Source: Desulfurellaceae bacterium bin18 (GTDB taxonomy: Bacteria; Desulfobacterota; Binatia; Bin18). Taken from it: a stretch of 64,000 nucleotides of DNA. The position numbers were made by a program, and so were the translations under genes. Below the pieces are notes generated by a model. That model did not search any database, had not been told where the DNA came from, and saw only the letters and a program-made list of their open reading frames with translations. The DNA is taken from positions 62,001 through 126,000 of the forward strand of contig MPMI01000003.1 of the NCBI GenBank assembly GCA_002238415.1, read 5' to 3'. Below are positions 1 to 64,000 of the stretch, one piece after another (within the stretch, counting starts at the first letter, position 1; each line of letters starts with the position of its first letter).

Positions 1-3
1 CAT
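1..3 (-). CDS. Start codon of a gene leaving the window on the left
   Basis: An ATG on the minus strand lies at 3-1, preceded by a perfect AGGAGG Shine-Dalgarno sequence at 14-9 with a five-base spacer. It follows the amine oxidase stop at 31 by 27 bases in the same direction, so it is probably the next gene of that leftward operon. Nothing of the product can be seen. Confidence 0.5.
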
Positions 4-30
4 GCTGACCTCCTGCTGTCGTGTGATGTC

Positions 31-1518
31 TTATGCCCTATTGTCTGGGGGCATTCCACTATCGGATTGGGCGGTCGATTGGACAGCTTGAGCCTGCACC
101 TGCCGGGCCGCGTGCTGGCCCGTCCAGTACGCTCCGTGGACCGTCCCAGGGTCATGGAGATGCAGAGCTTCCCCGGCGAAAAACAGCCGACCTGCAATCG
201 GTCTTGAAAGAATCTCCGGCTCCCCACCGTTCGCCCCGACGCGGAGATAGGCATACGACCCGCGCGCAAACGGGTCCGAGCGCCAGCGCTGGATTATCAC
301 CTCGGTTGGCTCGGGAACAGCCGTTCCCATCACGCCGGAGAATTCTTTCCGTAGCCGTGTCACAATGGCCTGGTCTGACAGCTCCTCAATCTCGTCGGCG
401 GCAGTTCCGCCGCTGAGACCGATCAGCATAGGTACGCCGGCATAGGCAGCGAAATTGACATAAAAAGAGCACAGGCTGCTGCCACACACAAAAACAAAAT
501 CCGGCTCTTCGGGCCAAAACACGTGCGGGAAGCGAAGAATCACCTTATTAAAGAGCCCCATGCCGAGGCGGGACAAAGCGGTCCGATGCGAGTGTGGTAA
601 TACCGGCTCAAAGACGATCTGCTCCGATTGCAGTACCCCGATGGGGACGGTGACGACCACCCCGTCTGCGGTAAACGTTTCCCGCTCTGTCTCAACCAGG
701 ACGCCGTCTGTTCCATATGCAATTCGTTTAACAGTCTGGCCGAACCGGACCGGGAGACCTTCGGCAAGGGGCCGGACCAGCCTGTCCATCCCATCGAGCA
801 CAAATTGCTCCCCCGAGGGAAAACCTTCCCCTGTTGGCCCGGTTATCGATTCGTACAGTAGACCGGCAAAACCGAGATCGTGGGGAGACGCGGCGTAGAG
901 GTTCTCTATCCCCCTCTCGATCCGACAACGCGCCAGACGGCCGGCCTCGGTCGACGGAGCGGGAATCGCACTCAAGACATCGGCGACCGACACCCTGGTA
1001 CCGGGGCGTCCAAGCCAGCGGCGAGCCAGAGTCGAGACATAGGTCCAGCCGCTCTGTCTGTACACCGCGGCTTCCAACTTTGCATATTCGGACTCAAATG
1101 CGGCGCGGGAGACGGCGGACCGACCGACCGTGCCCAGTTCATAGGCCGCCAGATTGCCATACTCGCTCACCCGCGTCCTGAGACCCAGGTTCGCGGCAAC
1201 GGCCTTGAGCGGATTGCCCCGCCCGCCGTGCAACCAGGACGCCCCGAGGTCGATGGGGGTTTCAAAGCGGCGGTCGGTCCAGACCCGGCCGCCGATACGG
1301 TCTCGGGCTTCCAGAATGGTGACCGCATAGCCGGCGCGCTGGAGCTCACGAGCCGCGGCCAGCCCACTCATACCGGCCCCTACAATCAGGACTCTGCCGC
1401 CAGGAGGAACGGCAGAGGGTGTTTGAGACCGACAACCAGGCAACACGACCGCCCCAGCCTTCAGCACCAGTTTATGAAAGTCGCGGCGTGCGATTTTTTC
1501 CACATCACCCCTGCTCAC
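31..1518 (-). CDS. Flavin monoamine oxidase family protein with Tat-type lipoprotein signal
   Basis: FAD-dependent amine oxidase, expected to oxidise amines to imines with hydrogen peroxide release. The FAD-binding motif VGAGMSGLAAARELQ is at about residues 46-60, followed by ILEARDRIGGRVW. The C-terminal FAD contact FFAGEALHLHDPGTVHGAYW is typical of the monoamine oxidase/polyamine oxidase family. I place the start at a GTG at 1518 (495 residues). It overlaps the upstream amidohydrolase stop as GTGA, and the protein then begins with an ARRDF twin-arginine motif, a hydrophobic stretch and LPGC, which looks like a Tat lipoprotein signal. A longer reading to 1599 has no such logic. It is the last visible gene of a translationally coupled amide/amine catabolic operon. 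Substrate unknown. Confidence 0.85.
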   Translation of the reverse strand: MSRGDVEKIARRDFHKLVLKAGAVVLPGCRSQTPSAVPPGGRVLIVGAGMSGLAAARELQRAGYAVTILEARDRIGGRVWTDRRFETPIDLGASWLHGGRGNPLKAVAANLGLRTRVSEYGNLAAYELGTVGRSAVSRAAFESEYAKLEAAVYRQSGWTYVSTLARRWLGRPGTRVSVADVLSAIPAPSTEAGRLARCRIERGIENLYAASPHDLGFAGLLYESITGPTGEGFPSGEQFVLDGMDRLVRPLAEGLPVRFGQTVKRIAYGTDGVLVETERETFTADGVVVTVPIGVLQSEQIVFEPVLPHSHRTALSRLGMGLFNKVILRFPHVFWPEEPDFVFVCGSSLCSFYVNFAAYAGVPMLIGLSGGTAADEIEELSDQAIVTRLRKEFSGVMGTAVPEPTEVIIQRWRSDPFARGSYAYLRVGANGGEPEILSRPIAGRLFFAGEALHLHDPGTVHGAYWTGQHAARQVQAQAVQSTAQSDSGMPPDNRA

Positions 1519-3050
1519 GCCATCCGGTTGAGCATATACTGAGGGGCCATCTCCCGGTCCAGATACTGATTCAAGAACTCGACACACACCGGACGGCATT
1601 GACGGAAGAGGTCGGCCCGCTGAAGGTCCTGGGCGGTCGGCGGCTGAGCCGCGGCCTCGCGGAGCTGAGCGAGCAGGTCTGCCTTGTTGAAACGCAAGTG
1701 CGTGCGGTTTTCCATGACCAGCTCACCGTCAATAATGACGGTCTCCACATCCGTCCCCTTGGCCCGGTAGACAAAGGCATCAGCCATATGGATGTTAGGC
1801 GCGAGATACGGCTGGGTCATGGTTTGCAGATTCACCAGAATGATATCCGCGGCCCGGCCCGGTTCAATCCTGCCGATAGCGTCCGCTCGCAGGGTTGCCC
1901 GCGCCCCGTTCAGCGTGGCCATACGCATGACGTCATGCGGGCTGACCCAGGGCGAGGTCGGACGTGGCAGGCGGTGCAGCTTGGAGACCAGACGTAGTTC
2001 CTGGACCATATCGTCATCATCGTTGAGCGTTCCGCCATCCGTCCCAACTCCGATATTGACGCCGCGTTCGTGCATAAAAGCCACCGGGGCGATACCGCTC
2101 CGGAGACGCAGATTCGAGCTGGCGTTGTGGCACACCGTCACCCCGGTCTCGGCCAGGAGGTCCAGGTCGTACCGCGTTGTCCAGACGGCATGGGCAAAAG
2201 ATGTGCGGGGACCGAGCAGATGCATATCGTGCAGCCAGGCAATATTGCTCTTGCCGTAATGCTTAAAGAAGTATTCGGCCTGATACGGCGTTTCGACGAC
2301 ATGCAGGTGGAGCCCCCGCCCCTGTTGGACCTGCTCCCCAATCGCTTCGAGAATGTCCGGTGTTGTCCAGACGGCGTTAATCGGCCCGTAGAGAATCTTG
2401 ACCTTGGCCACACCCTCTTGATTGCGTTCGGCATAATACTTCTCGACAAGGTTCAGATAGGTATCGCGGTCTATGGGCGGACGGGCCTTCAGCGTGGCTT
2501 CGACCTGTTTGCGCAGCGGCGCGCTCAGGTGTTGCAGAAACCAGTCGTCGTCATAGGCAAACGGATGCTGGTTCATCACCTCAAGCGCCAGGGCAACCCG
2601 CTGCCCCGAGGTCTCATAGGCTTTGAGCGTCGCGTTGACCTCGTCCTCGTAGTTCCCCGTTCGGCAGAAATGACTGTGCAGGACCGTCGTCACCCCGGAC
2701 TCAAGCAGCTTCATATTGCCGTAGAGCGTGTCCAGATAGACGTTGGTCGGGGATTTGAGCATCAGCAGGTCGTATATCCACGGTTCCAGGGTATCGTCCA
2801 GCGCGCCCTGCTGGATCGCGCTGAGCCCCCAACCGTGATGATGCACGTCTATCAGGCCGGGCAGAACGAGATGTTCGTTCGACCCGACCTCCCGGTAGTC
2901 GGGGTATTGCTTTTTGAGCGCGCTATAATTCCCCACCGCAGCAATACTGGTCCCGGTCACCGCAACGGCTGCGTCCCGCACCACAGCCGTTTTTTCTCCT
3001 GGCTGGGCTGGGTTGAGGAGATATTTTCCGTGTACGAGTAGGTCGGCCAT
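1515..3050 (-). CDS. Amidohydrolase family protein (chlorohydrolase/deaminase type)
   Basis: Metal-dependent hydrolase of the TRZ/ATZ-SsnA-guanine deaminase-like group, 511 residues. Visible metal ligands are the DVHHHGWG motif after strand 1 (HxH), LHLHVVET and FAHAVW (His ligands of the barrel) and GVGTDGGTLNDDDDM (the catalytic Asp region). The C-terminal IIDGELVMENR returns to the composite beta-sandwich of the family. Such enzymes deaminate or dechlorinate ring compounds or cleave cyclic amides; the substrate cannot be read from sequence. It lies 16 bases downstream of the acetamidase and overlaps the amine oxidase start by four bases, so the three genes are one operon, consistent with successive attack on a nitrogen compound. 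Confidence 0.88.
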   Translation of the reverse strand: MADLLVHGKYLLNPAQPGEKTAVVRDAAVAVTGTSIAAVGNYSALKKQYPDYREVGSNEHLVLPGLIDVHHHGWGLSAIQQGALDDTLEPWIYDLLMLKSPTNVYLDTLYGNMKLLESGVTTVLHSHFCRTGNYEDEVNATLKAYETSGQRVALALEVMNQHPFAYDDDWFLQHLSAPLRKQVEATLKARPPIDRDTYLNLVEKYYAERNQEGVAKVKILYGPINAVWTTPDILEAIGEQVQQGRGLHLHVVETPYQAEYFFKHYGKSNIAWLHDMHLLGPRTSFAHAVWTTRYDLDLLAETGVTVCHNASSNLRLRSGIAPVAFMHERGVNIGVGTDGGTLNDDDDMVQELRLVSKLHRLPRPTSPWVSPHDVMRMATLNGARATLRADAIGRIEPGRAADIILVNLQTMTQPYLAPNIHMADAFVYRAKGTDVETVIIDGELVMENRTHLRFNKADLLAQLREAAAQPPTAQDLQRADLFRQCRPVCVEFLNQYLDREMAPQYMLNRMA

Positions 3051-3066
3051 GGGCGTACTCCTGTCG

Positions 3067-4059
3067 CTAAAAGGCCGCGGTCAGCCGTTCCTTGGGATAT
3101 TCCGCCCCGACAACGTGTTCGATGGTGAGCGCCCGGACCATCTGATAGGTCCGCACCCGGAAAGCGGGGTCGCAGGACATGCGGATATACATGTCCTGCG
3201 GCCTGATGTCGTAGTCTTCACGCAGCCATTCGAGCATATTCTGGGCCGCGTCGTACACGGCCTGCTCCATGGGCCGGTTAATGCCCACCGCCACAATACT
3301 GTCGGGCTTGTCAATCCGCACGCAGGGCAGGCGTTTATTCTTCACCACGCTACAGCTCAACTGCACGGTGGCGCGGGTTTCGTCGGCAATGCCGGTAAAC
3401 TCGGTGTCTCCCTGGCCGCCGTGAATATCGCCGATATATAGCAGACCGCCCGGATTATAGGAGTTCAGATAGATCGTATGTCCGGCGCAAATATCGCGAC
3501 AATCGATATTGCCGCCAAAGGGGCCCTGTCCGAGGAGAGACGTGAAGACTTCCCGCTCCGGTGCGGTTGCCAGCGTGCCGCAAAAGGGCTGGAGGTCCCA
3601 GGTCAGCTTATCGGAATAGACACCCTTGCCGTCACGGGTATAGCCACTCGGTCCGGGTAAATGCTCAATCACCTGTACCCGTGCCTGAGAACATTGCCCG
3701 TCAAACAGGGTCGAGTTTCCATATGGGCCAATGCCGGGCAGAATGCCGGAAAAGCCGTAGCGCCAGGGATCGATAAAGTCGATATGTACGGCCAGTACGT
3801 CACCCGCCTCGCAGCCTTCTATATAAACCGGTCCGACAACGGGATTGTATTTTGGCGGATAGGCGACCGCGAGCGCGGCAACATGGGGGTCATCCACAAA
3901 CTGGTGGACAACCGGGTTATCACTGGCGTCCTCAATCAAGCCCGACAGTGCATCCTCGGTCTCCACCTGGAAGACTTCACCGGCCTGGACCCGCAGGACG
4001 GGCTCGTCCCGGTTATCGAAGGCGAATTTGGTTACCTCGCCGCGTTGGATTTTTTGCAT
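3067..4059 (-). CDS. Acetamidase/formamidase family protein
   Basis: Hydrolyses short amides (formamide, acetamide) to ammonia and the acid. The 330-residue protein has the family hallmarks: an N-terminal beta strand region (RVQAGEVFQVETEDA), VYIEGCEAGDVLAVHI, a glycine-rich GQGPFGGNIDCRD segment and IGDIHGGQGDTEFTG, typical of FmdA/AmdA. The start at 4059 is chosen because an AGGAGGAAGGCT ribosome site sits directly before ATG; an ATG 16 codons upstream lacks a comparable site. It heads a leftward operon with an amidohydrolase and an amine oxidase, and faces a divergent RidA-type gene across 116 bases that must hold both promoters. Confidence 0.9.
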   Translation of the reverse strand: MQKIQRGEVTKFAFDNRDEPVLRVQAGEVFQVETEDALSGLIEDASDNPVVHQFVDDPHVAALAVAYPPKYNPVVGPVYIEGCEAGDVLAVHIDFIDPWRYGFSGILPGIGPYGNSTLFDGQCSQARVQVIEHLPGPSGYTRDGKGVYSDKLTWDLQPFCGTLATAPEREVFTSLLGQGPFGGNIDCRDICAGHTIYLNSYNPGGLLYIGDIHGGQGDTEFTGIADETRATVQLSCSVVKNKRLPCVRIDKPDSIVAVGINRPMEQAVYDAAQNMLEWLREDYDIRPQDMYIRMSCDPAFRVRTYQMVRALTIEHVVGAEYPKERLTAAF

Positions 4060-4175
4060 AGCCTTCCTCCTTTTCCTCCGCGTAGCGTTGATCGGCCCAA
4101 TCTGCAAGCGAAAACTCCTTGAGTCTTGACACAGCCAAAGGGAAGGAGGAAGACCACAGGGTAAAGGAGGCAGCC

Positions 4176-5486
4176 ATGAAAAAAGAAGCTATCTTTCCTG
4201 AGTCCCTTCCCTTGCCGCGCGTCGCCTACTCCCCTGCCGTTAAGGCTGGCCCGTTTGTCTTTATATCCGGACAATTGGCGTCGGATTTCAAAACCGGCAT
4301 CCCACCAGAGGCCGCTATTAATCCGAACTTTCCCAATCATGGACTCAATATTGAACGACAAGCCAGCTACATTGCCGACAATCTCCGCCTTACGCTTGAG
4401 GCGGCGGGCTCCTCTTTGGAACAATGTGTCTCATTGACGCTCTACCATACAGACGCACATGAGTTGCACGGCGCTGCCCAGGTCTTGCGACAGACTTTTG
4501 GCGCAATGGGCGTGCCGCCGCATACGTCCGTTATTTTAGAGGAACTGCCTGTGCCGGACTGTACGCTTGAGGTTGACCTTGTCGGCTTTGTCTCGGAAAC
4601 CGGTCAGCGTCCGGAGATTATTCAGGCCGCATCCCTGCCTCAGCCTGTCATACAGGGGCTTAATGGCCAAGCCCTGTACCAGTACGGGGTCAAGGCCGGG
4701 GAATTTATCTTTACTACGGGTATGACGGCCACCGACTTTTCAGCAGGGGTTGCGCCCGAAGCCCAGGTTGATCCCAACTTCCCCTACTATGCCGAGAGCG
4801 CCCGCTTGCAAACCGAATACATTCTTGAAGCACAGCAAGCAGTTCTTCAGGCCGCTGGTGCTTCGCTTGCGGATGTTGTCAAGGCGGAAGTCTATATGAC
4901 CGACATACGGGACTTTTACCGACTGGAACAGATATGGAAAAAATACTTTCCAACAGACCCGCCTGCCCGGACAACCGCCCCGGTCAGCGACCTCGGCGTT
5001 CCAGGGTTACGGATCGCCATCAACCTCATTGCGTATTCTCCGCAAGGCGGACCAGCAAAGCGGACTATCCGGACTGACGCTGCACCAATACCGCTGGCCC
5101 ACGAGCCACAAGCTGTCCAGGCTGGCCCCTTCCTCTTTTTCTCAGGTCAGATGGCCACCGACTACCGCACCGGAATTCCAGCAGAAGCGCGTATTGATCC
5201 CAATTTCCCGTACTACGCTTCCGCCGCAGAAAAGGGAATCAATTATGTTGTGAAGAATATTGATGCTATCTGCGCGGCCGCCGGCACATCGCGTGACTAT
5301 CTCCTGCGCAGGCGCGGATTTTATACCGACTTTGGCGAGTTTTTTACCTCGTTTGTGACGTGGGCCGAATCCTTTCCAAATGATCCACCGGCAAGTACCA
5401 CAGTGCGTGTCCCCGGCCCCCTACTCGTTCCAGGCTGCAAGGTCGTGATTGATTTAATAGGAATGGTTCCGGACGAGAGCGCATAA
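4176..5486 (+). CDS. Triple-domain RidA/YjgF-like protein
   Basis: Three successive RidA (YjgF/UK114) domains in one 436-residue chain, roughly residues 1-140, 150-290 and 300-436. Each repeat shows the same pattern: a 'G.F.F.SGQ/TG' strand, a PEA.(V/I)(N/D)PNFP turn, a helix with a leading aromatic residue and a closing TVxVPGL/VPGC-type strand. RidA proteins hydrolyse reactive enamine/imine intermediates released by amine- and amino-acid-metabolising enzymes. That suits its position divergent from an amidase-amidohydrolase-amine oxidase operon. The start at 4176 has AAAGGAGG with ideal spacing; an upstream ATG at 4119 lies in the shared promoter region. The first domain is the most diverged in its loop (PNFPNHG) and some domains may be structural only. 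Confidence 0.85.
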   Translation: MKKEAIFPESLPLPRVAYSPAVKAGPFVFISGQLASDFKTGIPPEAAINPNFPNHGLNIERQASYIADNLRLTLEAAGSSLEQCVSLTLYHTDAHELHGAAQVLRQTFGAMGVPPHTSVILEELPVPDCTLEVDLVGFVSETGQRPEIIQAASLPQPVIQGLNGQALYQYGVKAGEFIFTTGMTATDFSAGVAPEAQVDPNFPYYAESARLQTEYILEAQQAVLQAAGASLADVVKAEVYMTDIRDFYRLEQIWKKYFPTDPPARTTAPVSDLGVPGLRIAINLIAYSPQGGPAKRTIRTDAAPIPLAHEPQAVQAGPFLFFSGQMATDYRTGIPAEARIDPNFPYYASAAEKGINYVVKNIDAICAAAGTSRDYLLRRRGFYTDFGEFFTSFVTWAESFPNDPPASTTVRVPGPLLVPGCKVVIDLIGMVPDESA

Positions 5487-5522
5487 AAACCCGCCGGGCC
5501 GCTCTCTTCGCCCATTAGGGAA

Positions 5523-5611
5523 GAGCCCACTCCGCCGCTTCGCGGTACAAAGAGGAGGGGGGTAACACACATCCCCTCTTGAGAGGGGTGGCCGTAGGCC
5601 GGGGTGGGCTC
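5523..5611. repeat. Palindromic intergenic repeat (REP/MITE-like)
   Basis: An 89-base palindromic unit lies between the convergent RidA and SnoaL genes. Its ends are near-perfect inverted repeats (GAGCCCACTCC at 5523-5533, GGGGTGGGCTC at 5601-5611; 10 of 11 match). It contains a perfect CCCCTC-TTGA-GAGGGG hairpin at 5573-5588. It has no coding signature. It may act as a terminator for both flanking genes or be a dispersed REP/MITE-type element. Confidence 0.5.
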
Positions 5612-5642
5612 CTTTTCGCACCACACATCCGATGAGGGATTT

Positions 5643-6143
5643 TCACTCCGTCGGTGTCTTCTCCCCGTCATACCACCACGGCCGGACTTTGAATTTCTCT
5701 CCACCCCAGCCCTCATGCAGTGGAACCATGAAGTCCGTACCAATGACTTTCTCCGTAAATTTCCACTCCCCTTCAACACGGAGCAGCTTGTCTTCGTAAA
5801 ATCCGGCAACAACGACAGATTCGCCCTTCAGATCGCCGACCGCATCAAAATAGCTTTTTGAAAACGCCCGATCACCGTCAAGGGTGATGACCTGGTTATG
5901 AATGAGATGCCGTAAGACCCCGAGACGATGGCGCATATAGCGTCCGTACCAGCGCTCGACGGCGGCGCGTCCTTCTCGGCGTCGGCCCGGAGGGCTGACG
6001 ATCAGGTCACACGAGTCGTGAAACAGCGCCATCACGTCTTGCAATTCCCCCCGGTCCACGGCCCAACAATAGCGATGGACCAAGTCGCGGATGGCTTCTT
6101 TTTCAACAAGCTCCCGCAGCATACGGTCTGACTCTTGCCCCAT
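5643..6143 (-). CDS. SnoaL-like/NTF2-fold protein
   Basis: A 166-residue protein of the NTF2-like SnoaL fold, recognised from the N-terminal helix pattern EKEAIRDLVHRYCWAVDRGE, then VMALFHDSCDLIVSP, and the paired strands RHLIHNQVITLDGDRAFSKSY and EWKFTEKVIGTDFMVPL. Members bind or transform small hydrophobic ligands (isomerases, dehydratases, hydroxylase subunits); no catalytic role can be assigned. The ATG at 6143 follows AAGAGGCACGC; a GTG at 6185 is a possible alternative. It is the last gene of a leftward operon with an LLM oxidoreductase, FAD oxidoreductase and amidohydrolase, so it probably serves the same catabolic route. Confidence 0.75.
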   Translation of the reverse strand: MGQESDRMLRELVEKEAIRDLVHRYCWAVDRGELQDVMALFHDSCDLIVSPPGRRREGRAAVERWYGRYMRHRLGVLRHLIHNQVITLDGDRAFSKSYFDAVGDLKGESVVVAGFYEDKLLRVEGEWKFTEKVIGTDFMVPLHEGWGGEKFKVRPWWYDGEKTPTE

Positions 6144-6206
6144 GCGTGCCTCTTTCGATTTTCGCTCTTTCTCGCTCTTGCCCACTCCCTCTTTATCATC
6201 CCGCTT

Positions 6207-7346
6207 TTAATCAAAATGATAAATCCGAGCGGTATTGCCTCCGACAATTTTGGCCTTTTCCTCTTCGCTACAGTCCGCCAGGACGGTTTCCAGCACCTGG
6301 CGTGAATGGGGGAAGGTGCACTCCGGATGGGGGTAGTCCGAGCCCCACAGGATGTTATCCACACCGATGATATCGCGGTCCCTGATGCCGAGGGCGTCTT
6401 CCTGGAAGCTGAGGAAGACGTTCCGCCGGAAATAGTCGCTCGGCAGCATATCTTCCTTGAATTTCTGCCGGCCTCCGGTTGCCGGGCGTTGGATGAAATT
6501 ATAGTCCATCCGTTCCAGGAAATGCGGTACCCAGGCCAACTCCTGCTCGACCGACCCGATTTGGAGTTTCGGATAGCGCTCGAACACACCACTGAAAATA
6601 ATATGCGACAGCGACATGCGCACCCAGTAATCGACATTAGTCAGAAAGGCGGTGCTGACCGCCTCCAGATCGACCAGTGGCGAGTTTGGAGCGGGCCGGT
6701 TGGTCGCAATATGCAGGCTCAGCGGCAGGCCCAAATCCTGGGCCGCGGCCCACAGCGGTTCGTACTCGGGGGAATCATAGCTATGTCCCTCCAACGGGTA
6801 GACCGTGATCATGGCACCGCACAACCCCAGCTTGGCGCAGCGCTCCAACTCCTTGACACTCTCCGCAACATCGTCAACATTCAGCATGGCGATGCCCTTG
6901 ATCCGCTGCGGGAAGGGCTGGCAGAACTCGGCCAGCCAGTCGTTATAGGCCCGACACAAGACGGTCAGAAGCGCACTATCCGGGATGCTGTACAGCAGCA
7001 GTCCCTGGGTCGGATAGAGCACATCGGCATCAATGCCGTCCAGGTCCAGGTCCAGGTCTTTGAGATGTTCCTCGGGGATATAGGCTCCGGGCCGTACGTT
7101 TTCCATAACGTCGCCAAACCTGAGCGAGTCCCGCTCCTCGGGCACGAAGCGCTTGCCGGCCTGTGAGCCCCCGGAGCCGCCGCCGACCCCTTTTACCCCG
7201 TCGCAGACCCACCAATCGGTATGGTCTTCCTCGCGACGAACGACATGCGGCGCCCGATCTTTGAACCGAGCGTCTACCCGGCTAGTCCATAAATCCGACG
7301 GCTCAAACACATGACTATCGGATGAAATAATTTTGTACTCAGCCAT
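6207..7346 (-). CDS. Amidohydrolase family protein (ACMSD-like)
   Basis: TIM-barrel metal-dependent hydrolase of the amidohydrolase-2 (ACMSD/gamma-resorcylate decarboxylase) type, 379 residues. The start MAEYKIISSDSHVFEPSDLW carries the SDSHV variant of the N-terminal metal motif. LSLHIATNR gives the central His, and LWGSDYPHPECTFPHS gives the C-terminal catalytic Asp with the SDYPH signature. These enzymes decarboxylate or hydrolyse aromatic or cyclic acids. The start is supported by AGGAGGGTGTAGT. It follows the FAD oxidoreductase by 21 bases. It resembles two further genes in this window (41987-43441 and 44412-45512), showing family expansion. Confidence 0.88.
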   Translation of the reverse strand: MAEYKIISSDSHVFEPSDLWTSRVDARFKDRAPHVVRREEDHTDWWVCDGVKGVGGGSGGSQAGKRFVPEERDSLRFGDVMENVRPGAYIPEEHLKDLDLDLDGIDADVLYPTQGLLLYSIPDSALLTVLCRAYNDWLAEFCQPFPQRIKGIAMLNVDDVAESVKELERCAKLGLCGAMITVYPLEGHSYDSPEYEPLWAAAQDLGLPLSLHIATNRPAPNSPLVDLEAVSTAFLTNVDYWVRMSLSHIIFSGVFERYPKLQIGSVEQELAWVPHFLERMDYNFIQRPATGGRQKFKEDMLPSDYFRRNVFLSFQEDALGIRDRDIIGVDNILWGSDYPHPECTFPHSRQVLETVLADCSEEEKAKIVGGNTARIYHFD

Positions 7347-7367
7347 ACTACACCCTCCTAAAAATAT

Positions 7368-8552
7368 TTAGATCACATTGAGTTCTTGCAGCGGTCGGCT
7401 CGCAATGACGCGTTCAAACCCGAGCGGCGAGATGTCAATCGTCCGGTATGCGCCATGCACGATCAGTTCGGCAATCCCGCGACCAACGCCAGGAGCCTGC
7501 TGGACCCCGTGGCCGGAAAAGCCGTTGACAAAGAGGAAGTTGGTTATCACGGGATGCCGGCCCACAATGGCATTCTGGTCGAGTGTGTTATAGGCGTAAT
7601 GCCCGCTCCAGGCAGAGACCTGCTTGATCGCCTCAAAAATGGGAACGCGATGCGCCAAGGCCGGCCAGACAATCTCGTCGAACAGCTGATACTCAACCCG
7701 AAAATCTTCCGTCGGGGGGTCCTGGTCTGCCGGCGGAGACACTCCACACACGAAATACTGGCCTTCGGGCCGGAAATAGACGCCGGAGACATCCACGACC
7801 AGGGGGCAGGGTTGCAGCGCACCGGCCTGCCGACAATCGAACACGAACACACACCGTTTCCGACTTTCGACCGGCAGCTCGATATCGGCCATACGAGCGA
7901 TCTTCCCGGCGGCCGGACCGGCAGCATTCACAAGTTCCCCACACGAAAAGACCCGTCCGTCGGCGAGTTGTACAGACTCCAGACGCTGCCGCGCAACATG
8001 CAGCCCAACGACCTCTCCGGTGAGAAACTCGGCGCCCCGTGCTACGGCCGTGTTGCGGAGCGCGTACAGCAGGCTATGTGCATCAAACCAGCCTTCCCCG
8101 GACAGCCCGAGGCAACCGGCAGCCAGGTCCGAGGTTGCGAGCCACGGGAAACGCGCCTGCAATTCGGCAGGACCCAGCAGACAGACATCCGCGCCCTGCC
8201 GGGTTTGGACCCCCGCGTTGTGGTCGAGAACGGCTTTCCCTTGCTCGCTCGCCAGCAACAGATAGCCCGCCTCCCGAAAGCTAACCTCGACATCCGCCCC
8301 CAGGCGGTCTTTGACGGTCCGCAGGAACTCTACCCCAAACTGAGACAGGTGAATATTCACCGGGGTCGAGAACTGCTGCCGAATCGAGGCTAAAGAGCGC
8401 GTCGTTGAACAGTACTGGTAGGAGGGATCTTTTTCGATGACGAGCACGCGGCCCTGAAAGTCCTCGTCCGCGGTGAGAAAATAGGCGACGGCGCTGCCAA
8501 TAATGGCTCCACCAACAATGACAACATCGTACCCGGCACTCCGCTTTGCCAT
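7368..8552 (-). CDS. FAD-dependent oxidoreductase (DAO family)
   Basis: D-amino-acid oxidase/sarcosine oxidase-type flavoprotein, 394 residues, expected to oxidise a secondary amine or amino acid. The Rossmann motif VVIVGGAIIGSAVAYFL is near residues 8-24, VIEKDPSYQYCSTTRS follows the second strand, and the C-terminal FLFVNGFSGHGVQQAPGVGR closes the FAD site. The start at 8552 places the Rossmann motif at the usual distance. Two in-frame alternatives (ATG at 8573, GTG at 8594) lie inside a perfect 16-bp inverted repeat that abuts the chosen ATG. No strong Shine-Dalgarno precedes any of them. Part of the operon with the LLM gene upstream and the amidohydrolase downstream. Confidence 0.82.
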   Translation of the reverse strand: MAKRSAGYDVVIVGGAIIGSAVAYFLTADEDFQGRVLVIEKDPSYQYCSTTRSLASIRQQFSTPVNIHLSQFGVEFLRTVKDRLGADVEVSFREAGYLLLASEQGKAVLDHNAGVQTRQGADVCLLGPAELQARFPWLATSDLAAGCLGLSGEGWFDAHSLLYALRNTAVARGAEFLTGEVVGLHVARQRLESVQLADGRVFSCGELVNAAGPAAGKIARMADIELPVESRKRCVFVFDCRQAGALQPCPLVVDVSGVYFRPEGQYFVCGVSPPADQDPPTEDFRVEYQLFDEIVWPALAHRVPIFEAIKQVSAWSGHYAYNTLDQNAIVGRHPVITNFLFVNGFSGHGVQQAPGVGRGIAELIVHGAYRTIDISPLGFERVIASRPLQELNVI

Positions 8553-8604
8553 AAGAGTAAACGTGTCCCGCATCTCATAGCTAGTGAAGGACACGTTTAC
8601 TCTT
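8553..8604 (-). repeat. Perfect 16-bp inverted repeat abutting a start codon
   Basis: AAGAGTAAACGTGTCC at 8553-8568 is repeated exactly in inverse at 8589-8604, with a 20-base loop. The right arm on the transcribed strand ends immediately before the ATG at 8552, so in mRNA the hairpin would abut the start of the FAD oxidoreductase. It could be an operator, a translational control hairpin or a mobile remnant. Confidence 0.7.
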
Positions 8605-8677
8605 TAGCTCGCCCCAGGTTCTAGGACGTTCGTGCCGCCGTGAGACCGCGTGGGTCAGGACAGGGGACAGGATTCGG

Positions 8678-9583
8678 CTACGTCGCTTCCATCTCAGCCT
8701 CGGCGGCAATTTTTCCCAAGATGGCAGCCATCTCGCCAGGCTCGGACACAAACGACGGAAAGTCAAGGATCAACCGGCTCACGCCCAGGCGTTCCCAGCC
8801 CGGCAGGTCTTTGAGGACGCCCTCGGCCGTACCGGCGATAATCACCGCGGTAATCTCTATGGTCGAGAAGTCACGACCCGCCTCATCACACATTTGCCTG
8901 AGCGTCTGCAAATCCTTGGCCAGGTCGCCCTCGGTGCTATACACGTCGTCGGGATGCTCGGAGACGACCTGCCAGCCGTCAGCCATGCTCACCACACGGC
9001 GGAGGCCAGCCCGCCCGCGCCCGCCGATCGTAATCGGTGGGTGCGGCTTTTGTAGCGGCTGAGGCCGACACTGGACATCCGTAAACCGGTGATACTCACC
9101 CTCAAAGCGCGGCTCCTCGGCCGTCCAGAGTTCTTTCCAAATCTGGATATGCTCGTCCGTGCGCGTCCAGCGTTTGGCAAACGGGACCTCCAGGGCCTGG
9201 AACTCCTCTTCCAACCAGCCGCTGCCCACGCCGACAATCAGCCGGCCATTTGACAGCACATCCAACGAGGCCAGCATCTTGCCCGTCACCACCGGATGCC
9301 GGTACGGCGCCACGATTACGGTAAACCCCAGCCGCACCCGGCGGGTGCAGGCCGCCACAAACGACAGCACGGTAAACGGCTCCAGATGGGCGCCCTTGGG
9401 ATCAGCGATGTAACGACCCGACTTGCTGTAGGGGTACGGGGTATCGATCTTGGTCGGCATGATAACGTGGTCGGGTGCCCAGATCGACTCGAAGCCGCGG
9501 TCTTCGGCGAGTTGGGCCATGGCCAGCATATTCTCATGGGTCGCCATCGCGCCAAATGCGGGCAGCATAAAACCGATTTTCAT
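8678..9583 (-). CDS. LLM class F420-dependent oxidoreductase
   Basis: Luciferase-like monooxygenase-fold protein, 301 residues, of the F420-dependent subgroup. It begins MKIGFMLPAFG, has SIWAPDHVIMP (substrate/cofactor strand), the HPVVTGKMLASLDVLSNGR helix and GVGSGWLEEEF, which are standard for this group. Such enzymes use reduced F420 or FMN to reduce or oxidise diverse compounds; the substrate is unknown. The ATG at 9583 has GGGAGAC upstream. It is the first gene of a four-gene leftward operon. An NADPH:F420 reductase gene elsewhere in the window (58215) supports F420 as the cofactor. Confidence 0.88.
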   Translation of the reverse strand: MKIGFMLPAFGAMATHENMLAMAQLAEDRGFESIWAPDHVIMPTKIDTPYPYSKSGRYIADPKGAHLEPFTVLSFVAACTRRVRLGFTVIVAPYRHPVVTGKMLASLDVLSNGRLIVGVGSGWLEEEFQALEVPFAKRWTRTDEHIQIWKELWTAEEPRFEGEYHRFTDVQCRPQPLQKPHPPITIGGRGRAGLRRVVSMADGWQVVSEHPDDVYSTEGDLAKDLQTLRQMCDEAGRDFSTIEITAVIIAGTAEGVLKDLPGWERLGVSRLILDFPSFVSEPGEMAAILGKIAAEAEMEAT

Positions 9584-9736
9584 GAAGTCTCCCTTACAAT
9601 CCGCAATCTGCCCCTCTCCTATACCACTTCTCGTCGGGATGAAAACCCTGTTCAGGCGGCCGCTTGCTTCCGGCTGGGAGTCATGATCTGGTCGGGATGC
9701 GGATAGTTATTCATGCCCGCGAAGGAGGATACAGAT

Positions 9737-10030
9737 ATGAGTACAATGGTCTTGATCGAGTTGTCGGTAAAGCCGGAAGCGGTTGGTGACATGAAGACGC
9801 TGATGAAGGAATTATTGCCCGACACACGGGCGTATGATGGCTGCCAAAGCGTTGACTTTTACGACAATACCGAGACCAAAGGCAGCATGGTCTTGTATGA
9901 ACTCTGGGATTCGCGCGGTCACCAGGAGCGCTATTTGCAGTGGCGGTCGGAAACCGGCACCCTGGATCGCCTCGGAGCGCTGGTGGCCGCTCCGCCCAAG
10001 ATTCAGTATTTCGACAAGGTGGACGCGTAG
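9737..10030 (+). CDS. Antibiotic biosynthesis monooxygenase (ABM) domain protein
   Basis: A 97-residue ferredoxin-like alpha-beta barrel protein of the ABM/YgiN type: VLIELSVKPEAVGDMKTLMK, then YDGCQSVDFYDN and a final segment with LYELWDSRGHQERYLQWR. Members act as quinol or small-molecule monooxygenases or simply bind ligands. The start at 9737 is supported by GAAGGAGGATACAGAT; an in-frame ATG at 9713 is upstream of this site. It is a single rightward gene, divergent from the LLM operon and 153 bases from it. Confidence 0.8.
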   Translation: MSTMVLIELSVKPEAVGDMKTLMKELLPDTRAYDGCQSVDFYDNTETKGSMVLYELWDSRGHQERYLQWRSETGTLDRLGALVAAPPKIQYFDKVDA

Positions 10031-10056
10031 AGCAGATTACGATTCTGGATAACCGT

Positions 10057-10129
10057 GTAGGTCGGGTGAGCCGCAGGCGCAACCCGACAGCCCAGACGTG
10101 TCGGATTACGCTCTGCTAATCCGACCTAC
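10057..10129. repeat. REP-like palindrome pair
   Basis: GTAGGTCGGG at 10057-10066 faces GTCGGATTACGC...TAATCCGACCTAC at 10100-10129, which is itself an inverted repeat. The motif resembles the GTCGGATTA...TAATCCGAC repetitive extragenic palindromes common in proteobacterial genomes. It lies just downstream of the ABM gene and could form a terminator-like hairpin. Confidence 0.5.
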
Positions 10130-10187
10130 TTCCTCGAGAACGCCCTGGAGGAAGTCCCAAAGACAGTTGAGTGGGCATGCATAGAGT

Positions 10188-10427
10188 ATGACGAACCCTG
10201 ATATTTCGACTGCCATATCACATTGGCCAGATATGGCGGATTGTCTATTTGTTCCGCATACTGAAGCTGAATACGACCGTCTTGTGGCCTTGCTTGACAG
10301 CCTTGTTGACACAGTTGGAGAAGAGGAAACGCATCCGCTAGCCTCGTTGATGGAAGTCATTGGCGTCCTAATTGAACAGTACGAAACAGAACATATTCCT
10401 GAACTGGCGAGCGAAGATAGGGAATAG
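10188..10427 (+). CDS. Short HigA-type antitoxin N-terminal domain protein
   Basis: A 79-residue acidic protein that matches only the N-terminal helical half of HigA-family antitoxins (COG5499), with EYDRLVALLDSLVDTVGEDE-like spacing (the actual residues read VGEEETHPLASLMEVIGVL). The helix-turn-helix that normally follows is missing: the frame stops after ELASEDRE. No adjacent toxin reading frame is visible in the 157 bases upstream or before the convergent gene downstream. It may be an orphan or a domain remnant. No clear ribosome site precedes the ATG, so expression is uncertain. Confidence 0.55.
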   Translation: MTNPDISTAISHWPDMADCLFVPHTEAEYDRLVALLDSLVDTVGEEETHPLASLMEVIGVLIEQYETEHIPELASEDRE

Positions 10428-10460
10428 GTCTGAAGCCGGACCGCCTCAATGACTCTTCAT

Positions 10461-11894
10461 TTATTTCGCCACGGTAACGCTGGCTGAGCTGTCCTGCTGA
10501 GGCTGAGAAGAGATGTGTGCGGAAGCCGATTCGGAGCGCCGGTATTGCGCCGCCGGATGCGGGAGGCTCAGCCGCGCGTGGCCGGCTCCATAGATTTTTT
10601 CGCGCAGGGTGCCGTCCTCGTACTCCGTCTGCATCATTCCCCGTTTTTGGAGAACGGGCACGACGCCGTCAACAAACTCTTCAAACGTTCCCGGCGTCAC
10701 GGCGTAGGCGATGTTGAACCCGTCGACTCCGGCCTCGGTCCATGCCTGGAATTCGTCGGCGATCTGTTCCGGTGTCCCCGCCACCACCGGGCCACCACCA
10801 CCAAGGCCGATATATTTGACGAGGTCGCGGACCCGCCATTTGCGCTCCGGGTCGGCGCGAGAGAAATTATTCCAGAGCGTGCGAATGGCGTTTGTTTCGA
10901 CATATTCGAGCGGTTCGTCCGGGTCGAGATTACCGAAATCGTAGCCAGCCCAACCACACCATAACGCCATTGATCCGTCATAGCTCGTATGTTCCAGATA
11001 GTCGTCATACTTCTGCTTGACTTCCGCCTCCGTGCCGCCGGTGACCGTTTTGAGATAGGCAAAGAAAAGAATATCCTCCGGGTTGCGCCCGTTCTGCTCT
11101 GCCTGTTTTCGGGTCGCCTGGATGATCTGCCGCGCAATCTCAGGCGTCGGGGAAGCGATAAACACGCACTCCGCATGGCGGGCGGCAAAGGCTTGTCCAC
11201 GGGATGAAGAGCCGGCCTGGTATAACACCGGGGTGCGTTGCGGGGACGGTTCAGACAGATGGCAGCCGTTCATCTTGTAATACTTGCCCGCGTGGACAAC
11301 ATTCCGCACTTTGTCCGGATCGGCGTAGATGCCGCGCTGCTTGTCTTTGACCACCGCGCCATCCTCCCAACTCGATTCCCACAGCTTGTAGCACACCTCA
11401 CAATACTCATCCGCCATGTCATAGCGCTCGTCGTGCTCAGGCAAACCGGACTGGCCGTAGCTACGCCCGGCGCTTTCCAGATACGAGGTCACGATATTCC
11501 AGGCCACCCGGCCTTTGGTGAGATGGTCGAGCGTCGAGATGAGCCGGGCAAAAGTGAAGGGAGGGTACTGGAGGATCGAACTGGTAAAGGCGAAGCCCAG
11601 ATGCTCGGTTGCCGCGGCCATAGCCGGGACCAGCAGCATGGGGTCGTTCACCGGTGTTTGCGCGGCCTGGGTCAGGGCGGCCTCCCGATTGCCCCGGAAC
11701 ACATCGTACACGCCCACAACGTCAGCCAGGAACAGGGCATCGAACTTGCCCCGTTCCAACAGCCGAGCAAGCTCAATCCAGGTATTGAGGTCGGTGTAGT
11801 TCTCCATGTTGTCTTCCGGCAGGACCCACAGGCCGGGAGATTGGTGAACCACACAGTTCATATGAAAGGCGTTGAAGTAGATACGTTTTTTCAT
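10461..11894 (-). CDS. LLM class flavin-dependent monooxygenase (NtaA/SnaA-like)
   Basis: Large luciferase-family protein, 477 residues, related to nitrilotriacetate monooxygenase component A and desulfurisation enzymes. Typical segments are FNAFHMNCVVHQSPGLWVLP at the N-terminus, the TLDHLTKGRVAWNIVTSYL motif near residue 140 and LYQAGSSSRGQAFAARHAE. Members hydroxylate substrates with FMNH2 supplied by a separate reductase, which is not obvious nearby. An AGGGAGA site precedes ATG at 11894. It lies downstream of the acyl-CoA dehydrogenase gene in the same direction, 140 bases away. Confidence 0.88.
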   Translation of the reverse strand: MKKRIYFNAFHMNCVVHQSPGLWVLPEDNMENYTDLNTWIELARLLERGKFDALFLADVVGVYDVFRGNREAALTQAAQTPVNDPMLLVPAMAAATEHLGFAFTSSILQYPPFTFARLISTLDHLTKGRVAWNIVTSYLESAGRSYGQSGLPEHDERYDMADEYCEVCYKLWESSWEDGAVVKDKQRGIYADPDKVRNVVHAGKYYKMNGCHLSEPSPQRTPVLYQAGSSSRGQAFAARHAECVFIASPTPEIARQIIQATRKQAEQNGRNPEDILFFAYLKTVTGGTEAEVKQKYDDYLEHTSYDGSMALWCGWAGYDFGNLDPDEPLEYVETNAIRTLWNNFSRADPERKWRVRDLVKYIGLGGGGPVVAGTPEQIADEFQAWTEAGVDGFNIAYAVTPGTFEEFVDGVVPVLQKRGMMQTEYEDGTLREKIYGAGHARLSLPHPAAQYRRSESASAHISSQPQQDSSASVTVAK

Positions 11895-12034
11895 GGTCTT
11901 CTCCCTGATATTGATCCATTCCTATAGAAGGGGGAATGGAATCTCAACCGCTGGACGCAGCCTGGACTCTTGAGCCCTGGGGCCGCGCCGTACGGACTCG
12001 GTGCGATTGTCGGATGGCGCGTCGCTCGACCGCC

Positions 12035-13297
12035 TTACTCCCAGCTCGGTAGCAGGGGCGGTTGAATCTGCTGCGGGTCGAGTTGGAGTTCGTGGACGCT
12101 CAACGAGGACAGACAAAAGTCGCTGGGCGGATGCTGCATACTCGCGGTCGCGCCGTCGCGAAACAGACGCTCCAGGGACGAGGGCTTGAAGATGGCGTGA
12201 CCACCGCCCATTTCGAGCGCCGAACGGGTCGCGGCGGTGACGGCCTCACCCACAATGTATTTGGCTTTGAAGTAGGTAGCCAGAACCTCGGCCGCCTGTC
12301 CCTCGACGGTCGTGCCGTACTGCTTGGGCCGGTCAGTATAACGCCGGCGTTCATAGGCTTCGTCGGCCAGCCAGGCCACGTAGCGCAACAGCCAGCGGGC
12401 AGCTTCCAGTTGGGCGCTCATCATGGCAACCCGGCGTCGAATATCCGGATGATAGGCCAAGGACTGCCCGTAGCCCTTGGGTTGGCGCTGCGTCACATTG
12501 TCCTTGATCGCGCGCAAAGCCGCAAAGCCAACGCCAAGATAGACGGCGGTATACGGGATATTGAAACTCGGCTCATTCGTTGCCAGCCACTCGCCAATCT
12601 TTGGAATAGGCGCGCCCAGGATGGCATCGTCCGGCACGAAGCAGTCTTCGAAAATCAGATTATCGCTACGGGTCGCGCGCATACCCAGCGTGTCCCACAC
12701 ATGCTCGAAGCGAACGCCGGGCGAGTCGGTCGGTACCATCATCACCAGGGCCGTCTGGGGATTGGCGATTTCCTCGGGATGGGCAAACAGGCACAGATAG
12801 TCGGACGATTCGCCCATAGAGCAAAACGACTTCTTGCCGGAGATCCGATAGCCCCCGGTGACCCGGCGAGCCTGGGTGGAACACGCAAACGACGTGGGTA
12901 CGATGCTGGTGGTGCTCGGCTCGGACAGAATGGCGGCAATCAGCTTGCCCTGTTTGGTTGCCAACTCGGCCACCCATTTTTTTATTTCATCCGGCAGGCC
13001 CGAGTGCATCAACGAGGCCAGGGTTGCACCGTGCATATTGAACGACAGCGCGGTCGAGGCACAGCCTTGGGAGATTTCCTCGGCGGCAATGGTATAGCCC
13101 AGCAGCCCGACCTCTAGTCCGCCATACTCCTTGGGCACGACCAGTCCATAGAAACCAGCCTCCCGGAGGGCCGCATAATTCTCCTGGGGGGGCGAGCCGT
13201 CCCGGTCATGCTCGGCCGCCCGGGTCGCAAAGTCAGCGGCGAGCTGGCGGGCAACTTTCTGAATACGAATATGATCCGCGGTCAGTCCGAATTCCAT
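12035..13297 (-). CDS. Acyl-CoA dehydrogenase family protein
   Basis: Flavoprotein of the acyl-CoA dehydrogenase superfamily, 420 residues. The N-terminal helical domain leads into FYGLVVPKEYGGLEVG, then AILSEPSTTSIV and GYRISGKKSFCSMGESSDYL of the middle beta domain, and a C-terminal helical bundle with EMGGGHAIFKPSSLERLFRD. It should oxidise an acyl-CoA or, like DszC/HpaB-type relatives, serve as a flavin monooxygenase. Its place beside two LLM genes leaves the second option open. The start at 13297 has AAAGGAGGGTCGC; an in-frame ATG at 13345 lies before the site. Confidence 0.85.
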   Translation of the reverse strand: MEFGLTADHIRIQKVARQLAADFATRAAEHDRDGSPPQENYAALREAGFYGLVVPKEYGGLEVGLLGYTIAAEEISQGCASTALSFNMHGATLASLMHSGLPDEIKKWVAELATKQGKLIAAILSEPSTTSIVPTSFACSTQARRVTGGYRISGKKSFCSMGESSDYLCLFAHPEEIANPQTALVMMVPTDSPGVRFEHVWDTLGMRATRSDNLIFEDCFVPDDAILGAPIPKIGEWLATNEPSFNIPYTAVYLGVGFAALRAIKDNVTQRQPKGYGQSLAYHPDIRRRVAMMSAQLEAARWLLRYVAWLADEAYERRRYTDRPKQYGTTVEGQAAEVLATYFKAKYIVGEAVTAATRSALEMGGGHAIFKPSSLERLFRDGATASMQHPPSDFCLSSLSVHELQLDPQQIQPPLLPSWE

Positions 13298-13335
13298 GCG
13301 ACCCTCCTTTGTGTCGCGGTGCGCCCGGCGGAAAA

Positions 13336-13357
13336 GGGCAACCACAAAGGGTTGCCC
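13336..13357. repeat. Intergenic hairpin GGGCAACC...GGTTGCCC
   Basis: A perfect 8-bp stem (13336-13343 with 13350-13357) with a six-base loop lies between the LLM and acyl-CoA dehydrogenase genes. It has no U-tract on either side, so it looks more like a REP-type palindrome or processing hairpin than an intrinsic terminator. Confidence 0.45.
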
Positions 13358-13363
13358 CTACAC

Positions 13364-14548
13364 TTATGCCGCTTCCAGCCAGCGCTGCGACATCGCGCTG
13401 AATTCCTCGCGCAGGGCGGGCATCACGTCGGCGGCAAACAGGTCCATGTTTTTAATGACCCGATGGTGTGGCATGTCGCCCGCGTGCAGGAGGGGGAGCA
13501 GCAGGCCAAAACCAAGCTCCTTGACCAGATGGGCGAGGCGCTCGCGCACGGTCTTGGCGCTCCCCACGACACAGTAGCCGCGCTCGTTGAGCTCCTTAAA
13601 ATCCATGCTTTCCCAGTCAAAGTCGGCCGCGCGGGCAAGGATGCGTCTCATGGACGCCGCGGACGTGTAGCCCGGCGGGAAGAACATTTGCCATTTATGA
13701 CGCAGGCCGTAGTGGTAGAGCCACAGGATATGGGCCGCGGCTTCTTCTTCCGCTCGACTGTCCGTCTCGGCCACGTAGACCGGCAGAAGATGGCCCATTT
13801 GATAGGGCGAGGCTTCGTAGCCGTACTGGTCCGCGGCTTCGCGGTAGGCGTCGAAAAACCACTTCACCAAGTCATCCGGCATGAACACCGCAAGATAGGG
13901 ATATTTCCGGTCAGGATGGGCGCACCATTCAACGGTTTCCTTACTGCCGAAGCCGGGGATCCAAATCGGCGGGTGTGGTTTCTGGAGAGGACGTGGCCAG
14001 ACATTAACGTAGCGGACTTGATAATGCTCGCCGTCAAAGTAAAACGGGCCGGTCTCGGTCCAGGAGCGAATGATCAGATCGTGCGCTTCGCGAAAACGCG
14101 CCAGCGAGTAGGTGGGGTTGATACCCATAGAAAAGTATTCATCTCCGATGCCGCGCACAAAACCGGAAATAATACGCCCACCGGTCACGACATCGAGCAT
14201 GGCGACTTCTTCGGCGACCCGGAGGGGGTGATCTCGGAGCGGCAGGCCGTTGCCGACCATCGCTATCTTCATCCGCGAGGTCCGGCGCGCCAGCATGGCG
14301 GCCATAATGTTCGGCGACGGCATGGTGCCGTAGGTGTTCTGATGGTGCTCGTTGACGCACACGCCCTCGAACCCCAGCTTTTCGGCATACTCAAGCTGGT
14401 CCAGGTATTGATTGTAGACGGTATGCCCCTTTTCAGGATCGTAGTATTTATTCGAGAGCGTCACCCAGGCCGATTCATGTTTGGTCTTGTCGGCAAAGTC
14501 CTCGGGCAGGTCGGGCCACGGCATGAGATGGAAATTGTAAAACTGCAT
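13364..14548 (-). CDS. LLM class flavin-dependent oxidoreductase
   Basis: Bacterial-luciferase-like TIM-barrel protein, 394 residues. It shows GVCVNEHHQNTYGTMPSPNI (the EHH motif of luciferase alpha-like proteins), VAEEVAMLDVVTGGRIISGF and KPHPPIWIPGFGSKETVEWC. Cofactor is FMN or F420; substrate unknown. The start at 14548 follows AGGAGCGGCCT. It sits 26 bases after the SnoaL-like gene and 66 bases before the acyl-CoA dehydrogenase, in an operon that also begins with a cupin gene. Confidence 0.88.
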   Translation of the reverse strand: MQFYNFHLMPWPDLPEDFADKTKHESAWVTLSNKYYDPEKGHTVYNQYLDQLEYAEKLGFEGVCVNEHHQNTYGTMPSPNIMAAMLARRTSRMKIAMVGNGLPLRDHPLRVAEEVAMLDVVTGGRIISGFVRGIGDEYFSMGINPTYSLARFREAHDLIIRSWTETGPFYFDGEHYQVRYVNVWPRPLQKPHPPIWIPGFGSKETVEWCAHPDRKYPYLAVFMPDDLVKWFFDAYREAADQYGYEASPYQMGHLLPVYVAETDSRAEEEAAAHILWLYHYGLRHKWQMFFPPGYTSAASMRRILARAADFDWESMDFKELNERGYCVVGSAKTVRERLAHLVKELGFGLLLPLLHAGDMPHHRVIKNMDLFAADVMPALREEFSAMSQRWLEAA

Positions 14549-14574
14549 AGGCCGCTCCTATAGGGACGAGACCG

Positions 14575-15057
14575 CTAGTCCTGAATCATTCTTTTTTCCA
14601 CCCAGCCCTTTTCAAACGGCGTCCAGAACTCGAACTTGACGCGCAGGGTCTGGATTTTCCACTCGCCATCGACCCGTGCATAGTCGTCGCTGTATTTGGC
14701 CGCACCCCACACGGCTTTATCCCCGTCTTTCCCGGTCATCGTGCAGGGCTGAAACAGATACCACTGCCCCGTGGCCGAGTCGCCATCGACCTCAATGATG
14801 GGATTCATGACGTTATGCACGGCAAACGGAATGACTTTGGTCGCCCCGGTGAAGAACTTCCGAATCGCTTCCCGACCGTCGTATTTGCCAAACACGTCAA
14901 CCCCGCCGTCCCAGACCCCGTCTTCGGCGAACAGTTCGGCAATCCCGTCCGGGTTATAGCCGTTGTCACAATGGGCGCAGTATTCGGCCTTGACCTTTTT
15001 AATGGCCTCAATGTCTTCCAAAACCTGGAGCCGTTGGACTAACTCGTCAACACTCAT
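14575..15057 (-). CDS. SnoaL-like/NTF2-fold protein
   Basis: A 160-residue NTF2-fold protein: VLEDIEAIKKVKAEYCAHCD, IAELFAEDGVWDGGVDVFG, AIRKFFTGATKVIPFAVHNV and WKIQTLRVKFEFWTPFEKG. This is the arrangement of SnoaL_4-type proteins such as ring-hydroxylating dioxygenase beta-like or dehydratase-like members. The His in AVHNVMNP is at a position often functional in the family, but no reaction can be named. The start is supported by AAGGAGGACAGC. It lies between a cupin gene (48 bases upstream) and an LLM gene. Confidence 0.8.
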   Translation of the reverse strand: MSVDELVQRLQVLEDIEAIKKVKAEYCAHCDNGYNPDGIAELFAEDGVWDGGVDVFGKYDGREAIRKFFTGATKVIPFAVHNVMNPIIEVDGDSATGQWYLFQPCTMTGKDGDKAVWGAAKYSDDYARVDGEWKIQTLRVKFEFWTPFEKGWVEKRMIQD

Positions 15058-15105
15058 GCTGTCCTCCTTATGAAACTCGTCGGTTACCGCGCTACCCTTG
15101 AATCT

Positions 15106-15672
15106 CTATTCTTGGCCCGCGTCAAACGCGAGACCGGTCTTCTTGATCTCCGCTAACACTCCTGGGCCGGTTTGGTCTATCTGCTCGGCCACGCTGGGTG
15201 GAAAAGCGATGTCCTGCATATCGTGCACACCGCCGGTAATGAGCACTTGGAGGCAGCCTTCGTCATCGCCTATATTCGTGAAGCCGCGACACACGCCTGG
15301 CGGGACTGAGATCGTGTCAAATTGATGCAGTACAATTTCGTGTTCTCCGTCATCGCCCCACTGGATTTTGAACGTCCCTTTGAGGCAAGTAAAAATCTCG
15401 TGCGTCTTGTGATGGGCGTGCAGTCCCGGTCCTTGGTTGGGTGGGCACACGGCAAGCGTCATGGAGTAGCCATCGGCTTCGGCAATTGGGGCCGGCCCAA
15501 ACGGTCCTTCTCCGCCCTTAGAGGAGATCACGGGCAAGAGCTTACGGGCGTAGATGTGGTCCCGAGCTTCCAACGGAATTTTGTCGTTTTGCATGGCTGG
15601 AATAGGCTTCAAGTTCTGGAAGCGGGCAATGCGGGCTTCCATGTCTTCAGGGCTCACCGAGATCGTTTTCAT
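15106..15672 (-). CDS. Cupin domain protein
   Basis: A 188-residue protein with one cupin barrel. GPGLHAHHKTHEIFTCLKG is the metal motif 1 (H..H.....E) and LHQFDTISVPPGVCRGFTN is motif 2, where the usual final His is replaced by Arg/Phe. Cupins of this kind include dioxygenases and sugar or ligand-binding proteins. Its role as the first gene of the cupin-SnoaL-LLM-ACAD-LLM set suggests an oxygenase or sensor in the same pathway. The ATG at 15672 is preceded by CAGGAGGCCAGC. Confidence 0.8.
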   Translation of the reverse strand: MKTISVSPEDMEARIARFQNLKPIPAMQNDKIPLEARDHIYARKLLPVISSKGGEGPFGPAPIAEADGYSMTLAVCPPNQGPGLHAHHKTHEIFTCLKGTFKIQWGDDGEHEIVLHQFDTISVPPGVCRGFTNIGDDEGCLQVLITGGVHDMQDIAFPPSVAEQIDQTGPGVLAEIKKTGLAFDAGQE

Positions 15673-15867
15673 GCTGGCCTCCTGCGTCTCTACGCTTCAG
15701 ATTGAGGAACCGTATGGACAAATACCCGCCGTCACCATAGCCAAGCTTGTATCTTTTGCAAAGACATTTTTATCCGAGCGGCAATCGGGAGGGATAGCCT
15801 GCCTTGCAGAGAACCGTTAGGCTGGCCTGTAAGCAAATAAAAAGAGAGCGAACGTGAGGGAGGACGA

Positions 15868-17205
15868 ATGCCGTTTCTTGTTCTATTCGTAGGATTACTG
15901 GTCTGGGCCGGGCCGAGTTGGGCACAGGATGAACGAAGCGCCATGACCCGAGAAACCGTCCTGCAATGGACGCAGCAGTATACAGACGCTCGACCGGACT
16001 TTCAGCACGGCGAGACGCTGGGGCTGAGCGATATGGAAAAGCTCCGGCCCTTTCTGCCACCCGGTTATTTTGAAGAGTTCCAGTTTCCGGAAGTGACCTT
16101 CGACATCAGCCCTCCAGGCGATTACCCTCCGCGTACAGACTATCTCGAAGCGACAGAAAAATTTGCCGGCCAAACCCAGCTTGCCGAGGACGGCAGTCTG
16201 AGAAACTATACTGCCGGCCAGCCCTTTCCCGCGGACCAACTGGACCCGGCGGAACCGACCGCGGGCCTCAAGGTCGGCTGGAATTTTAATTTTCGCTGGC
16301 AACACTATGGTATCAAGGTCGGCAATTTCGCCACGGTCATGATCAGACCGGGGGGGACGCACGGTGCGTTGCCGGGCTTACCCGAGGATATGATTCAACC
16401 GGGAGGCACGGTTGAGCGGGTGCTCCAGCAGCGCTATCAGCGCGTCTATCACAGTCATTTATCCATGCTGCCCGAGCAGGATTACACCCTGCCGGTTGAC
16501 GGTGCGGCGGAATTTGAGTGGAAAGATATCAACGACTTCACCGATCCGTATGAAATGCGCGGCCTGCGCGTGCTCATCCAGCGTTCCAGCGATCCGCACC
16601 GGGCCGATCAGGCGTGGACCTATGTCCCGTCCCTACGCAAAGTCCGGCGTGTTTCTGCCGAAGAGAAGGCAGATTCTTTCCAGGGGTCAGATACGACCCT
16701 GGATGACTTCTTCGGCTTCTCCGGGCGGGTGCTGGACTATGACTGGACCTTTCACGGCTGGAAAGACGTGCTGCACATCGAGAATTCGCCCCACCCCTAT
16801 GCGCGCTATTACGGCCCCGCGGGCCGGGCGCCCCTCGGGCCGTGGGAACTGCGTAAGGCCATGATCGTTGAGCTCAAACCCAAGCGGGAGAATCATCCGT
16901 ACAGCAGCAAGATTCTGTTTATTGATGCCCAGACCTATCGCGTGGTTTCCGGCATGGCGTTCAACCAGGAAGGCACCCTGTGGAAGGTGTGGGGCATGCA
17001 GAATTCCTGGTCTGAAGACGCGCAGCATCTGCCGGAAATGAATACCGGCGCGCATATCGTCCGTTACCTTGGCGTCACGGTCGTTGACGTCAAGACCGGC
17101 CAGGCGTCGTTATTTCCGGCGCTGGATATGGGCTATCCTGAGGTGGATGTGGAGGAAGTGCTGAGCCTGTACGATGTGAATAAGTTGACCGAGGGACGAC
17201 GTTAG
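15868..17205 (+). CDS. DUF1329 domain protein, exported (copy 1)
   Basis: A 445-residue secreted protein with an uncleaved-looking N-terminus MPFLVLFVGLLVWAGPSWA, which is a Sec signal peptide ending at AWA/AQ-type site SWA-QD. The body matches DUF1329: a MEKLRPFLPPGYFEEFQFPE start, YVPSLRKVRRVSAEEKADS, and a C-terminal RVVSGMAFNQEGTLWKVWG. DUF1329 proteins have an outer-membrane lipoprotein-like beta fold and often occur beside RND exporters or in lipid and sterol metabolism clusters. No exporter is present here. Start supported by GAGGGAGGACGA. The paralogue follows 21 bases downstream. Confidence 0.82.
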   Translation: MPFLVLFVGLLVWAGPSWAQDERSAMTRETVLQWTQQYTDARPDFQHGETLGLSDMEKLRPFLPPGYFEEFQFPEVTFDISPPGDYPPRTDYLEATEKFAGQTQLAEDGSLRNYTAGQPFPADQLDPAEPTAGLKVGWNFNFRWQHYGIKVGNFATVMIRPGGTHGALPGLPEDMIQPGGTVERVLQQRYQRVYHSHLSMLPEQDYTLPVDGAAEFEWKDINDFTDPYEMRGLRVLIQRSSDPHRADQAWTYVPSLRKVRRVSAEEKADSFQGSDTTLDDFFGFSGRVLDYDWTFHGWKDVLHIENSPHPYARYYGPAGRAPLGPWELRKAMIVELKPKRENHPYSSKILFIDAQTYRVVSGMAFNQEGTLWKVWGMQNSWSEDAQHLPEMNTGAHIVRYLGVTVVDVKTGQASLFPALDMGYPEVDVEEVLSLYDVNKLTEGRR

Positions 17206-17226
17206 GAGAAACACCAGGACGGAGCC

Positions 17227-18555
17227 ATGCAGTTGGGCCTGACACTCTCACTCTTTGTTTTCAGCGTCTGCTTTGCGCCCGCGGTATGGGCCGACTCGCC
17301 CGCGGCCGCAAAAACCTGGCGGGTGGTCGGGGAGCTGACCGAAGCGGAGCGCCAACTGTTCGACCCCCGGACCGACACACCCCGCGACCCGGAGCAGCCG
17401 TATATGCCCGCCGAGCGCTATCCGTTTCAGCCACCCTATACCGCAGAGGAGATGGGCTATCGGGCCATGGAGTTCAGCCACTCGCCACGCTGGTCGTGCA
17501 ATTTTGTCGATGTTAGTGGGGCGCTGACCGCACACGGGTATCTCATTACGGATAAAATGCACAGCCCGATCTTCTATGTTCCAAATGCAAAGGGCATGCA
17601 GGGCTTAGAAGGCGAGCTATACGGAACGAAACCAGGTGAGCCGACACGAAAAATAACCGGACAAACCTTTTTCCCACCAGAAAACCTCGGCAATCAGATG
17701 TTTATGACCCAGTACCGGGCTGGACAAGAGGCGCTCACCCGATGGGACCTCTTTGTGTATTCACCTACCCTGCGCCGGGTCCGTCGTCAGCCTCAGCCAC
17801 GCAGGGGGGATAAATTGGCGCAGGGAGCTGAGAGTTTTGACGATATCTTTGGCCGTGATCCCTGGGAGTTTTCTTGGAAGCTGATTGGCGTAGACACGCT
17901 GTCACAAACCGTTCGCTTCCCTAATACCCGGCCAACCGTGACCCTCGGCAGGTCCGATGGTACGCTCCACGACGTCCCAACGGATCAGATTAAGATGATG
18001 GGGGATGACTACCCTTTTTATACCAGAGAGGGCGGCATTGATTGTTGGGTACTTGAAACCACAGTCAAAGAAGAGTGGCTCCCTGACTATTATGCCCCGA
18101 AGATTATTTATTGGTTAGATAAACACTACTTTTATCCCTTGCGGATCGAGCAGTACGGACGAGACGGGAATCTTATTTTTGTGGAAACCCGTATTGCCAC
18201 ATACCGCAATCCAAATATGGGGGATCAAGGGTACGGGCTGCTATTCAATCATTACTGGGATGTGACACTGGACTATATGCGCTATAGCGTCCACGACACA
18301 CACCATCTCAAAGAATGGTCAACCGGGGATCAGGAGGTCTTTTTCAGTCCTGGCGTGCTCCCGCGGGTCTGGTATTTTGCGCAACTGAAGAGTCAATCGG
18401 AAGTCCCCGTCCCGGAGCAGTATTTTCTACGTCCGACCTTAGATCGGGAAAAGTTTCCTGGGCATCGAAAGATAGAACTCTCGGTCGACATTGAAGAGAA
18501 AATCCGCGCCCAAGAGGAAGCCGGACATCTGGTGTTCATAGAGGAAGAGGATTAA
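17227..18555 (+). CDS. DUF1329 domain protein, exported (copy 2)
   Basis: A 442-residue paralogue of the preceding gene with a Sec signal peptide (SLFVFSVCFAPAVWA-DS). It keeps the DUF1329 landmarks: VYSPTLRRVRRQPQPRRGDK aligns with the YVPSLRKVRRV segment of copy 1, and IIYWLDKHYFYPLRIEQYG with the later strand. The 21-base gap and GGAG site show cotranscription. The pair is probably periplasmic or outer-membrane-associated. Function is unknown. The second half of the gene is somewhat richer in AT codons than the first. Confidence 0.82.
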   Translation: MQLGLTLSLFVFSVCFAPAVWADSPAAAKTWRVVGELTEAERQLFDPRTDTPRDPEQPYMPAERYPFQPPYTAEEMGYRAMEFSHSPRWSCNFVDVSGALTAHGYLITDKMHSPIFYVPNAKGMQGLEGELYGTKPGEPTRKITGQTFFPPENLGNQMFMTQYRAGQEALTRWDLFVYSPTLRRVRRQPQPRRGDKLAQGAESFDDIFGRDPWEFSWKLIGVDTLSQTVRFPNTRPTVTLGRSDGTLHDVPTDQIKMMGDDYPFYTREGGIDCWVLETTVKEEWLPDYYAPKIIYWLDKHYFYPLRIEQYGRDGNLIFVETRIATYRNPNMGDQGYGLLFNHYWDVTLDYMRYSVHDTHHLKEWSTGDQEVFFSPGVLPRVWYFAQLKSQSEVPVPEQYFLRPTLDREKFPGHRKIELSVDIEEKIRAQEEAGHLVFIEEED

Positions 18556-18583
18556 GGCAAACGACTCCCCCCTGGATACCGGT

Positions 18584-18631
18584 GACTCAACAGACTCAAC
18601 AGACTCAACAGACTCAACAGACTCAACAGAC
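18584..18631. repeat. 9-bp tandem repeat GACTCAACA
   Basis: Five exact copies of GACTCAACA run from 18584 to 18628, with a partial sixth. It is a minisatellite-like slippage tract in the intergenic space between convergent genes. It is not in a recognised coding region. Confidence 0.9.
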
Positions 18632-18654
18632 CCTTCCCACCCTCCGGCCTCTGG

Positions 18655-18675
18655 ATGCCGGATCAAGTCCGGCAT
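18655..18675. repeat. REP-like hairpin ATGCCGGA...TCCGGCAT
   Basis: A perfect 8-bp stem with a five-base loop lies in a TGGATGCCGGATCAAGTCCGG context, a sequence style seen as dispersed palindromes in many proteobacteria. It lies between the ends of the convergent DUF1329 and aldo/keto reductase genes and may stop transcription from both sides. Confidence 0.55.
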
Positions 18676-18717
18676 GACGAAAGCATAACAGCATACCGCC
18701 TCGCAGCCCTCTCGCGT

Positions 18718-19725
18718 CTACCGCAACGCGACCGCCTTGTCCCGCAGACGCGGTAGCGAAAACCACAGATCGTTACACAACTCCATCTCCTCTTCGTCGA
18801 GGCTCATCTCGACAGCCGGCAGGGATTGTTTGAGTTGTTCGGCTGAGGTTGCGCCGACAATCGGCGCGGTGACTTCGGACTGGGCGAGCACCCAGGCGAC
18901 CGCCACTTGAGCCAGGGGTTTATTACGGGCGGCAAAGAATTCCTTGAGATGCTCGACCGCGGCAAACTGGGCTTCCTGCCAGTAGCGCCGGCGGTACGTT
19001 TCCCCGGCTCTGCCACTCAGGGCAAAGCGCGTTTCCGCGGCCGGTTCCGCGCCCGCTTCGTGCTTGCCAGTCAGAAACCCGCCGGCGAGCGGATTGTACG
19101 GAATCATGCCAATACCCTGCTCGCGGCACAGGGGGAAGAGTTCGTGCTCGATTTCACGGAACAGCATATTGTAGCGCGGTTGGACACAGTCGAAGCGCGC
19201 CAGACCGAGCTTGTCGCTCTGCCACAGGGCCAAGGCCAGACGCCAGGCCTGGAAATTCGAGCAGCCGATATAGCGCACCTTGCCTTGATGGACCAGGTCG
19301 TCCAGGGCTTGTAAGGTTTCCTCGATCGGCGTTTTCGGATCGGGCGCGTGGACTTGATACAGGTCGATATAATCCGTCTGCAAGCGTTTGAGACTCGCCT
19401 CAACCGCGGAGCAGATATGCTTACGCGACAGGCCCCGGTCATTCGGCCTGTCACCCATTGCGCCCCAACATTTAGTGGCCAGGACAATGTCCTCGCGCCG
19501 GCCTTTTAACCATTTACCGACAATCTCCTCGGTGCGGCCCGCGGTTTCGACACCGCCGCCGGCCGGATACACGTCCGCGCTATCAAAGAAATCCACACCG
19601 TGCTCGAACGCGGTATCCATAATGGCGAAGCTCTGCGCTTCTTCGCACTGACGTCCAAAGGTCATTGTGCCCAGGCAGATTTCCGAAACGTTCAGGCCGG
19701 TTCGCCCCATGCGCTTTGTTTTCAT
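18718..19725 (-). CDS. Aldo/keto reductase
   Basis: NADPH-dependent aldo/keto reductase, 335 residues, of the AKR11/12-like bacterial group. The catalytic tetrad can be followed: Asp and Tyr in FFDSADVYPAGG, Lys in VLATKCWGAMG and His in LYQVHAPD. IGCSNFQAWRLA is the NAD(P) binding barrel strand signature and AWVLAQSEVTAPIVGATS the C-terminal cofactor region. It reduces an aldehyde or ketone, substrate unknown. GAGGAGGAAAG precedes the ATG. It is divergent from the aminotransferase gene (117 bases between starts). Confidence 0.9.
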   Translation of the reverse strand: MKTKRMGRTGLNVSEICLGTMTFGRQCEEAQSFAIMDTAFEHGVDFFDSADVYPAGGGVETAGRTEEIVGKWLKGRREDIVLATKCWGAMGDRPNDRGLSRKHICSAVEASLKRLQTDYIDLYQVHAPDPKTPIEETLQALDDLVHQGKVRYIGCSNFQAWRLALALWQSDKLGLARFDCVQPRYNMLFREIEHELFPLCREQGIGMIPYNPLAGGFLTGKHEAGAEPAAETRFALSGRAGETYRRRYWQEAQFAAVEHLKEFFAARNKPLAQVAVAWVLAQSEVTAPIVGATSAEQLKQSLPAVEMSLDEEEMELCNDLWFSLPRLRDKAVALR

Positions 19726-19842
19726 CTTTCCTCCTCTTTTTTTCGTTTGACTAGTCCGGCTTCAGTCTGGGATTTTCGGCGTGACTCGTATATGATCGCA
19801 TTCGTTCCGTCACGCAAGAGCTCACAGCGAAAGGAGAGTGAT

Positions 19843-21279
19843 ATGGCACGCCAGACAAAAACGCAGGGGAAGGTCGTTCCGTTACGACCACGCAAGAAAC
19901 CGTCTTCGGTTGCCCTGGCCCCACGGCAGGCAAAAGCCCTGCGCAAGCAGGATGCGGCCCACCTCGTCCACGGCTTTGTGCCGCTCGGCTTGCAGCAAAA
20001 CAAGGGGGTACCCGTTTTTGTCAAGGGCCAAGGCATCTATCTCTGGGATACGGAAGGCAAGAAGTATATCGACGGCCTCGCCTCTCTGTGGAATGTGCAT
20101 ATCGGACACGGCCGCAAAGAAATCAACCGCGCCGTGGCCGAGCAGATGAAGCAGTTAGCCTTTGCGCCTACGCTGATCGGCCCGACCTCGGTCCCCACCG
20201 TTCAACTCGCGGCCAAGCTGGCGAAGATCGCGCCCAAGGGCCTGAGTCGGGTGATCCTGACCTCCGGCGGCTCGGAGTCGAACGAATCGATGATTCGTCT
20301 GGTCCGCGCCTATTGGAAAGCCAAAGGAAAGCCCAAGAAGACGAAGTTCATTACCCTGGAACAGGGCTATCACGGTACATCGAGCGGTGCCGCCTCGCTG
20401 ACCGGTATTCCGCTTTTTAATGCTCAAGTCGATCCCGGCCTGCCCGGCGTCATCCATATGCCCCGTCCGTATAGCTATCGCGAGAACAATGGCGCGGAGG
20501 AGCTCGAAAAAATCATTAAGCGCGAAGGGGCGGGGACGATTGGAGCCTTTGTGGCCGAGCCGATTCAGGGCGTTGGCGGTGTAATTGTTCCGCCTGATGG
20601 CTGGTGGCCCAAGATTCGAGAGATCTGCTCGCGCCATAATATCCTCATGGTGTGTGACGAAGTCATTACCGGCTTTGGCCGCACCGGCACCATGTTTGCC
20701 TCGACCGGCTTTGGCGTTGTGCCGGATATTCTTGTTTCGGCAAAAGGCGTCACAAGCGGTTATCTGCCGCTTGGCGTGGTCCTGTTCAAAGAGGAAATCT
20801 TCCAGACCTTTTTGGAGACGGGCGATGACTACGCCTTCTGGCATGGCTACACCTATACTGGTCATCCCACCGTCTGCGCCGCGGCCCTGGCCAATCTCGA
20901 AATCATCGAAAAGGAAAAACTCGTCCAGAACGCCCGTACCCAGGGACACTATTTGCAGAAACAGTTAGCCGCTCTGCACGAACTGCCCATCGTGGGCGAC
21001 ACGCGCGGCAAGGGCCTGATTGCCGCGGTTGAATTGGTCAAAGATAAAGCCACCAAGGAGATGTTCCCGGCCGAGCTGCGCATTGCGCAACAGGTATGGG
21101 AAAAAGCCTTGGATAACGGCTTGATTACGCGCGTGGCCGGCGCGAACAGTATTGCGTTGTGTCCGCCTTTAATCATCACTAAAAAGCAGATTGACGAGAT
21201 GATAGATACGCTGGGCAGGGCGATTCGAGAAGTGGCGGAGGAAATGGACGGCGAGTGGCGGCGAGCCAGCGGCAAATAG
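19843..21279 (+). CDS. Class III aminotransferase (omega-amino acid/pyruvate type)
   Basis: PLP-dependent transaminase of the acetyl-ornithine/omega family, 478 residues. GQGIYLWDTEGKKYIDGLA starts the core, TSGGSESNESMIRLVRAYW binds the phosphate, VCDEVITGFGRTG carries the cofactor-contacting Asp, and SAKGVTSGYLPLG contains the Schiff-base Lys. The profile fits beta-alanine/putrescine/amine:pyruvate transaminases. The start at 19843 is chosen for AAAGGAGAGTGAT; the frame is open further upstream to 19600 but that part overlaps the divergent reductase. The N-terminal 30 residues are basic and look unstructured. A strong hairpin follows the stop. Confidence 0.9.
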   Translation: MARQTKTQGKVVPLRPRKKPSSVALAPRQAKALRKQDAAHLVHGFVPLGLQQNKGVPVFVKGQGIYLWDTEGKKYIDGLASLWNVHIGHGRKEINRAVAEQMKQLAFAPTLIGPTSVPTVQLAAKLAKIAPKGLSRVILTSGGSESNESMIRLVRAYWKAKGKPKKTKFITLEQGYHGTSSGAASLTGIPLFNAQVDPGLPGVIHMPRPYSYRENNGAEELEKIIKREGAGTIGAFVAEPIQGVGGVIVPPDGWWPKIREICSRHNILMVCDEVITGFGRTGTMFASTGFGVVPDILVSAKGVTSGYLPLGVVLFKEEIFQTFLETGDDYAFWHGYTYTGHPTVCAAALANLEIIEKEKLVQNARTQGHYLQKQLAALHELPIVGDTRGKGLIAAVELVKDKATKEMFPAELRIAQQVWEKALDNGLITRVAGANSIALCPPLIITKKQIDEMIDTLGRAIREVAEEMDGEWRRASGK

Positions 21280-21303
21280 CGGACGAGCCCCGTCAAAAAG
21301 ATG

Positions 21304-21334
21304 GGCAGGGGTAGCACTGAGAGCTGCCCCTGCC
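21304..21334 (+). terminator. Hairpin downstream of the aminotransferase
   Basis: GGCAGGGGTAGC at 21304-21315 pairs with GCTGCCCCTGCC at 21323-21334 through 12 base pairs including one U-G, with a seven-base loop. The following TCTTCTCC is pyrimidine-rich but not a clean U-tract, so termination may be partial. It argues against translation starting at 21301 for the next gene. Confidence 0.55.
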
Positions 21335-21369
21335 TCTTCTCCTTGTCCTCCGTAGCCCGGAGACCGTTC

Positions 21370-22623
21370 GTGCGGCGTATCCGTATTGCGTTTCTCATCG
21401 CATGCCTGCTCACGAGCCTGCCAGCATCCCTCCGGGCGGGAGAATCCGTACCTGCCCGCTCTCCCCAGCCCGGCGCGATTGTCCTTGAGGGACACAGCCT
21501 GCCCTTCTTACATCAACGTACCCTCTCGCAGATTCAGGTGTTCGCTTTCCACTCCGCGTCGCTGACACCCATCCCTTTTCAGATTGACGAACGCGACCGA
21601 CGTGGCCGGTGGGTCATCAAAGCCGGCCCACGTCCTAGTCGAGACGATCAACCCGGACGGTTTGACCCCAACGATGCGATTATTTTTCTGAGACGAGATA
21701 TGGGGCAGCGCGCCACCGCGTCAGCGTTTCCGACAGAGGCGGCGCGGTGGCATGAGGTGCGTCTGGGCTCCCAAGAGGCCGCACTGGGCTTTGTCTATAT
21801 TCGGGTGGGAACGCACGCGTCGCAGCCAGCCCGGCCCCTCTCCGTTCGCTACGACCCACAACACGACCATGTCTATGCGGAACGCTATAGCGTGGCCTTT
21901 GACACACCGCTGCCCAGCCACCTCGCTTTTGTGGAATCGCCGGGCGATTTGGGCCAAAACCTCATCTCGGGTGTTGCCGTTGCGGCTGAGGTAAGTTTTC
22001 TGGGCGGGCTGCTGAACATCCGGCGTACCGACAAAGACCTGCACGCCCGACTGTACGGCTATACCCAGGGCCCGGTCCGGGTGATTCGCCGCGCGCGCTA
22101 TTGGTTTCCCCTGCCCTTTGGTCTCCGCGCGAGGGGGCGGATTGACCTCATCTTTTATCCTGACTTTGTCGAGGGCACGGCCCTGGTCAAGCTCAAGATT
22201 CCGCCGCGTTTTATTTTGGCCGATGGCGAGATCAGCACCTATTTCAATTTCCTCAATTTCGGCCAGGCTCAGTTGTTGCAGGCAGACAGGCCGCCCGTGG
22301 GGGAAGAGCAGCCTCCTCGCTGGGCGGCCTTACAGCTCCCCACGGGCCAGACGCTCTTACTGGTCATGCGGCTCGAAGGCGGACTCCAACAGCTTGAACA
22401 GCAGACGTATTTTTCCAACACGGGGCCGCCCCATAGTGGACAGCCGTCTTTTGGGTTTCATTTTTCCAACATCGCGCGCCTGGACGCGGGCACCTATCGG
22501 CTCTCAGCCTTTGGCATCCTACTGGAGACGACCGACCCGGAGATTATTCGGTCTACCGCCGCCTTTTTCCTGTCGCCTCCGCCCGCAAGTGTGGCCCCAA
22601 TAGGCAGCGCCGGACACAGGTAG
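21370..22623 (+). CDS. Exported protein of unknown function
   Basis: A 417-residue protein starting from a GTG at 21370, with GGAG eight bases upstream and a clear signal peptide (MRRIRIAFLIACLLTSLPA, then SLRA-GE). The mature part is rich in beta-strand patterns (VFAFHSASLTPIPFQIDERD, FDPNDAIIFLRRDMGQ, FSNIARLDAGTYRLSAFGI) and has no cysteine motif or membrane segment. I do not recognise the family. An open frame to 21301 exists but crosses a strong hairpin. It follows the aminotransferase in the same direction and convergently faces the phosphotransferase gene. Confidence 0.65.
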   Translation: MRRIRIAFLIACLLTSLPASLRAGESVPARSPQPGAIVLEGHSLPFLHQRTLSQIQVFAFHSASLTPIPFQIDERDRRGRWVIKAGPRPSRDDQPGRFDPNDAIIFLRRDMGQRATASAFPTEAARWHEVRLGSQEAALGFVYIRVGTHASQPARPLSVRYDPQHDHVYAERYSVAFDTPLPSHLAFVESPGDLGQNLISGVAVAAEVSFLGGLLNIRRTDKDLHARLYGYTQGPVRVIRRARYWFPLPFGLRARGRIDLIFYPDFVEGTALVKLKIPPRFILADGEISTYFNFLNFGQAQLLQADRPPVGEEQPPRWAALQLPTGQTLLLVMRLEGGLQQLEQQTYFSNTGPPHSGQPSFGFHFSNIARLDAGTYRLSAFGILLETTDPEIIRSTAAFFLSPPPASVAPIGSAGHR

Positions 22624-22656
22624 GCCCCGTCTGGCGAGAAGCACATAGAATACGGC

Positions 22657-23748
22657 TTAGAGCCCCTGCTCAACCAGGTTCCAGCCGACCGCACAGAGTT
22701 GTTTACACTTTTCCCCGCGGGTTATGGCTTCGGGCGAACTGGCATTGCCTTCGAGGCCGCGCTTATAGACGCCCTGCACGATGGCAGCCAGCCGGAAGAG
22801 CGAGAACACCAGATAGAATTTCCACTCCGGGATGTCTTCCTGACCCGTCTTCTGACAGTACCAGGCGACGTATTCCTCCTCGGACGGGATGCCGTAGTTT
22901 TCGTAGTCGATGCTGGTCAGGTCACCGCGCATATCATCCGGGACGTAGTACGGCAGGCAATTATAGGCCAAATCGGATAGGGGCGCGCCCAGCGTACTCA
23001 GCTCCCAGTCCACCACGGCCAGCACCCTGGGCTCGGTATGATGAAAAATCATGTTTTCCAGACGAAAATCCCCGTGAGCAATAGTTGTTTCGTGATGCGT
23101 GGGCAGATGTTCGGGCAGCCATTGCATGAGGTTTTCCATGGCCGGCAGGTCGTCGGTTTTGCTGGCCTCATACTGCTTGGACCAGCGCCGCACCTGGCGC
23201 TCCATATATCCGCCGACCTTGCCATAGTCTTCCAGCCCGACGGCTCGAAAATCGACCTGATGGAGTTTGGCCATGACATCGACCATGGCCTGGTAGATCT
23301 CGCGGCGTTCCACCGGTGCCAACTCAGGCAATTCATAGCCACGAAAAACCCGGCCATCCACAAAATCCATGATATAGAAGTCCACCCCGATGACGCCGGG
23401 GTCCTGGCACAAGACATAGGGTTTTGCGACCGGTACAGCGGTTTCCCACAGGGCGGAAATAACCCGAAACTCACGGTCAACCGCGTGGGCGGAGGGCAAG
23501 AGTTTGCCCGGCGGTTTTTTGCGCAGCACGTAGCGCCTGCCCGCGCCGTCGGTCAACACAAAGGTCGGGTTGGACATCCCGCCCCGGACCTGACCAACGT
23601 GTAATGGCGCGCTAAAGCCGTCAACGTGTTCCTGCATATAGCCTTCAAGGGCGGCTTCATCAAAGCGATGCTGGTCCAGCACCGGCGCGGTTTCTGTCGT
23701 GAGAGACGTGCGCGGCGTCAGCATCATTTCGGCTTCAGGTGTTGTCAT
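22657..23748 (-). CDS. Phosphotransferase family protein (APH/ACAD10-like)
   Basis: Aminoglycoside phosphotransferase-fold kinase, 363 residues. IAHGDFRLENMIFH is the Brenner catalytic loop and VVDWELSTLGAPLSDLA gives the metal-binding Asp. The N-terminal GGMSNPTFVLTDGAGRRYVL and RKKPPGKLLPSAHAVDREFR place it with the ACAD10/ACAD11 kinase-domain group. That group phosphorylates 4-hydroxyacyl-CoAs for catabolism, so a role in hydroxyacid degradation is likely but not proven. Start at 23748 follows GGGAGGGAAGCC. A histidine phosphatase gene lies upstream in the same direction. Confidence 0.85.
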   Translation of the reverse strand: MTTPEAEMMLTPRTSLTTETAPVLDQHRFDEAALEGYMQEHVDGFSAPLHVGQVRGGMSNPTFVLTDGAGRRYVLRKKPPGKLLPSAHAVDREFRVISALWETAVPVAKPYVLCQDPGVIGVDFYIMDFVDGRVFRGYELPELAPVERREIYQAMVDVMAKLHQVDFRAVGLEDYGKVGGYMERQVRRWSKQYEASKTDDLPAMENLMQWLPEHLPTHHETTIAHGDFRLENMIFHHTEPRVLAVVDWELSTLGAPLSDLAYNCLPYYVPDDMRGDLTSIDYENYGIPSEEEYVAWYCQKTGQEDIPEWKFYLVFSLFRLAAIVQGVYKRGLEGNASSPEAITRGEKCKQLCAVGWNLVEQGL

Positions 23749-23839
23749 GGCTTCCCTCCCGGAAACGTTCGAGCCCTGCGGTTTTCGACCTGTTTCAAAC
23801 ACTCCCACAAGCAGAACGCAAGGCCATAGCGCACTGATG

Positions 23840-24400
23840 TTAGAGAATGCGGGTCTCGCGCTGGCGACCGAGTTCGACTAAACGGAGCCGGCCATCGCCC
23901 ACTTCCAGACGAGTACACGAACAGTTAGCGGGTTCAAAGCAGATCACTCGGTCATCTTGCGTGGCCGCACCGACCGCCACGTTAATGGCAATAAAGTGGG
24001 AGGTGACGACAGTCGTGGTCTTGAGGGCCAGCAGGGCGGCAACGACCCGATTCCGCCACTCCTGATACTGGGGCGCAAGCTCACTCCACCGGCCGCGCAT
24101 GGCCTGTCTGAGCCAGTCCGCGCGGGCTTGAAGATCTGGCGTTGGAGACGGAATCTCGGCCACCGCCGGTTCGACATAGACCTGGACTTTCCAGCGTTTC
24201 TCAAACGCCGCCGCGGTCTGGCGCGTGCGCTGGAGCGGGCTGGTGACAATGGGTAGCGGTCCCAGCGATTCCAGTTCGTCTGCGATGGCTTCAGCTTGGG
24301 CCAGGCCAACGGCATCGAGACCAGGATCGTAGGCTTGATCAAAACCGGCGCTGGCCTGTCCGTGACGGATGAGATACAGCGTCGCAGGGTTCGTAGGCAT
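23840..24400 (-). CDS. Histidine phosphatase family protein
   Basis: Phosphoglycerate mutase-like phosphatase, 186 residues. LYLIRHGQASAG has the RHG motif with the phospho-accepting His, TSPLQRTRQTAAAF supplies the second Arg, and VVTSHFIAINVAVG carries the second catalytic His. It dephosphorylates a small metabolite or protein; the substrate is unknown. Paired with the downstream APH-type kinase, it may form a kinase/phosphatase couple, but this is inference. An AAGGAT site precedes ATG at 24400. Confidence 0.85.
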   Translation of the reverse strand: MPTNPATLYLIRHGQASAGFDQAYDPGLDAVGLAQAEAIADELESLGPLPIVTSPLQRTRQTAAAFEKRWKVQVYVEPAVAEIPSPTPDLQARADWLRQAMRGRWSELAPQYQEWRNRVVAALLALKTTTVVTSHFIAINVAVGAATQDDRVICFEPANCSCTRLEVGDGRLRLVELGRQRETRIL

Positions 24401-24433
24401 GCTTATCCTTGGTAGTAGGCGCTTGCGTATCCG

Positions 24434-25159
24434 TCAGCTGACATCCGGAGGCATCTCCGGCGGGAGGCTACGAATAGCGTTTGCGGTCAGAGAATTCAGG
24501 AGTTCTTGTAAGAAATCGTCCTGTTCAAATCGTGTGACGAGAGCCTGCCAAAAAGAAGAGTCGGTGTAGCCCCGAATGCACGGGACAACAAATTGTTCGC
24601 GGTAGGCATTCAAGGCGTCCGTGTACAGGCTGAGTCCGGTTCGATACTGTTCCAGCCCGCCCCGATAGCGGGACAACTCCTCGGCATAGACCTCACGAGC
24701 CTGACAGTATGCCCCCTCCGTGAGCAGTCTTTTCCGGCGCGCTTCTTCGGCTTCAAGAAACTGCCCATGGGCCAATCGTATATCCTGCTCCCACTGCCGG
24801 CGTGCTGCGGCGTGTTGGTCTCTCAACTGGGTAAGCAGGGTGCGCTTGGGCCGCACGATAGTCCGACGGATTTTTCCAATCTGTCGCGCTAATGCCTGGT
24901 CGTAGTCCTCGGGAGGATGGAGGCGTAAGTTCCGGTAGATGGCCTCCTGTCCCTGGGTTTTCGATTCTACCTCACGGACCGTTCCTTGATCAGTCCGCAG
25001 CTCAAGCACGAGAAGACCGACGCTCCGCTCGACCGCTGCAAGGCGCTCGCTACAGGCCGCGAAAGTAACGCCAGCACTCGATAAGCAGACAAGCAACGCA
25101 CAGCAGACTGCGCCCCAGTTGCCAAGAACTGGAGCACAGGAGAAACGAACACTGCGCAT
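24434..25159 (-). CDS. Exported helical protein of unknown function
   Basis: A 241-residue protein with a signal peptide (CCALLVCLSSAGVTFA-AC). The mature region is almost entirely charged helix (AAVERSVGLLVLELRTDQG, LLTQLRDQHAAARRQWEQDI, FLEAEEARRKRLLTEGAYC), suggesting a coiled coil in the periplasm. No family is recognised. The ATG at 25159 is separated from the OsmC stop (25163-25161) by a single base, so the two genes are coupled. Confidence 0.65.
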   Translation of the reverse strand: MRSVRFSCAPVLGNWGAVCCALLVCLSSAGVTFAACSERLAAVERSVGLLVLELRTDQGTVREVESKTQGQEAIYRNLRLHPPEDYDQALARQIGKIRRTIVRPKRTLLTQLRDQHAAARRQWEQDIRLAHGQFLEAEEARRKRLLTEGAYCQAREVYAEELSRYRGGLEQYRTGLSLYTDALNAYREQFVVPCIRGYTDSSFWQALVTRFEQDDFLQELLNSLTANAIRSLPPEMPPDVS

Positions 25160-25160
25160 A

Positions 25161-25598
25161 CTAGGCGGGCAGGACGGTAACATGGAGGGAATAGGCAATA
25201 CTGTCTTTCAGGAGTCCGCGCACATAGCAGCCCTTTTCCGCTCGTGCGACCACAGTCCGCACCGTCTCTTCAGATGCAGCACTATGCACGGTCAAGTCAA
25301 CATCTATGGTTTTCACAAAGCCTTTTGTGTTCGACCTGGCGGAAACCGACGCCCCGGCAAGCGGGACCTGGCGCGCCCGCGCAGTGATCTCAAGGGACAT
25401 CAGCAGACAGCCGCACAAGCTGCCCAAGAATGCCGTGATCGGGTCAGGGGCGGCACCATGTCCACCTAATTCCTTAGGCTCATCAAGCGTCCAGGCATGC
25501 TGGCCGGCCCGGAGTTCAACCGTACACGAATCGCTCGTAAGGGCGCCGACAGCATGACGAAAACCACCGGGAACTGGCGCTGTGCTGCTGTCCATCAC
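25161..25598 (-). CDS. OsmC family protein
   Basis: A 145-residue OsmC/Ohr-fold protein. GAAPDPITAFLGSLCGCLLM carries two cysteines in the central helix start, of which the first aligns with the peroxidatic Cys of the family, and VKTIDVDLTVHSAASEETV is the beta-strand after it. OsmC proteins reduce organic hydroperoxides. The second Cys is two residues after the first rather than in the usual distant place, so it may be a YhfA-like member without Ohr activity. The first codons read GTG-ATG, so the start may be three bases further in. Confidence 0.8.
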   Translation of the reverse strand: MMDSSTAPVPGGFRHAVGALTSDSCTVELRAGQHAWTLDEPKELGGHGAAPDPITAFLGSLCGCLLMSLEITARARQVPLAGASVSARSNTKGFVKTIDVDLTVHSAASEETVRTVVARAEKGCYVRGLLKDSIAYSLHVTVLPA

Positions 25599-25625
25599 GC
25601 TTTTGATTCCATGCTGCCGCTCTCA

Positions 25626-26069
25626 TTAAAACTCGATCAGTTCCAACACGGTCCCGTCAGGGTCGTGGAAGCACACAAAACGGGTCATCCCGCCGCCGAG
25701 GATGGTCTCCTGCGGCGGCGAGAGAAACTCGACCCCTTTGGCTTTGAGGTCTTCGTACTCCTGCATCAGGTTCTTCGTTTTGAGGGCAATGCGGGCGATA
25801 CCGGCATGGGCGAGATGGGGATAGGGCGTCCCGTCCGTCTTGGGCTGCTTCCATTCGATCAGGTCGATGCGCGTCGCATGGGGGTTGTCGCCCAGCATCA
25901 GGAGCGCCGCCCGGGCCTGTCCGTTCGGAATCTGAAGGCCCGTGTCCAGTTGCGGGCTGCTGCCGGTGCCGAGGTCGTTGACGACCCGAAAGCCCAGCAT
26001 TTGATAGAACGCGAGCGAGCGTTCAAAGTCGGAGACATTGATGTTGACATGGAAAATACTTTGAATCAT
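25626..26069 (-). CDS. VOC family protein (glyoxalase/dioxygenase superfamily)
   Basis: A 147-residue two-module VOC-fold protein. IFHVNINVSDFERSLAFYQ starts module one (His metal ligand), and GIARIALKTKNLMQEYEDLK with FVCFHDPDGTVLELIEF forms module two with the Glu ligand. The pattern resembles lactoylglutathione lyase-like and methylmalonyl-CoA epimerase-like proteins; the reaction is open. The ATG at 26069 follows GAGGGGAAGCC and overlaps the CcdA-TlpA stop as ATGA, so it is translationally coupled to that gene. Confidence 0.85.
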   Translation of the reverse strand: MIQSIFHVNINVSDFERSLAFYQMLGFRVVNDLGTGSSPQLDTGLQIPNGQARAALLMLGDNPHATRIDLIEWKQPKTDGTPYPHLAHAGIARIALKTKNLMQEYEDLKAKGVEFLSPPQETILGGGMTRFVCFHDPDGTVLELIEF

Positions 26070-27349
26070 GGCTTCCCCTCTTCCGGGTCTGGAACATCGA
26101 CCGGATAAGCAATCGCGTTTACCTGGGGCGTCTGCTGTCGAGCCTGATCGGTCCGGAAGGTTTTTTCGAGTTCGCGGTCCAGGACGCTTTCGGCCACATA
26201 GCCGGTAAACGCGCGCTGCACCGTACCGTCAGGGGCAAAGAGAAAACTGCTAGGTAAGGCAAACACCTGATAGCGTAGCCCAATCTCGTCCGACGGGTCG
26301 CGGCCAATGGCGTACGGGATATTGTATTTCCGGACAAAGTCCCGCACCCCGTCTTCTTCACTCTGCAAGGCAACCCCAATAACGGAAAATCCTTGGCGTT
26401 TGTACTTGTGGTACATGCGGACCAAGGCCGGCGTTTCTATGACACACGGGCCGCACCAGGTCGCCCAGAAATTGACCAGGACCACTTTGCCCTCATAGTC
26501 GGACAAACTCACCCGGTCGCCGTCAATGGTCGTCAGGGTAAAATTATAGTCTCCGTAGCTGTTTCGCACCGGCAGCGTGTCGGACGCACCCAATGAGGGA
26601 ACGCCGGTTTCTTGTGCCTCGCTGACGAGGAGTGCTTCCGGGTTCAAAAAGGTCAGCCGCGACGAGACCCAGGCGAGCTTATCCGTAAAGATGAGCAGGC
26701 CGACCAGGACGAGCAACATACCAGCCGCCACTTCCATTTGCCGCAGGTAGCCTTTCATCCCTTGGAAGAGCGACAGAAAGCCATTCAGGAAGGCGGCAGA
26801 GAGCATAAACGGGATGCCGAGCCCCAGGGAATACACCGCCAGCAGGAGAACCCCGTGACTGAGCGTTTCGGTCGTGGCGGCAATCGCCAGAATGCCGGCC
26901 AGAATCGGGCCAACACAGGGTGTCCAGCCAAAGGCAAAAAACAGTCCGGCCACAAAAGCCCGGATCATCCCAGGCTCGGCGGGCTCTTTGGAAAAGCTGC
27001 GCTGGCGGAGTAAGGCCGGGATGGGCAAGACCCCGGCCAGATGCAGGCCCAGGACCATAATGCCAAGTCCGGCGACGCCTTTCAGGATGCCCAGGTTTGA
27101 TCTGAGCAGTCCACTCACCGCAGAGGCCGAGGCGCCAAGGGCAATGAACACCAGAGAGAAACCCAATACAAAGGGTATGCTCTTGGTCAGCGCACTGGTC
27201 ATCAGTTGCGCCGAGCGTTGGCGGTCGGTGAGTTGCTCGAAACTCATGCCGGTAATAAAGGTCAAATAGCCAGGCACGATGGGCAAGACGCACGGCGAGG
27301 CAAAAGACAGAAAACCTGCCAGCAGGGCAATACCGAGTCCGATATCCAT
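26066..27349 (-). CDS. CcdA-TlpA fusion: transmembrane thiol transporter with thioredoxin domain
   Basis: A 427-residue fusion. Residues about 1-230 are the CcdA/DsbD transmembrane domain, with FASPCVLPIVPGY and GWTPCVGPILAGI carrying the two conserved Cys. A linker leads to a TlpA-like thioredoxin domain (about 290-410) with the WATWCGPCVIETP active site. CcdA moves reducing power across the membrane; fused to a thioredoxin it can deliver it to periplasmic cytochrome c maturation or oxidoreductases. Start at 27349 (MDIGLGIALLAGF) is a family-typical N-terminus, though no strong ribosome site is visible. Open frame extends to a TTG at 27415. Confidence 0.88.
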   Translation of the reverse strand: MDIGLGIALLAGFLSFASPCVLPIVPGYLTFITGMSFEQLTDRQRSAQLMTSALTKSIPFVLGFSLVFIALGASASAVSGLLRSNLGILKGVAGLGIMVLGLHLAGVLPIPALLRQRSFSKEPAEPGMIRAFVAGLFFAFGWTPCVGPILAGILAIAATTETLSHGVLLLAVYSLGLGIPFMLSAAFLNGFLSLFQGMKGYLRQMEVAAGMLLVLVGLLIFTDKLAWVSSRLTFLNPEALLVSEAQETGVPSLGASDTLPVRNSYGDYNFTLTTIDGDRVSLSDYEGKVVLVNFWATWCGPCVIETPALVRMYHKYKRQGFSVIGVALQSEEDGVRDFVRKYNIPYAIGRDPSDEIGLRYQVFALPSSFLFAPDGTVQRAFTGYVAESVLDRELEKTFRTDQARQQTPQVNAIAYPVDVPDPEEGKP

Positions 27350-27515
27350 CGTTAGCGAGCATACCATAAAACGAACGGAGGAGCGATATGGCGGGAGAGA
27401 TACACGCGTGGACAAGGGCGATGGTGTTGTTGACGGTTTCCAGATCGTAGACGGCGGGTTGGCGGGGCACGACCACGCAGCCCTGGGGCCCGGCGTCCAC
27501 CCCCCCGACGTTGGC

Positions 27516-29324
27516 CTACTCCACCAGCACCGACATCTCCACGAAGGAGGGTGTCCCGGCGGCGTGATAGACCGTGTTGGTCGCTACGCGGATATCGGCC
27601 TCACTGTCGTGCGCCAGAATGGGGTGGCCGCTGTTCGTGTTGCGGGCGCGGCGCGGGAAGTTACTGCCGACGATGTCGACCTGCAGGCGGCTGCCGGCAC
27701 GGACCGTATGGTGGATGTCCGCCAGGTTGATCGTGACGGGATAGACCGTTCCGGGTTCGAGGGGCTGCGGGTGATTGTGAGCGGGGTCGAGGATCGACTC
27801 CCGATACAGGGCGCGGGTCACCCCATCCATGAGTAACAGCGTACGCCCGTCCGGGGTGACTTCGATGAGCTTGGCAATGAAGTCGGTGTCGGGGCAGTCG
27901 GAACTCACATGGAGCGTGACCCGCACCGCACCCGCCAGCGTCAGGTCATGGGCCAGCTTCTCGCCGGTATACATCAGGCCGTAGTGCCGCAGGGCCTGTA
28001 CGGGGCGTTGGTCCACCTGGCCGGCGGTGATCAGCATGTTGCGCCCGCCGAGCGTGGGGTTCGGTTGGCGCGGATCGGAGATATACCGCCGTGGGTCCCC
28101 AGCCGGTGCCGCGCCGAGGCGGCCGTCGCCCGTCAGGAATACGCGCTGCGTTCTCGCGCCGGCCGGCGGCCAGGTCTCTGCCCGGCGCCAATCATCGGGG
28201 GTGTAGCGCTCTTCCGCCTCGGTCCACGCACGGGGCGAATAGTATACGGCCGGTTCGTCGATCAAATCGGATGGCTCGTCTTTCAGATAGTGGCCGAACC
28301 ACTCGAAATAGGGGTCGCGGGGCCAGCAGTTGGTTTGATAAATAAAATGATGCGCGTTGGGACCGATCCACAGTTTTTGCGTCCCCGTCCGCGCCTGAAT
28401 CTCCTGAAACGCCGCCAGCACGCTGGACAGAAAGATGTCGTACCAGGTGGTGGCGTGAAAGCCGGGAATCGCAATGGTACGGCGGAAACCGTGCGCCGTC
28501 CGGAACGCGTCTGGCGCCGGATGTGTGAGGAGTTCGTTCATGAACGGCTGCCAGACGGTGAAGTCCGGGTGATTCGTCAACGGCAAGCGCAGCCAGTCCT
28601 GGCAATCAATGAACGGTAGCGTGCCGTGGCTGGCGGCTTCCAGCCGCTCGTAGCAGGCGCCGGCCGAGTGGCGAGCGGATTCCATCCTGGCCGCGGTCGC
28701 GCCCGCACGGCGCATGGCGGCGTGCTGATGGGATGCCGACAAGCCGGAAATGTTCTTCGCCACCCACAGCCACAGCCGTTCCAGCTCGATCGACTGCCCT
28801 TCGTACACGACATCGTCGTAGATACTGGACGCGCCGACCTGGGCAAAAAAGGCCCGCAGCGACGGGTGCCCGGTGCTGGCAGCCGCCAAGGCGGTGGTGG
28901 CAGCCGCAGAGGAGCCCGAGACACCAACCCGCTGATTGGTCCAGGGCTGTTCCGCGATCCACTCCAGCGTGTCGTACCCGTCGGCTGCATCGTCGGCATA
29001 GACGCGGTCTTCTCCCTGTGAGGCGTAGCGGCCGCGCGCATCCTGATACACGGCCGCATAGCCGTGATCGACGATGGCCTGCCAGCCGCGCAGGATGGGA
29101 CCGTACATCGGTGCGGCCGCACTGGGCACCCAGCCCTGGGCCGGATCGGTCACCGCCTCGCCCGCTGGGGTCGTGATGCCGTAGGGCGTACGGTGCACGA
29201 GGACGGGAAAGCGCGGACCCCCGTCGGCCGGCAGAAACACAAAGGTGTTGAGGGTGACCCCGTCGCGCATGGCCACATCCGTCTGAAAACCGCGCGTGCC
29301 GCGCTGTTCGTCGACAATCTTCAT
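27516..29324 (-). CDS. CocE/NonD family hydrolase (X-Pro dipeptidyl-peptidase S15-like)
   Basis: A 602-residue alpha/beta hydrolase. RDGVTLNTFVFLPADGG starts the fold; VGVSGSSAAATTALAAAST carries the nucleophile Ser (GxSxxA). The C-terminal jelly-roll is typical of the X-Pro dipeptidyl-peptidase group (VTLHVSSDCPDTDFIAKL, GSRLQVDIVGSNFPRRARN). These enzymes cleave esters or N-terminal X-Pro dipeptides; cocaine esterase is a relative. AGGGGCATCA precedes the ATG. The 166 bases between it and the CcdA-TlpA gene hold no convincing gene. Confidence 0.88.
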   Translation of the reverse strand: MKIVDEQRGTRGFQTDVAMRDGVTLNTFVFLPADGGPRFPVLVHRTPYGITTPAGEAVTDPAQGWVPSAAAPMYGPILRGWQAIVDHGYAAVYQDARGRYASQGEDRVYADDAADGYDTLEWIAEQPWTNQRVGVSGSSAAATTALAAASTGHPSLRAFFAQVGASSIYDDVVYEGQSIELERLWLWVAKNISGLSASHQHAAMRRAGATAARMESARHSAGACYERLEAASHGTLPFIDCQDWLRLPLTNHPDFTVWQPFMNELLTHPAPDAFRTAHGFRRTIAIPGFHATTWYDIFLSSVLAAFQEIQARTGTQKLWIGPNAHHFIYQTNCWPRDPYFEWFGHYLKDEPSDLIDEPAVYYSPRAWTEAEERYTPDDWRRAETWPPAGARTQRVFLTGDGRLGAAPAGDPRRYISDPRQPNPTLGGRNMLITAGQVDQRPVQALRHYGLMYTGEKLAHDLTLAGAVRVTLHVSSDCPDTDFIAKLIEVTPDGRTLLLMDGVTRALYRESILDPAHNHPQPLEPGTVYPVTINLADIHHTVRAGSRLQVDIVGSNFPRRARNTNSGHPILAHDSEADIRVATNTVYHAAGTPSFVEMSVLVE

Positions 29325-29492
29325 GATTGATGCCCCTGGTGTTGCCCGTCGGCGACGAGGAGACCGGGCGCGGGATGTCTCAGCAGGTCCGAGATGATCC
29401 CTTATACTATATAAAAATGGTGGAGAAAATGAGGGGGATCATAAGGCAGGTTTTATAAAAGTCTATATATTTCATATGTTTATATTTTTATC

Positions 29493-29582
29493 TGGCGGAG
29501 AGGGGGGGATTCGAACCCCCGATACCCGAAGGTATACACGATTTCGAGTCGTGCGCGATCAACCGGACTCTGCCACCTCTCC
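29493..29582 (-). tRNA. tRNA-Ser (anticodon CGA)
   Basis: A complete cloverleaf on the minus strand. The acceptor GGAGAGG pairs with CCTCTCC, followed by G and an encoded CCA at 29495-29493. The anticodon arm is CACGA-CTCGAAA-TCGTG, giving anticodon CGA. A long variable arm (TATACCTTCGGGTATC) and a GGGGGTTCGAATCCCCC T-arm mark it as a class II tRNA, serine. It lies 26 bases downstream of tadA in the same direction. Confidence 0.97.
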
Positions 29583-29608
29583 TACTCCTGAACGAAGCTT
29601 GCCCCTCA

Positions 29609-30115
29609 CTATAGGCGATTTCCAGATAAGCGCAAAGACGGGTCAGCCCTTGTGACGCGCTGCCGCTTCTCCCGGAAAAAGCCTTGGAGGAGCGTTCGAC
29701 ACTCCTCTTCACAGACCCCACTCGTGATGTCCAGGCGGTGATTCAGACGGGTATCCAGGGCAATATTATACAGCGATCCCGCGGCACCGGCTTTGGGGTC
29801 AAAACAGCCGAAAACGAGGCGTTTGACCCGTGCGTACAGTAATGCCCCCATGCACATGAGACACGGCTCTACCGTTGTGTACAGCGTCGCATCTACCAGC
29901 CTGTAATTCTTCATATACAGCGCGGCGTGCCGCACGGCTTGGATTTCCGCATGAGCCGTCGGGTCGGTAGTTGCAATAGGCGTATTATGGCCCCGGCCGA
30001 TGATCTGCTCGTCCAGGACTACGACCGCACCAATCGGCACTTCGTCGGCGGCTTCTGCCAGGGCGGCTTCTGCCAAGGCGGCTTGCATCCAGGCTCTATC
30101 CTGTTCAGTGTGCAT
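29609..30115 (-). CDS. tadA: tRNA-specific adenosine deaminase (A34 to I34)
   Basis: Zinc-dependent deaminase that makes inosine at the wobble position of tRNA-Arg(ACG). AHAEIQAVRHAA gives the zinc His and the catalytic Glu, and EPCLMCMGALLYARVK gives the two zinc Cys. The 168-residue form starting at 30115 (MHTEQDRAWMQAALAEA) matches the family length; the frame is open to 30271 but that part overlaps the upstream gene. The N-terminal helix holds a small AEAALAEAA duplication. Overlaps the end of the MBL gene by 11 bases. Confidence 0.93.
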   Translation of the reverse strand: MHTEQDRAWMQAALAEAALAEAADEVPIGAVVVLDEQIIGRGHNTPIATTDPTAHAEIQAVRHAALYMKNYRLVDATLYTTVEPCLMCMGALLYARVKRLVFGCFDPKAGAAGSLYNIALDTRLNHRLDITSGVCEEECRTLLQGFFREKRQRVTRADPSLRLSGNRL

Positions 30116-31673
30116 GAACAACTCGGCGCAGTTCTTCCAGCGTTCCGACTCCTCCCCGGCTGCCGACAATGCTCTCAACCGCGAGGTCGTAGCTCTCAAT
30201 GGCATTGAGGAGGTCCCGAGCCCAATCGGCAACCTGTCGGACGGCTCCCGGCGTAAACAGGTCAGCCACAAAAAGGAGGCGTTCCTCGGGCAGATAGACG
30301 ATCAACATGCCGTCTACATGAACGGTCTCAATCGGGTAGACAATCACCACCCGATTTTCATCCACGAAAAACTTGCGTTCATTCCTGACCGCTTCAATCA
30401 CCGCAATTCTCGGGCGACGCTGGAGGCTGTCCGGGACTTGGGTATGCAGTGCCCGAAAGGCGTCTTGGAAGAGTGGAACGTTCAGCGCACTGGTCACCAC
30501 AATTGTATCGGCGGCCACATAGGTCCGTAGCCCACCCGCGTGCTCACTATGAAAATGCGTATTCACAACAAACCGGACCGGCTTGGTCGGAAAGCGCTGG
30601 CGTAAGGTGTCCAGCACCGCGCGTGAGTGCGCGTCGTCCTGGGGGGCCTCAACCACAATCAGGTATTCGCCCATCTCAACCGCCAGGCTCTGATACCGTC
30701 CCCCGACAATATGCATCACGCCTGGGGCAAGGTCACGCAACGCGAGCGTTGAATCCGGCATATCGACCGATCGACCCTGCGCAATCTGACGCAGCACCCA
30801 GTGAGAACTCTGTTCTCCGCGGGCTCCATCCCACTCTTCCGGGTGCTCGATCTCTTCTGGAATACTGAAGTCCACGGGGGAAAGATCGACATCGTTCTGA
30901 ATGACTTCAACATGTTCCACCATGATGGTCTGGCCGTCGACCCGATAGATGCGTTCAAACGGGAGTTTCAACTTCCCGACCTGACGCCAGTCGGAAAAAA
31001 ACACTTCGTTCTGCACATCGCCGTACAAAGGATCGTCTTCGACAAAGACGACCTTGGTCAGCAGTCGCGTTTCCGAGTCGATGGCCAGCAGAACGAGCTG
31101 CGTATTATCGTTAAATGAGACAACCACCTGGCGGCGACCATGAATCGTTTGATCCATCAGACGCAGAAAGGAGTCCGAACGACTCAGGGCATGAATCAGG
31201 ATGGAGACGGGCGAACGGCGCAACTCCTTGTGGCGGGCGGCAATCCGGGCGGCCGACATGGCCCGGTGGCATGAGCCCTCAAAGCCGTCGCAGCCGAGTA
31301 TGGCTCCGTCGAGTCCGTTCATGATCTCGGTGTAGGCCCAGGTTTCCTGGAAGGGATAGACCAGCGTGCGCTCCCACTCATAGCGCACGCGGCCCTTCTC
31401 CAGGTCTCGGAAGAGCACGTAACGAAATTCCGACACCTTCCGGGGCCCGGCTCCGGGACGCGGACTCAGGTCGGGCTCAAAATTCTCGCCATGACTGATA
31501 ATACGCTGACTTTTGAGGTCTAGCAGGACGGGCCGTTCGCCAATGGCGAGCACGGCCGAATTCACAAAAACCTTGGCGGGTTGGGCGGAGGCAGGAGCAA
31601 GGCCAAAGAGCAGTGGCAGACAGACTCCCCAGACCAGACGTATCGCCATGCTGATGATAACCCGTTTTTTCAT
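30105..31673 (-). CDS. Exported MBL-fold metallo-hydrolase
   Basis: A 522-residue protein with a Sec signal peptide (LVWGVCLPLLFGLAPASA-QP). The N-terminal half (about 30-290) is a beta-rich region with no named family, and the C-terminal half is a metallo-beta-lactamase fold with FVVNTHFHSEHAGGLRTYV. The zinc motif reads HFHSEH where HxHxDH is expected, so the Asp is replaced by Glu, a change seen in some quinoprotein-associated relatives. The late IVYLPEERLLFVADLF strand fits the fold. An internal ATG at 31649 is an alternative start. It is upstream of, and overlapping, tadA. Confidence 0.82.
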   Translation of the reverse strand: MKKRVIISMAIRLVWGVCLPLLFGLAPASAQPAKVFVNSAVLAIGERPVLLDLKSQRIISHGENFEPDLSPRPGAGPRKVSEFRYVLFRDLEKGRVRYEWERTLVYPFQETWAYTEIMNGLDGAILGCDGFEGSCHRAMSAARIAARHKELRRSPVSILIHALSRSDSFLRLMDQTIHGRRQVVVSFNDNTQLVLLAIDSETRLLTKVVFVEDDPLYGDVQNEVFFSDWRQVGKLKLPFERIYRVDGQTIMVEHVEVIQNDVDLSPVDFSIPEEIEHPEEWDGARGEQSSHWVLRQIAQGRSVDMPDSTLALRDLAPGVMHIVGGRYQSLAVEMGEYLIVVEAPQDDAHSRAVLDTLRQRFPTKPVRFVVNTHFHSEHAGGLRTYVAADTIVVTSALNVPLFQDAFRALHTQVPDSLQRRPRIAVIEAVRNERKFFVDENRVVIVYPIETVHVDGMLIVYLPEERLLFVADLFTPGAVRQVADWARDLLNAIESYDLAVESIVGSRGGVGTLEELRRVVHAH

Positions 31674-31836
31674 TCGGACTCTGTGTTCCCGGGGTTTGCT
31701 CGACTTTTGCAGCGTTTACTCTCACGAGGCAGTGGGGAAAATCCAGCCTGGATGCGCACCACGCCTCCACGCCCACAGGGACGGCTGCTCCACCGCCCCC
31801 GAGGTGCGTCGCCCGAGAGAAAGAGGGAAAAGTGGG

Positions 31837-32460
31837 CTAACCGGTCAGACCAATCCGGACCTCTTCGTAACTCGGGCGGCTCTTTAACCGCTCGGCCCAG
31901 GCCGCGACGTGTGGAAACGGACTGAGGTCGATGCCTAATTTGTCACACAGCCCAAGAAACGGGGTAAAGGTGAGGTCGGCCAGGCTGTAGTCGCCCATGA
32001 GATAGTCTTGGTTCTGGAGGCGTTCTTCGAGTTGCGGAAAGAGCGCATTGATTTGGTCTGTATTCCGGGCCATGCGTGCCGGGTCTTGCTCCGCTTTGGG
32101 CTTCCGGCTGGTGTAGAGCAGGCGAATGATCGGCGGCACGAACTGGCTGTTACACAGTTCGATGAGCAGCCGCATTTCAGCCTTGGCGGCCGGCGCCGAC
32201 GGGGAGAGGGCCGGTGTGGGGTAGGTGTCTTCCAAATACTCGTTACAGATGGCCGACTCATAAACCCAGGCGCCTTCTTCGACCAGCACTGGAACCTTCC
32301 CGTACGGGTTAATCGAAAGAAACCACGGTTCTTTTTGTTCTTTGCTCGGCAGGTCTATCAGAATGCGATCAAAGTCGAGCGCTTTTTCTTTGAGAACAAT
32401 CCTTGTTCTCATGGCGAACGGTCAAGGCAGATAGTCGAACAGCTTTCTTTTGATAGTCAT
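31837..32460 (-). CDS. Glutathione S-transferase, probable selenoprotein (in-frame UGA at codon 13)
   Basis: GST-like protein: thioredoxin-fold N-terminus (RIVLKEKALDFDRILIDLP, NPYGKVPVLVEEGAWVYES, the cis-Pro loop) and an all-helical C-terminus (DYSLADLTFTPFLGLCDKLG). Without the upstream part, the frame from ATG 32412 lacks beta-strand 1 and the catalytic residue. Reading upstream in the same frame reaches an ATG at 32460 with AGGAG at the right spacing. It gives MTIKRKLFDYLP, then one TGA (32424-32422), then PFAMRTRIVLKEK, exactly the GST strand-1 pattern with the TGA at the catalytic Ser/Cys position. A hairpin fitting a bacterial SECIS follows. I infer Sec at residue 13 of 207. Conventional gene callers would start at 32412. 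Confidence 0.8.
32391..32411 (-). promoter_or_regulatory. Predicted bacterial SECIS element
   Basis: On the coding strand, TGAGAACA, loop AGGAT, TGTTCTCA form a perfect 8-bp stem, starting 10 bases after the UGA and with the loop 18 bases after it. A G at the second loop position and this spacing fit the rules described for bacterial SECIS elements (G among the first two loop bases, loop about 16-37 bases from UGA). The hairpin lies within the coding region, as expected. Confidence 0.7.
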
Positions 32461-32575
32461 ACCTGGCTCCTCTCCATATTACACACGGACCTCTTTCAAT
32501 ACTGACCCTAGAAAGACCACGGAGCTACGTCAAGCCTGTCTGTCCAGCGAGCGAACATCTCTCCCAAGGTGGTCT

Positions 32576-33040
32576 CTAAATATCATACATCGGCACGTGT
32601 GACTCGTGGCGGCGACTGGCTTCGGCTCGTTGACACATCTCCGCCACACTCACTCGGGCAAAGGCGGCGGCGATGGCCTCACCGACTTCCAACATAATAC
32701 TGCGCAGCCAGCAATATTCGAGACTGGCACAGTCCGCACATTTGGCCGGGTTTGCGTCGGCCACACACGGTAAGGGGACCAGTGGACCGTCCACCGCCCA
32801 GACGACCGTCTGTAACGAGATGGTCTGCGGGTCGCCCGATAAGGTATACCCTCCGGCCTTGCCACGCGTACTCTGGACAAGCCCTACTCGCTTCAGGGCG
32901 AGCAGCACTTGTTCCAGAAATTTCTTGGGAATGCGCCCTCGACGTGCAATCTCCTGAATAGACAACACATCAGGGGCGCCGGGCGCCCCCATACAGGCTA
33001 GCGCCCTGAGAGCATATTCGCCTTTCTTCGAGATTTTCAT
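32576..33040 (-). CDS. Rrf2 family transcriptional regulator
   Basis: A 154-residue winged-helix regulator of the IscR/NsrR/CymR group. MKISKKGEYALRALACMG starts helix 1, LSIQEIARRGRIPKKFLEQV is the recognition region, and VGLVQSTRGKAGGYTLSG is the wing. Cysteines in PCVADANPAKCADCASLEYC match the 3-Cys cluster for a [2Fe-2S] centre, so it can probably sense redox or Fe-S status. It is divergent from the sulfite/nitrite reductase gene with 188 bases between, and a dyad lies in that region, so it is a likely regulator of that gene. Confidence 0.88.
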   Translation of the reverse strand: MKISKKGEYALRALACMGAPGAPDVLSIQEIARRGRIPKKFLEQVLLALKRVGLVQSTRGKAGGYTLSGDPQTISLQTVVWAVDGPLVPLPCVADANPAKCADCASLEYCWLRSIMLEVGEAIAAAFARVSVAEMCQRAEASRRHESHVPMYDI

Positions 33041-33118
33041 AAACCCCTACTTATTTAGTAGACAATATCCTTCTTGGTCAATCCCCATGTATTTCCAGAG
33101 TTTTTACTCGAAGGGTGC

Positions 33119-33146
33119 TTGACAGGCAGGAATAAATATCTATAGG
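33119..33146 (+). promoter_or_regulatory. Sigma-70-type promoter for the sulfite/nitrite reductase gene
   Basis: TTGACA at 33119-33124 and TATAGG at 33141-33146 are separated by 16 bases. They lie 83 bases before the ATG at 33229. The hexamers agree well with the housekeeping consensus (6/6 and 4/6). Confidence 0.6.
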
Positions 33147-33152
33147 TAGGCA

Positions 33153-33191
33153 CTTAAAACTATAAAAACCATAGACTTAATAGAGTTTAAG
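33153..33191 (+). promoter_or_regulatory. Operator-like dyad in the reductase leader
   Basis: CTTAAAACTAT at 33153-33163 and ATAGAGTTTAAG at 33180-33191 form an imperfect inverted repeat, enclosing a second CTAT/ATAG dyad. The AT-rich dyad just downstream of the promoter is a candidate binding site for the divergent Rrf2 regulator. This assignment is inference. Confidence 0.4.
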
Positions 33192-33228
33192 ATCTCATAC
33201 TGAACAACTGACTCCGAGGAGACCAAGC

Positions 33229-35037
33229 ATGCATACAGCAGGCGACCAGAGGGGACATGCAGGCACACTTGAGAACCCTGAAGTGCGCCCGCATATTCCC
33301 GGCCGTGTCATTCCTATTCTCGAAAGGGAATTCAACGATTTTGATGCCGACGCGCAAAGGTTCCTTGATGGGGAGATAGACCGTCAGACATTTATGGGTT
33401 TCCGGCTCCGCCAGGGTGTCTATGGACAACGGCAGCCGGACGTCCAGATGATCCGGGTCAAGCTCCCTTTCGGTGGATTCACGCCGGACCAGTTCGACAC
33501 TTTTGCCGAGATAGCCGAAACTTATGCACCTCTTAAAAAAGGCCACATTACCACCCGGCAAAATGTCCAGTTCCATTTCATTCCCCTGTTAGAAGCCGCA
33601 CGGATACTGCGAAAGCTTGGCGACGCCGGTTTGTCGACGCGGGAGGCGTGCGGCAACACGGTCCGGAATGTGGTGTGTGATCCCTTTGCCGGTGTCGACC
33701 CGGACGAGGCATTTGACCCCACCCCATACGTGGGCGCACTGGTCCGCTATTTCATTCGGAACGAACTGACCCAGACTCTTCCCCGAAAATTCAAGGTCGC
33801 CTTCTCCAGTACCGAGAAAGATCGTGCGGTGACGGGCATCCACGATCTGGGTTTTATTCCCCGTCTCAAAGACGGTCGCAAGGGTTTCCGCGTCTATACC
33901 GGCGGGGGGACATCGATTCTACCTCGGGTGGGCCGTGTTTTGTATGACTTTGTTGGGCTGAACGACTATCTCAAAGTCGCGGAAGCGGTCATCCGTATTT
34001 TTGACCGACAAGACGAGTTGCGTCAAAACCGCTCCCGCGCCCGGATGAAATTCTTTATCGATCGGATTGGTCTGGAGGCATTTCGCGCGCTCGTTGACGC
34101 GGAGATGCAAGGCGACTGGGTCAACAAGCGCGACCTTGACCCCGAGCTCCTGCAATGGAACGACAACGAAGAAGAGCGGGCTCCGCGAGCCCCCATCAAG
34201 CCCGGTAGCCCGAACGGCGACCCTCAGGAGTTCGCCCGCTGGGCTGCGGCCAATGTGCAGCCGCAACGCCAGGAGGGATTTTCGACTGCAGAAGTGAAAA
34301 TCCCTCAGGGGAATCTGACGCCGGAACAGTTCCGCGGCGTGGCCCAGATCGTGCGCGGGTTCACCGGGGGTCACGCTCGAACATCGGACGAACAGAACGT
34401 CGTGCTGCGTTGGGTTCGGAATGAGAGCCTATACGATGTGTGGAGGCGATTGCAGGCAATCGGTCTGGGCGATGCCGGGGCACACCAGATCAATGACCTC
34501 GTGAGTTGTCCTGGGACTGACAGTTGCAAGCTCGGCATTACAAACTCCATGGGACTGGCGCGAGCCATTCAACAGCGAGTTGAAGCCCTTGCCATCGATG
34601 ATCCGCTTACCAAAAAAATCCATATCAAGATAAGCGGCTGTCCCAACGGCTGTGGACGCCACCATATTGCCGATATCGGCTTTTACGGCGCGGCCATGAA
34701 GTTCGACAAGCATCAGGTCCCCGCCTATATCGTCATGCTGGGCGGCCAATACGATGCGGGCCAGGTCCGTATGGGCCAACGTCTGGATGTCCGTGTTCCG
34801 GCAAAACGCGTCCCCGAGGCGGTCGAACGATTCGTCCGGCATTATCAGGCGTATCGCCACGCGTGCGAGGCGTTCGCCGCCTTCGTCGAGCGCGTGGGAA
34901 TCGGTCCGTTTGAAGGTCTGATCACAGATCTCTCACTTCCGGTGACGTTTGACGATAGGCATATGCACGAGTTTATCGATTGGAACCAGAATCGGGTCTA
35001 TAAACTCGAACGCGGCGAGGGCGAGTGCACGGCCTAG
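33229..35037 (+). CDS. Siroheme nitrite/sulfite reductase
   Basis: A 602-residue assimilatory nitrite/sulfite reductase (NirA/CysI type), six-electron reduction of nitrite to ammonia or sulfite to sulfide. The [4Fe-4S]-siroheme cysteines are seen as CPGTDSC (Cys427, Cys433) and CPNGC (Cys471, Cys475). Two ferrodoxin-like halves are visible, each with a VKLPFGGFTPDQF or VKIPQGNLTPEQF start, and RQNVQFHFIPLLEA and EQNVVLRWVRNES pair as siroheme-binding segments. The substrate cannot be fixed from sequence. Nearby cysK and msrB make sulfite a reasonable choice. GAGGAG precedes the ATG. Promoter and dyad upstream; the Rrf2 regulator is divergent. Confidence 0.9.
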   Translation: MHTAGDQRGHAGTLENPEVRPHIPGRVIPILEREFNDFDADAQRFLDGEIDRQTFMGFRLRQGVYGQRQPDVQMIRVKLPFGGFTPDQFDTFAEIAETYAPLKKGHITTRQNVQFHFIPLLEAARILRKLGDAGLSTREACGNTVRNVVCDPFAGVDPDEAFDPTPYVGALVRYFIRNELTQTLPRKFKVAFSSTEKDRAVTGIHDLGFIPRLKDGRKGFRVYTGGGTSILPRVGRVLYDFVGLNDYLKVAEAVIRIFDRQDELRQNRSRARMKFFIDRIGLEAFRALVDAEMQGDWVNKRDLDPELLQWNDNEEERAPRAPIKPGSPNGDPQEFARWAAANVQPQRQEGFSTAEVKIPQGNLTPEQFRGVAQIVRGFTGGHARTSDEQNVVLRWVRNESLYDVWRRLQAIGLGDAGAHQINDLVSCPGTDSCKLGITNSMGLARAIQQRVEALAIDDPLTKKIHIKISGCPNGCGRHHIADIGFYGAAMKFDKHQVPAYIVMLGGQYDAGQVRMGQRLDVRVPAKRVPEAVERFVRHYQAYRHACEAFAAFVERVGIGPFEGLITDLSLPVTFDDRHMHEFIDWNQNRVYKLERGEGECTA

Positions 35038-35192
35038 ACACTCTTCAACCGTCAAACCTGACGCAGAGTCGCTGAAACGGAGTGAGCAAAAAGCGCGGTA
35101 TGCACTGCGTTCTGGAGAGCGGCCGTTTTGAGCGCGAATACCGCGCGAACTTTTACCGGAATGGCGAGGGCATTGCCGGCGTTTCCCCCGCG

Positions 35193-36251
35193 CTACGACT
35201 CGATGACCTCGGCAAACGCCTGCATGAACCGCTGCATCTGTTCAAGCGTCCCCAGGCTCAGCCGAAAACTGCCGTCAATCACGGGCTTGCCCCGCATATT
35301 GCGGACCAGGATGCCTTGCTCGCGCAGGGCATTTTCAACCACCTCGCACTCTCGCGGCGGCCAGACGAGCAGATAGTTACCGCCTTGCCCAAAATATCGC
35401 ACGCCTAAACGCCGGAGCTGTTGCGTCACCCATTCCCTGGCAGCCTGGACCTGCTGGACGTACTGTTCGACATAATCACGATCGGCGAGCGCGGCTTTTC
35501 CGGCGATCACCGCGAAGGCGTTAATATCATAGGGGCCGGTGACACGGCTGAGCCGACCCACGACCTCGGGCTGACCAATGGCAAAGCCCAACCGCAAGGC
35601 GGCCAAGCCCGCAGATTTGGACAGGGACTGAAGCACCACAATATTGCCCAGTTCAAGGGCGGCCGGCAGGACCGACTTCTTCGTGAAATCCGCATATAAC
35701 TCGTCCACCACAATCAGGGTATCGGGCGCGGCGCGGGCCAACTCCAGCAAGGTCTGCGGTTCGAGTAGGGTGCCGGTTGGATTGTTGGGATTACAGATAA
35801 AACAGAGCCGAGGCGTCTGCGTGAGCCGCCCGCGCATGGACTCAAGCGGGAAACTCAAGTCATCGGGATACAGGACTTCATCCTGTTGCATGCCGTGCTG
35901 GAGGGCGCACGGCTTGTAATAGCCAAAGGTCGGCGCGGTTGTCAGAAAGGTACTTCCCTTTTCGCCATAGACATCAAAGATGGTGTGAATGGCCGCATCC
36001 ACCCCGTTAAAAGCTTCTACGTAGCGGGCCGGGACGTTGATGGACGCTGCATACGCCTCGTTCAGGCCGGCATATTCCGGATAGGTCGCGTAGGCATTAG
36101 GCGGTAGGCGGCGAATGGCCTCAACGACCTTTGGGCTTGGGCCGACCGTGTTTTCATTAAAGTCGAGGCGCAGCATGGGCCGCCGCCCTTCGAGCGGGGC
36201 AACATAGGGCTCAAGCTGTTCGATTTCAGACCTAGCCTTGATCATAACCAC
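35193..36251 (-). CDS. hisC: Pyridoxal-phosphate aminotransferase, histidinol-phosphate type
   Basis: Class I/II aminotransferase of the HisC group, 352 residues, which converts imidazole-acetol phosphate and glutamate to histidinol phosphate and 2-oxoglutarate, or acts on aromatic amino acids. LRLDFNENTVGPSPKVVEAI is the N-terminal signature, ICNPNNPTGTLLEPQTL contains the substrate Asn, and QSLSKSAGLAALRLGF includes the PLP Lys. IDGSFRLSLGTLEQMQ closes with the phosphate Arg. No other his gene is nearby, so the paralogue may be specialised. The opposite-strand reading frame at 35082-35408 is a shadow. Confidence 0.85.
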   Translation of the reverse strand: MVMIKARSEIEQLEPYVAPLEGRRPMLRLDFNENTVGPSPKVVEAIRRLPPNAYATYPEYAGLNEAYAASINVPARYVEAFNGVDAAIHTIFDVYGEKGSTFLTTAPTFGYYKPCALQHGMQQDEVLYPDDLSFPLESMRGRLTQTPRLCFICNPNNPTGTLLEPQTLLELARAAPDTLIVVDELYADFTKKSVLPAALELGNIVVLQSLSKSAGLAALRLGFAIGQPEVVGRLSRVTGPYDINAFAVIAGKAALADRDYVEQYVQQVQAAREWVTQQLRRLGVRYFGQGGNYLLVWPPRECEVVENALREQGILVRNMRGKPVIDGSFRLSLGTLEQMQRFMQAFAEVIES

Positions 36252-36275
36252 GCGATCTGGTGATTCCGTCTGCCA

Positions 36276-37199
36276 CTACCCAAAATGGGGCAGGATGTCT
36301 TGCCCATAATGTTCAAGCTGAGACGGGATATCAGCCGGCGGGCAGATAGGCCGGAGCACAAATTTATCGCAACCGACTTCCACAAAGCGCTCGATCTGCT
36401 CCACGCACTCTTGGGCCGAACCGATCAACGAGCGCCGCATGATGGCCTCCGGATCGACCCGCAAGCCGTGGAAGAACGGCTCAACCGTTTTCATGGCCGC
36501 AGCCCGGTCGTCGCACACATGAGTGAAGAGCAGCACCCCGGCCTCGCGCGGATCAATCGTCCGTCCATACTCTTCCCCATACACCTTGAGCTTTTCCATA
36601 TCGCGCTGAAACTCGACGGGTGAGGTCAATGCGGGGAACCAGCCGTCCCCGAGACGAACGACGCGTTTGAGAATCGCATCACTCTTGCCGCCAATCCAGA
36701 TATCGAGCGCTCCCTGCTTCGGTTTGGGCTCAAGCGTCACATCCTCAAAATGGTAGAACTCACCATGATGCGTGACGTGCGATTCCGTCCAGAGTTTGCG
36801 CAGAATCTCAATCCCTTCCTCAAGGCGACGGCCACGAGCCTGAGGAGGCACCCCGCACGCAACCAAATCGCGCGGATCGTTACCGCTCCCGACGGCCATG
36901 ATCATCCGTCCGTTTGAAAGATAGTCGAGGGTGGCATAGGTCTTGGCCACCTGGACCGGATGGCGCGCCGGCAGGGTAAAGACGCTCGGTCCCATTTTCA
37001 GGCGGGAGGTGCGACCGGCAATCATGGCGAACAAACAGGAGATGTCCAGCGTGGGGTTAATGGTCACGATATGATCGGACAACCATAACGAATCAAGCCC
37101 GGCGGCCTCTGCCGCTGCTGCGCTGCTGCACAGGAGTTCGGGGTCGGGTAAGCCATACTTCCATTGTCCAAAGCCGATACCGATTTTTACGCCACTCAT
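36276..37199 (-). CDS. LLM class F420-dependent oxidoreductase
   Basis: A 307-residue luciferase-fold protein. [19 protein letters not shown] begins the barrel; [37 protein letters not shown] and [19 protein letters not shown] are group hallmarks. The final [14 protein letters not shown] is the usual C-terminal strand. Cofactor likely F420 or FMN, substrate unknown. The start at 37199 is preferred because it aligns with family starts; the frame is open further upstream. It follows hisC on the same strand and is divergent from msrB. Confidence 0.85.
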
Positions 37200-37299
37200 G
37201 GTGCTCCTCCGTGCTCTTTCCGACGGGTGCTTCTCGCTGTATATAGGTGAAGCTATCAGACGGGAGCAAAGAGTACAGACCAACGAGGGAGCGTACACT

Positions 37300-37692
37300 A
37301 TGGGCAGTAAAGTCGAGAAGACCGAAGAGGAATGGCGCGCGCAGCTCACCCCCGAGCAGTTTGCCGTCTGTCGGATGAAGGCGACCGAGCGACCGTTCTC
37401 AGGCGAATACAACGCCTGTAAGGATGAGGGCATCTATCAGTGCGTGTGTTGCGGCACCGACCTGTTTAACTCATCCACCAAATACGAATCGAGCAGTGGT
37501 TGGCCCAGCTTCTGGGAACCGGTGCAGCCGAACAGCGTGCGCCTGGAATCGGACCAGAGCCACGGCATGATCCGGACCGAAGTACTGTGCAACACCTGCG
37601 ATGCGCATTTAGGCCATGTCTTCGACGATGGCCCACCGCCAACCGGGCAGCGCTATTGCATGAACTCCATCTCGCTTCAGCTCAAGAAGTGA
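37300..37692 (+). CDS. msrB: Peptide-methionine (R)-S-oxide reductase
   Basis: A 130-residue MsrB that reduces methionine-R-sulfoxide in proteins. [20 protein letters not shown] and [16 protein letters not shown] carry the CxxC zinc pairs, [10 protein letters not shown] is the conserved tryptophan segment and [11 protein letters not shown] has the catalytic Cys. The whole chain is the usual length. The ATG at 37300 gives a complete family N-terminus. It is divergent from the LLM gene and precedes cysK by 78 bases, with which it may be cotranscribed. Confidence 0.95.
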
Positions 37693-37770
37693 AGAAGAGG
37701 ACGGGCATCTGTCCTTGCTGACCGGCGCTCTGCGTCGGCACCGAGCGGCAAGCTAGCCACGGCAACCAGG

Positions 37771-38700
37771 ATGGCTCGTTTGTTTCACGACATCACCGCA
37801 ACCATTGGCCATACGCCCTTAGTGCGGCTCAATCGCCTCACGCAGGGTATGGAAGCAGAGGTGTATGCCAAGCTGGAGTTCTTCAACCCCCTGGGTAGCG
37901 TGAAAGATCGGATTGGCTCCAATATGATTGCGGCCGCGGAACAGGCCGGCAAGCTCAATGCGAATAGTGTCATCATTGAACCGACCAGTGGCAACACTGG
38001 TATCGCCCTCGCCTTTGTTGCCGCAGCCCGGGGCTATCGGATCATCCTGACCATGCCCGACTCCATGAGCGTGGAGCGGCGCAATCTGCTGCGCCTCCTT
38101 GGCGCGGAACTGGTCCTCACACCCGCCAGCGAAGGGATGCCCGGAGCAATTCGCAAAGCCGAGGAGCTCGCCGTAAGCATCACCCACGCCTTTATTCCGC
38201 AGCAGTTTGAGAATCCGGCCAACCCGGACATTCATCGCCGGACCACGGCCCGTGAGATTTGGGAAGACACCGACGGCCAAGTCGATATTTTTATCAGCGG
38301 TGTGGGAACGGGTGGGACCATCACTGGCGTGTCTGAGGTGATTAAGCCTCTCAAACCGAGTTTCCAGGCCATCGCCGTCGAGCCGGCCAGTTCGGCAGTA
38401 CTCTCGGGCGGCCAGCCGGGACCTACCCGGATTCAAGGGATCGGCGCCGGGTTCGTCCCGGCTATTCTGAATAGCGGCATTATTGATAAAATCATCACCG
38501 TTCGTGATGAAGATGCGCTCGCCACGGCGCGCCGGCTTGCCAGGCACGAGGGCATTCCCGCCGGCATCAGCAGCGGCGCCACAGTCTGGGCCGCGCTCCA
38601 GGTCGCTGCCCGTCCCGAAAATGCTGGAAAAATGCTCGTTGTTATTCTGGCCAGCTCGGCCGAGCGGTATTTGAGTACGGCGTTGGTTGAGGACCTCTAG
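37771..38700 (+). CDS. cysK: Cysteine synthase A
   Basis: O-acetylserine sulfhydrylase, 309 residues, a PLP enzyme making cysteine from O-acetylserine and sulfide. [14 protein letters not shown] opens the fold, [16 protein letters not shown] carries the PLP Lys, [20 protein letters not shown] the phosphate-binding and Asn loop, and [16 protein letters not shown] the glycine loop. The sulfide it needs could come from the sulfite reductase 4.5 kb upstream. Its end is 15 bases from the stop of a convergent SDR gene. Confidence 0.93.
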
Positions 38701-38715
38701 GGCGAACGATCTCCC

Positions 38716-39630
38716 CTACCCTTTCGGCTTGACCATCTTGAAAACTTTACGGATCACAGCCGAGGCATTCTCATACGGTGCTGCCTCGCCCATGTCCGTA
38801 ATCTCCGTATAGCGCTCACGAATCTGATCCGGCTGTGGAGTCGTCTCGGTGTCAAACAGCACCCCGGCCGCTTCCCGGACTTCTATCTTGGCGTAATAGC
38901 CTGCCCCGGCCTGGATGATATGCCCGGAGTCCGTATTGTCGGGCGCACACAGCCAGGCGACCGCGGCAGTGACAAACTCGGGTTTCATCAACGGCGCATA
39001 TTGCGGGGTGGTGGCCGGTTCGGACATGCGCGTCAACGCAATCGGGGCAATCGCATTGACGGTGATATTATAGCGCCGGCCCTCTTCCTTGAGGGAGTTC
39101 ATGAGCCCAATCAGGGCCATTTTCGCCGTCCCATAGTTGGTATGGCCGTGATTGCCGTACAGGCCGGCGGACGACGTAGTCATCACAATACGGCCAAAAC
39201 CCTTCTCGCGCATAATGGGCCAGGCCGCGTGGGTACAATAGACTGCCCCCATGAGATGCACGTCAATCAGCGACCGAAAATCATCCAGGTCCATTTTGGC
39301 AAAGCTTTTATCCCGCACGTTTCCCGCGTTGTTAATCAGGATGTCCACCGTACCAAAAGCGTCCAGCGCAGTTTGGATGATACGCTGCCCGCCCTCTTCG
39401 GTGGCAACCGTATCGTAGTTCGCCACCGCCTCCCCACCCGTGGCTTTAATCTCTTCAACAACCGCATCAGCCACAGCCCGCGAGCCCCCGGTTCCCGCGA
39501 CCGTTCCTCCAAGATCGTTCACCACCACCTTCGCCCCACGCGAAGCGAGGAAGAGAGCGTGGCTTTTCCCCAGGCCATTACCCGCGCCGGTGATGACGGC
39601 GACTTTATTGTCAAAACGGATGTTGTTCAT
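38716..39630 (-). CDS. SDR family oxidoreductase (17beta-HSD4-like)
   Basis: Short-chain dehydrogenase, 304 residues, NAD(P)-dependent. VAVITGAGNGLGKSHALFLA is the cofactor motif with Gly-rich loop, ILINNAGNVRDKSFAKMDL follows, and the catalytic pattern is TSSAGLYGNHGHTNYGTAK (Ser, Tyr, Lys). The length and the extra C-terminal tail (about 50 residues beyond a 250-residue core) match the hydroxyacyl-CoA dehydrogenase domain of peroxisomal multifunctional enzyme type 2. It probably oxidises a 3-hydroxyacyl-CoA. It is divergent from the reverse transcriptase. Confidence 0.88.
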   Translation of the reverse strand: MNNIRFDNKVAVITGAGNGLGKSHALFLASRGAKVVVNDLGGTVAGTGGSRAVADAVVEEIKATGGEAVANYDTVATEEGGQRIIQTALDAFGTVDILINNAGNVRDKSFAKMDLDDFRSLIDVHLMGAVYCTHAAWPIMREKGFGRIVMTTSSAGLYGNHGHTNYGTAKMALIGLMNSLKEEGRRYNITVNAIAPIALTRMSEPATTPQYAPLMKPEFVTAAVAWLCAPDNTDSGHIIQAGAGYYAKIEVREAAGVLFDTETTPQPDQIRERYTEITDMGEAAPYENASAVIRKVFKMVKPKG

Positions 39631-39743
39631 GCGTCATTTCCTCTCTGGGATACATGTATCAAGTGGAGCAGAAAAAAGAGAAACCTAAGTGTAGAATAGA
39701 GCCTCCTCTCAATGAAGGGAGACGCGTAACGCTGCGGTACAAG

Positions 39744-39769
39744 GACTTTAACGTTTTCGAGTTGAAGTC
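39744..39769 (+). ncRNA. Candidate stem-loop in the AT-rich leader of the reverse transcriptase
   Basis: The 228 bases between the SDR gene start and the reverse transcriptase ATG have no convincing gene. GACTTTAAC at 39744-39752 pairs with GTTGAAGTC at 39761-39769 (nine pairs, one G-U), with an eight-base loop. A second near-palindrome AAGAGTCTCTT lies nearby, downstream. Several reverse-transcriptase defence systems use a structured non-coding RNA just upstream of the gene, so this is a candidate template region. No expression evidence. Confidence 0.3.
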
Positions 39770-39858
39770 TCTATACAAGAAAGAGTCTCTTGCCTTAGAT
39801 CGATGCAACCTTGGGACTATCTCTTTGTGTACATGGTTAAGATAGGCAATTAGGGAAT

Positions 39859-41763
39859 ATGAATAAGCTTTGGAACGAACTGCTTAAAGTAAAAATACTT
39901 AAGCGAGGTTGGCACATTGCAAGACTCGATACCAAACAAGATTTCGCAGAAGATCTCTTTTCAACTGATATTTATGGATTAGACCTAGACCTACGAATTA
40001 GTGAGACTATCAACCGTCTGAGTACGGACACCTACCAACCACGTCCGTTACTCCGAATGGATGTACCGAAAGGCACACTGGGATTTCGGCCAGGAGCGGT
40101 TATTCCAATACAAGATCGAGCGGTCGTCTCAGCTATAGTTTTCGTAATGGCGGAGGAGGTTGATAAGCAACTTCCAGATTCTGTCTATAGCTGGCGGCTA
40201 AAAAAGCCTGCCCCCAAGAGTGGCTCAATATTTCAGGAAACGGACATAGCTGACATCCCATTTCTAAAGAAGTCAACTATCAGGAAACAGATTGACCCAT
40301 TCGAGTCATGGTATGAAGTATGGCCTGATTTTGACAAACAATCCCGGGAAACTTTTCTTGACGAAAAGTATAGATATTTAGCAACCTCAGACATAGCGGC
40401 ATATTTTGAAAATATCCAACTTCCTATCCTTCGAGATCAACTCTTGCAACTATTTCCCGAAGAGTCGCGCATCGTAAATCTCCTATTCTCGTTTTTAGAA
40501 TCCTGGGCACCGAGGACATCCGACGGACGCACGCATCTTAGAGGAATTCCGCAGGGGAATGCGGTCTCAAGTTTTCTTGGGAACCTCTTTCTTCTCCCAC
40601 TTGACCTTATATTCAAGGACTTTGAGGCAAAACGGGACATCCGTTATTTTCGCTACATGGATGATGTCCGAATCTTTTCCCAACGGATAGAAGATGCCCG
40701 ACTTGCTATTTTCACCATGGACAGAGAATTGCGCCGCCTACACCTGAATGTACAGACAGCGAAAACGAAAATACTTGACCAGCGGAGAGGCGAAATCAGT
40801 CATACCCTCATTGATGAACGGGTTGAGGAGATTTCAGATATCCTCGAAGAAATTGAGCAAAAATGGCACTCAAAAGAGATCCCTGATCGCGAGCGAGACA
40901 AATATTTAAAACGGTTGAATAGTATTGCGCACAGGCAGGACGGTCCAAAACAGAAGATATTGGGAAGTAGAGGGCCACTCGAAGGGTTGTCGACTCGCGT
41001 GTTTCTACGATGGATAAACGTGCATTGCTCTCTAAAGAGTGACTTATTCGTAAGACGACTTTTACACGAAATTGAGCAGAATTCAGACTACAGAATCACA
41101 CGAAAGCTTTTACGAGCCACCCGACTATTTCCTCGTAGGCCAGGAATAGAAAGGGCAGTTATTCATTTCCTCAAATCAGACAAAAATATCTTTCCTCATC
41201 AAGAGGCCGAGTGCTTACGTGCCCTTCGTTATCTAAGCCGTATTCAAGAAGATACTATATCTCATTGTAAGAGCCGACTTTTCGACGAAAATCAGGATCC
41301 ATATGTTCGGATGCAGGCATCTTATTTAATAGCTCGAACTGAGATTTCCCTCTCGATGCTCACCCAGATTGAAGAACTCTTCGATCGCGAAAAAAATCCA
41401 TACATTCAAGTCTCTCTTTCTATGATCCTTGTCCAAAAGCGGAGTGACAATTCTGAAACGATAAGAAAATTCCTTCTACATCCAAACGAAAAGGTCAGTG
41501 ATATCGGCAAATTGTATCAGTCCACAAAAGACGACATTGCAATAGCGAACGCACATTTAAATCATATGTTTCGAGAAGAAACTCTTTGGCTACTTTGCGA
41601 CAATATGCCATTCGTCCATGTAATGGCTGCCTCAGAAGATCGAGCGATCCGGGAGCGATTACTGAACGCTATTCGGACCCCTAGATTAAGCCATCCAGTC
41701 GTAGGTATCCGAGATATCCTCAGAAAAGTATTTACGCGTACAAGAGAATCGCTTAATACCTGA
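39859..41763 (+). CDS. Reverse transcriptase, unknown-group type, with C-terminal HEAT-like repeats
   Basis: A 634-residue stand-alone reverse transcriptase. Fingers: LLRMDVPKGTLGFRPGAVIP and IQDRAVVSAIVF (residues 64-95). Palm: motif A ATSDIAAYFENI with Asp178, motif B RGIPQGNAVSSFLGN (228-242), motif C YFRYMDDVRIFS with the YMDD box at 266-269, and motif D-like ELRRLHLNVQTAKTKI (290-305). From about 400 the chain is helical with HEAT-like units (DPYVRMQASYLIARTEISLS, NPYIQVSLSMILVQ). No integrase, maturase X domain, endonuclease or retron msr/msd is seen. This resembles unknown-group and abortive-infection RTs (UG/DRT, AbiK/AbiA-like). The gene and its flanks are visibly AT-richer than neighbours, suggesting transfer. 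AGGGA lies close to the ATG. Confidence 0.85.
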   Translation: MNKLWNELLKVKILKRGWHIARLDTKQDFAEDLFSTDIYGLDLDLRISETINRLSTDTYQPRPLLRMDVPKGTLGFRPGAVIPIQDRAVVSAIVFVMAEEVDKQLPDSVYSWRLKKPAPKSGSIFQETDIADIPFLKKSTIRKQIDPFESWYEVWPDFDKQSRETFLDEKYRYLATSDIAAYFENIQLPILRDQLLQLFPEESRIVNLLFSFLESWAPRTSDGRTHLRGIPQGNAVSSFLGNLFLLPLDLIFKDFEAKRDIRYFRYMDDVRIFSQRIEDARLAIFTMDRELRRLHLNVQTAKTKILDQRRGEISHTLIDERVEEISDILEEIEQKWHSKEIPDRERDKYLKRLNSIAHRQDGPKQKILGSRGPLEGLSTRVFLRWINVHCSLKSDLFVRRLLHEIEQNSDYRITRKLLRATRLFPRRPGIERAVIHFLKSDKNIFPHQEAECLRALRYLSRIQEDTISHCKSRLFDENQDPYVRMQASYLIARTEISLSMLTQIEELFDREKNPYIQVSLSMILVQKRSDNSETIRKFLLHPNEKVSDIGKLYQSTKDDIAIANAHLNHMFREETLWLLCDNMPFVHVMAASEDRAIRERLLNAIRTPRLSHPVVGIRDILRKVFTRTRESLNT

Positions 41764-41986
41764 GCCTTCACTTCCCAGGGAACAGCTCACCTCATCAATT
41801 TTCTCCTCTTCTATCCATTTTCACCACAGACTCCGTCATTATTATTTGTGTAATTACTGATGGAAAAGAAGCTGGCAAAACAGGTGACAGACCTTCTCCA
41901 CGGCAACATATTTTCCCCTCCCCCCGATCCTGCTACAAAAACAATTCGATCATATTGCATTTTCCGTTACGCCAAGGAGGGAGCCG

Positions 41987-43441
41987 ATGTCGTCACACCA
42001 GACAGCCGAGCATATTCACTCACAACTGAGCCATCCGGTTATTGACTCAGACGGTCACTGGATCGAGTTTGAGCCTGCGGCCATGGATTATTTGAAAGAA
42101 GTCGGTGGAGATAGTGTGGTTGAGCGCTATAGCAAGGTGGCTAACCAGTTTGGCAATAAGAAATGGGCGGGCCTCTCAGAAGAGGAGCGTAAGGACCGGC
42201 GTATGCTCCAGCCCGCCTGGTGGGGGGTGCCGACCAAGAATACGCGCGACCGTGCGACCGCGATGCTGCCCAAGCTGCTGTACGAGCGCCTGGACGAACT
42301 CGGCATCGACTTTGGGGTAATCTACCCGACCGGTGGCGCGCTGTTTGCGCCGTTTCTGCGCGATGACGAAATTCGCCGGGCGGCCTGCCGCGCGTTTAAT
42401 ATGTATACCGCCGATCAGTTCAAGGGCCTGGAAGACCGCCTAACTCCCGCAGCGGTGGTACCGATGTTCACCCCGGAGGAGGCGGTTGAAGAACTGGAGT
42501 TCATCAAGAGCAAAGGCTTTAAGGTGGCCATGCTGTCGAGCCTCATCCGGCGGCAGGTTCCGGCGGTGGCGCGCAAAGCGCCCGAGGCTGGCCGTTATGC
42601 AATCTGGCACGACACCCTGGGCATAGACAGCGAGCATGATTATGACCCGGTCTGGGCGAAATGCCTCGAAGTGGGTATCCCGCCCAGCTTTCACTCGGCC
42701 TCGTCAGGCATTGGGATGAGGGCCTCGATTTCCAATTTTGTGTACAACCATATCGGCCATTTTGCCCAGGCCGGAGAGGCGGTGTGCAAATCCATCTTCA
42801 TGAACGGCGTGACGCGGCGTTTCCCGGAGCTGCGCTTTGCCTTTTTGGAAGGCGGCGTGGGCTGGGCCTGTGGCCTGTATAGCGACCTCATCGGCCACTG
42901 GAAAATTCGCAATCCCAAGGCCCTGGATAACGTAAATCCTGCCAATCTGAACCAGGAAATGCTAGTCGATTTGTTCCAGAAATATGGCCCGCCCGCGGCG
43001 GTGGAAAAGCTGGGGCAGAAGGCGACGCAGGCCCATCTCGGCCTGCTGACCAAAGAGCCGGAAAAGCTGGACGATTTTGCGCCCTGCGGGATCGAGCGCG
43101 CCGAGGACATCCGCGACCTGTTTGTGCCGAATTTCTACTTTGGCTGCGAGGCCGACGACCCGCTGAACGCCTGGGCTTTCAACACCACAGTCAATCCGTA
43201 TGGTGCCAAGATCAACGCGCTGTTTGGCTCGGACATCGGTCACTTCGATGTGCCGGACATGGCCGGCGTGTTGCCCGAGGCGTATGAGGGCGTTGAGGAC
43301 GGGGTAATGACAGAGGATCATTTCAGGGATTTTGTGTTCGCGAATCCCGTCCGCTTCTGGAGCGCCGTCAACCCGGACTTCTTTACGGGAACGGTGGTGG
43401 AGTCACAGGCGCGGGCGTTGGTGGCGGAGGGGGCTGCTTAG
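41987..43441 (+). CDS. Amidohydrolase family protein
   Basis: A 484-residue metal-dependent hydrolase of the ACMSD-like group. HPVIDSDGHWIEFEP has the DSDGHW form of the first metal motif, FLEGGVGWACGLYSDLIGHW is the barrel segment with a Gly-rich loop, and LFGSDIGHFDVPDM holds the C-terminal catalytic Asp. The long 40-residue insertion near 240 (GRYAIWHDTLGIDSEHDYD) is distinctive. The start at 41987 follows AAGGAGGGAGCCG. Its stop region overlaps the MBL gene on the other strand by four bases. Two minus-strand operon neighbours are also hydrolases. Confidence 0.85.
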   Translation: MSSHQTAEHIHSQLSHPVIDSDGHWIEFEPAAMDYLKEVGGDSVVERYSKVANQFGNKKWAGLSEEERKDRRMLQPAWWGVPTKNTRDRATAMLPKLLYERLDELGIDFGVIYPTGGALFAPFLRDDEIRRAACRAFNMYTADQFKGLEDRLTPAAVVPMFTPEEAVEELEFIKSKGFKVAMLSSLIRRQVPAVARKAPEAGRYAIWHDTLGIDSEHDYDPVWAKCLEVGIPPSFHSASSGIGMRASISNFVYNHIGHFAQAGEAVCKSIFMNGVTRRFPELRFAFLEGGVGWACGLYSDLIGHWKIRNPKALDNVNPANLNQEMLVDLFQKYGPPAAVEKLGQKATQAHLGLLTKEPEKLDDFAPCGIERAEDIRDLFVPNFYFGCEADDPLNAWAFNTTVNPYGAKINALFGSDIGHFDVPDMAGVLPEAYEGVEDGVMTEDHFRDFVFANPVRFWSAVNPDFFTGTVVESQARALVAEGAA

Positions 43442-44397
43442 GTACAACACCAATCCGGCTCACCCGCGGCATGGCCGTGGCGCTCGGCCCGGAGCTGGCG
43501 CATGCCGTCCATCATACGCTGCCGGTCGATGGGTCGATCGAGTTCGTTCTGGAACTCCTGGTAGAGCCGCATGATGTTGGGCAGAATCCGCTCGGGCTCG
43601 CGCCAGCGGGCGTAGATGCCGAGCTTCACGTCGCGGGCGGCTTCTTCGGGGCTCATACCGAGCCGAAAACGCTTCTTGGCCTCGCGCCGGATGAGCATGA
43701 GATAGGACCGCATTTCGCGCAGTTCTTTTTTGCCGCCAAGCGGGCCGTGCCCCGGCACGATCAGGTCCACATCCATCTTCAAAATCCGATCGGCAACCTT
43801 GATCCAATTGCCGACATGACCCTGGAAGGCCAGGGGCGTGACGTAGTAAAAAGCTAGGTCCCCGGCAAAAAGAATCTTGTCCTTGGGTAAATAGACAAAG
43901 GCGTCGCCAAAGGTGTGGGCCGGTCCAAGATGGCGCAGTTCCACATCTCGTCCGGACTGGTAGAAGACCAGCCGGTCTTCAAAGGTCATGGACGGGACTT
44001 TGGGTTTGAGCTTGGAGAACTCCTTGGCAAAGCGCGGAATGCGCTGCTGGAGTTGTTTGACAGGGATGCCTTCCCGTACCTGTTCGTCGCGACAGAAGGT
44101 GTGGCTGATGACCTGGGCGTCGCGAAAGAGAAAATTGCCGCCGCTGTGATCGACGTGGTGGTGCGTATTGACCAGCCGGGAGACCGGCCGTCTCGTCACT
44201 TTCTTAATCGCCCCGAGAAAGCGTGAGGTCATGGACGGGACCATGAGGGCGTCAATCGCCATGACACCTTCACGGTCCAGCAGCAGGCCGGCATTACTGA
44301 CACCCAATTCCCCATACGCCTGAATATAGGCGTAGACTTTCGGCGCGACCTCCTCGATTCCAGTCCGCCAGCCGGCGGGAGTGATGTAGTCCTGCAT
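43438..44397 (-). CDS. MBL-fold metallo-hydrolase
   Basis: A 319-residue metallo-beta-lactamase-fold protein. RLVNTHHHVDHSGGNFLF is the canonical HxHxDH zinc motif, LRHLGPAHTFGDAFVYLPKD and VDLIVPGHGPLGGKKEL give the later His ligands. The pattern is close to SoxH/quinoprotein relay-type hydrolases. It follows an amidohydrolase by 14 bases in a leftward set that also includes an acyl-CoA synthetase, so an ester or CoA-ester hydrolysing step is plausible. Ends convergently with the amidohydrolase gene at 41987-43441. Confidence 0.87.
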   Translation of the reverse strand: MQDYITPAGWRTGIEEVAPKVYAYIQAYGELGVSNAGLLLDREGVMAIDALMVPSMTSRFLGAIKKVTRRPVSRLVNTHHHVDHSGGNFLFRDAQVISHTFCRDEQVREGIPVKQLQQRIPRFAKEFSKLKPKVPSMTFEDRLVFYQSGRDVELRHLGPAHTFGDAFVYLPKDKILFAGDLAFYYVTPLAFQGHVGNWIKVADRILKMDVDLIVPGHGPLGGKKELREMRSYLMLIRREAKKRFRLGMSPEEAARDVKLGIYARWREPERILPNIMRLYQEFQNELDRPIDRQRMMDGMRQLRAERHGHAAGEPDWCCT

Positions 44398-44411
44398 ATG
44401 ACCGCCTGCGC

Positions 44412-45512
44412 TTAGAGGTTGAATAAACGGGCGGCATTCTCGCTCAGGATTTTTTTCTTCAGCCCGTCTGAGATATCCGTTCGCTCATAGATGGCTTTGA
44501 CAGAATCCGGGCACATGCAGTCCCAGTGCGAGTAGTCCGAGGCATAGATCAGGCGCTCTTCCCCGATCATTTGGGCCACGAACGGAATGGTCTTTTCTTC
44601 CGGCTCGACCGCGAAAAAGCAGTTCTCGCTCGTGATCCAGTCTTCAGGGCTGCGTTGCTGCCAGGGCATTTGCTGCGGCAGCAATTCATAGTGCTCGTGG
44701 AGTCGATCCATCATCCATGGGACCCAGCCGGCTCCGGCTTCCATAAAGGCCACTTTCAGCTTCGGGAAGCGCTCCAAAATCCCCCCGGTGGTAAACGAAG
44801 CCGCGGCCAGCATGGTATCGAGCGAATAAAAGGCATGCTTGAACACGTAGCGATCGAATCGATCGACACCCGCGGAGTTGGTTGAGATGATATGCGCGCA
44901 AATAGGGACACCGAGACCTTGGGCTTCTTCCCAAATCGGATCAAACTCGGCTTCGTGCAAGAGCTTGCCACCGAAATTCGTCAGGACCTGGACACCGACC
45001 ATGCCCAGTTGTTCGACCGTCCGTCTGATTTCGACCCGAGCCGCCTCGGGGTCCTGCATGGGAATCATGGCGATGCCTTTGAGGCGGTCGGCGTAGGGTT
45101 TGCAGTATTCGGCCAGCCAGTTGTTATAGGCGACGGAGACGGCCATGCCCAGGCCGGGGTCTTCAATTGATGCGGCGGCACCGAGGCCGATGAAGGTCCC
45201 GAACAGGACGGCGATGTCGATTCCTTCGAGGTCCATATCGGGGATACGCTTGTGCGGGTCCTGCATCCCCGCTCGGTCCCAGCCCCATTGGTGGTCGGGT
45301 TTCTTGGGCTCGGGCCACATGCCGAGTCGGCCATAGAAGTCACGCCGGCTGGGCCACATTTTGCCCTCAACCACCAGATGCTTACGACCATCAGGGTAGC
45401 TCACCCAACAGGGTGCATCCTTGTGATAGCGCTCGGGCAGTAACTCAACCCAGTTGACAGCCTTTTCATCGACGTGTCCATCGGCATCAATGACAGTATA
45501 TTCAGGTCGCAT
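44412..45512 (-). CDS. Amidohydrolase family protein (ACMSD-like)
   Basis: A 366-residue amidohydrolase-2-type enzyme. YTVIDADGHVDEKAVNWVEL (DADGH metal motif), CAHIISTNSAGVDRFDRY, VAFMEAGAGWVPWMMDRLH and YASDYSHWDCMCPD (catalytic Asp and the SDYSHWD signature) are all present. It is related to 6207-7346 by arrangement. The start follows GGAGGGAAAC. It is the middle gene of a three-gene leftward operon (synthetase, this, MBL). Substrate unknown, probably an aromatic or cyclic carboxylate. Confidence 0.88.
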   Translation of the reverse strand: MRPEYTVIDADGHVDEKAVNWVELLPERYHKDAPCWVSYPDGRKHLVVEGKMWPSRRDFYGRLGMWPEPKKPDHQWGWDRAGMQDPHKRIPDMDLEGIDIAVLFGTFIGLGAAASIEDPGLGMAVSVAYNNWLAEYCKPYADRLKGIAMIPMQDPEAARVEIRRTVEQLGMVGVQVLTNFGGKLLHEAEFDPIWEEAQGLGVPICAHIISTNSAGVDRFDRYVFKHAFYSLDTMLAAASFTTGGILERFPKLKVAFMEAGAGWVPWMMDRLHEHYELLPQQMPWQQRSPEDWITSENCFFAVEPEEKTIPFVAQMIGEERLIYASDYSHWDCMCPDSVKAIYERTDISDGLKKKILSENAARLFNL

Positions 45513-45548
45513 GTTTCCCTCCTGTGTCTTTTTCTTTCCGGCTGCTCG

Positions 45549-47732
45549 CTAGGGCGTATCATAACGCCGCCGAAATTCCGCATACTCTATCGCGGCCCGG
45601 AGCGCAGCAACCGCTCGATGAGCGCTGGGGTAACACACACGACCGGCTGCGCGGACAGCCAGGGGGCCGGCATTGTCGTAGTCCCAAGCAGTATAGACGA
45701 GTTCGGTGGTCGTGAGGACGGGTTTCTTATGCTTGTCTGAAGCTGCGGCCGCGGCTTCGGCATAGCGTCGCTCCTGGTTTTCGTGGAATCCGGCCATACG
45801 CTCCAAGCCGTAGTCCGGATAGAAATCACCACCCTTAAACCCGTGGGCGGTTGCGGCCTGAATACCCAAGCCAAGATGCAGCACCGCATCGACCTCGGGG
45901 TGGGCACAGACGAGGTCCAGGACTTCAGGAACCGTATCCCTGGTCTCGCCGCCCGCCAGATCAATCGGATTATTGTGGCTCCAACGGGCCGGAACCAATG
46001 TACTGATTGTCTCGACCAGGTCTTGGGGGAGGGGAATCAGGTCGAGCCCGGCCTGGGCGCAGGCATCTGCGGTCAGGACCCCCCAGCCGCCAACGGTGGT
46101 AAAGACCACGACCCGCCTGCCTTGGGAGAGCGGCTGGGTCGCCAGGGTTGCCGCCCATTCAAAGGCATGTTCGATCGTCGGTGCCCGCAGTACGCCAAAC
46201 TGGCGGCACAGCCCGTCAAAGACGCGGTCGTCCGTCGCCAGCGAACCGGTGTGCGATAAGGCTGCCCGCTGTCCCTCTGCCGCAGCACCGCCTTTCACCA
46301 GCACCAACGGCTTGCGCTGGGTGAGAGCGCGGACTGCCTCCATAAAATGCGGACCGTCGGGAACGCCTTCAAGATAGGCAAGCACGACATCGGTTTCCGG
46401 GTCGGCTGTAAAATACTCCAGATAATCGGCGATATTTGTGTGGGCAGAGTTGCCGGCAGAAATCGCCTTACTCACGCCGACTCCGGTCTGGACGGAATAG
46501 TTCAAGAAGGCCGACAGCAGATTTCCGCTCTGACTCACAACGGACAGGCGACCCGCCGGGGGATACGGCGCCACAATCTGGGCACACATGGACACCGGCG
46601 TCGAGATCACCCCTTGGCCGTTCGGTCCGGCCAGCAGCATGCCCAACTCCTGGGCGGTTGCGACCAGTTCGTTTTCCAGGCGACGGCCCTCCTCGCCCGC
46701 CTCCCGATACCCCCCACTGGCCACAAAGGCGGCCCGCACGCCTATCTTGGCACAGGAACGCAGCAGTGCGACGTTGGCTGCGGCAGGGGTACACACAAAG
46801 ACGAGGTCGGCCTTATCCGGCGGAATCTCCTCTACGGTCCGATAGCTTGGCTGACCGAGGATTTCCGCGCCGTCACGATTGACCGGAAAGATTTCACCCT
46901 GATAGCCGAAGCGTCTGAGGTTGTGCAAAGAGACAAACCCGAATTTCCCCGGATGTGAGGACGCCCCGGCAACGACCACGCCGCGCGGGTGAAACAGGGG
47001 GCGGAAGCGTTCAAGAATATCTTCAGGGGCATGCCGCTGAACCGGCGGTCTGGTGTGGAGTGTCGTATTCGTGACGACCAGGGCGTCAACCGCAATGGGT
47101 TTACCGTTGACAACAATCAGCGGATTCACGTCAACGCTCTCGATGTCGGGCCGTTCGACGGCCAGGCGGCCAAGCCCAACCAGGAGATCAGCCAAGGCAT
47201 CGAGATCAACCGGCTCTTCACCACGAAACGGTTGAGTGACGAGATGTTTGAACCGCAGCCCCTCAACCATGGCACGCGCTTGGGTGTGGGAGAGAGGCGC
47301 CAGAGCAAAGACAACATCGCCGAGCGCTTCGGTCAGAACGCCGCCAAGCCCCAGGAGTACGCACGGGCCAAACTGAGGATCGCGGACCATACCGGCGATC
47401 AACTCTCGCCGCCCGGCAATCATTTCGGCGACCAGCAGACCGACTTCGCCATCGTCATCCCGACGGCGCGCCCACAGCTCGTGCGCGGCCCGCTCAACCG
47501 CCCGGACCGTATCAAGGCCGAGGCGGACAAGATTCCGTTCGGTCTTGTGAGCAATGCGCGCCCCGCACAGTTTCAGCACAACAGGCAAGCCAATATCCTT
47601 TGCCGCACGCCCAGCTTCGGAGGGGTCCTGGACGAGGACTTCTTGAGAAATGACGCCCCCATATCCGACAAGCACCCGCTTTGATTCATATTCGGACAGG
47701 GTCAGTATTTGCGGCTCAGTCGAACGTTTCAT
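45549..47732 (-). CDS. Acyl-CoA synthetase (NDP/ADP-forming), ATP-grasp first
   Basis: A 727-residue acetate-CoA ligase-like enzyme. Residues about 1-230 are an ATP-grasp domain (VVLKLCGARIAHKTERNLVR, VLLGLGGVLTEALGDVVFA). Then come a CoA-binding Rossmann domain (RGVVVAGASSHPGKFGF, about 255-380) and the succinyl-CoA ligase-like flavodoxin domain (SVVSQSGNLLSAFLNY, KPLVLVKGGAAAEGQRAALSH with the phosphohistidine). Many homologues place ATP-grasp last; here it comes first. It activates an acid with CoA at the cost of ATP to ADP. It heads the operon that includes an amidohydrolase and MBL hydrolase. Confidence 0.88.
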   Translation of the reverse strand: MKRSTEPQILTLSEYESKRVLVGYGGVISQEVLVQDPSEAGRAAKDIGLPVVLKLCGARIAHKTERNLVRLGLDTVRAVERAAHELWARRRDDDGEVGLLVAEMIAGRRELIAGMVRDPQFGPCVLLGLGGVLTEALGDVVFALAPLSHTQARAMVEGLRFKHLVTQPFRGEEPVDLDALADLLVGLGRLAVERPDIESVDVNPLIVVNGKPIAVDALVVTNTTLHTRPPVQRHAPEDILERFRPLFHPRGVVVAGASSHPGKFGFVSLHNLRRFGYQGEIFPVNRDGAEILGQPSYRTVEEIPPDKADLVFVCTPAAANVALLRSCAKIGVRAAFVASGGYREAGEEGRRLENELVATAQELGMLLAGPNGQGVISTPVSMCAQIVAPYPPAGRLSVVSQSGNLLSAFLNYSVQTGVGVSKAISAGNSAHTNIADYLEYFTADPETDVVLAYLEGVPDGPHFMEAVRALTQRKPLVLVKGGAAAEGQRAALSHTGSLATDDRVFDGLCRQFGVLRAPTIEHAFEWAATLATQPLSQGRRVVVFTTVGGWGVLTADACAQAGLDLIPLPQDLVETISTLVPARWSHNNPIDLAGGETRDTVPEVLDLVCAHPEVDAVLHLGLGIQAATAHGFKGGDFYPDYGLERMAGFHENQERRYAEAAAAASDKHKKPVLTTTELVYTAWDYDNAGPLAVRAAGRVCYPSAHRAVAALRAAIEYAEFRRRYDTP

Positions 47733-47930
47733 AACGGTACGGTTACCTCTTCTGGTCAGGCGTGTCCGCGCCTCGCCATAATGAACAAAGTGAGCGGGCC
47801 TGAAAAGTATGGGATACTAGCACACGCCGGGCTGCTCGGGCAGATGTCAGCAGGCCAGGGTCTTGAGGGGTTGCTTTCACCCAGGTGAGGCATTAGTTAT
47901 TGTGGACCTCGCAGACGAAAAGGGGGCGGC

Positions 47931-48833
47931 GTGAACGCTTCGGTCAGACTTATTGAACAAGTGATTCCTTCAACGGTTGCCATTCAGGTCACCGTTCCCT
48001 CACAGCACCAGTCCGCCCAACTGTTAGGCACTGAGCGTATGGGGTCCGGGGCCGTGGTGAGTCCGGACGGCCATATTCTGACCGTCAATTACATTGTTAT
48101 CGGCGCGTCTCAGGTGCACGTCAGCATGATTGATAACACCCAGCTTGAAGCCGAAGTGGTGGCTCAGGATTTTGCGAGCGGTATTGCCGTACTGAAAATA
48201 TCTCAAACCGGCTTTCCCGCCGTCCCCCTCCAACCTTCCACCGCGCTGCACGCCGGCGATGAGGTGTTCCTGGTCGCCAGTGCGGGAGAAGAAAACGGCC
48301 GGCGGGTGAATGGCGGCGGACTCACCTCGGTTTCCCAGTTTGATGCCTACTGGGAGTATAGCCTGGAGCGGGCGTTAACGAGTACGGCTATGAATCCGGG
48401 CTTAGGCGGCGGTCCCATGTTCGACATGCACGGACGTATGGTCGGTGTCGTCTCCCTCAATCTCAATGAAATTGGAAAATTCTCTCTGGCTATTCCGGTT
48501 GAGCATTTCACCGAACATCGAGACGAACTCCTGCGCTATGGACGGCGGGTCACCCGGCCCTCACGCGCCTGGATCGGCATGTATTCGTATACGGTCAAAG
48601 AGCATCTCGTTATCGCCGGCCTGTTACCCGAGGGTCCGGGGGCCAAATCAGGGTTGAAGGCCGGAGATGTGATCCTTGCTATCGACGAGCAAGAAATAGC
48701 CGACCGGCGTGCCTTTTATGAGCAACTCTGGAGTCGGCCCGCTGGCGAGACCGTTCTGTTTCGGGTCTTTCGGAATAATGCCGTCCAGAGCATTCCGGTT
48801 GTTTCCGGCAATGTCGAGGAGTTTTTCGGCTAA
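47931..48833 (+). CDS. HtrA/DegP-like protease homologue lacking the catalytic triad (pseudoprotease), with PDZ domain
   Basis: A 300-residue S1C trypsin-like plus PDZ protein with all three catalytic positions replaced. HtrA shows NHVV, RTDLAVLK and GNSGGP at these sites. Here they read NYIV (Tyr54 for His), ASGIAVLK (Gly84 for Asp) and GLGGGP (Gly159 for Ser). The fold otherwise persists: GSGAVVSPDGHILTV, ALTSTAMNPG, and a PDZ domain (AKSGLKAGDVILAIDEQEI). No signal peptide is seen from the GTG start at 47931, so it may be cytoplasmic or the N-terminus lies elsewhere. Likely a binding or adaptor protein. Confidence 0.8.
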   Translation: MNASVRLIEQVIPSTVAIQVTVPSQHQSAQLLGTERMGSGAVVSPDGHILTVNYIVIGASQVHVSMIDNTQLEAEVVAQDFASGIAVLKISQTGFPAVPLQPSTALHAGDEVFLVASAGEENGRRVNGGGLTSVSQFDAYWEYSLERALTSTAMNPGLGGGPMFDMHGRMVGVVSLNLNEIGKFSLAIPVEHFTEHRDELLRYGRRVTRPSRAWIGMYSYTVKEHLVIAGLLPEGPGAKSGLKAGDVILAIDEQEIADRRAFYEQLWSRPAGETVLFRVFRNNAVQSIPVVSGNVEEFFG

Positions 48834-49000
48834 GCGCCGCTCCTGTCAGTCACCGTCCGTCGAAGCTCCTGCCCGCCTTGTGGGCTTCCGCCTTTATTGC
48901 AGCAGGAAAGCTATTCAAGAGTGAGGGTGTAGTTTTCCAAAAGTCCGGGACCATTTTTTTGCAAAAGTCAGGATCACCTTCCCCCCAAAAGGTGAGAAAT

Positions 49001-49138
49001 CGTGAAATATTTCATGAGCATTTCCCTCAAAAATCACGGAAAGTCGAGTCATAACAGTACCTTAAGTGATATTTCACGTAATATGAAAATTTCACGAAAT
49101 TTCATGAAATTTCATGTTTATTTCATGCCTATTTCAGG
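49001..49138. repeat. Phased TTTCAYG repeat array
   Basis: Copies of TTTCA(C/T)G begin at 49010, 49072, 49090, 49100, 49110 and 49121, with a variant TTTCAGG at 49132. The last five are spaced 10, 10, 11 and 11 bases, one helical turn each, and the core unit AAATTTCATG is tandem at 49087-49116. An inverted partner CGTGAAAT-ATTTCATG opens the array at 49001-49016. Unit size is too short for CRISPR. It looks like a multi-site operator or iteron-like binding cluster in the 447-base gap between 48834 and 49280, which otherwise holds no convincing gene. Confidence 0.75.
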
Positions 49139-49280
49139 CTTAATCGGCGCTTACATACTGATGAGCAAACGACGTTTCAGACGTTTTTTGGGGTGCATTT
49201 CGGGGTGGGAGGCGTGGAGGATTTTTGAGGGGATTGTTACTGGGGGAAAAGCGCCACGGCCATGATTCAGCGCGCACCAA

Positions 49281-49463
49281 GTGCCGGACCAGATTCGCTT
49301 TGACGTGACGGTGGTCGAAGACTCTGGAACCTATACAGGCACCGCCCGCGTCATGCCCGATGGCCGCATCGGCGTGATTGGGAAAAGCCGTCATATGCTT
49401 CCCACGGAAGCCGTCATAATCGCCGTCCGCAAGTTCCTCAGCCAGCACCAGATCGTTGCATAG
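49281..49463 (+). CDS. Small protein of unknown function
   Basis: A 60-residue frame starting from a GTG: it reads as a compact beta-alpha domain (FDVTVVEDSGTYTGTARVM, then VIGKSRHMLPTEAVIIAVRK). No family is recognised and no ribosome site is clear. It lies downstream of the repeat array, convergent with the GIY-YIG gene. Coding bias is fairly GC-rich. It could be a remnant or a small regulatory protein. Confidence 0.35.
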   Translation: MPDQIRFDVTVVEDSGTYTGTARVMPDGRIGVIGKSRHMLPTEAVIIAVRKFLSQHQIVA

Positions 49464-49528
49464 CCTGCCAGGGTTTGCCCGCGGCCTTCGCCTTAAGTTG
49501 GGCCGCAGGTTCATACTGGTAGTAGTCA

Positions 49529-49972
49529 TCACTTTAATCCGATGATTATCATCCCGAATATCACCACGAAGAGGGCGATCAAGCATATTCTCTCAGCCGT
49601 ATTGAACGGCTGAGGCGTGTAGACTTCAGACACCTTCTTCGGCTCTGGATGCGTAGGAGGTGTGGGTTTGGGCTTGCGAGTTCGTTTCCGTGGCGGGATT
49701 TCGGCCTCAACCACCGCTAGCGCCTCCTCAATCGCACACCGAAACCACTCCCGATTCTCACGGACACGGGCGAGTTTTGCATGGACTCGTTGTTCGAGCG
49801 CCCGTGGATATTCCACCCACCACTGATATTCGACGACATAGGGCCAGGGTACGCCGGTTTTACCTGCCGCCGTGAGTTGCTGGGCACGCTCCTCAGGGTG
49901 CTTCGTGGTGAAGCCCACCTTCAGCAACCCCGGCATAGCTTTGTTCGTGATTATATAGACCCAGCCACCCAT
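49529..49972 (-). CDS. GIY-YIG nuclease (T5orf172/MUG113 type) with C-terminal membrane helix
   Basis: A 147-residue protein. WVYIITNKAMPGLLKVGFTT carries the GIY-YIG-like YI...KVG core of the T5orf172 group, and ALEQRVHAKLARVRENREWF supplies the Glu/Arg helix. Then a Pro/Lys-rich linker (PPRKRTRKPKPTPPTHPEP) leads to a terminal hydrophobic segment ICLIALFVVIFGMIIIG, a single membrane anchor. A membrane-tethered nuclease would be unusual; a role against incoming DNA at the membrane is possible but inferred. Ribosome site weak. Confidence 0.75.
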   Translation of the reverse strand: MGGWVYIITNKAMPGLLKVGFTTKHPEERAQQLTAAGKTGVPWPYVVEYQWWVEYPRALEQRVHAKLARVRENREWFRCAIEEALAVVEAEIPPRKRTRKPKPTPPTHPEPKKVSEVYTPQPFNTAERICLIALFVVIFGMIIIGLK

Positions 49973-50059
49973 CTTCTCTTCGTCCTGTTCAGGTCACATA
50001 TTTACCAACCTTATTTTCTTTGGGGAACAATATAGTTAATACAACTAAAAGGAGAAAGC

Positions 50060-50593
50060 GTGACAGACTATTCTTCTGCTACTGCTGAATTTTCCGAGGA
50101 CGGTCGATATCGGTACTATTTGACACGGAGGTGGGATAACGGCCGTTACCCCATCATATTCGCATTGCTCAACCCCAGCACGGCCACGGCCGAAATAGAC
50201 GACCCAACCATACGCCGCTGCATAGGATACGCCCGCAAATGGGGATATGGGGGACTCATCGTTGTCAACCTCTTTGCCCTTCGTTCCCCGAACCCGGAAA
50301 CCCTCTATACCCTCGATGATCCGGTCGGCCCGGAAAATAAGGAGTATTGGGATAAGGCTATCCATGAGGCGCGCCAGGACGCCCTATACGGAGAAGGGCC
50401 GGGGTATGAGTCCCCCATTCTCTCTGGCTGGGGGACACATGGCGGTTATATGAACCAAGACGAGGTGGCCCTAGGCTGGCTGGAGCAGCGACCGGCGAGA
50501 GCACTAGCATTGGGGGTGACAAAAGAGAAGTTCCCCCGTCACCCTCTCTACATGCGGAAAGATGCCAAACCAACCAATTATCTCGGCCGATGA
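50060..50593 (+). CDS. DUF1643 domain protein
   Basis: A 177-residue protein with the DUF1643 landmarks: YYLTRRWDNGRYPIIFALLN, LNPSTATAEIDDPTIRRC, YGGLIVVNLFALRSPNPETL and ALGVTKEKFPRHPLYM. DUF1643 proteins are uncharacterised and are frequent in phage and mobile regions. The GTG at 50060 has AAAGGAGAAAGC. It starts a rightward set with the lipoprotein and the DUF6615-like gene, inside an accessory island. Confidence 0.8.
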   Translation: MTDYSSATAEFSEDGRYRYYLTRRWDNGRYPIIFALLNPSTATAEIDDPTIRRCIGYARKWGYGGLIVVNLFALRSPNPETLYTLDDPVGPENKEYWDKAIHEARQDALYGEGPGYESPILSGWGTHGGYMNQDEVALGWLEQRPARALALGVTKEKFPRHPLYMRKDAKPTNYLGR

Positions 50594-50714
50594 GATGAGG
50601 GGTGTCAAGTATATTGCGCCCTTCGGATTCATGGCCTCTGTGGCCCATGTAGGTCTCCTGGAAACCCCAGGCTCTAACACAAACCAATTCGGGTAGACAA
50701 AGAAAGGGAAACGA

Positions 50715-51326
50715 ATGACGAAGAAACTACGGTCACTCGCATGTGCAACGGCACTGCTTTTGTTTTCTTGCTCTCCGCCTGTTGTTAAATACTCAGTCCC
50801 ACCGCCTAAACTGAACACGTTCACACTCCTGATTGAACAGGACTATGATACTGTCTGGAGGGCACTTATTGACCATGTTTCCCAATCCTCTTTTGCGATT
50901 AGCAACTTTGAAAAAGACTCTGGCCTTATCACCTTAACGTTCAGCGCATCGCCCGATACCTATGTTGACTGTGGAGACTGGAATGTTCAAGGAAATGCAC
51001 TCGTCCCGGCCTTTCAAGGTTCCTACGTACAATGGCTGGAGAAGCACTCCTCAGTCAGCCTGTCGGGAAAAATGAATGTCAGTGTTTACAGGATGACTGA
51101 AGCCGTGACACGAATCAGAGTCAATGCGCGCTATATCTTGACGAGTACTTATATGGGAGGAGACACTCCTATAACCAATACGTGGACGTTTGATTCAGGT
51201 TCTTCCGCTTCGGTTCCAGTCAATAACCCGACCCGAGGAATTACCCCAACTCGAACATGTCGGCCTACCTATCAAGCGGAATCTGATATTCTGGAGGCCG
51301 TTAAAGTGCTCTCAGGAAACACTTAG
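50715..51326 (+). CDS. Lipoprotein of unknown function
   Basis: A 203-residue lipoprotein: signal ACATALLLFSC with lipobox LLFSC, so the mature N-terminal Cys is residue 19. The body (LLIEQDYDTVWRALIDHVSQ, ISNFEKDSGLITLTFSASP, WLEKHSSVSLSGKMNVSVYR) resembles the small alpha-beta lipoproteins of the NlpC/BamC-like style, but no family is assigned. AAGGGA precedes the ATG. It precedes the DUF6615-like gene by 17 bases and is probably cotranscribed. Confidence 0.7.
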   Translation: MTKKLRSLACATALLLFSCSPPVVKYSVPPPKLNTFTLLIEQDYDTVWRALIDHVSQSSFAISNFEKDSGLITLTFSASPDTYVDCGDWNVQGNALVPAFQGSYVQWLEKHSSVSLSGKMNVSVYRMTEAVTRIRVNARYILTSTYMGGDTPITNTWTFDSGSSASVPVNNPTRGITPTRTCRPTYQAESDILEAVKVLSGNT

Positions 51327-51343
51327 AGAGGAATTGAAGAATA

Positions 51344-52279
51344 ATGGCCGAAAGTACCGTCGCCGAAAGAATTGCCGAAAGCACCTGGAATCGACTGCGC
51401 GGAGCCCAACGACTACGCGAAGATCGCCTGTATGTTCGTCTGGGAGAGGAGACGCTTACGGATTTGCTGGTTCTCGATTTCTTGGTATCCGCACCGAATA
51501 ACATCAAGTTTGTCCAGACGACCAAATCCCAAGAGGCCGTACAAGGAACGGATTTGGTTGTTTTCGTACGTCGGAACGCGAACAGGGCTGACATATACGC
51601 CGTTCAGGCAAAAAAACTCGGTGTTGCGGGGCGATACGATAGCCTGAACCACCGGTCTGGCAACAGGCATCAGATCAATGTCCTTGAAGACTATGCAGGG
51701 GAATCAAAAGCCATTCCGCTGTATCTCTTGTTCAATCACGTTGATGATGAAGACTTAAAAGCTGAATATTGGCATTGTTGTCAGCAAACCGACAAAAGGC
51801 AATTCGGCTGTACGTTGGTGCCAAGTTGGCGTATTCGGGATGCGATTTCAAAGCGCGGATATCGCACCTTCGACTATATACATTCAGACCGGGCTGCCTT
51901 GCCTTGGCGATGTGCTTTCGCCTGCCCGAATAACCCCACGGCATGGGGTCGAATTCGGGAAAAGGTTAAAGAAAGTCGTCACGAGCGTTTCTCTCAGAAT
52001 CTTCCGTCTTCCGAAGAGGCCGAGCTAAGAATCGCAAGAGACCGTCAAACGATCCTCCCTAATTCTTCCCTCTCTTATGACCAATATGAAGACGTGGATT
52101 TTAGTAGTGGAGCAGGAGAATGGCCAAGTGACTCATGGGATAGCAAAACCTCCTCCCTATCGGCTGAAGAGACGATGCAGTTATATAGAGCGCCAACTTC
52201 TCAGGACGCTGAGCTAGAGATATCTCGCCCCATGTTCCTCCCGCGTTGGATCATGCTGGTGAATGGTGACGACAGCTAA
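51344..52279 (+). CDS. DUF6615-like putative PD-(D/E)xK nuclease
   Basis: A 311-residue protein. The N-terminus (STWNRLRGAQRLREDRLYVR, ETLTDLLVLDFLV) and the core KSQEAVQGTDLVVFVRR, then ADIYAVQAKKLGVAGRYDSL, give a Glu, a Gly-x-Asp and a QxK motif. That is a PD-(D/E)xK arrangement in its QAK variant, and matches the uncharacterised DUF6615 family. PLYLLFNHVD follows. No partner methylase is present. Its stop codon TAA (52277-52279) is the first part of the 8-bp target duplication of the IS1595-family element, so the element inserted exactly at the end of this gene without breaking it. Confidence 0.65.
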   Translation: MAESTVAERIAESTWNRLRGAQRLREDRLYVRLGEETLTDLLVLDFLVSAPNNIKFVQTTKSQEAVQGTDLVVFVRRNANRADIYAVQAKKLGVAGRYDSLNHRSGNRHQINVLEDYAGESKAIPLYLLFNHVDDEDLKAEYWHCCQQTDKRQFGCTLVPSWRIRDAISKRGYRTFDYIHSDRAALPWRCAFACPNNPTAWGRIREKVKESRHERFSQNLPSSEEAELRIARDRQTILPNSSLSYDQYEDVDFSSGAGEWPSDSWDSKTSSLSAEETMQLYRAPTSQDAELEISRPMFLPRWIMLVNGDDS

Positions 52280-52284
52280 CGAAA
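52277..52284. repeat. Target-site duplication, left copy (TAACGAAA)
   Basis: TAACGAAA directly precedes the left terminal repeat and recurs directly after the right one at 55164-55171. Eight bases is the usual target duplication of the IS1595 family. It includes the stop codon of the preceding gene. Confidence 0.9.
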
Positions 52285-52307
52285 GGGAATTACATACTTG
52301 ACTAGCC
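52285..52307 (+). repeat. Left terminal inverted repeat of the IS1595-family element
   Basis: This 23-base end is the exact inverse of 55141-55163. The next bases on each side diverge. Confidence 0.93.
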
Positions 52308-52326
52308 GTTGCAGCTAGCTCTTTCC

Positions 52327-52563
52327 CTACTCATCAACTTCAAACAATGCCTGCGCCAGGGCGGCGGCCCGCTTATGCACGTCCTCCGGGATGGGTGGCT
52401 CTTCCTCTGGTGAGCCACCCATAATCTCATAGATGGCCGCCTGCTCGGCGGGGGTTGGCACACCGCCCAACTTGGCATGCGCGTGTGCCCCGCCTTTCAA
52501 GGGCGTTGTCTCCACATAATGTTTGCCGATGGTATGACGTGTCCTCTCCCGGTGCGGTTTCAT
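52327..52563 (-). CDS. Small passenger protein, unknown
   Basis: A 78-residue protein. Basic start (MKPHRERTRHTIGKHYVETT), then AHAHAKLGGVPTPAEQAAIY and a Glu/Pro-rich end (SPEEEPPIPEDVHKRAAALA). No family recognised. The ATG at 52563 follows AAGGAGGAGTG. It is the last of three small minus-strand genes within the mobile element, 30 bases after the preceding one, so all three are likely one transcript. Confidence 0.6.
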   Translation of the reverse strand: MKPHRERTRHTIGKHYVETTPLKGGAHAHAKLGGVPTPAEQAAIYEIMGGSPEEEPPIPEDVHKRAAALAQALFEVDE

Positions 52564-52593
52564 CACTCCTCCTTCTTCTCTTGGAATCCCCCT

Positions 52594-52836
52594 TTAACTC
52601 CTAGGCTGGAGACGTGGGGAGTTTATGAATCGGGTCAGGGTTTTCTTATACTCATCATGGAAGGGGGACGAGTAACCACCAACCTGCCGATGCTCTCTCA
52701 GTCCGTTTAACTGCACTCTCAGAGGATCATGCATCAAACTTGGACCTGTCAAAGACGACAAGAGGGCTGAGATCGCGTCTTCCAAAGCCTCTACGCGTCC
52801 TGCAAGCTGTTGAATCTGTCTCTGCTCTTCGGTCAT
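52594..52836 (-). CDS. Small coiled-coil passenger protein, unknown
   Basis: An 80-residue protein with an N-terminal helix (EEQRQIQQLAGRVEALEDAI) of coiled-coil character, then a Pro/Gly-containing tail (SLMHDPLRVQLNGLREHRQV). No family recognised. AAAGGAGAAAAAGAAAG precedes the ATG. It starts 20 bases after the stop of the small membrane protein gene. Confidence 0.6.
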   Translation of the reverse strand: MTEEQRQIQQLAGRVEALEDAISALLSSLTGPSLMHDPLRVQLNGLREHRQVGGYSSPFHDEYKKTLTRFINSPRLQPRS

Positions 52837-52856
52837 CTTTCTTTTTCTCCTTTGCT

Positions 52857-53027
52857 TTAGACACTCCGCTCCAGCAAGCGTTCGAGGGCGCGGCTCTGTT
52901 GGATCATCATATCAATTTGTGCCGACCGGCTCTTATTACTACTCCGCATTTCCCAAATCCCCCACGCAATCAGCAGCAGTTGGCCGAGGGGGACCCAATA
53001 GGTCACACTCCATTCAAACGGCGTCAT
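52857..53027 (-). CDS. Small single-pass membrane passenger protein
   Basis: A 56-residue protein, too short for most gene callers. The N-terminal WSVTYWVPLGQLLLIAWGIW is a predicted membrane helix, followed by a charged helical tail (RSAQIDMMIQQSRALERLLE). The start at 53027 has a weak GGTGA site. It is first in the three-gene minus-strand set inside the IS1595-family element. The membrane helix followed by a charged coil is a common shape for small toxins or holin-like proteins, but nothing shows this directly. Confidence 0.5.
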   Translation of the reverse strand: MTPFEWSVTYWVPLGQLLLIAWGIWEMRSSNKSRSAQIDMMIQQSRALERLLERSV

Positions 53028-53205
53028 ACGTCACCATTAAAAGTTTCACTCTATTGTGTCAACTTCCTCACTTGCGTATGCTTCCTTGTGCACACGTTCC
53101 ATAGAGACCCGATGTCGGGTCGCCTACGGAATACAACAGCCACACACGGATAGGGGAGTAGCTACTCCTATCGTGGTGAATAGGTAGGACCCTCACAACA
53201 TCTCT

Positions 53206-53718
53206 GTGGTGACGTGTGCAACGGCCCGGCAACCTGGATCAGCCGGGCAGCGGCTTCCCCCTTGCCTGGAGCACTTGCCGCACTATTGCGTGAACAACGT
53301 CTGTGGCATTGGGGACGGGGATTGCGATCCTGGACAGTGTGACGCAGGGGTCTGCGTCAACGATGTCGGGGCAGAGTACGGCTTGCCGGCCCATTACGAT
53401 GTCTGTGAAGCCCGCGACGAGACCCCCGATGTCGCCCGTTTTAACGGGACGTGGAGTATCACCACGCGCTACACCTCAAGCGGGTGTACCCATCATGCCG
53501 ATGAGCGGGGGACTGTCACCATTGCCAATGGGGCGATTCGGAACGCTGGCCGGACGATAGGCAGCGTGTCCACGTCTGGACGAGTTTCGGGGAATCTCTA
53601 CGCCCCCAATGGACAACGCGCAGGCGAGTTCACGGGGCAGGCCCAGGAGCGTAGCGCGTCCGGGACGTGGTTCAATCTGGTGGGCTGTAGCGGGACGTGG
53701 ACGGCTACGAAGCGGTAG
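53206..53718 (+). CDS. Cysteine-rich passenger protein, unknown
   Basis: A 170-residue protein from GTG 53206. The N-terminal 65 residues are Cys-rich (HYCVNNVCGIGDGDCDPGQC, then AHYDVCEARDETPD), the remainder is a beta-rich Gly/Thr domain (GTWSITTRYTSSGCTHHAD; GQAQERSASGTWFNLVGCSG). Such sequences are usually exported, but no signal peptide is seen and the frame is closed by a TAG 21 bases upstream (53185). It may be a fragment whose N-terminus was lost. Its end overlaps the convergent gene by 14 bases. Confidence 0.5.
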   Translation: MVTCATARQPGSAGQRLPPCLEHLPHYCVNNVCGIGDGDCDPGQCDAGVCVNDVGAEYGLPAHYDVCEARDETPDVARFNGTWSITTRYTSSGCTHHADERGTVTIANGAIRNAGRTIGSVSTSGRVSGNLYAPNGQRAGEFTGQAQERSASGTWFNLVGCSGTWTATKR

Positions 53719-54160
53719 GGGATTCCTTAGGAAAAAAGAACGGCTCCAGGATGTATTGGATCGCCTTCCACAGGTGCTTGTGGGGGAACTCTAGGGGTTC
53801 ATCGGCTGTGGGGGAGTTAACCACAATTCGACACTTACTTTTTTCTGCGTCCCACCGGGTCCCGATGGTATAGGTTTGATCGAGTTCGTCCGGCTGCGAC
53901 GCGATTTGCCGCCGGACGACCACCTGGATCATATTCCTGTCCGGCTCATGCACAAACAGACACTCTCGGACAGGCTGATTATTCTGAACACAGGTAACTC
54001 GACAGCCTGTTCTATTTTCCTTCTTGATATACGCCCAAGGCAGGGGAAGTTCGTGGGCCTGATTCGTCGCCTCTTGGACGAGCCGCATAATATCGGCTAC
54101 GAGCTGGTCGATCTCGCACTTGGCCCGCTCGGCCACCCAATTCGTATTATTCTGTTCCAT
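53705..54160 (-). CDS. Passenger protein adjacent to the transposase, unknown
   Basis: A 151-residue protein starting MEQNNTNWVAERAKCEID. Helical N-terminus (LVADIMRLVQEATNQAHELP), then a central CRVTCVQNNQPVRECLFVHE segment and a WKAIQYILEPFFFP end. No family recognised. The ATG at 54160 is four bases from the transposase stop at 54165 with GGTGGGG overlapping the end of that gene, so translation is coupled. This arrangement suggests an accessory factor of transposition or a cargo gene using the transposase promoter. Confidence 0.65.
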   Translation of the reverse strand: MEQNNTNWVAERAKCEIDQLVADIMRLVQEATNQAHELPLPWAYIKKENRTGCRVTCVQNNQPVRECLFVHEPDRNMIQVVVRRQIASQPDELDQTYTIGTRWDAEKSKCRIVVNSPTADEPLEFPHKHLWKAIQYILEPFFFPKESPTAS

Positions 54161-54164
54161 CGCG

Positions 54165-55115
54165 CTACCCCACCAACTCCTGACACAGCAACCGCCGCCC
54201 CACGCAGCCCACCGCCACATGCGCCATCTGGTCCATCGTCCCGGCTTCCCGGATATTCTGCCGGCCAGAGAACTCATCCACATAGCGCTGTAAGTGCTTC
54301 TCACTCATCTTGTGGTAGGTGCCGATATAGCCCCGCTTCAACATGCTCCAGAAGGATTCAATGCCCTGCGTGTGGGCCTGATCCCGGACATATTCCTTGA
54401 CGCTATGCTTCACAGACTCGTGATTCGACAACCCTACATAGCCCGGATGATCGTCCGTGTAGATCGTCGCTCCTGGCTCAATGTGGTCGTGGACAAACCC
54501 CTGGAGGGTAGGTTGATCGGTCTGCGGTATGACCTCGGCATTCACCTGTTTGGTGTCTCGATCCTTCATGCCGATGACAGCGGTCTTGCTCACCGGCCCG
54601 CGCCCGGCCTTGAGCTTTTTGCTGGTATGCTTGTTCTTCTCTTTCCCCCCCATATACGTCTCATCGACCTCAACAGGTCCCGCAAATAACGAGGCCCGGC
54701 CCTTGAGCGCCTTACGGATACGATGGGCCATAAACCAGGCCGATTTCTGCGTAATGTCAAGATCGCGGTGGAGCCGCATACTGCTGACGCCCTTCAAATT
54801 GGTGACGTACAGATACAGCGCAAACACCCACTTTTGCAGGGGGATATGCGAGCGGGCTAAGACAGTCCCCGTCCGCACCGAGAAATGCTTGCGACAGGTC
54901 CGACAGCGATAGGGTTGCGGCTTCTTGTCTTTACACGCGGCAATGTTGGTGCTGTCACACTTGGGGCAGACCATCCCATCCGGCCAGCGTTGCGCTTCAA
55001 ACCAGCGCTCAGCGGATTCTTCATCCGGGAACAGCTTGGTCAACTGGATCAGGGAGACGCCCGAACGGTACGCCTTCCCCGGTCCAGCCTTACTCACTCG
55101 TTGTGTGTCGTCCAT
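54165..55115 (-). CDS. IS1595-family transposase
   Basis: DDE transposase, 316 residues. The N-terminal zinc ribbon has Cys50, Cys53, Cys71 and Cys74 (CPKC...CRTC). The catalytic domain shows VEVDETYMGGKEKNKH (Asp151), IYTDDHPGY (Asp221) and HTQGIESFWSMLKRG (Glu253), which is the ISXO2/IS1595 pattern. The frame is complete. Located near the right terminal repeat, transcribed leftward into the 151-residue gene. Confidence 0.93.
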   Translation of the reverse strand: MDDTQRVSKAGPGKAYRSGVSLIQLTKLFPDEESAERWFEAQRWPDGMVCPKCDSTNIAACKDKKPQPYRCRTCRKHFSVRTGTVLARSHIPLQKWVFALYLYVTNLKGVSSMRLHRDLDITQKSAWFMAHRIRKALKGRASLFAGPVEVDETYMGGKEKNKHTSKKLKAGRGPVSKTAVIGMKDRDTKQVNAEVIPQTDQPTLQGFVHDHIEPGATIYTDDHPGYVGLSNHESVKHSVKEYVRDQAHTQGIESFWSMLKRGYIGTYHKMSEKHLQRYVDEFSGRQNIREAGTMDQMAHVAVGCVGRRLLCQELVG

Positions 55116-55140
55116 GAGGGGAGTATAGTTGCAGAGTTTT

Positions 55141-55163
55141 GGCTAGTCAAGTATGTAATTCCC
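55141..55163 (-). repeat. Right terminal inverted repeat of the IS1595-family element
   Basis: Exact inverse of the left end over 23 bases. The transposase start is only 25 bases away. Confidence 0.93.
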
Positions 55164-55171
55164 TAACGAAA
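55164..55171. repeat. Target-site duplication, right copy (TAACGAAA)
   Basis: Same 8 bases as 52277-52284. Joining the two copies restores the sequence before insertion. Confidence 0.9.
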
Positions 55172-55366
55172 GCCACACCTTCCAGTACGTCTTCGCTATG
55201 AAAAAACCGCCTCCAACTTCTTGGCGCTTATTAAACTCGTGACCGTGCGTCCGTGACTCCAAACTAATACACAACCTGGTTCCCCAGGCTGAGTATTATT
55301 GATCTAATCAAATTTCTGGAGTTTATCAGTTCTGAAATTGCCGTTTCTTGAAATGGAGTGTGCTAC

Positions 55367-56451
55367 ATGAGCTTCCCCACCTATACCGACTTTATGGCAA
55401 TTGATTGGTTTTTTGGTTGTTGCTACGTCCCCGGAATAATCAAGATGCTTATGAAAGCGAATCCCGCGTTAGACGCGAAGCGCTTACACAACGTATATTC
55501 TGGATTGCCTAGATTCGAAGATGCCGAGCTCGAAAATGTTCCCAATCGGGTGATCAGTATATCTACTGATCCGGTAAAAACATGCACTTACTTTGACATG
55601 GGCGCTGACTATCTTCAGCGCCCTCTTGACTTGTCTGTTGCATGTTTCGACCCTGAGGTCCTAACTAAATATTCGATACATAGAGACAAATACCGGCTAG
55701 ATTATGGTGTAAGTGGCGATGGATGGCACTTGCGAGATGTTGACATTAACGATGTGGGGCAAGTCCACGCTTGCATCTGCGACCTCCAAACGTTGCCGTC
55801 AAAGGAGCAACTCTATTGGAAATCCCACAACGTTGAACCTAAGTGGTTGCCCAACACCCCTATATCCAAGACAGCTTTTCGAGGGATATCGCAGGTATTT
55901 GTTAGTAGATGTTTATTCAATCGTCGGCCAAAAGAATCGGAGTTGCCGCCCCACGTACTTATAGAATTCATATTGCAGGAGTGGGAAAGCAAAAAGGTCA
56001 GTTGGTGGACGTTGAGGGATGAATCTCTATTTAGCGCAGTCTCCTACCTATTGCCGATATCCAGTTCTACGGAATGGATGATTGCTTTCAAAAATCTAGC
56101 AAAGCTGGTTGTCGAAGGTTTTGAGGTTAAGGAGATTCGAAGCCGAGTAGATTCCAAGAAAATATCTTACGATAAAAAGGATAAAAGCCTGACAAAAAAA
56201 AGGATAAAGGCCTGCCCTTGTGGGGGCTTCTGAGGTTATCCGTAGAGGGCTTGAAAGAAGTCAGTGCTATAAGAAACATGGATGCACACTTCTTAGGGAA
56301 GCCCGCCACAAATCGGGCACAGGAGGCGGTAGAGAGGTACGGATCATATAGGGTTCATTTTGCGGCCGTTTGCCAAAAGGTAGTCAAAGAACTGAAAGAT
56401 ATTCAAGGATGCTTAACCACTGGTAACGTAGACGAGGCCAGGATGGGCTGA
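55367..56451 (+). CDS. Protein with a HEPN-type RNxxxH motif, split by an A8 frameshift
   Basis: Two overlapping frames look like one gene. The first runs from ATG 55367 (GGAG eight bases before) to TGA at 56233: YTDFMAIDWFFGCCYVPGII, VISISTDPVKTCTYFDMGAD, DGWHLRDVDINDVGQVHACI; no known family. At 56194-56201 is a run of eight A. A -1 shift there continues as KDKGLPLWGLLRLSVEGLKE then VSAIRNMDAHFLGKPATNRA and ends at 56451. RNMDAH (56272-56289) matches the Rx4-6H (RNxxxH) motif of HEPN ribonucleases. In total about 360 residues. It could be a programmed or slippage frameshift, a true mutation or an assembly error. AT-rich and unlike its neighbours. Confidence 0.6.
56194..56201 (+). promoter_or_regulatory. 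A8 slippery tract at the frame change
   Basis: Zero-frame codons read ACA AAA AAA AGG. A_AAA_AAA fits an X_XXY_YYZ-type slippery heptamer, and A8 also permits polymerase slippage. A G-rich segment (TGCCCTTGTGGGGGC) lies 13 bases downstream and can fold. Confidence 0.45.
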
Positions 56452-56524
56452 TTGCCGGCCCTCAGCCTACGCTGTATAGCCCTTTCTTGCCGCGAGTCTG
56501 ATATACTGTCCACAGGGAGGGAGT

Positions 56525-58180
56525 ATGGAAGCGCGGATGCAACTTGGGAATTATCTTGTCGCATATTTGCGCAAGATGGGTCTGACCCACCTGTTTGGGA
56601 TTCCGGGTGATTTGGTCATTCAGCTTTTCATGAAATTCGGCCAACCCCACGATATACGGGTCATTACGTCTTCGCATGAGCCGGGTGCCGGCTTCGCCGT
56701 CGATGGGTATGCGCGGGCTACCGGAAAAATCGGCGTCCTGTGCGTGACCTACGGGGCCGGGGGGCATAACGTGGTGAATGCCGTTGCCGGCTCATATGCC
56801 GAGCGGGTGCCGGTCTTGGTCATCAGCGGCGGGCCGGGTGAGGAGAAGCGGAAACTCGGGGTGTTAGTCCATCACCAAGCCAGAGAGATTGAGTCCCAAT
56901 TCCATATTTTTCACGAGATCACCTGTGCCGCAAAAATCATTGACGACCCGCGTACTGCGGCAACCGACATTGATGCGGTTGTCCAGGATATCTGGCGTCA
57001 TCAGCAACCGGGCTATATTGAGATCCATCAGGATATGGTTGAGCAGGAGATTAGCGTTCCTGTACGGATCAGAGAGTGGGATGGCAGATTCCATCGGGCC
57101 CAGTCCGATGCCCAAAAGGTTGAGGAAGCCGTCCGAGAGACAACCGCCCGTCTCAATCAGGCGCACAAACCAGCCGTTATCATTGGTATTGAAACCTTCC
57201 GACATCATCTCACTACCGACATCATTACCCTGGTCGAAAAGATCGGCGGGCCCTGCCTGACAACTGTTTTGGCCAAGGGCGCCTTCCCCATGGATCATCC
57301 CCAATATATGGGCGTCCATATTGGGGCCATCTCGCCGGCACCCATCCGTCAACGGATTGAGGAATCCGACCTGGTCCTCCATCTGGGCTCCCTCCTGACC
57401 GATATGAATCTGGGCTCACAGCCGCAATACATCGACCGTCACCACTCAATCTGGGCCGCGGAAAATAAAGTGCACGTCAGCTTTCATACCTATACCGATG
57501 TCTCCATTGAGGATTACGTCCAGTCTTTGCTACAGGCTCCGCTGACACGGCACCAGGAAGAGATTACCTATTGTGACAACCTCGCTCCGCAGCCGCCCGG
57601 AGAGAATCGGACGATCCAGGTCTCGGATATGTTATGTGAGGTCAATGCATTCCTGGATGGACGCGAAGGCTATATGGTGGTGGCCGAAGCCGGTGACATG
57701 CTGTTCGCCGGCTTGGATATTAAAATTGGCCAAGGCGGGGGCTACCTGGCTCAAGGCTATTATGCCTCGATGGGCTTTGGCGTTCCCGGAGCGCTTGGTG
57801 CGCAATTGGGGACCGGTCAACGGCCGCTTGTGTTGTGCGGGGACGGGGCCTTTCAAATGACGGGCTCGGAGATTTCGCATGCGCCCCGTCACAAACTCAA
57901 TCCCATTGTCCTGGTTATGAATAACGGCGGCTGGGGCATTTTTCGGCCGGTTTCCGAGCGGCAGGATTTGCTCACCATTCCCCCCTGGCCCTATGCCACG
58001 CTGGCCAAAGAATGGGGCGGCAAAGGGTTACAGGTTACGACAGTCCAGGAACTGCGCCAGGCATTAGTGGAAGCCGACCGGACCTCGTCTTTTGTCATCA
58101 TTGAGGTTATGGTGTCGCCGCGTGACTTATCGCCGGTCACGGAAAAGTATATCAAAGCCTCAGTTGGCAGCAGCCAATAA
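56525..58180 (+). CDS. Thiamine pyrophosphate enzyme (acetolactate synthase/indolepyruvate decarboxylase-like)
   Basis: A 551-residue three-domain TPP enzyme. Pyr domain: THLFGIPGDLVIQLFMKFGQ with the catalytic Glu in SSHEPGAGFAVDGYARATG (Glu52). Middle Rossmann-like domain about 190-340. PP domain: VLCGDGAFQMTGSEISHAPR and NPIVLVMNNGGWGIFRPV, the GDG...NN thiamine-binding motif. The family includes decarboxylases of 2-oxo acids and carboligases; the substrate is not readable. GGAGGGAGT precedes the ATG at 56525. It is followed by the F420 reductase gene, 34 bases downstream, probably in one transcript. Confidence 0.88.
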   Translation: MEARMQLGNYLVAYLRKMGLTHLFGIPGDLVIQLFMKFGQPHDIRVITSSHEPGAGFAVDGYARATGKIGVLCVTYGAGGHNVVNAVAGSYAERVPVLVISGGPGEEKRKLGVLVHHQAREIESQFHIFHEITCAAKIIDDPRTAATDIDAVVQDIWRHQQPGYIEIHQDMVEQEISVPVRIREWDGRFHRAQSDAQKVEEAVRETTARLNQAHKPAVIIGIETFRHHLTTDIITLVEKIGGPCLTTVLAKGAFPMDHPQYMGVHIGAISPAPIRQRIEESDLVLHLGSLLTDMNLGSQPQYIDRHHSIWAAENKVHVSFHTYTDVSIEDYVQSLLQAPLTRHQEEITYCDNLAPQPPGENRTIQVSDMLCEVNAFLDGREGYMVVAEAGDMLFAGLDIKIGQGGGYLAQGYYASMGFGVPGALGAQLGTGQRPLVLCGDGAFQMTGSEISHAPRHKLNPIVLVMNNGGWGIFRPVSERQDLLTIPPWPYATLAKEWGGKGLQVTTVQELRQALVEADRTSSFVIIEVMVSPRDLSPVTEKYIKASVGSSQ

Positions 58181-58214
58181 AAAATCAAGCTGTAGGAAAG
58201 AGAGGAGAAAACGC

Positions 58215-58868
58215 GTGAAGATTGCTATTTTGGGAGGAACTGGAGAACAAGGTCCCGGCCTGGCTCTGCGCTGGGCGCTCGCCGGAGAAGAGGTGATTAT
58301 CGGTTCACGCCAACAGGAAAAAGGAGAACGCGTGGCGACCGAGCTCAATCAGGAACTCGGTAAGGACCTCCTGCGCGGCACCGATAATGTCACGGCTGCG
58401 GCCGCCGCCGACGTGGTGTTTATCACCGTGCCGTACTCCGCCCACGTCAAGACGATAGAATCCGTAAAAGATCAGCTCAAGGGGAAGATCTTTGTGGACG
58501 TGTCGGTCCCGCTCGACCCGGATAACGCCCGGCGGGTGGTCATGCCTGAGGCGGGCTCTGCCACAGAAGAGGCGAAACAAATCCTGGGCGACGAAGTCCA
58601 GGTCGTGTGTGCGCTCCAGAACATCTCCGCTCACCTCTTACGTGATGTCAACGCCCGGATTGACTGTGATGTATTGGTCTGTGGGGATAAAGACGCCAGA
58701 CCAACGGTGATTGAGTTGGTGGAGAAGCTGGGCATTCGCACGGTTGACGTCGGTCCGCTGGCCGCCGCCAGTTTGATAGAGCCGATTACAGCTCTGCTCA
58801 TTCGTCTAAATATCCGAAATAAAGTGCATTCCGCCGGGATTCGGATCACTGGACTGTCCGAAAGTTAG
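58215..58868 (+). CDS. npdG: NADPH-dependent F420 reductase
   Basis: A 217-residue Rossmann-fold protein that reduces coenzyme F420 with NADPH. MKIAILGGTGEQGPGLALRW is the NADPH-binding start, EVIIGSRQQEKGERVA contains the 2'-phosphate-binding Ser-Arg, and the C-terminal IELVEKLGIRTVDVGPLAAA is the family end. GTG start at 58215 follows AGAGGAGAAAACGC. Its presence supports F420 use by some of the LLM oxidoreductases in this window. A strong terminator follows 28 bases after the stop. Confidence 0.9.
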   Translation: MKIAILGGTGEQGPGLALRWALAGEEVIIGSRQQEKGERVATELNQELGKDLLRGTDNVTAAAAADVVFITVPYSAHVKTIESVKDQLKGKIFVDVSVPLDPDNARRVVMPEAGSATEEAKQILGDEVQVVCALQNISAHLLRDVNARIDCDVLVCGDKDARPTVIELVEKLGIRTVDVGPLAAASLIEPITALLIRLNIRNKVHSAGIRITGLSES

Positions 58869-58896
58869 ACCCGTCCGATTTCCCCGCGCCAGCAAG

Positions 58897-58928
58897 AAAA
58901 AAGGCCCTACAAAAGTAGGGCCTTTTTT
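58897..58928. terminator. Bidirectional intrinsic terminator
   Basis: AAAAAAGGCCCTAC at 58897-58910, loop AAAA and GTAGGGCCTTTTTT at 58915-58928 form a 14-bp perfect stem with A/T tracts on both sides. It serves both the F420 reductase gene (rightward) and groEL (leftward). Confidence 0.93.
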
Positions 58929-58951
58929 GATGAGTACTCGGCTAAGGGGGC

Positions 58952-60631
<1,680 letters not shown>

Positions 60632-60922
60632 TTAACCTTCGACCACACCGAGGATATCATCCTCACGCATAATCAAGTGCTCTTCGCCGTCGATCTTGAT
60701 CTCCGTCCCGGCGTATTTGACAAAGAGCACCTTGTCACCTTTCTTGACATCAAGCGGGGTGACCCGACCATCTTCTCCGACCTTCCCGTTTCCGACGGCA
60801 GTCACCTTCCCCTCTTGGGGCTTTTCCTTTGCGGTATCCGGGATGATGATGCCACCCGCGGTCTTCTCTTCTTCCGCAATCCGCTTAACAATAATCCGAT
60901 CCTGTAGAGGTCGAATTTTCAT
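60632..60922 (-). CDS. groES: Co-chaperonin GroES
   Basis: A 96-residue co-chaperonin, lid of the GroEL chamber. [19 protein letters not shown] starts the barrel, [19 protein letters not shown] is the mobile loop, and [20 protein letters not shown] the closing strands. An AAAGGAGACGAGGT site precedes ATG at 60922. Promoter at 61007-61034. Confidence 0.98.
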
Positions 60923-60986
60923 ACCTCGTCTCCTTTCTCTCAGACGTGTTTCCTTACTGCGAATCTTCTCTGTGGGAGGGATTTCA

Positions 60987-61006
60987 CCCCCGCTCAGGAT
61001 GGGGGG
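60987..61006 (-). promoter_or_regulatory. Hairpin in the groES leader
   Basis: CCCCC at 60987-60991 and GGGGG(G) at 61001-61006 can pair with a nine-base loop within the transcribed leader of groES. It could influence mRNA stability or heat-controlled translation. Not a CIRCE element. Confidence 0.35.
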
Positions 61007-61034
61007 AAAATAATCACTCTTCTGGTGTTGTCAA
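61007..61034 (-). promoter_or_regulatory. Sigma-70-like promoter for groESL
   Basis: On the minus strand TTGACA (61034-61029) and TATTTT (61012-61007) are 16 bases apart, 85 bases before groES. No CIRCE inverted repeat is found in the region, so HrcA control is not supported. Confidence 0.5.
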
Positions 61035-61044
61035 CCGTCAGCGT

Positions 61045-61314
61045 TCAGAATTTTCGCTTTCGGGATTCTTCTTCAAAATATCGACGGTAGAGGACATCCC
61101 ATTCTGTACTTCCTGGGGCGACTTTTCTCGACAGAGAGCGAATCTTTCTTTGCACTGCAGCATCGATCGCGTCTCCCCGCTGGAAATAAGAACTCAATAT
61201 CCGTCTACTCTCGACCAATGCCCCTCTTTCATTGACAATTTTACCCTCCGCAGCAATGGCCCGTAAAGCAGAACGCGCCAAGGCGGTAATGCGGTTGTCG
61301 GACAGATCGCTCAT
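61045..61314 (-). CDS. DUF507 family protein (copy 2)
   Basis: An 89-residue helical protein of DUF507. NRITALARSALRAIAAEGKI and VQRKIRSLSRKVAPGSTEWD, then WDVLYRRYFEEESRKRKF, are the family pattern. The function is unknown; DUF507 occurs in pairs in many deltaproteobacteria-like and Nitrospira-like genomes. Its start overlaps the stop of copy 1 by four bases. It lies directly upstream of the groES promoter. Confidence 0.8.
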   Translation of the reverse strand: MSDLSDNRITALARSALRAIAAEGKIVNERGALVESRRILSSYFQRGDAIDAAVQRKIRSLSRKVAPGSTEWDVLYRRYFEEESRKRKF

Positions 61315-61586
61315 AGCGCAAAGTCCCGCTCCTCAGCTAAGCGTCGCTTAATGAGCTGGACGACCTTATAGCGATCAACCGTTGGCGACTTCTGGATATG
61401 CTCCTCGGCTAACCGTTCGGCTTCCTTTTCAAGGGAGGCTTCTTGGCGGAAGTTCTCGAGTAAGGCACTCGCAACCTTGTTCGCAACCGCGGCCCGTTGC
61501 CCGTTCAGGCGAACCGCGCCCTTCGTGCACAATGCCTCTACCAGAACCTGGCTCACATGGCGGCAGAGTGCTTCTGGGTCTCGCAT
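61311..61586 (-). CDS. DUF507 family protein (copy 1)
   Basis: A 91-residue DUF507 protein beginning MRDPEALCRHVSQVLVEALC, with LAEEHIQKSPTVDRYKVVQL toward the end. The frame is open to 61676, adding 30 Cys/Lys-rich residues (KPCFSCQDGVAKQRQRQLCC) that overlap the divergent ntrB start and are not seen in the family, so I prefer 61586. There is no strong ribosome site. Coupled to copy 2 by a four-base overlap. Confidence 0.7.
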   Translation of the reverse strand: MRDPEALCRHVSQVLVEALCTKGAVRLNGQRAAVANKVASALLENFRQEASLEKEAERLAEEHIQKSPTVDRYKVVQLIKRRLAEERDFAL

Positions 61587-61667
61587 GTCGAAACAGCATA
61601 GCTGGCGCTGGCGCTGTTTGGCAACCCCGTCTTGACAAGAAAAACAAGGTTTGAGATGGGACCTTGA

Positions 61668-62888
61668 GTGACGCATGAAAGACCTACCTCAGGCCAATCT
61701 CCTTCAAATTTTCCCTCAGGCTATTGGGAACATATTGCCACATATCTCGAAGAAGGCATGGCAATTATCGATAACCAGCACAATATCGTATTCTTTAATG
61801 CCGCCGCGGAATCCCTCACCAGCGTCGCACAAACGCAAGTCCGGGGGGTTTCGTATACCCAGGTTTTTGACGAGAATCCGTGGATTGTAACCCTCATCCG
61901 CAGGGCGCAGGAACCCGGCTATAGTCGAACGGCGGGAGAGGGAGAGCTGCGCGACCGCTTTCGCCGCGTCGTACCGGTCCGTGCCACCTGTTCTCCTATT
62001 TTCGACCAGGAGGACTGCCCTCTCGGGTTTGTCCTGGTCTTACATGACCTGAGTCATCAGCGAGAACTGGCAGAGGAGAAACAGCGGGATGACCGGCTGA
62101 CCTCTCTTAGCGTGGTGGCCGCCGGACTCGCGCATGAGATCAAGAACCCCCTGGCCGGCATCCGAGGCGCGGCGCAATTACTCCAGTCTCGTGCCAAGAC
62201 CGATCAGTCTACTCTCAAATATACCACCGTTATGGTGCACGAGATTGACCGCCTCAGCGCGCTTCTTGAGCAGTTACTTGAGCTATCGGCGTATCCCGAC
62301 TTTGATCCCCAGCCGGTCAATATCCATAAGACGATCACCGATGTCCGGCTGCTTGAACAAGAAGCGGCCTCCAAAGGAACAACCATTCAAACCCACTTTG
62401 ATCCGAGTTTGCCGCTCGTGTTGGGCGATGAAGCGCGCCTCTCCCAAGTCTTTCGCAACCTGATCAAAAACAGCTTACAGGCCCTCCGTGGACAGCGTGG
62501 TGGGGTGCTCAATATTTCAACGAAAATGGCGACCGGCTTTCATCGGGTGCGTTCGCCTCTTGACCGGACTGCCCCGCTTCAGCCAGGGAGCATCTCTCCT
62601 CCTGCTCAAGCGCAGCCCCCATCCGCTTCGGAAAAACAACCTCCCCACGACAACCACGCCGGCGGTCGTTTTCTATGTATTATTTTTGCCGATAACGGGC
62701 CAGGGATTGCCCCAGACCATCTCCCCCATCTGTTTACCCCGTTTTTTACAACCAAAAGCCAGGGCACGGGCTTGGGTTTACCTGTCAGCCAACAGATTAT
62801 TGCTCAACACGGCGGGACCATTCGGGTAGAAAGCAGTCCGGGGCAAGGGACATGTTTCCAGGTGTATTTACCTGTCCCCTCAGTATAG
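61668..62888 (+). CDS. ntrB: NtrB-like sensor histidine kinase
   Basis: A 406-residue two-component kinase without a membrane segment. PAS domain about 20-140 (MAIIDNQHNIVFFNAAAESL), HisKA with VAAGLAHEIKNPLAGIRGAA and phosphorylated His156, HATPase with FRNLIKNSLQALRGQRG (N box), IIFADNGPGIAPDHLP (G1) and FTTKSQGTGLGLPVSQQI (G2). It has an insertion rich in Pro/Ser (about 285-325) between the N and G1 boxes. GTG start at 61668. It is nine bases upstream of the response regulator, as in glnL-glnG of nitrogen control. Confidence 0.88.
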   Translation: MTHERPTSGQSPSNFPSGYWEHIATYLEEGMAIIDNQHNIVFFNAAAESLTSVAQTQVRGVSYTQVFDENPWIVTLIRRAQEPGYSRTAGEGELRDRFRRVVPVRATCSPIFDQEDCPLGFVLVLHDLSHQRELAEEKQRDDRLTSLSVVAAGLAHEIKNPLAGIRGAAQLLQSRAKTDQSTLKYTTVMVHEIDRLSALLEQLLELSAYPDFDPQPVNIHKTITDVRLLEQEAASKGTTIQTHFDPSLPLVLGDEARLSQVFRNLIKNSLQALRGQRGGVLNISTKMATGFHRVRSPLDRTAPLQPGSISPPAQAQPPSASEKQPPHDNHAGGRFLCIIFADNGPGIAPDHLPHLFTPFFTTKSQGTGLGLPVSQQIIAQHGGTIRVESSPGQGTCFQVYLPVPSV

Positions 62889-62897
62889 GATGCTGTA

Positions 62898-64000
62898 GTG
62901 AACGGAACGATTCTCATCGCCGATGATGAAGACCTCATCCGCCAGGTCCTATGTGATGCGCTCACCGAGCAGGGCTATCGCGTCGAAGCAGTCGCAACTG
63001 GCTCTCAAGCCTGGTCGGCCTTGCAGGAACAGACGTTCGATCTGGCCTTTGTCGATATTCGCATGCCGGGACTCAGCGGTTTAGATCTTTTACAGAAGAC
63101 GCAAGCCGCTCAGATCGACCTCCCGATCATCATTATGACCGGTCAAACCACGCTGACCAATGCGATTGAAGCCATGAAGCATGGGGCCTTTGACTATTTG
63201 CCGAAACCGTTCGACCTCGATGATGTCCACGCTTTGGTCTCCCACGTTATAGAAGCCAAACGGCTCACGGCCAATACCGAACATCCACTGCCGGCCATCC
63301 AAGGCCGCGATGAACAAATCATCGGCAGTGGCGCCGCCATGCAGCAGGTGTATAAAACCATCGGACGGATCGTCCGCAGCGATGCAACCGTACTCCTCCA
63401 GGGCGAAAGTGGGACCGGCAAAGAGTTGGTTGCAAAAGTGATTCACCACTATTCAGCCCGCTGGCGGGCCCCCTTTATCGGGGTGAATTGTTCGGCCATC
63501 CCACTCGATTTGCTCGAAAGCGAGCTGTTCGGCCACGAACGTGGAGCCTTCACAGGGGCGGTTGAGCGACACGCCGGGAAGTTTGAACAGGCGGCTGGTG
63601 GGACCCTCTTCCTGGACGAAATAGGCGACATGCCCCCATCGCTTCAGGCCAAACTGCTCCGCGTTCTCCAAGAGCGCGAGTTCACCCGTGTCGGAGGCAG
63701 TCAGGCACTCCAGGCGGACATTCGCATCATCGCGGCCACGAATCAGGATCTGGCAACCGCAGTCAAAGAAAAGCGCTTTCGGGAAGATTTGTATTTTCGT
63801 CTTCGCGTGGTACCGATTACTCTCCCCCCACTGCGCCAACGGCGCGAAGATATTCCCGAGCTCACCGCCTATTTTCTCGATACTATTATACAGGAGGTGG
63901 GGTCCTCGGCCACAGGGATTACTCCTGAGGCGCAGGCCCTGCTCACCAATTATTCCTGGCCGGGGAATGTGCGCGAGTTGGAAAACGCCCTCATCCGGGC
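62898..64000 (+). CDS. ntrC: NtrC-family sigma-54-dependent response regulator (partial, runs off the window)
   Basis: At least 367 residues, open at the right edge. GTG start at 62898. Receiver domain: phosphoacceptor Asp53 in [16 protein letters not shown]+ domain: Walker A GESGTGKE (169-176), the sigma-54 contact loop GAFTGA (216-221), Walker B in [11 protein letters not shown], arginine-finger segment FREDLYFRL and [13 protein letters not shown]. The C-terminal helix-turn-helix is outside the window. With ntrB it forms a nitrogen-type two-component system. No nearby sigma-54 promoter was recognised. Confidence 0.92.

Follow-up and report, generated by a model that had tools for sequence, protein, structure and literature searches.

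The locus examined here raises the question of whether an in-frame TGA upstream of an apparently ordinary glutathione S-transferase (GST) gene is a stop codon or encodes a catalytic selenocysteine (Sec). The window, that is, the whole 64,000-nucleotide stretch of DNA that we analysed, carries on its minus strand an open reading frame (ORF) that runs from an ATG at 32412 to a stop codon at 31837 and encodes 191 amino acids (translation table 11). The first-pass annotation had pointed out that this frame lacks strand 1 and the catalytic residue of GSTs, that an in-frame ATG with a good AGGAG site lies 48 nt upstream, and that exactly one TGA separates the two ATGs. These observations held: the upstream ATG is at 32460, preceded by GGAGAGGAG (32475-32467) and a 6-nt spacer, and the single TGA (32424-32422) is codon 13 of the longer frame. 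When TGA is translated as Sec (U), the N terminus becomes MTIKRKLFDYLP-U-PFAMRTRIVLKEK..., which restores strand 1 and aligns the predicted Sec with the CPF-motif Cys that is catalytic in homologues. The elements of the gene are as follows.

31837..32460, minus strand: predicted Sec-containing GST-like protein, 207 amino acids, Sec13 (translation with TGA as U; Pfam; AlphaFold2)
32467..32475, minus strand: Shine-Dalgarno sequence ahead of the upstream ATG (from the sequence; congeners differ at one base only)
32422..32424, minus strand: predicted Sec UGA, codon 13, where CPF-type GSTs have their catalytic Cys (alignment; TGA in 15 of 16 family genomes)
32410..32412, minus strand: internal ATG (Met17), the start picked by ordinary annotation, giving a protein without strand 1 (ORF call)

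The position of the TGA had been assigned to the catalytic Ser/Cys of GSTs, and alignment with homologues confirmed this: the UGA falls on the Cys of the CPFS motif of Burkholderia SspA (6v91/4qq7). Most GST homologues from Binatia carry TGC or TGT at this codon, and some more distant ones encode Ser. These Cys/Ser GSTs of Binatia share 36-46% identity with the Sec-GST and align with it residue by residue through strand 1 and helix 1, but have TGC/TGT or a Ser codon in place of TGA, so they would not need the UGA-linked hairpin described below. Relatives that start at the internal ATG and lack strand 1 had been named as evidence that would count against Sec; instead, all listed homologues have strand 1, with TGA or Cys/Ser at the position of codon 13, so translation did not ancestrally begin at the internal ATG.

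A class-wide search detected the TGA, the upstream frame and the hairpin in 7/7 genomes of the genus and 8/9 other genomes of the family, where protein identity outside the genus is 65-69%. Six Candidatus Binatia/Binatota MAGs, which are probably the six congeners of the genome search and were counted once, carry the gene at 96-99% identity with TGA and hairpin in all, and their differences within the 36 nt from the start ATG to the TGA are all synonymous. The in-frame UGA is thus shared between species, and the sequence around it is conserved both before and after the codon.

We considered whether the UGA might be a genuine stop, the upstream ATG opening a 12-codon leader and the protein starting at ATG 32412 as a GST without strand 1. 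This internal ATG is in frame, is conserved in the family of the window gene and is the default ORF call, but its product would have no catalytic residue, and inspection of the sequence before it revealed no Shine-Dalgarno-type site. The peptide R-K-L-F-D-Y-L-P/A, encoded by codons 5-12, matches strand 1 of Cys GSTs in alignment and is preserved across nine family sequences, although where two sequences share a residue their codons differ in 60% of pairs; a near-constant peptide at this level of synonymous divergence indicates that the stretch is translated. Moreover, the internal ATG is absent (PYARKTRI) from a second Sec-GST clade that has TGA at the same codon. We reject initiation at 32412 as very improbable.

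Downstream of the TGA, the following element is found.

32391..32411, minus strand: predicted bacterial SECIS hairpin TGAGAACAA-GGA-TTGTTCTCA (fold; covariation; synonymous variation near the minimum for the gene)

The hairpin begins 10 nt past the TGA, as had been proposed from the sequence. The earlier description gave a perfect 8-bp stem with loop AGGAU at 18 bases; when the closing A-U pair is counted, the stem has 9 bp and a GGA loop that opens 19 nt past the TGA. Bacterial SECIS elements are expected to have an apical loop of 3-9 nt with G in its first two positions, a stem of 4-16 bp, a distance of 16-37 nt from the UGA and a minimum free energy of at most -7.5 kcal/mol (PMC13188914). 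With its GGA loop, 9 bp, 19 nt and -9.0 kcal/mol, the hairpin fits these rules throughout, as the first-pass annotation had supposed, and 0/200 dinucleotide shuffles folded equally well. The two strands of the window together contain 1,970 TGA triplets, of which just 4 (0.2%), the GST codon included, are followed at 16-37 nt by a perfect SECIS-like stem of at least 9 bp. The remaining three (3143, 6368 and 6383, all plus strand) are on the strand opposite long ORFs and were discarded. When 57 candidates for TGA readthrough outside long ORFs in the window were read by eye, only the GST made sense. We exclude chance because of the rarity of the stem, the match to the Cys position and the conservation among relatives.

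Two further signals coincide with the hairpin. Of all 11-codon stretches of the gene, codons 13-23 vary least synonymously across nine family sequences (27% versus 53% elsewhere). Across 13 hairpins, including that of a distant GST (L056), 97.4% of pair cells are paired and three pairs have changed on both sides, counts that are inflated by the relatedness of the sequences; sliding the stem partners by 1-3 columns lowers pairing to 36-48%. Covariation and the synonymous minimum together argue strongly for an RNA element at this site.

The host genome (5.24 Mb, 96% complete), from an uncultured bacterium of the class Binatia, appears equipped to decode UGA as Sec. The first-pass annotation had proposed a search for selA, selB, selC and selD, whose absence would have spoken against Sec; we found selA (E 6.5e-159), tRNA-Sec (70.7 bits, passing the Rfam cut-off, at a distance of about 250 nt from selA), selB (382 bits) and selD (310 bits). 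The selD gene (contig C78, 56985-57902) lies within a 759-amino-acid open frame, so its product may carry an additional fused domain; fusions of Ndh with SelD have been described (PMC2398784). Outside the window, CxxUGA occurs in nine AhpD-like (TIGR01926) genes of the genome; most of them have a good downstream SECIS-like stem and several a loop that starts with GG, so UGA decoding is apparently in wide use. One of these genes lies on the window's own contig (C81, 33837-34686). None of the FdhA homologues of this genome contains an in-frame TGA.

Since Sec is assigned to the codon by inference, the UGA could in principle be read as another amino acid, through nonsense suppression or an altered code. 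Against this, UGA serves as the stop codon of 6 of the 39 long ORFs in the window, the genome holds the full Sec machinery, and in ten genes a UGA occupies a redox Cys site and is followed by a SECIS-like stem; we give this reading a very slim chance. An assembly or sequencing error, or a pseudogene mutation, is suggested by the single base that separates TGA from the TGC/TGT of Cys homologues, but is refuted, to the point of being negligible, by the same TGA in 15 separate family genomes and by an otherwise intact coding sequence under purifying selection with a co-conserved hairpin. A base other than TGA in fresh reads had been named as a possible objection; the relatives do not bear it out, because the same TGA in the six congeneric MAGs and eight further family genomes rules out a base-call error.

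A few genomes depart from the pattern. Two of the Sec-GST genomes tested for selA lack it. One of them (G346) has selB and tRNA-Sec, so its selA is probably in an assembly gap. The other (G198), which is distant, carries the TGA-containing GST L056 on contig C85 with an excellent hairpin; neither selA, selB nor tRNA-Sec was found in its assembly, which is rated 100% complete, and its congeners have selB and mostly tRNA-Sec. The contig that carries L056 may be misbinned, or the Sec trait may have been lost recently. One family member (G311) has the Sec machinery and no close TGA-containing GST. A class-level TGA match in G357 was rejected as a Sec-GST, because codon 13 encodes Cys and the TGA lies at another position; this genome is without Sec machinery.

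From the gene, the codon, the hairpin, their conservation and the decoding machinery, all of them computed, we infer Sec incorporation at codon 13. We regard it as very probable that the locus encodes a GST-fold enzyme with Sec as its catalytic residue, inserted at the UGA by way of a SelB-bound hairpin. Translation would begin at ATG 32460 and the ribosome would reach the UGA at codon 13, where Sec-tRNA-Sec would be delivered by SelB attached to the hairpin that begins 10 nt further on. Sec would then occupy the N-terminal end of helix 1, the Cys site of Cys-type GSTs (SspA-like and omega-like, with the CPF motif), and its selenolate may form a selenenyl-sulfide with glutathione.

The second Sec-GST clade is found in 12 genomes of another family (f5), has about 40% identity to the first and presents the UGA in the context FDYK-P/L-U-P. 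Its candidate SECIS has a stable stem and a GGA loop at 32 nt, compared with 19 nt in the clade of the window gene. Predicted folds of the f5 sequences also contain an extra short hairpin between the UGA and the SECIS. The two clades are apart in a first tree, whose starred branches force at least two changes, and adjacent with weak support in another; in an AU test against a single Sec clade, one clade was not rejected (p = 0.068). Sec may have a single origin in these GSTs, the SECIS having shifted afterwards, or it may have two. We give somewhat less than even weight to the tentative proposal that there were several origins of Sec within one class, all at one catalytic position of the GST fold, and that each came with a SECIS that had evolved anew in its own register (19 versus 32 nt). 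If so, Binatia GSTs would be a natural system for studying Cys-to-Sec conversion and the birth of a SECIS within coding sequence.

As to function, the thioredoxin-like N-domain (GST_N) and the helical C-domain (GST_C) both score above the Pfam cut-offs (GST_N_2, PF13409, the best match, E 8e-20; GST_C, E 4e-12). The AlphaFold2 model (pLDDT 93.1, pTM 0.89) has a strand at residues 5-9 and places residue 13 just ahead of a helix at 14-25; it superimposes over its full length on the GST 4ri7 (Z 25.9, rmsd 2.3, 205 residues). V56, P57 and S69 are invariant in 28 sequences, and we take V56-P57 (the cis-Pro VP motif) and S69 (of a Glu/Asp-Ser motif) to be glutathione-site residues. The genome also encodes glutathione synthetase (gshB, 402 bits). 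The protein scored below the NCBIfam equivalog cut-offs for MaiA (82 of 171 bits) and SspA (67 of 314 bits). Cys-type GSTs are mainly glutathione-dependent thiol transferases or reductases, and Sec is a stronger nucleophile that forms reversible Se-S bonds, which together point to a glutathione-dependent reductase or deglutathionylase. On the basis of fold and neighbours, our prediction is a glutathione-dependent thiol/selenol reductase, either a deglutathionylase or a reductase of the peroxide/dehydroascorbate type, and not the conjugating activity of classical transferases. Upstream lies the following neighbour.

32576..33040, minus strand: Rrf2-family protein, the likely regulator (PF02082, E 7e-32; synteny)

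This gene adjoins the GST gene in most family members tested. Other neighbours are a divergent NirA-family siroheme reductase and a downstream metallo-beta-lactamase-fold protein, and the neighbourhood is consistent with a sulfur/redox setting. Near the Rrf2-GST pair, the region 33229-38700 of the window contains the NirA-family siroheme reductase together with MsrB-like and cysteine-synthase-like ORFs, the latter two recognized by eye.

The first-pass annotation stated that Sec forms of thioredoxin-fold redox families occur in marine metagenomes. GST-like members have been listed since 2005, with four sequences from the Sargasso Sea (PMC1088965), so the novelty is lower than that annotation implied. 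Twelve sequences followed in the GOS survey of 2008 (PMC2398784), and reviews of 2022 and 2026 include the group (PMC9312934, PMC13188914), the latter describing the functions of such proteins as largely uncharacterized (PMC13188914). The publications consulted on GST-like selenoproteins mention no Binatota host, covariation test or function, and a full-text literature search for Binatota and selenocysteine returned a reference-list mention only. What is new here is the Binatia host, the family-wide conservation, the covariation evidence and the two SECIS registers. A family known mainly from marine reads is thereby seen together with its host lineage, decoding machinery, covarying SECIS, Cys homologues and conserved neighbourhood, and the results suggest that Binatia use Sec and have a large set of AhpD-like selenoproteins. 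Standard annotation, by starting at the internal ATG, would truncate the enzyme and lose its catalytic residue.

The window gene is most likely a well-supported addition to the known GST-like selenoproteins. Published members (COG0625/PF13409) share with it a GST homologue with Sec, an in-frame UGA, a downstream bacterial SECIS and widespread Cys homologues; the published entries are short metagenome reads and example accessions (such as PPR62222.1 and MEK9676863.1), and the gene is grouped with them by the shared definition of GST fold plus Sec. Among Cys enzymes, the SspA-like and omega-class GSTs (6v91, 4qq7, GSTO1) have the same fold and a CPF-type motif that aligns with U-PFA, and Burkholderia SspA shares 33-34% identity with the Sec-GST. 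These GSTs use Cys, whereas the window protein is predicted to use Sec.

Follow-up and report, generated by a model that had tools for sequence, protein, structure and literature searches.

The window analysed here is a stretch of 64,000 nt from Desulfurellaceae bacterium bin18 (assembly GCA_002238415.1, contig MPMI01000003.1, positions 62,001-126,000 of the forward strand), and coordinates given without a locus number refer to it. At 39859-41763, on the plus strand, it contains an open reading frame (ORF) of 634 aa with the intact palm motifs of a reverse transcriptase (RT), exactly as an earlier note on this DNA had described it. The gene starts with ATG, and its frame is open for at most 6 codons further upstream (open frame of 640 aa). 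Its neighbours in the window are metabolic genes. The features of the region are as follows.

38716-39630, minus strand: SDR-family gene (by eye), conserved left neighbour of the slot
39643-41900, no strand assigned: acquired insert of about 2.26 kb with the RT as its only gene (breakpoints against same-genus genomes)
39643-39858, plus strand: 5' leader within the insert, 216 nt (fold z -0.38 against shuffles; no Rfam family)
39859-41763, plus strand: UG21-group reverse transcriptase gene, 634 aa (ORF, PADLOC RT_UG21, RVT_1, AlphaFold model)
39859-40791, plus strand: RT core, fingers and palm, about residues 1-311 (alignment; structural matches over residues 1-320)
40237-40284, plus strand: flexible fingers loop, residues 127-142, pLDDT below 50 (model, alignment)
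40390-40392, plus strand: catalytic Asp178 in motif A, SDIAAYFENI (direct reading; invariant in 16 sequences)
40540-40572, plus strand: motif B, RGIPQGNAVSS, residues 228-238 (direct reading, alignment)
40654-40665, plus strand: catalytic YMDD, residues 266-269 (direct reading; Y266, D268 and D269 invariant)
40984-41757, plus strand: C-terminal helical domain of HEAT/ARM/alphaRep type, residues 376-633 (model, structure comparison, alignment)
41764-41900, plus strand: 3' part of the insert, 137 nt (fold z -0.23 against shuffles)
41987-43441, plus strand: amidohydrolase-like gene (by eye), conserved right neighbour of the slot

The catalytic triad of the window RT (D178, D268, D269) is intact, and these three residues and Y266 are invariant in an alignment of 16 UG21 proteins that includes the window RT. 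A Pfam search of the protein returns RVT_1 (E 1.4e-15), with all other matches sub-threshold. The AT-richness that had been claimed for the gene is borne out: its GC content is 43.6% and its GC3 41%, against a GC3 of 68-73% in two flanking genes. Promoter-like matches are at chance level (5 against 4.3 expected). (Other AT-rich ORFs of unknown function, with 45-50% GC, lie elsewhere in the window at 50715-52279 and 55358-56233, near a transposase-like ORF at 54165-55115; the ORF at 51344-52276 has no PADLOC match.)

The limits of the insert were obtained by comparison with six genomes of the same genus (G001-G006). Outside the insert the window is 91-97% identical to these genomes, with the right flank kept in all six and the left flank in most; the sequence match breaks at 39629/39642 and at 41901-41908 against G001 and G003-G005, and the right breakpoint is also seen against G002 and G006. 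None of the six genomes has a UG21 match. In G004 the same slot is only about 157 bp long. In the other five genomes (L092, L093, L094, L095, L097) it is filled by a DUF433-type gene together with addiction-module genes of the HI1420-like/HigA-like antitoxin kind, joined by a HigB-like toxin gene in G005 and G006 and, in G001, by an AAA_14/DUF4143 ATPase gene (L092 2375-3610) that PADLOC scores as the candidate defence gene PDC-S01 (E 4e-113); these gene families were assigned by HMM for the G001 proteins and by sequence likeness for the other genomes. The DUF433-type and antitoxin genes are absent from the window's slot and nearly so from that of G004. (The G005 slot also holds a 333-aa protein, encoded on the minus strand of L094 at 2218-3219, or 2967-3968 on the reversed locus, with no Pfam or PADLOC match.)

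The site accommodates small stress- or defence-type modules, and its occupant here is the RT. To judge from the kept flanks, the abrupt ends of the sequence match and the lack of the gene in six same-genus genomes, the RT gene is a recent horizontal acquisition, which upholds the transfer that the earlier note had suspected. No target-site duplications or long repeats were found at the ends of the insert, and no integrase was identified within it.

The best PADLOC profile for the window RT is RT_UG21, which matches residues 12-537 over profile positions 5-483 of 503 with 434.3 bits (E 1.5e-130); the runner-up, RT_UG19, reaches 187.9 bits (E 1e-55). UG21 is a named RT group (PMC8934634). In a maximum-likelihood (ML) tree of RT cores, the window RT and 15 other UG21 proteins form one clade with support 99/98, which is separate from the group II-type RTs found in this genome (L003, L004). 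Profile and tree identify the window RT as a full-length UG21 protein of the UG/Abi RTs, with no difference from PADLOC RT_UG21 or the myRT class UG21. The assignment agrees with the earlier reading of a stand-alone UG/DRT- or Abi-like RT and goes beyond it, since the HMM comparison with UG, DRT and Abi profiles supplies the type that had been held to lie outside what could be told by eye. In this tree Drt2, on a long branch, is the sole reference DRT that passed the motif filter, no Drt9 was found in the phylum, and the tree was not used to place UG21 among Class 1 versus Class 2 enzymes. The UG21 clade mixes members from Pseudomonadota, Myxococcota, Planctomycetota, Nitrospirota, Bacteroidota, Gemmatimonadota, Verrucomicrobiota and other phyla, as expected for a horizontally moving gene. 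A limited literature search found no published function or experimental characterisation of UG21.

Profiles for other RT types leave the window RT far below their cut-offs. It scores 29.5 bits against AbiA (TIGR04499, cut-off 250), 29.5 bits against Drt4 (NF041749, cut-off 450), 96.8 bits against the group II maturase profile (TIGR04416, cut-off 300) and at most 34.6 bits against retron profiles with cut-offs of at least 235; the NCBIfam Drt2-5 profiles are likewise far from being reached. The nitrilase or phosphohydrolase domain that marks the Class 3 enzymes DRT1 and DRT5 is absent from the window RT by Pfam, and its tail is instead a helical solenoid. An Rfam scan of 39000-42500 with E up to 1 found no retron or intron RNA family, and within 39560-42000 the longest direct repeat is 18 nt at 78%, with no long repeats of the kind expected of a DGR. 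The earlier note had reported that group II, retron and DGR parts are missing, and had named a place in a group II or retron clade, or an msr/msd or intron structure in the flanks, as grounds for abandoning its reading; these searches recover none of them.

The same genome contains further RT genes. One is a second defence RT, a full-length Drt5 (L002 1150-2631, on the 109-kb contig C39; 735.8 bits in PADLOC), and two encode RT/maturases of the group II intron type whose tails look HNH-like by eye (L003 on contig C68 and L004 on contig C5).

An AlphaFold2 model of the window RT, built on the 16-sequence UG21 alignment, has a pLDDT of 88.6 and a pTM of 0.87. Over residues 1-320 the model matches the structures of group II, DGR, DRT and Abi RTs, and the flexible fingers loop lies shortly before the invariant W151. 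The helical repeat tail that had been proposed from the sequence is seen in the prediction as a solenoid of alpha-helical hairpins over residues 376-633, which when folded alone has a pLDDT of 92. The isolated tail resembles designed alphaRep, HEAT and ARM proteins (PDB comparison; Foldseek E above 0.02). Because its top PDB matches are generic alphaRep/ARM proteins rather than Abi tails, and because the Foldseek E-values are of this size, only a HEAT/ARM-type solenoid, a common fold, is claimed for it. The best-conserved residues of the tail, R384 (16/16) and R380 (15/16), both lie in its first helix and may contact the nascent strand. The helices at 320-391 come after the palm and possibly form a thumb-like bundle; DGR and retron chains reach about residue 397 at a poor rmsd of 6-8 Å.

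Among solved structures, core plus tail is matched to about residue 580 by AbiK (7r06; 464 residues, 15-582), Abi-P2 (7r08; 391 residues, 12-583), DRT4 (9vdo; 451 residues, 12-584) and DRT6 (9wy8; 454 residues, 12-581), and AbiA (8oz7) aligns over 376 residues (2-548). The group II, DRT2 and DRT9 chains align over the RT core only (to about 320-380), with 262 residues at 2.4 Å for the group II RT 6ar3, and DGR chains align to about 397-453. The window RT thus shares with the Class 1 proteins AbiK, Abi-P2 and AbiA an RT core followed by a helical-repeat domain, but the structural identity is 11-15%, there is no HEPN tail, and a priming tyrosine is not identifiable. (Y59, Y152 and Y182 are conserved, but each falls within or close to a motif general to RTs, and none is therefore named as the priming tyrosine.) DRT6 and DRT4/UG15 (9vdo, 9l9s) have the same combination of RT and C-terminal helical domain, matching 451-454 residues or nearly the whole model, but each belongs to another UG group. 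Class 2 enzymes (DRT2, DRT9, DRT10, DRT3a) share the RT core fold and YxDD.

Relatives of the window RT were collected by an alignment-based scan of genome contigs, which gave 38 loci (a single-sequence scan of genome contigs gave none). This one scan, limited to two motifs, supplied the whole set of relatives, which should therefore not be read as a census. Metagenome-assembled genomes are the source of most of them, so that organism labels may err while contig-level neighbours stand. The closest relatives sit in other phyla. No relative was found in viral contigs or phage records, and on plasmids the only one is a 29%-identical haloarchaeal protein (L033 7974-9602); this distant UG21-like RT has BREX genes, an ArdC-like protein and a helicase in its vicinity. 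Two relatives are truncated or split: in L042 (2276-4197) the RT is divided into a 467-aa ORF and a separate downstream 115-aa ORF, and in L050 (6971-7813, the same gene as L024) it ends at 280 aa after motif B, its frame being lost before YxDD.

Several of these relatives lie among defence genes. The RT stands between type I hsdR and hsdS in L043 and L046, directly after type I hsdR and hsdM/S in L051, and between a type IIG restriction-modification (R-M) region and a Lamassu LmuA/DUF4297 gene in L048. In L038 it lies between helicase/Eco57I R-M genes and a PDC-M41A gene, in L037 between a relaxase and an Mrr endonuclease, in L050 beside a DUF262 HEC-05 gene, and in L041 it adjoins an N4/N6 DNA methylase. 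No clear defence neighbour was seen in L035, L040 and L049. This association with defence is a qualitative one.

Such neighbourhoods could mean that UG21 is a defence RT coupled to neighbouring effectors or R-M systems, for instance one activated by restriction fragments, which stands alone in the window incidentally. The loci in which the RT is set between or after hsd genes, or among R-M genes and LmuA, speak for this coupling, but no R-M gene was seen beside the RT in the window, L034, L035, L040 or L049, the window insert holds the RT only, and the integron cassettes described below move as single genes; we regard the coupling as rather unlikely. A role for the UG21 RT in housekeeping or repair instead of defence appears slightly less probable again. 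Some bacterial RTs function in DNA repair, e.g. G2L4 RT, and the window RT is surrounded by metabolic genes; against such a role, the gene is patchy, being found in 0/6 same-genus genomes, its slot is variable, and its relatives are mobile and occur in defence loci, with the closest ones in other phyla.

Two of the three closest relatives are integron gene cassettes: L036, from a Gammaproteobacteria MAG, and L034, from a Halieaceae MAG, whose RTs are 57% and 56% identical to the window RT, respectively. In L036 attC-like sites lie on both sides of the RT, at 6476-6536 and 8477-8549, and three more, at 4735-4808, 5232-5309 and 5809-5888, separate upstream ORFs on the same strand, which encode a GNAT acetyltransferase, an unknown protein and an 8xMP-like membrane protein. 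In L034 a boundary core GTTGGGC precedes the ORF and an attC-like site (8916-9014) follows it; the next cassettes include a HEPN protein, and a true integron integrase is found elsewhere in the genome (424 bits against a cut-off of 265). The attC-like sites of both loci share AACAA...CGTTRG cores, and the five L036 sites form hairpins that have extrahelical bases (z -1.5 to -5.5); the hairpin fold of the longer L034 site reaches a z of only -0.8. (These attC sites were called by direct reading, alignment and hairpin folding rather than with a validated model, automated attC finders being too insensitive.) Because the attC sites of the two RT cassettes are alike and the arrays around them differ, the UG21 gene appears to travel with its attC.

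Between the RTs of L034 and L036 the protein identity is 84%, with pS 0.89 and pN 0.10 (given in place of dN/dS, which is not computable at saturated synonymous sites). This degree of protein identity, though synonymous sites are saturated, shows that the UG21 family is under strong purifying selection.

Integrons are known reservoirs of antiphage genes (PMC12409362), and that review cites Darracq 2025, Kieffer 2025 and Getz 2025 for integron-borne antiphage cassettes. A limited literature search found no report of UG RTs among integron cassettes, and RTs do not figure among the integron systems in the same review. Like the antiphage cassettes, UG21 in L034 and L036 is a single-ORF cassette with its own attC; the window copy, unlike them, lies outside any recognisable cassette. 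No attC was found in the window by eye or by a script that also missed most of the L034 and L036 sites.

The integron setting also bears on the notion that UG21 is a group II intron RT that was domesticated or has degenerated, or else an attC-targeting intron, with no role in defence. The group II structures give high scores over the core (Z 26), the maturase profile does respond to the window RT, and group IIC introns are known to occur with integrons (PMC7923331). However, that profile score is far under its cut-off, UG21 is apart from the group II RTs in the tree, no intron RNA appears in the Rfam scan, the C-terminus is a helical solenoid, and the sister genomes are entirely without the gene. 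Moreover, the L036 ORF runs along the cassette strand with a separate attC site on each side, and the L034 ORF is enclosed by a boundary core and an attC. This origin is very improbable. (The group IIC introns known from integrons are distinct from these loci, in which the RT gene follows the cassette strand, has a boundary of its own on either side and does not encode a group II RT.)

The cassettes and operons also limit the space for a partner RNA. In the L034 cassette there are 25 nt before the ORF and 10 nt after it, and in the L036 cassette 19 nt from the boundary to the ORF and 10 nt from the ORF to attC. The RT of L043 is set 11 nt behind the preceding gene and shares 8 nt with hsdS at its downstream end, and in L048 the gaps around the RT are 12 and 29 nt. 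Since the cassettes leave only 10-25 nt on each side, UG21 members appear to work without a cis-encoded ncRNA. (A similarity near the ORF start in L034 and L036 was considered as a conserved ncRNA and rejected, as it is the attC boundary.) A flank alignment of the window with L034-L036 revealed no conserved block. It is possible that a small RNA is encoded in the window's 216 nt upstream or 137 nt downstream, inside the ORF or elsewhere in the genome.

These observations are pertinent to the alternative that UG21 acts like the Class 2 DRTs, in which a flanking or trans-acting ncRNA would template repetitive cDNA that is toxic or encodes an effector. DRT2, DRT9, DRT10 and DRT3a do so (PMC13174585, PMC12632851), the RT core of the window protein aligns well to DRT9 and DRT2 (Z 22.1 and 20.3), and the window ORF is preceded by 216 nt within the insert. 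Class 2 enzymes need a cis-encoded ncRNA, however, and the UG21 relatives in L034, L036, L043 and L048 have no room for one on either side; furthermore, the window flanks are no more structured than shuffles and are unconserved in close relatives, and the DRT2 and DRT9 structures match the RT core only. A Class 2-like mechanism is unlikely, if somewhat less so than the other alternatives weighed here.

The explanation that we favour, with moderate confidence, is that the window RT is a complete single-gene defence module, an Abi/Class 1-like polymerase that was horizontally acquired. In Class 1 UG/Abi RTs an alphaRep domain is fused to the RT, and DNA synthesis is untemplated and, in the studied cases, protein-primed (PMC13174585); the helical domain is positioned at the site of the thumb (PMC11077055). 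Untemplated synthesis also occurs outside Class 1: DRT1 and DRT5, of Class 3, are reported to make protein-primed, template-free DNA (PMC13275509).

By analogy with these enzymes, the RT palm and fingers of the window protein would polymerise DNA, and the helical-repeat domain, in place of a thumb, would guide the single strand and perhaps drive oligomerisation. Synthesis would be primed on the protein itself, with neither a nucleic-acid template nor a cis-encoded ncRNA. Phage infection may then switch the enzyme on or release its DNA adducts, and the infected cell would be stopped, resulting in abortive infection. On the strength of this likeness, the UG21 RT of the window probably protects against viruses. 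The broader proposition, that UG21 enzymes in general are minimal antiviral polymerases that need neither an ncRNA nor a template, and that their genes spread as one-ORF mobile modules, integron cassettes among them, is put forward tentatively, at a confidence a little below even.

Within this organism, the RT stands in, in a small slot, for the toxin-antitoxin and candidate-defence modules of the sister genomes. For the family, the integron cassettes and overlapping operons constitute a natural experiment that bounds the functional unit of UG21 to one ORF, so that the question of RNA-templated versus self-sufficient synthesis is directly testable with a single gene. If UG21 is indeed a minimal, ncRNA-free antiviral polymerase that also travels in cassettes, integrons would bank defence RTs, and the group would represent a compact DRT sufficient in itself.
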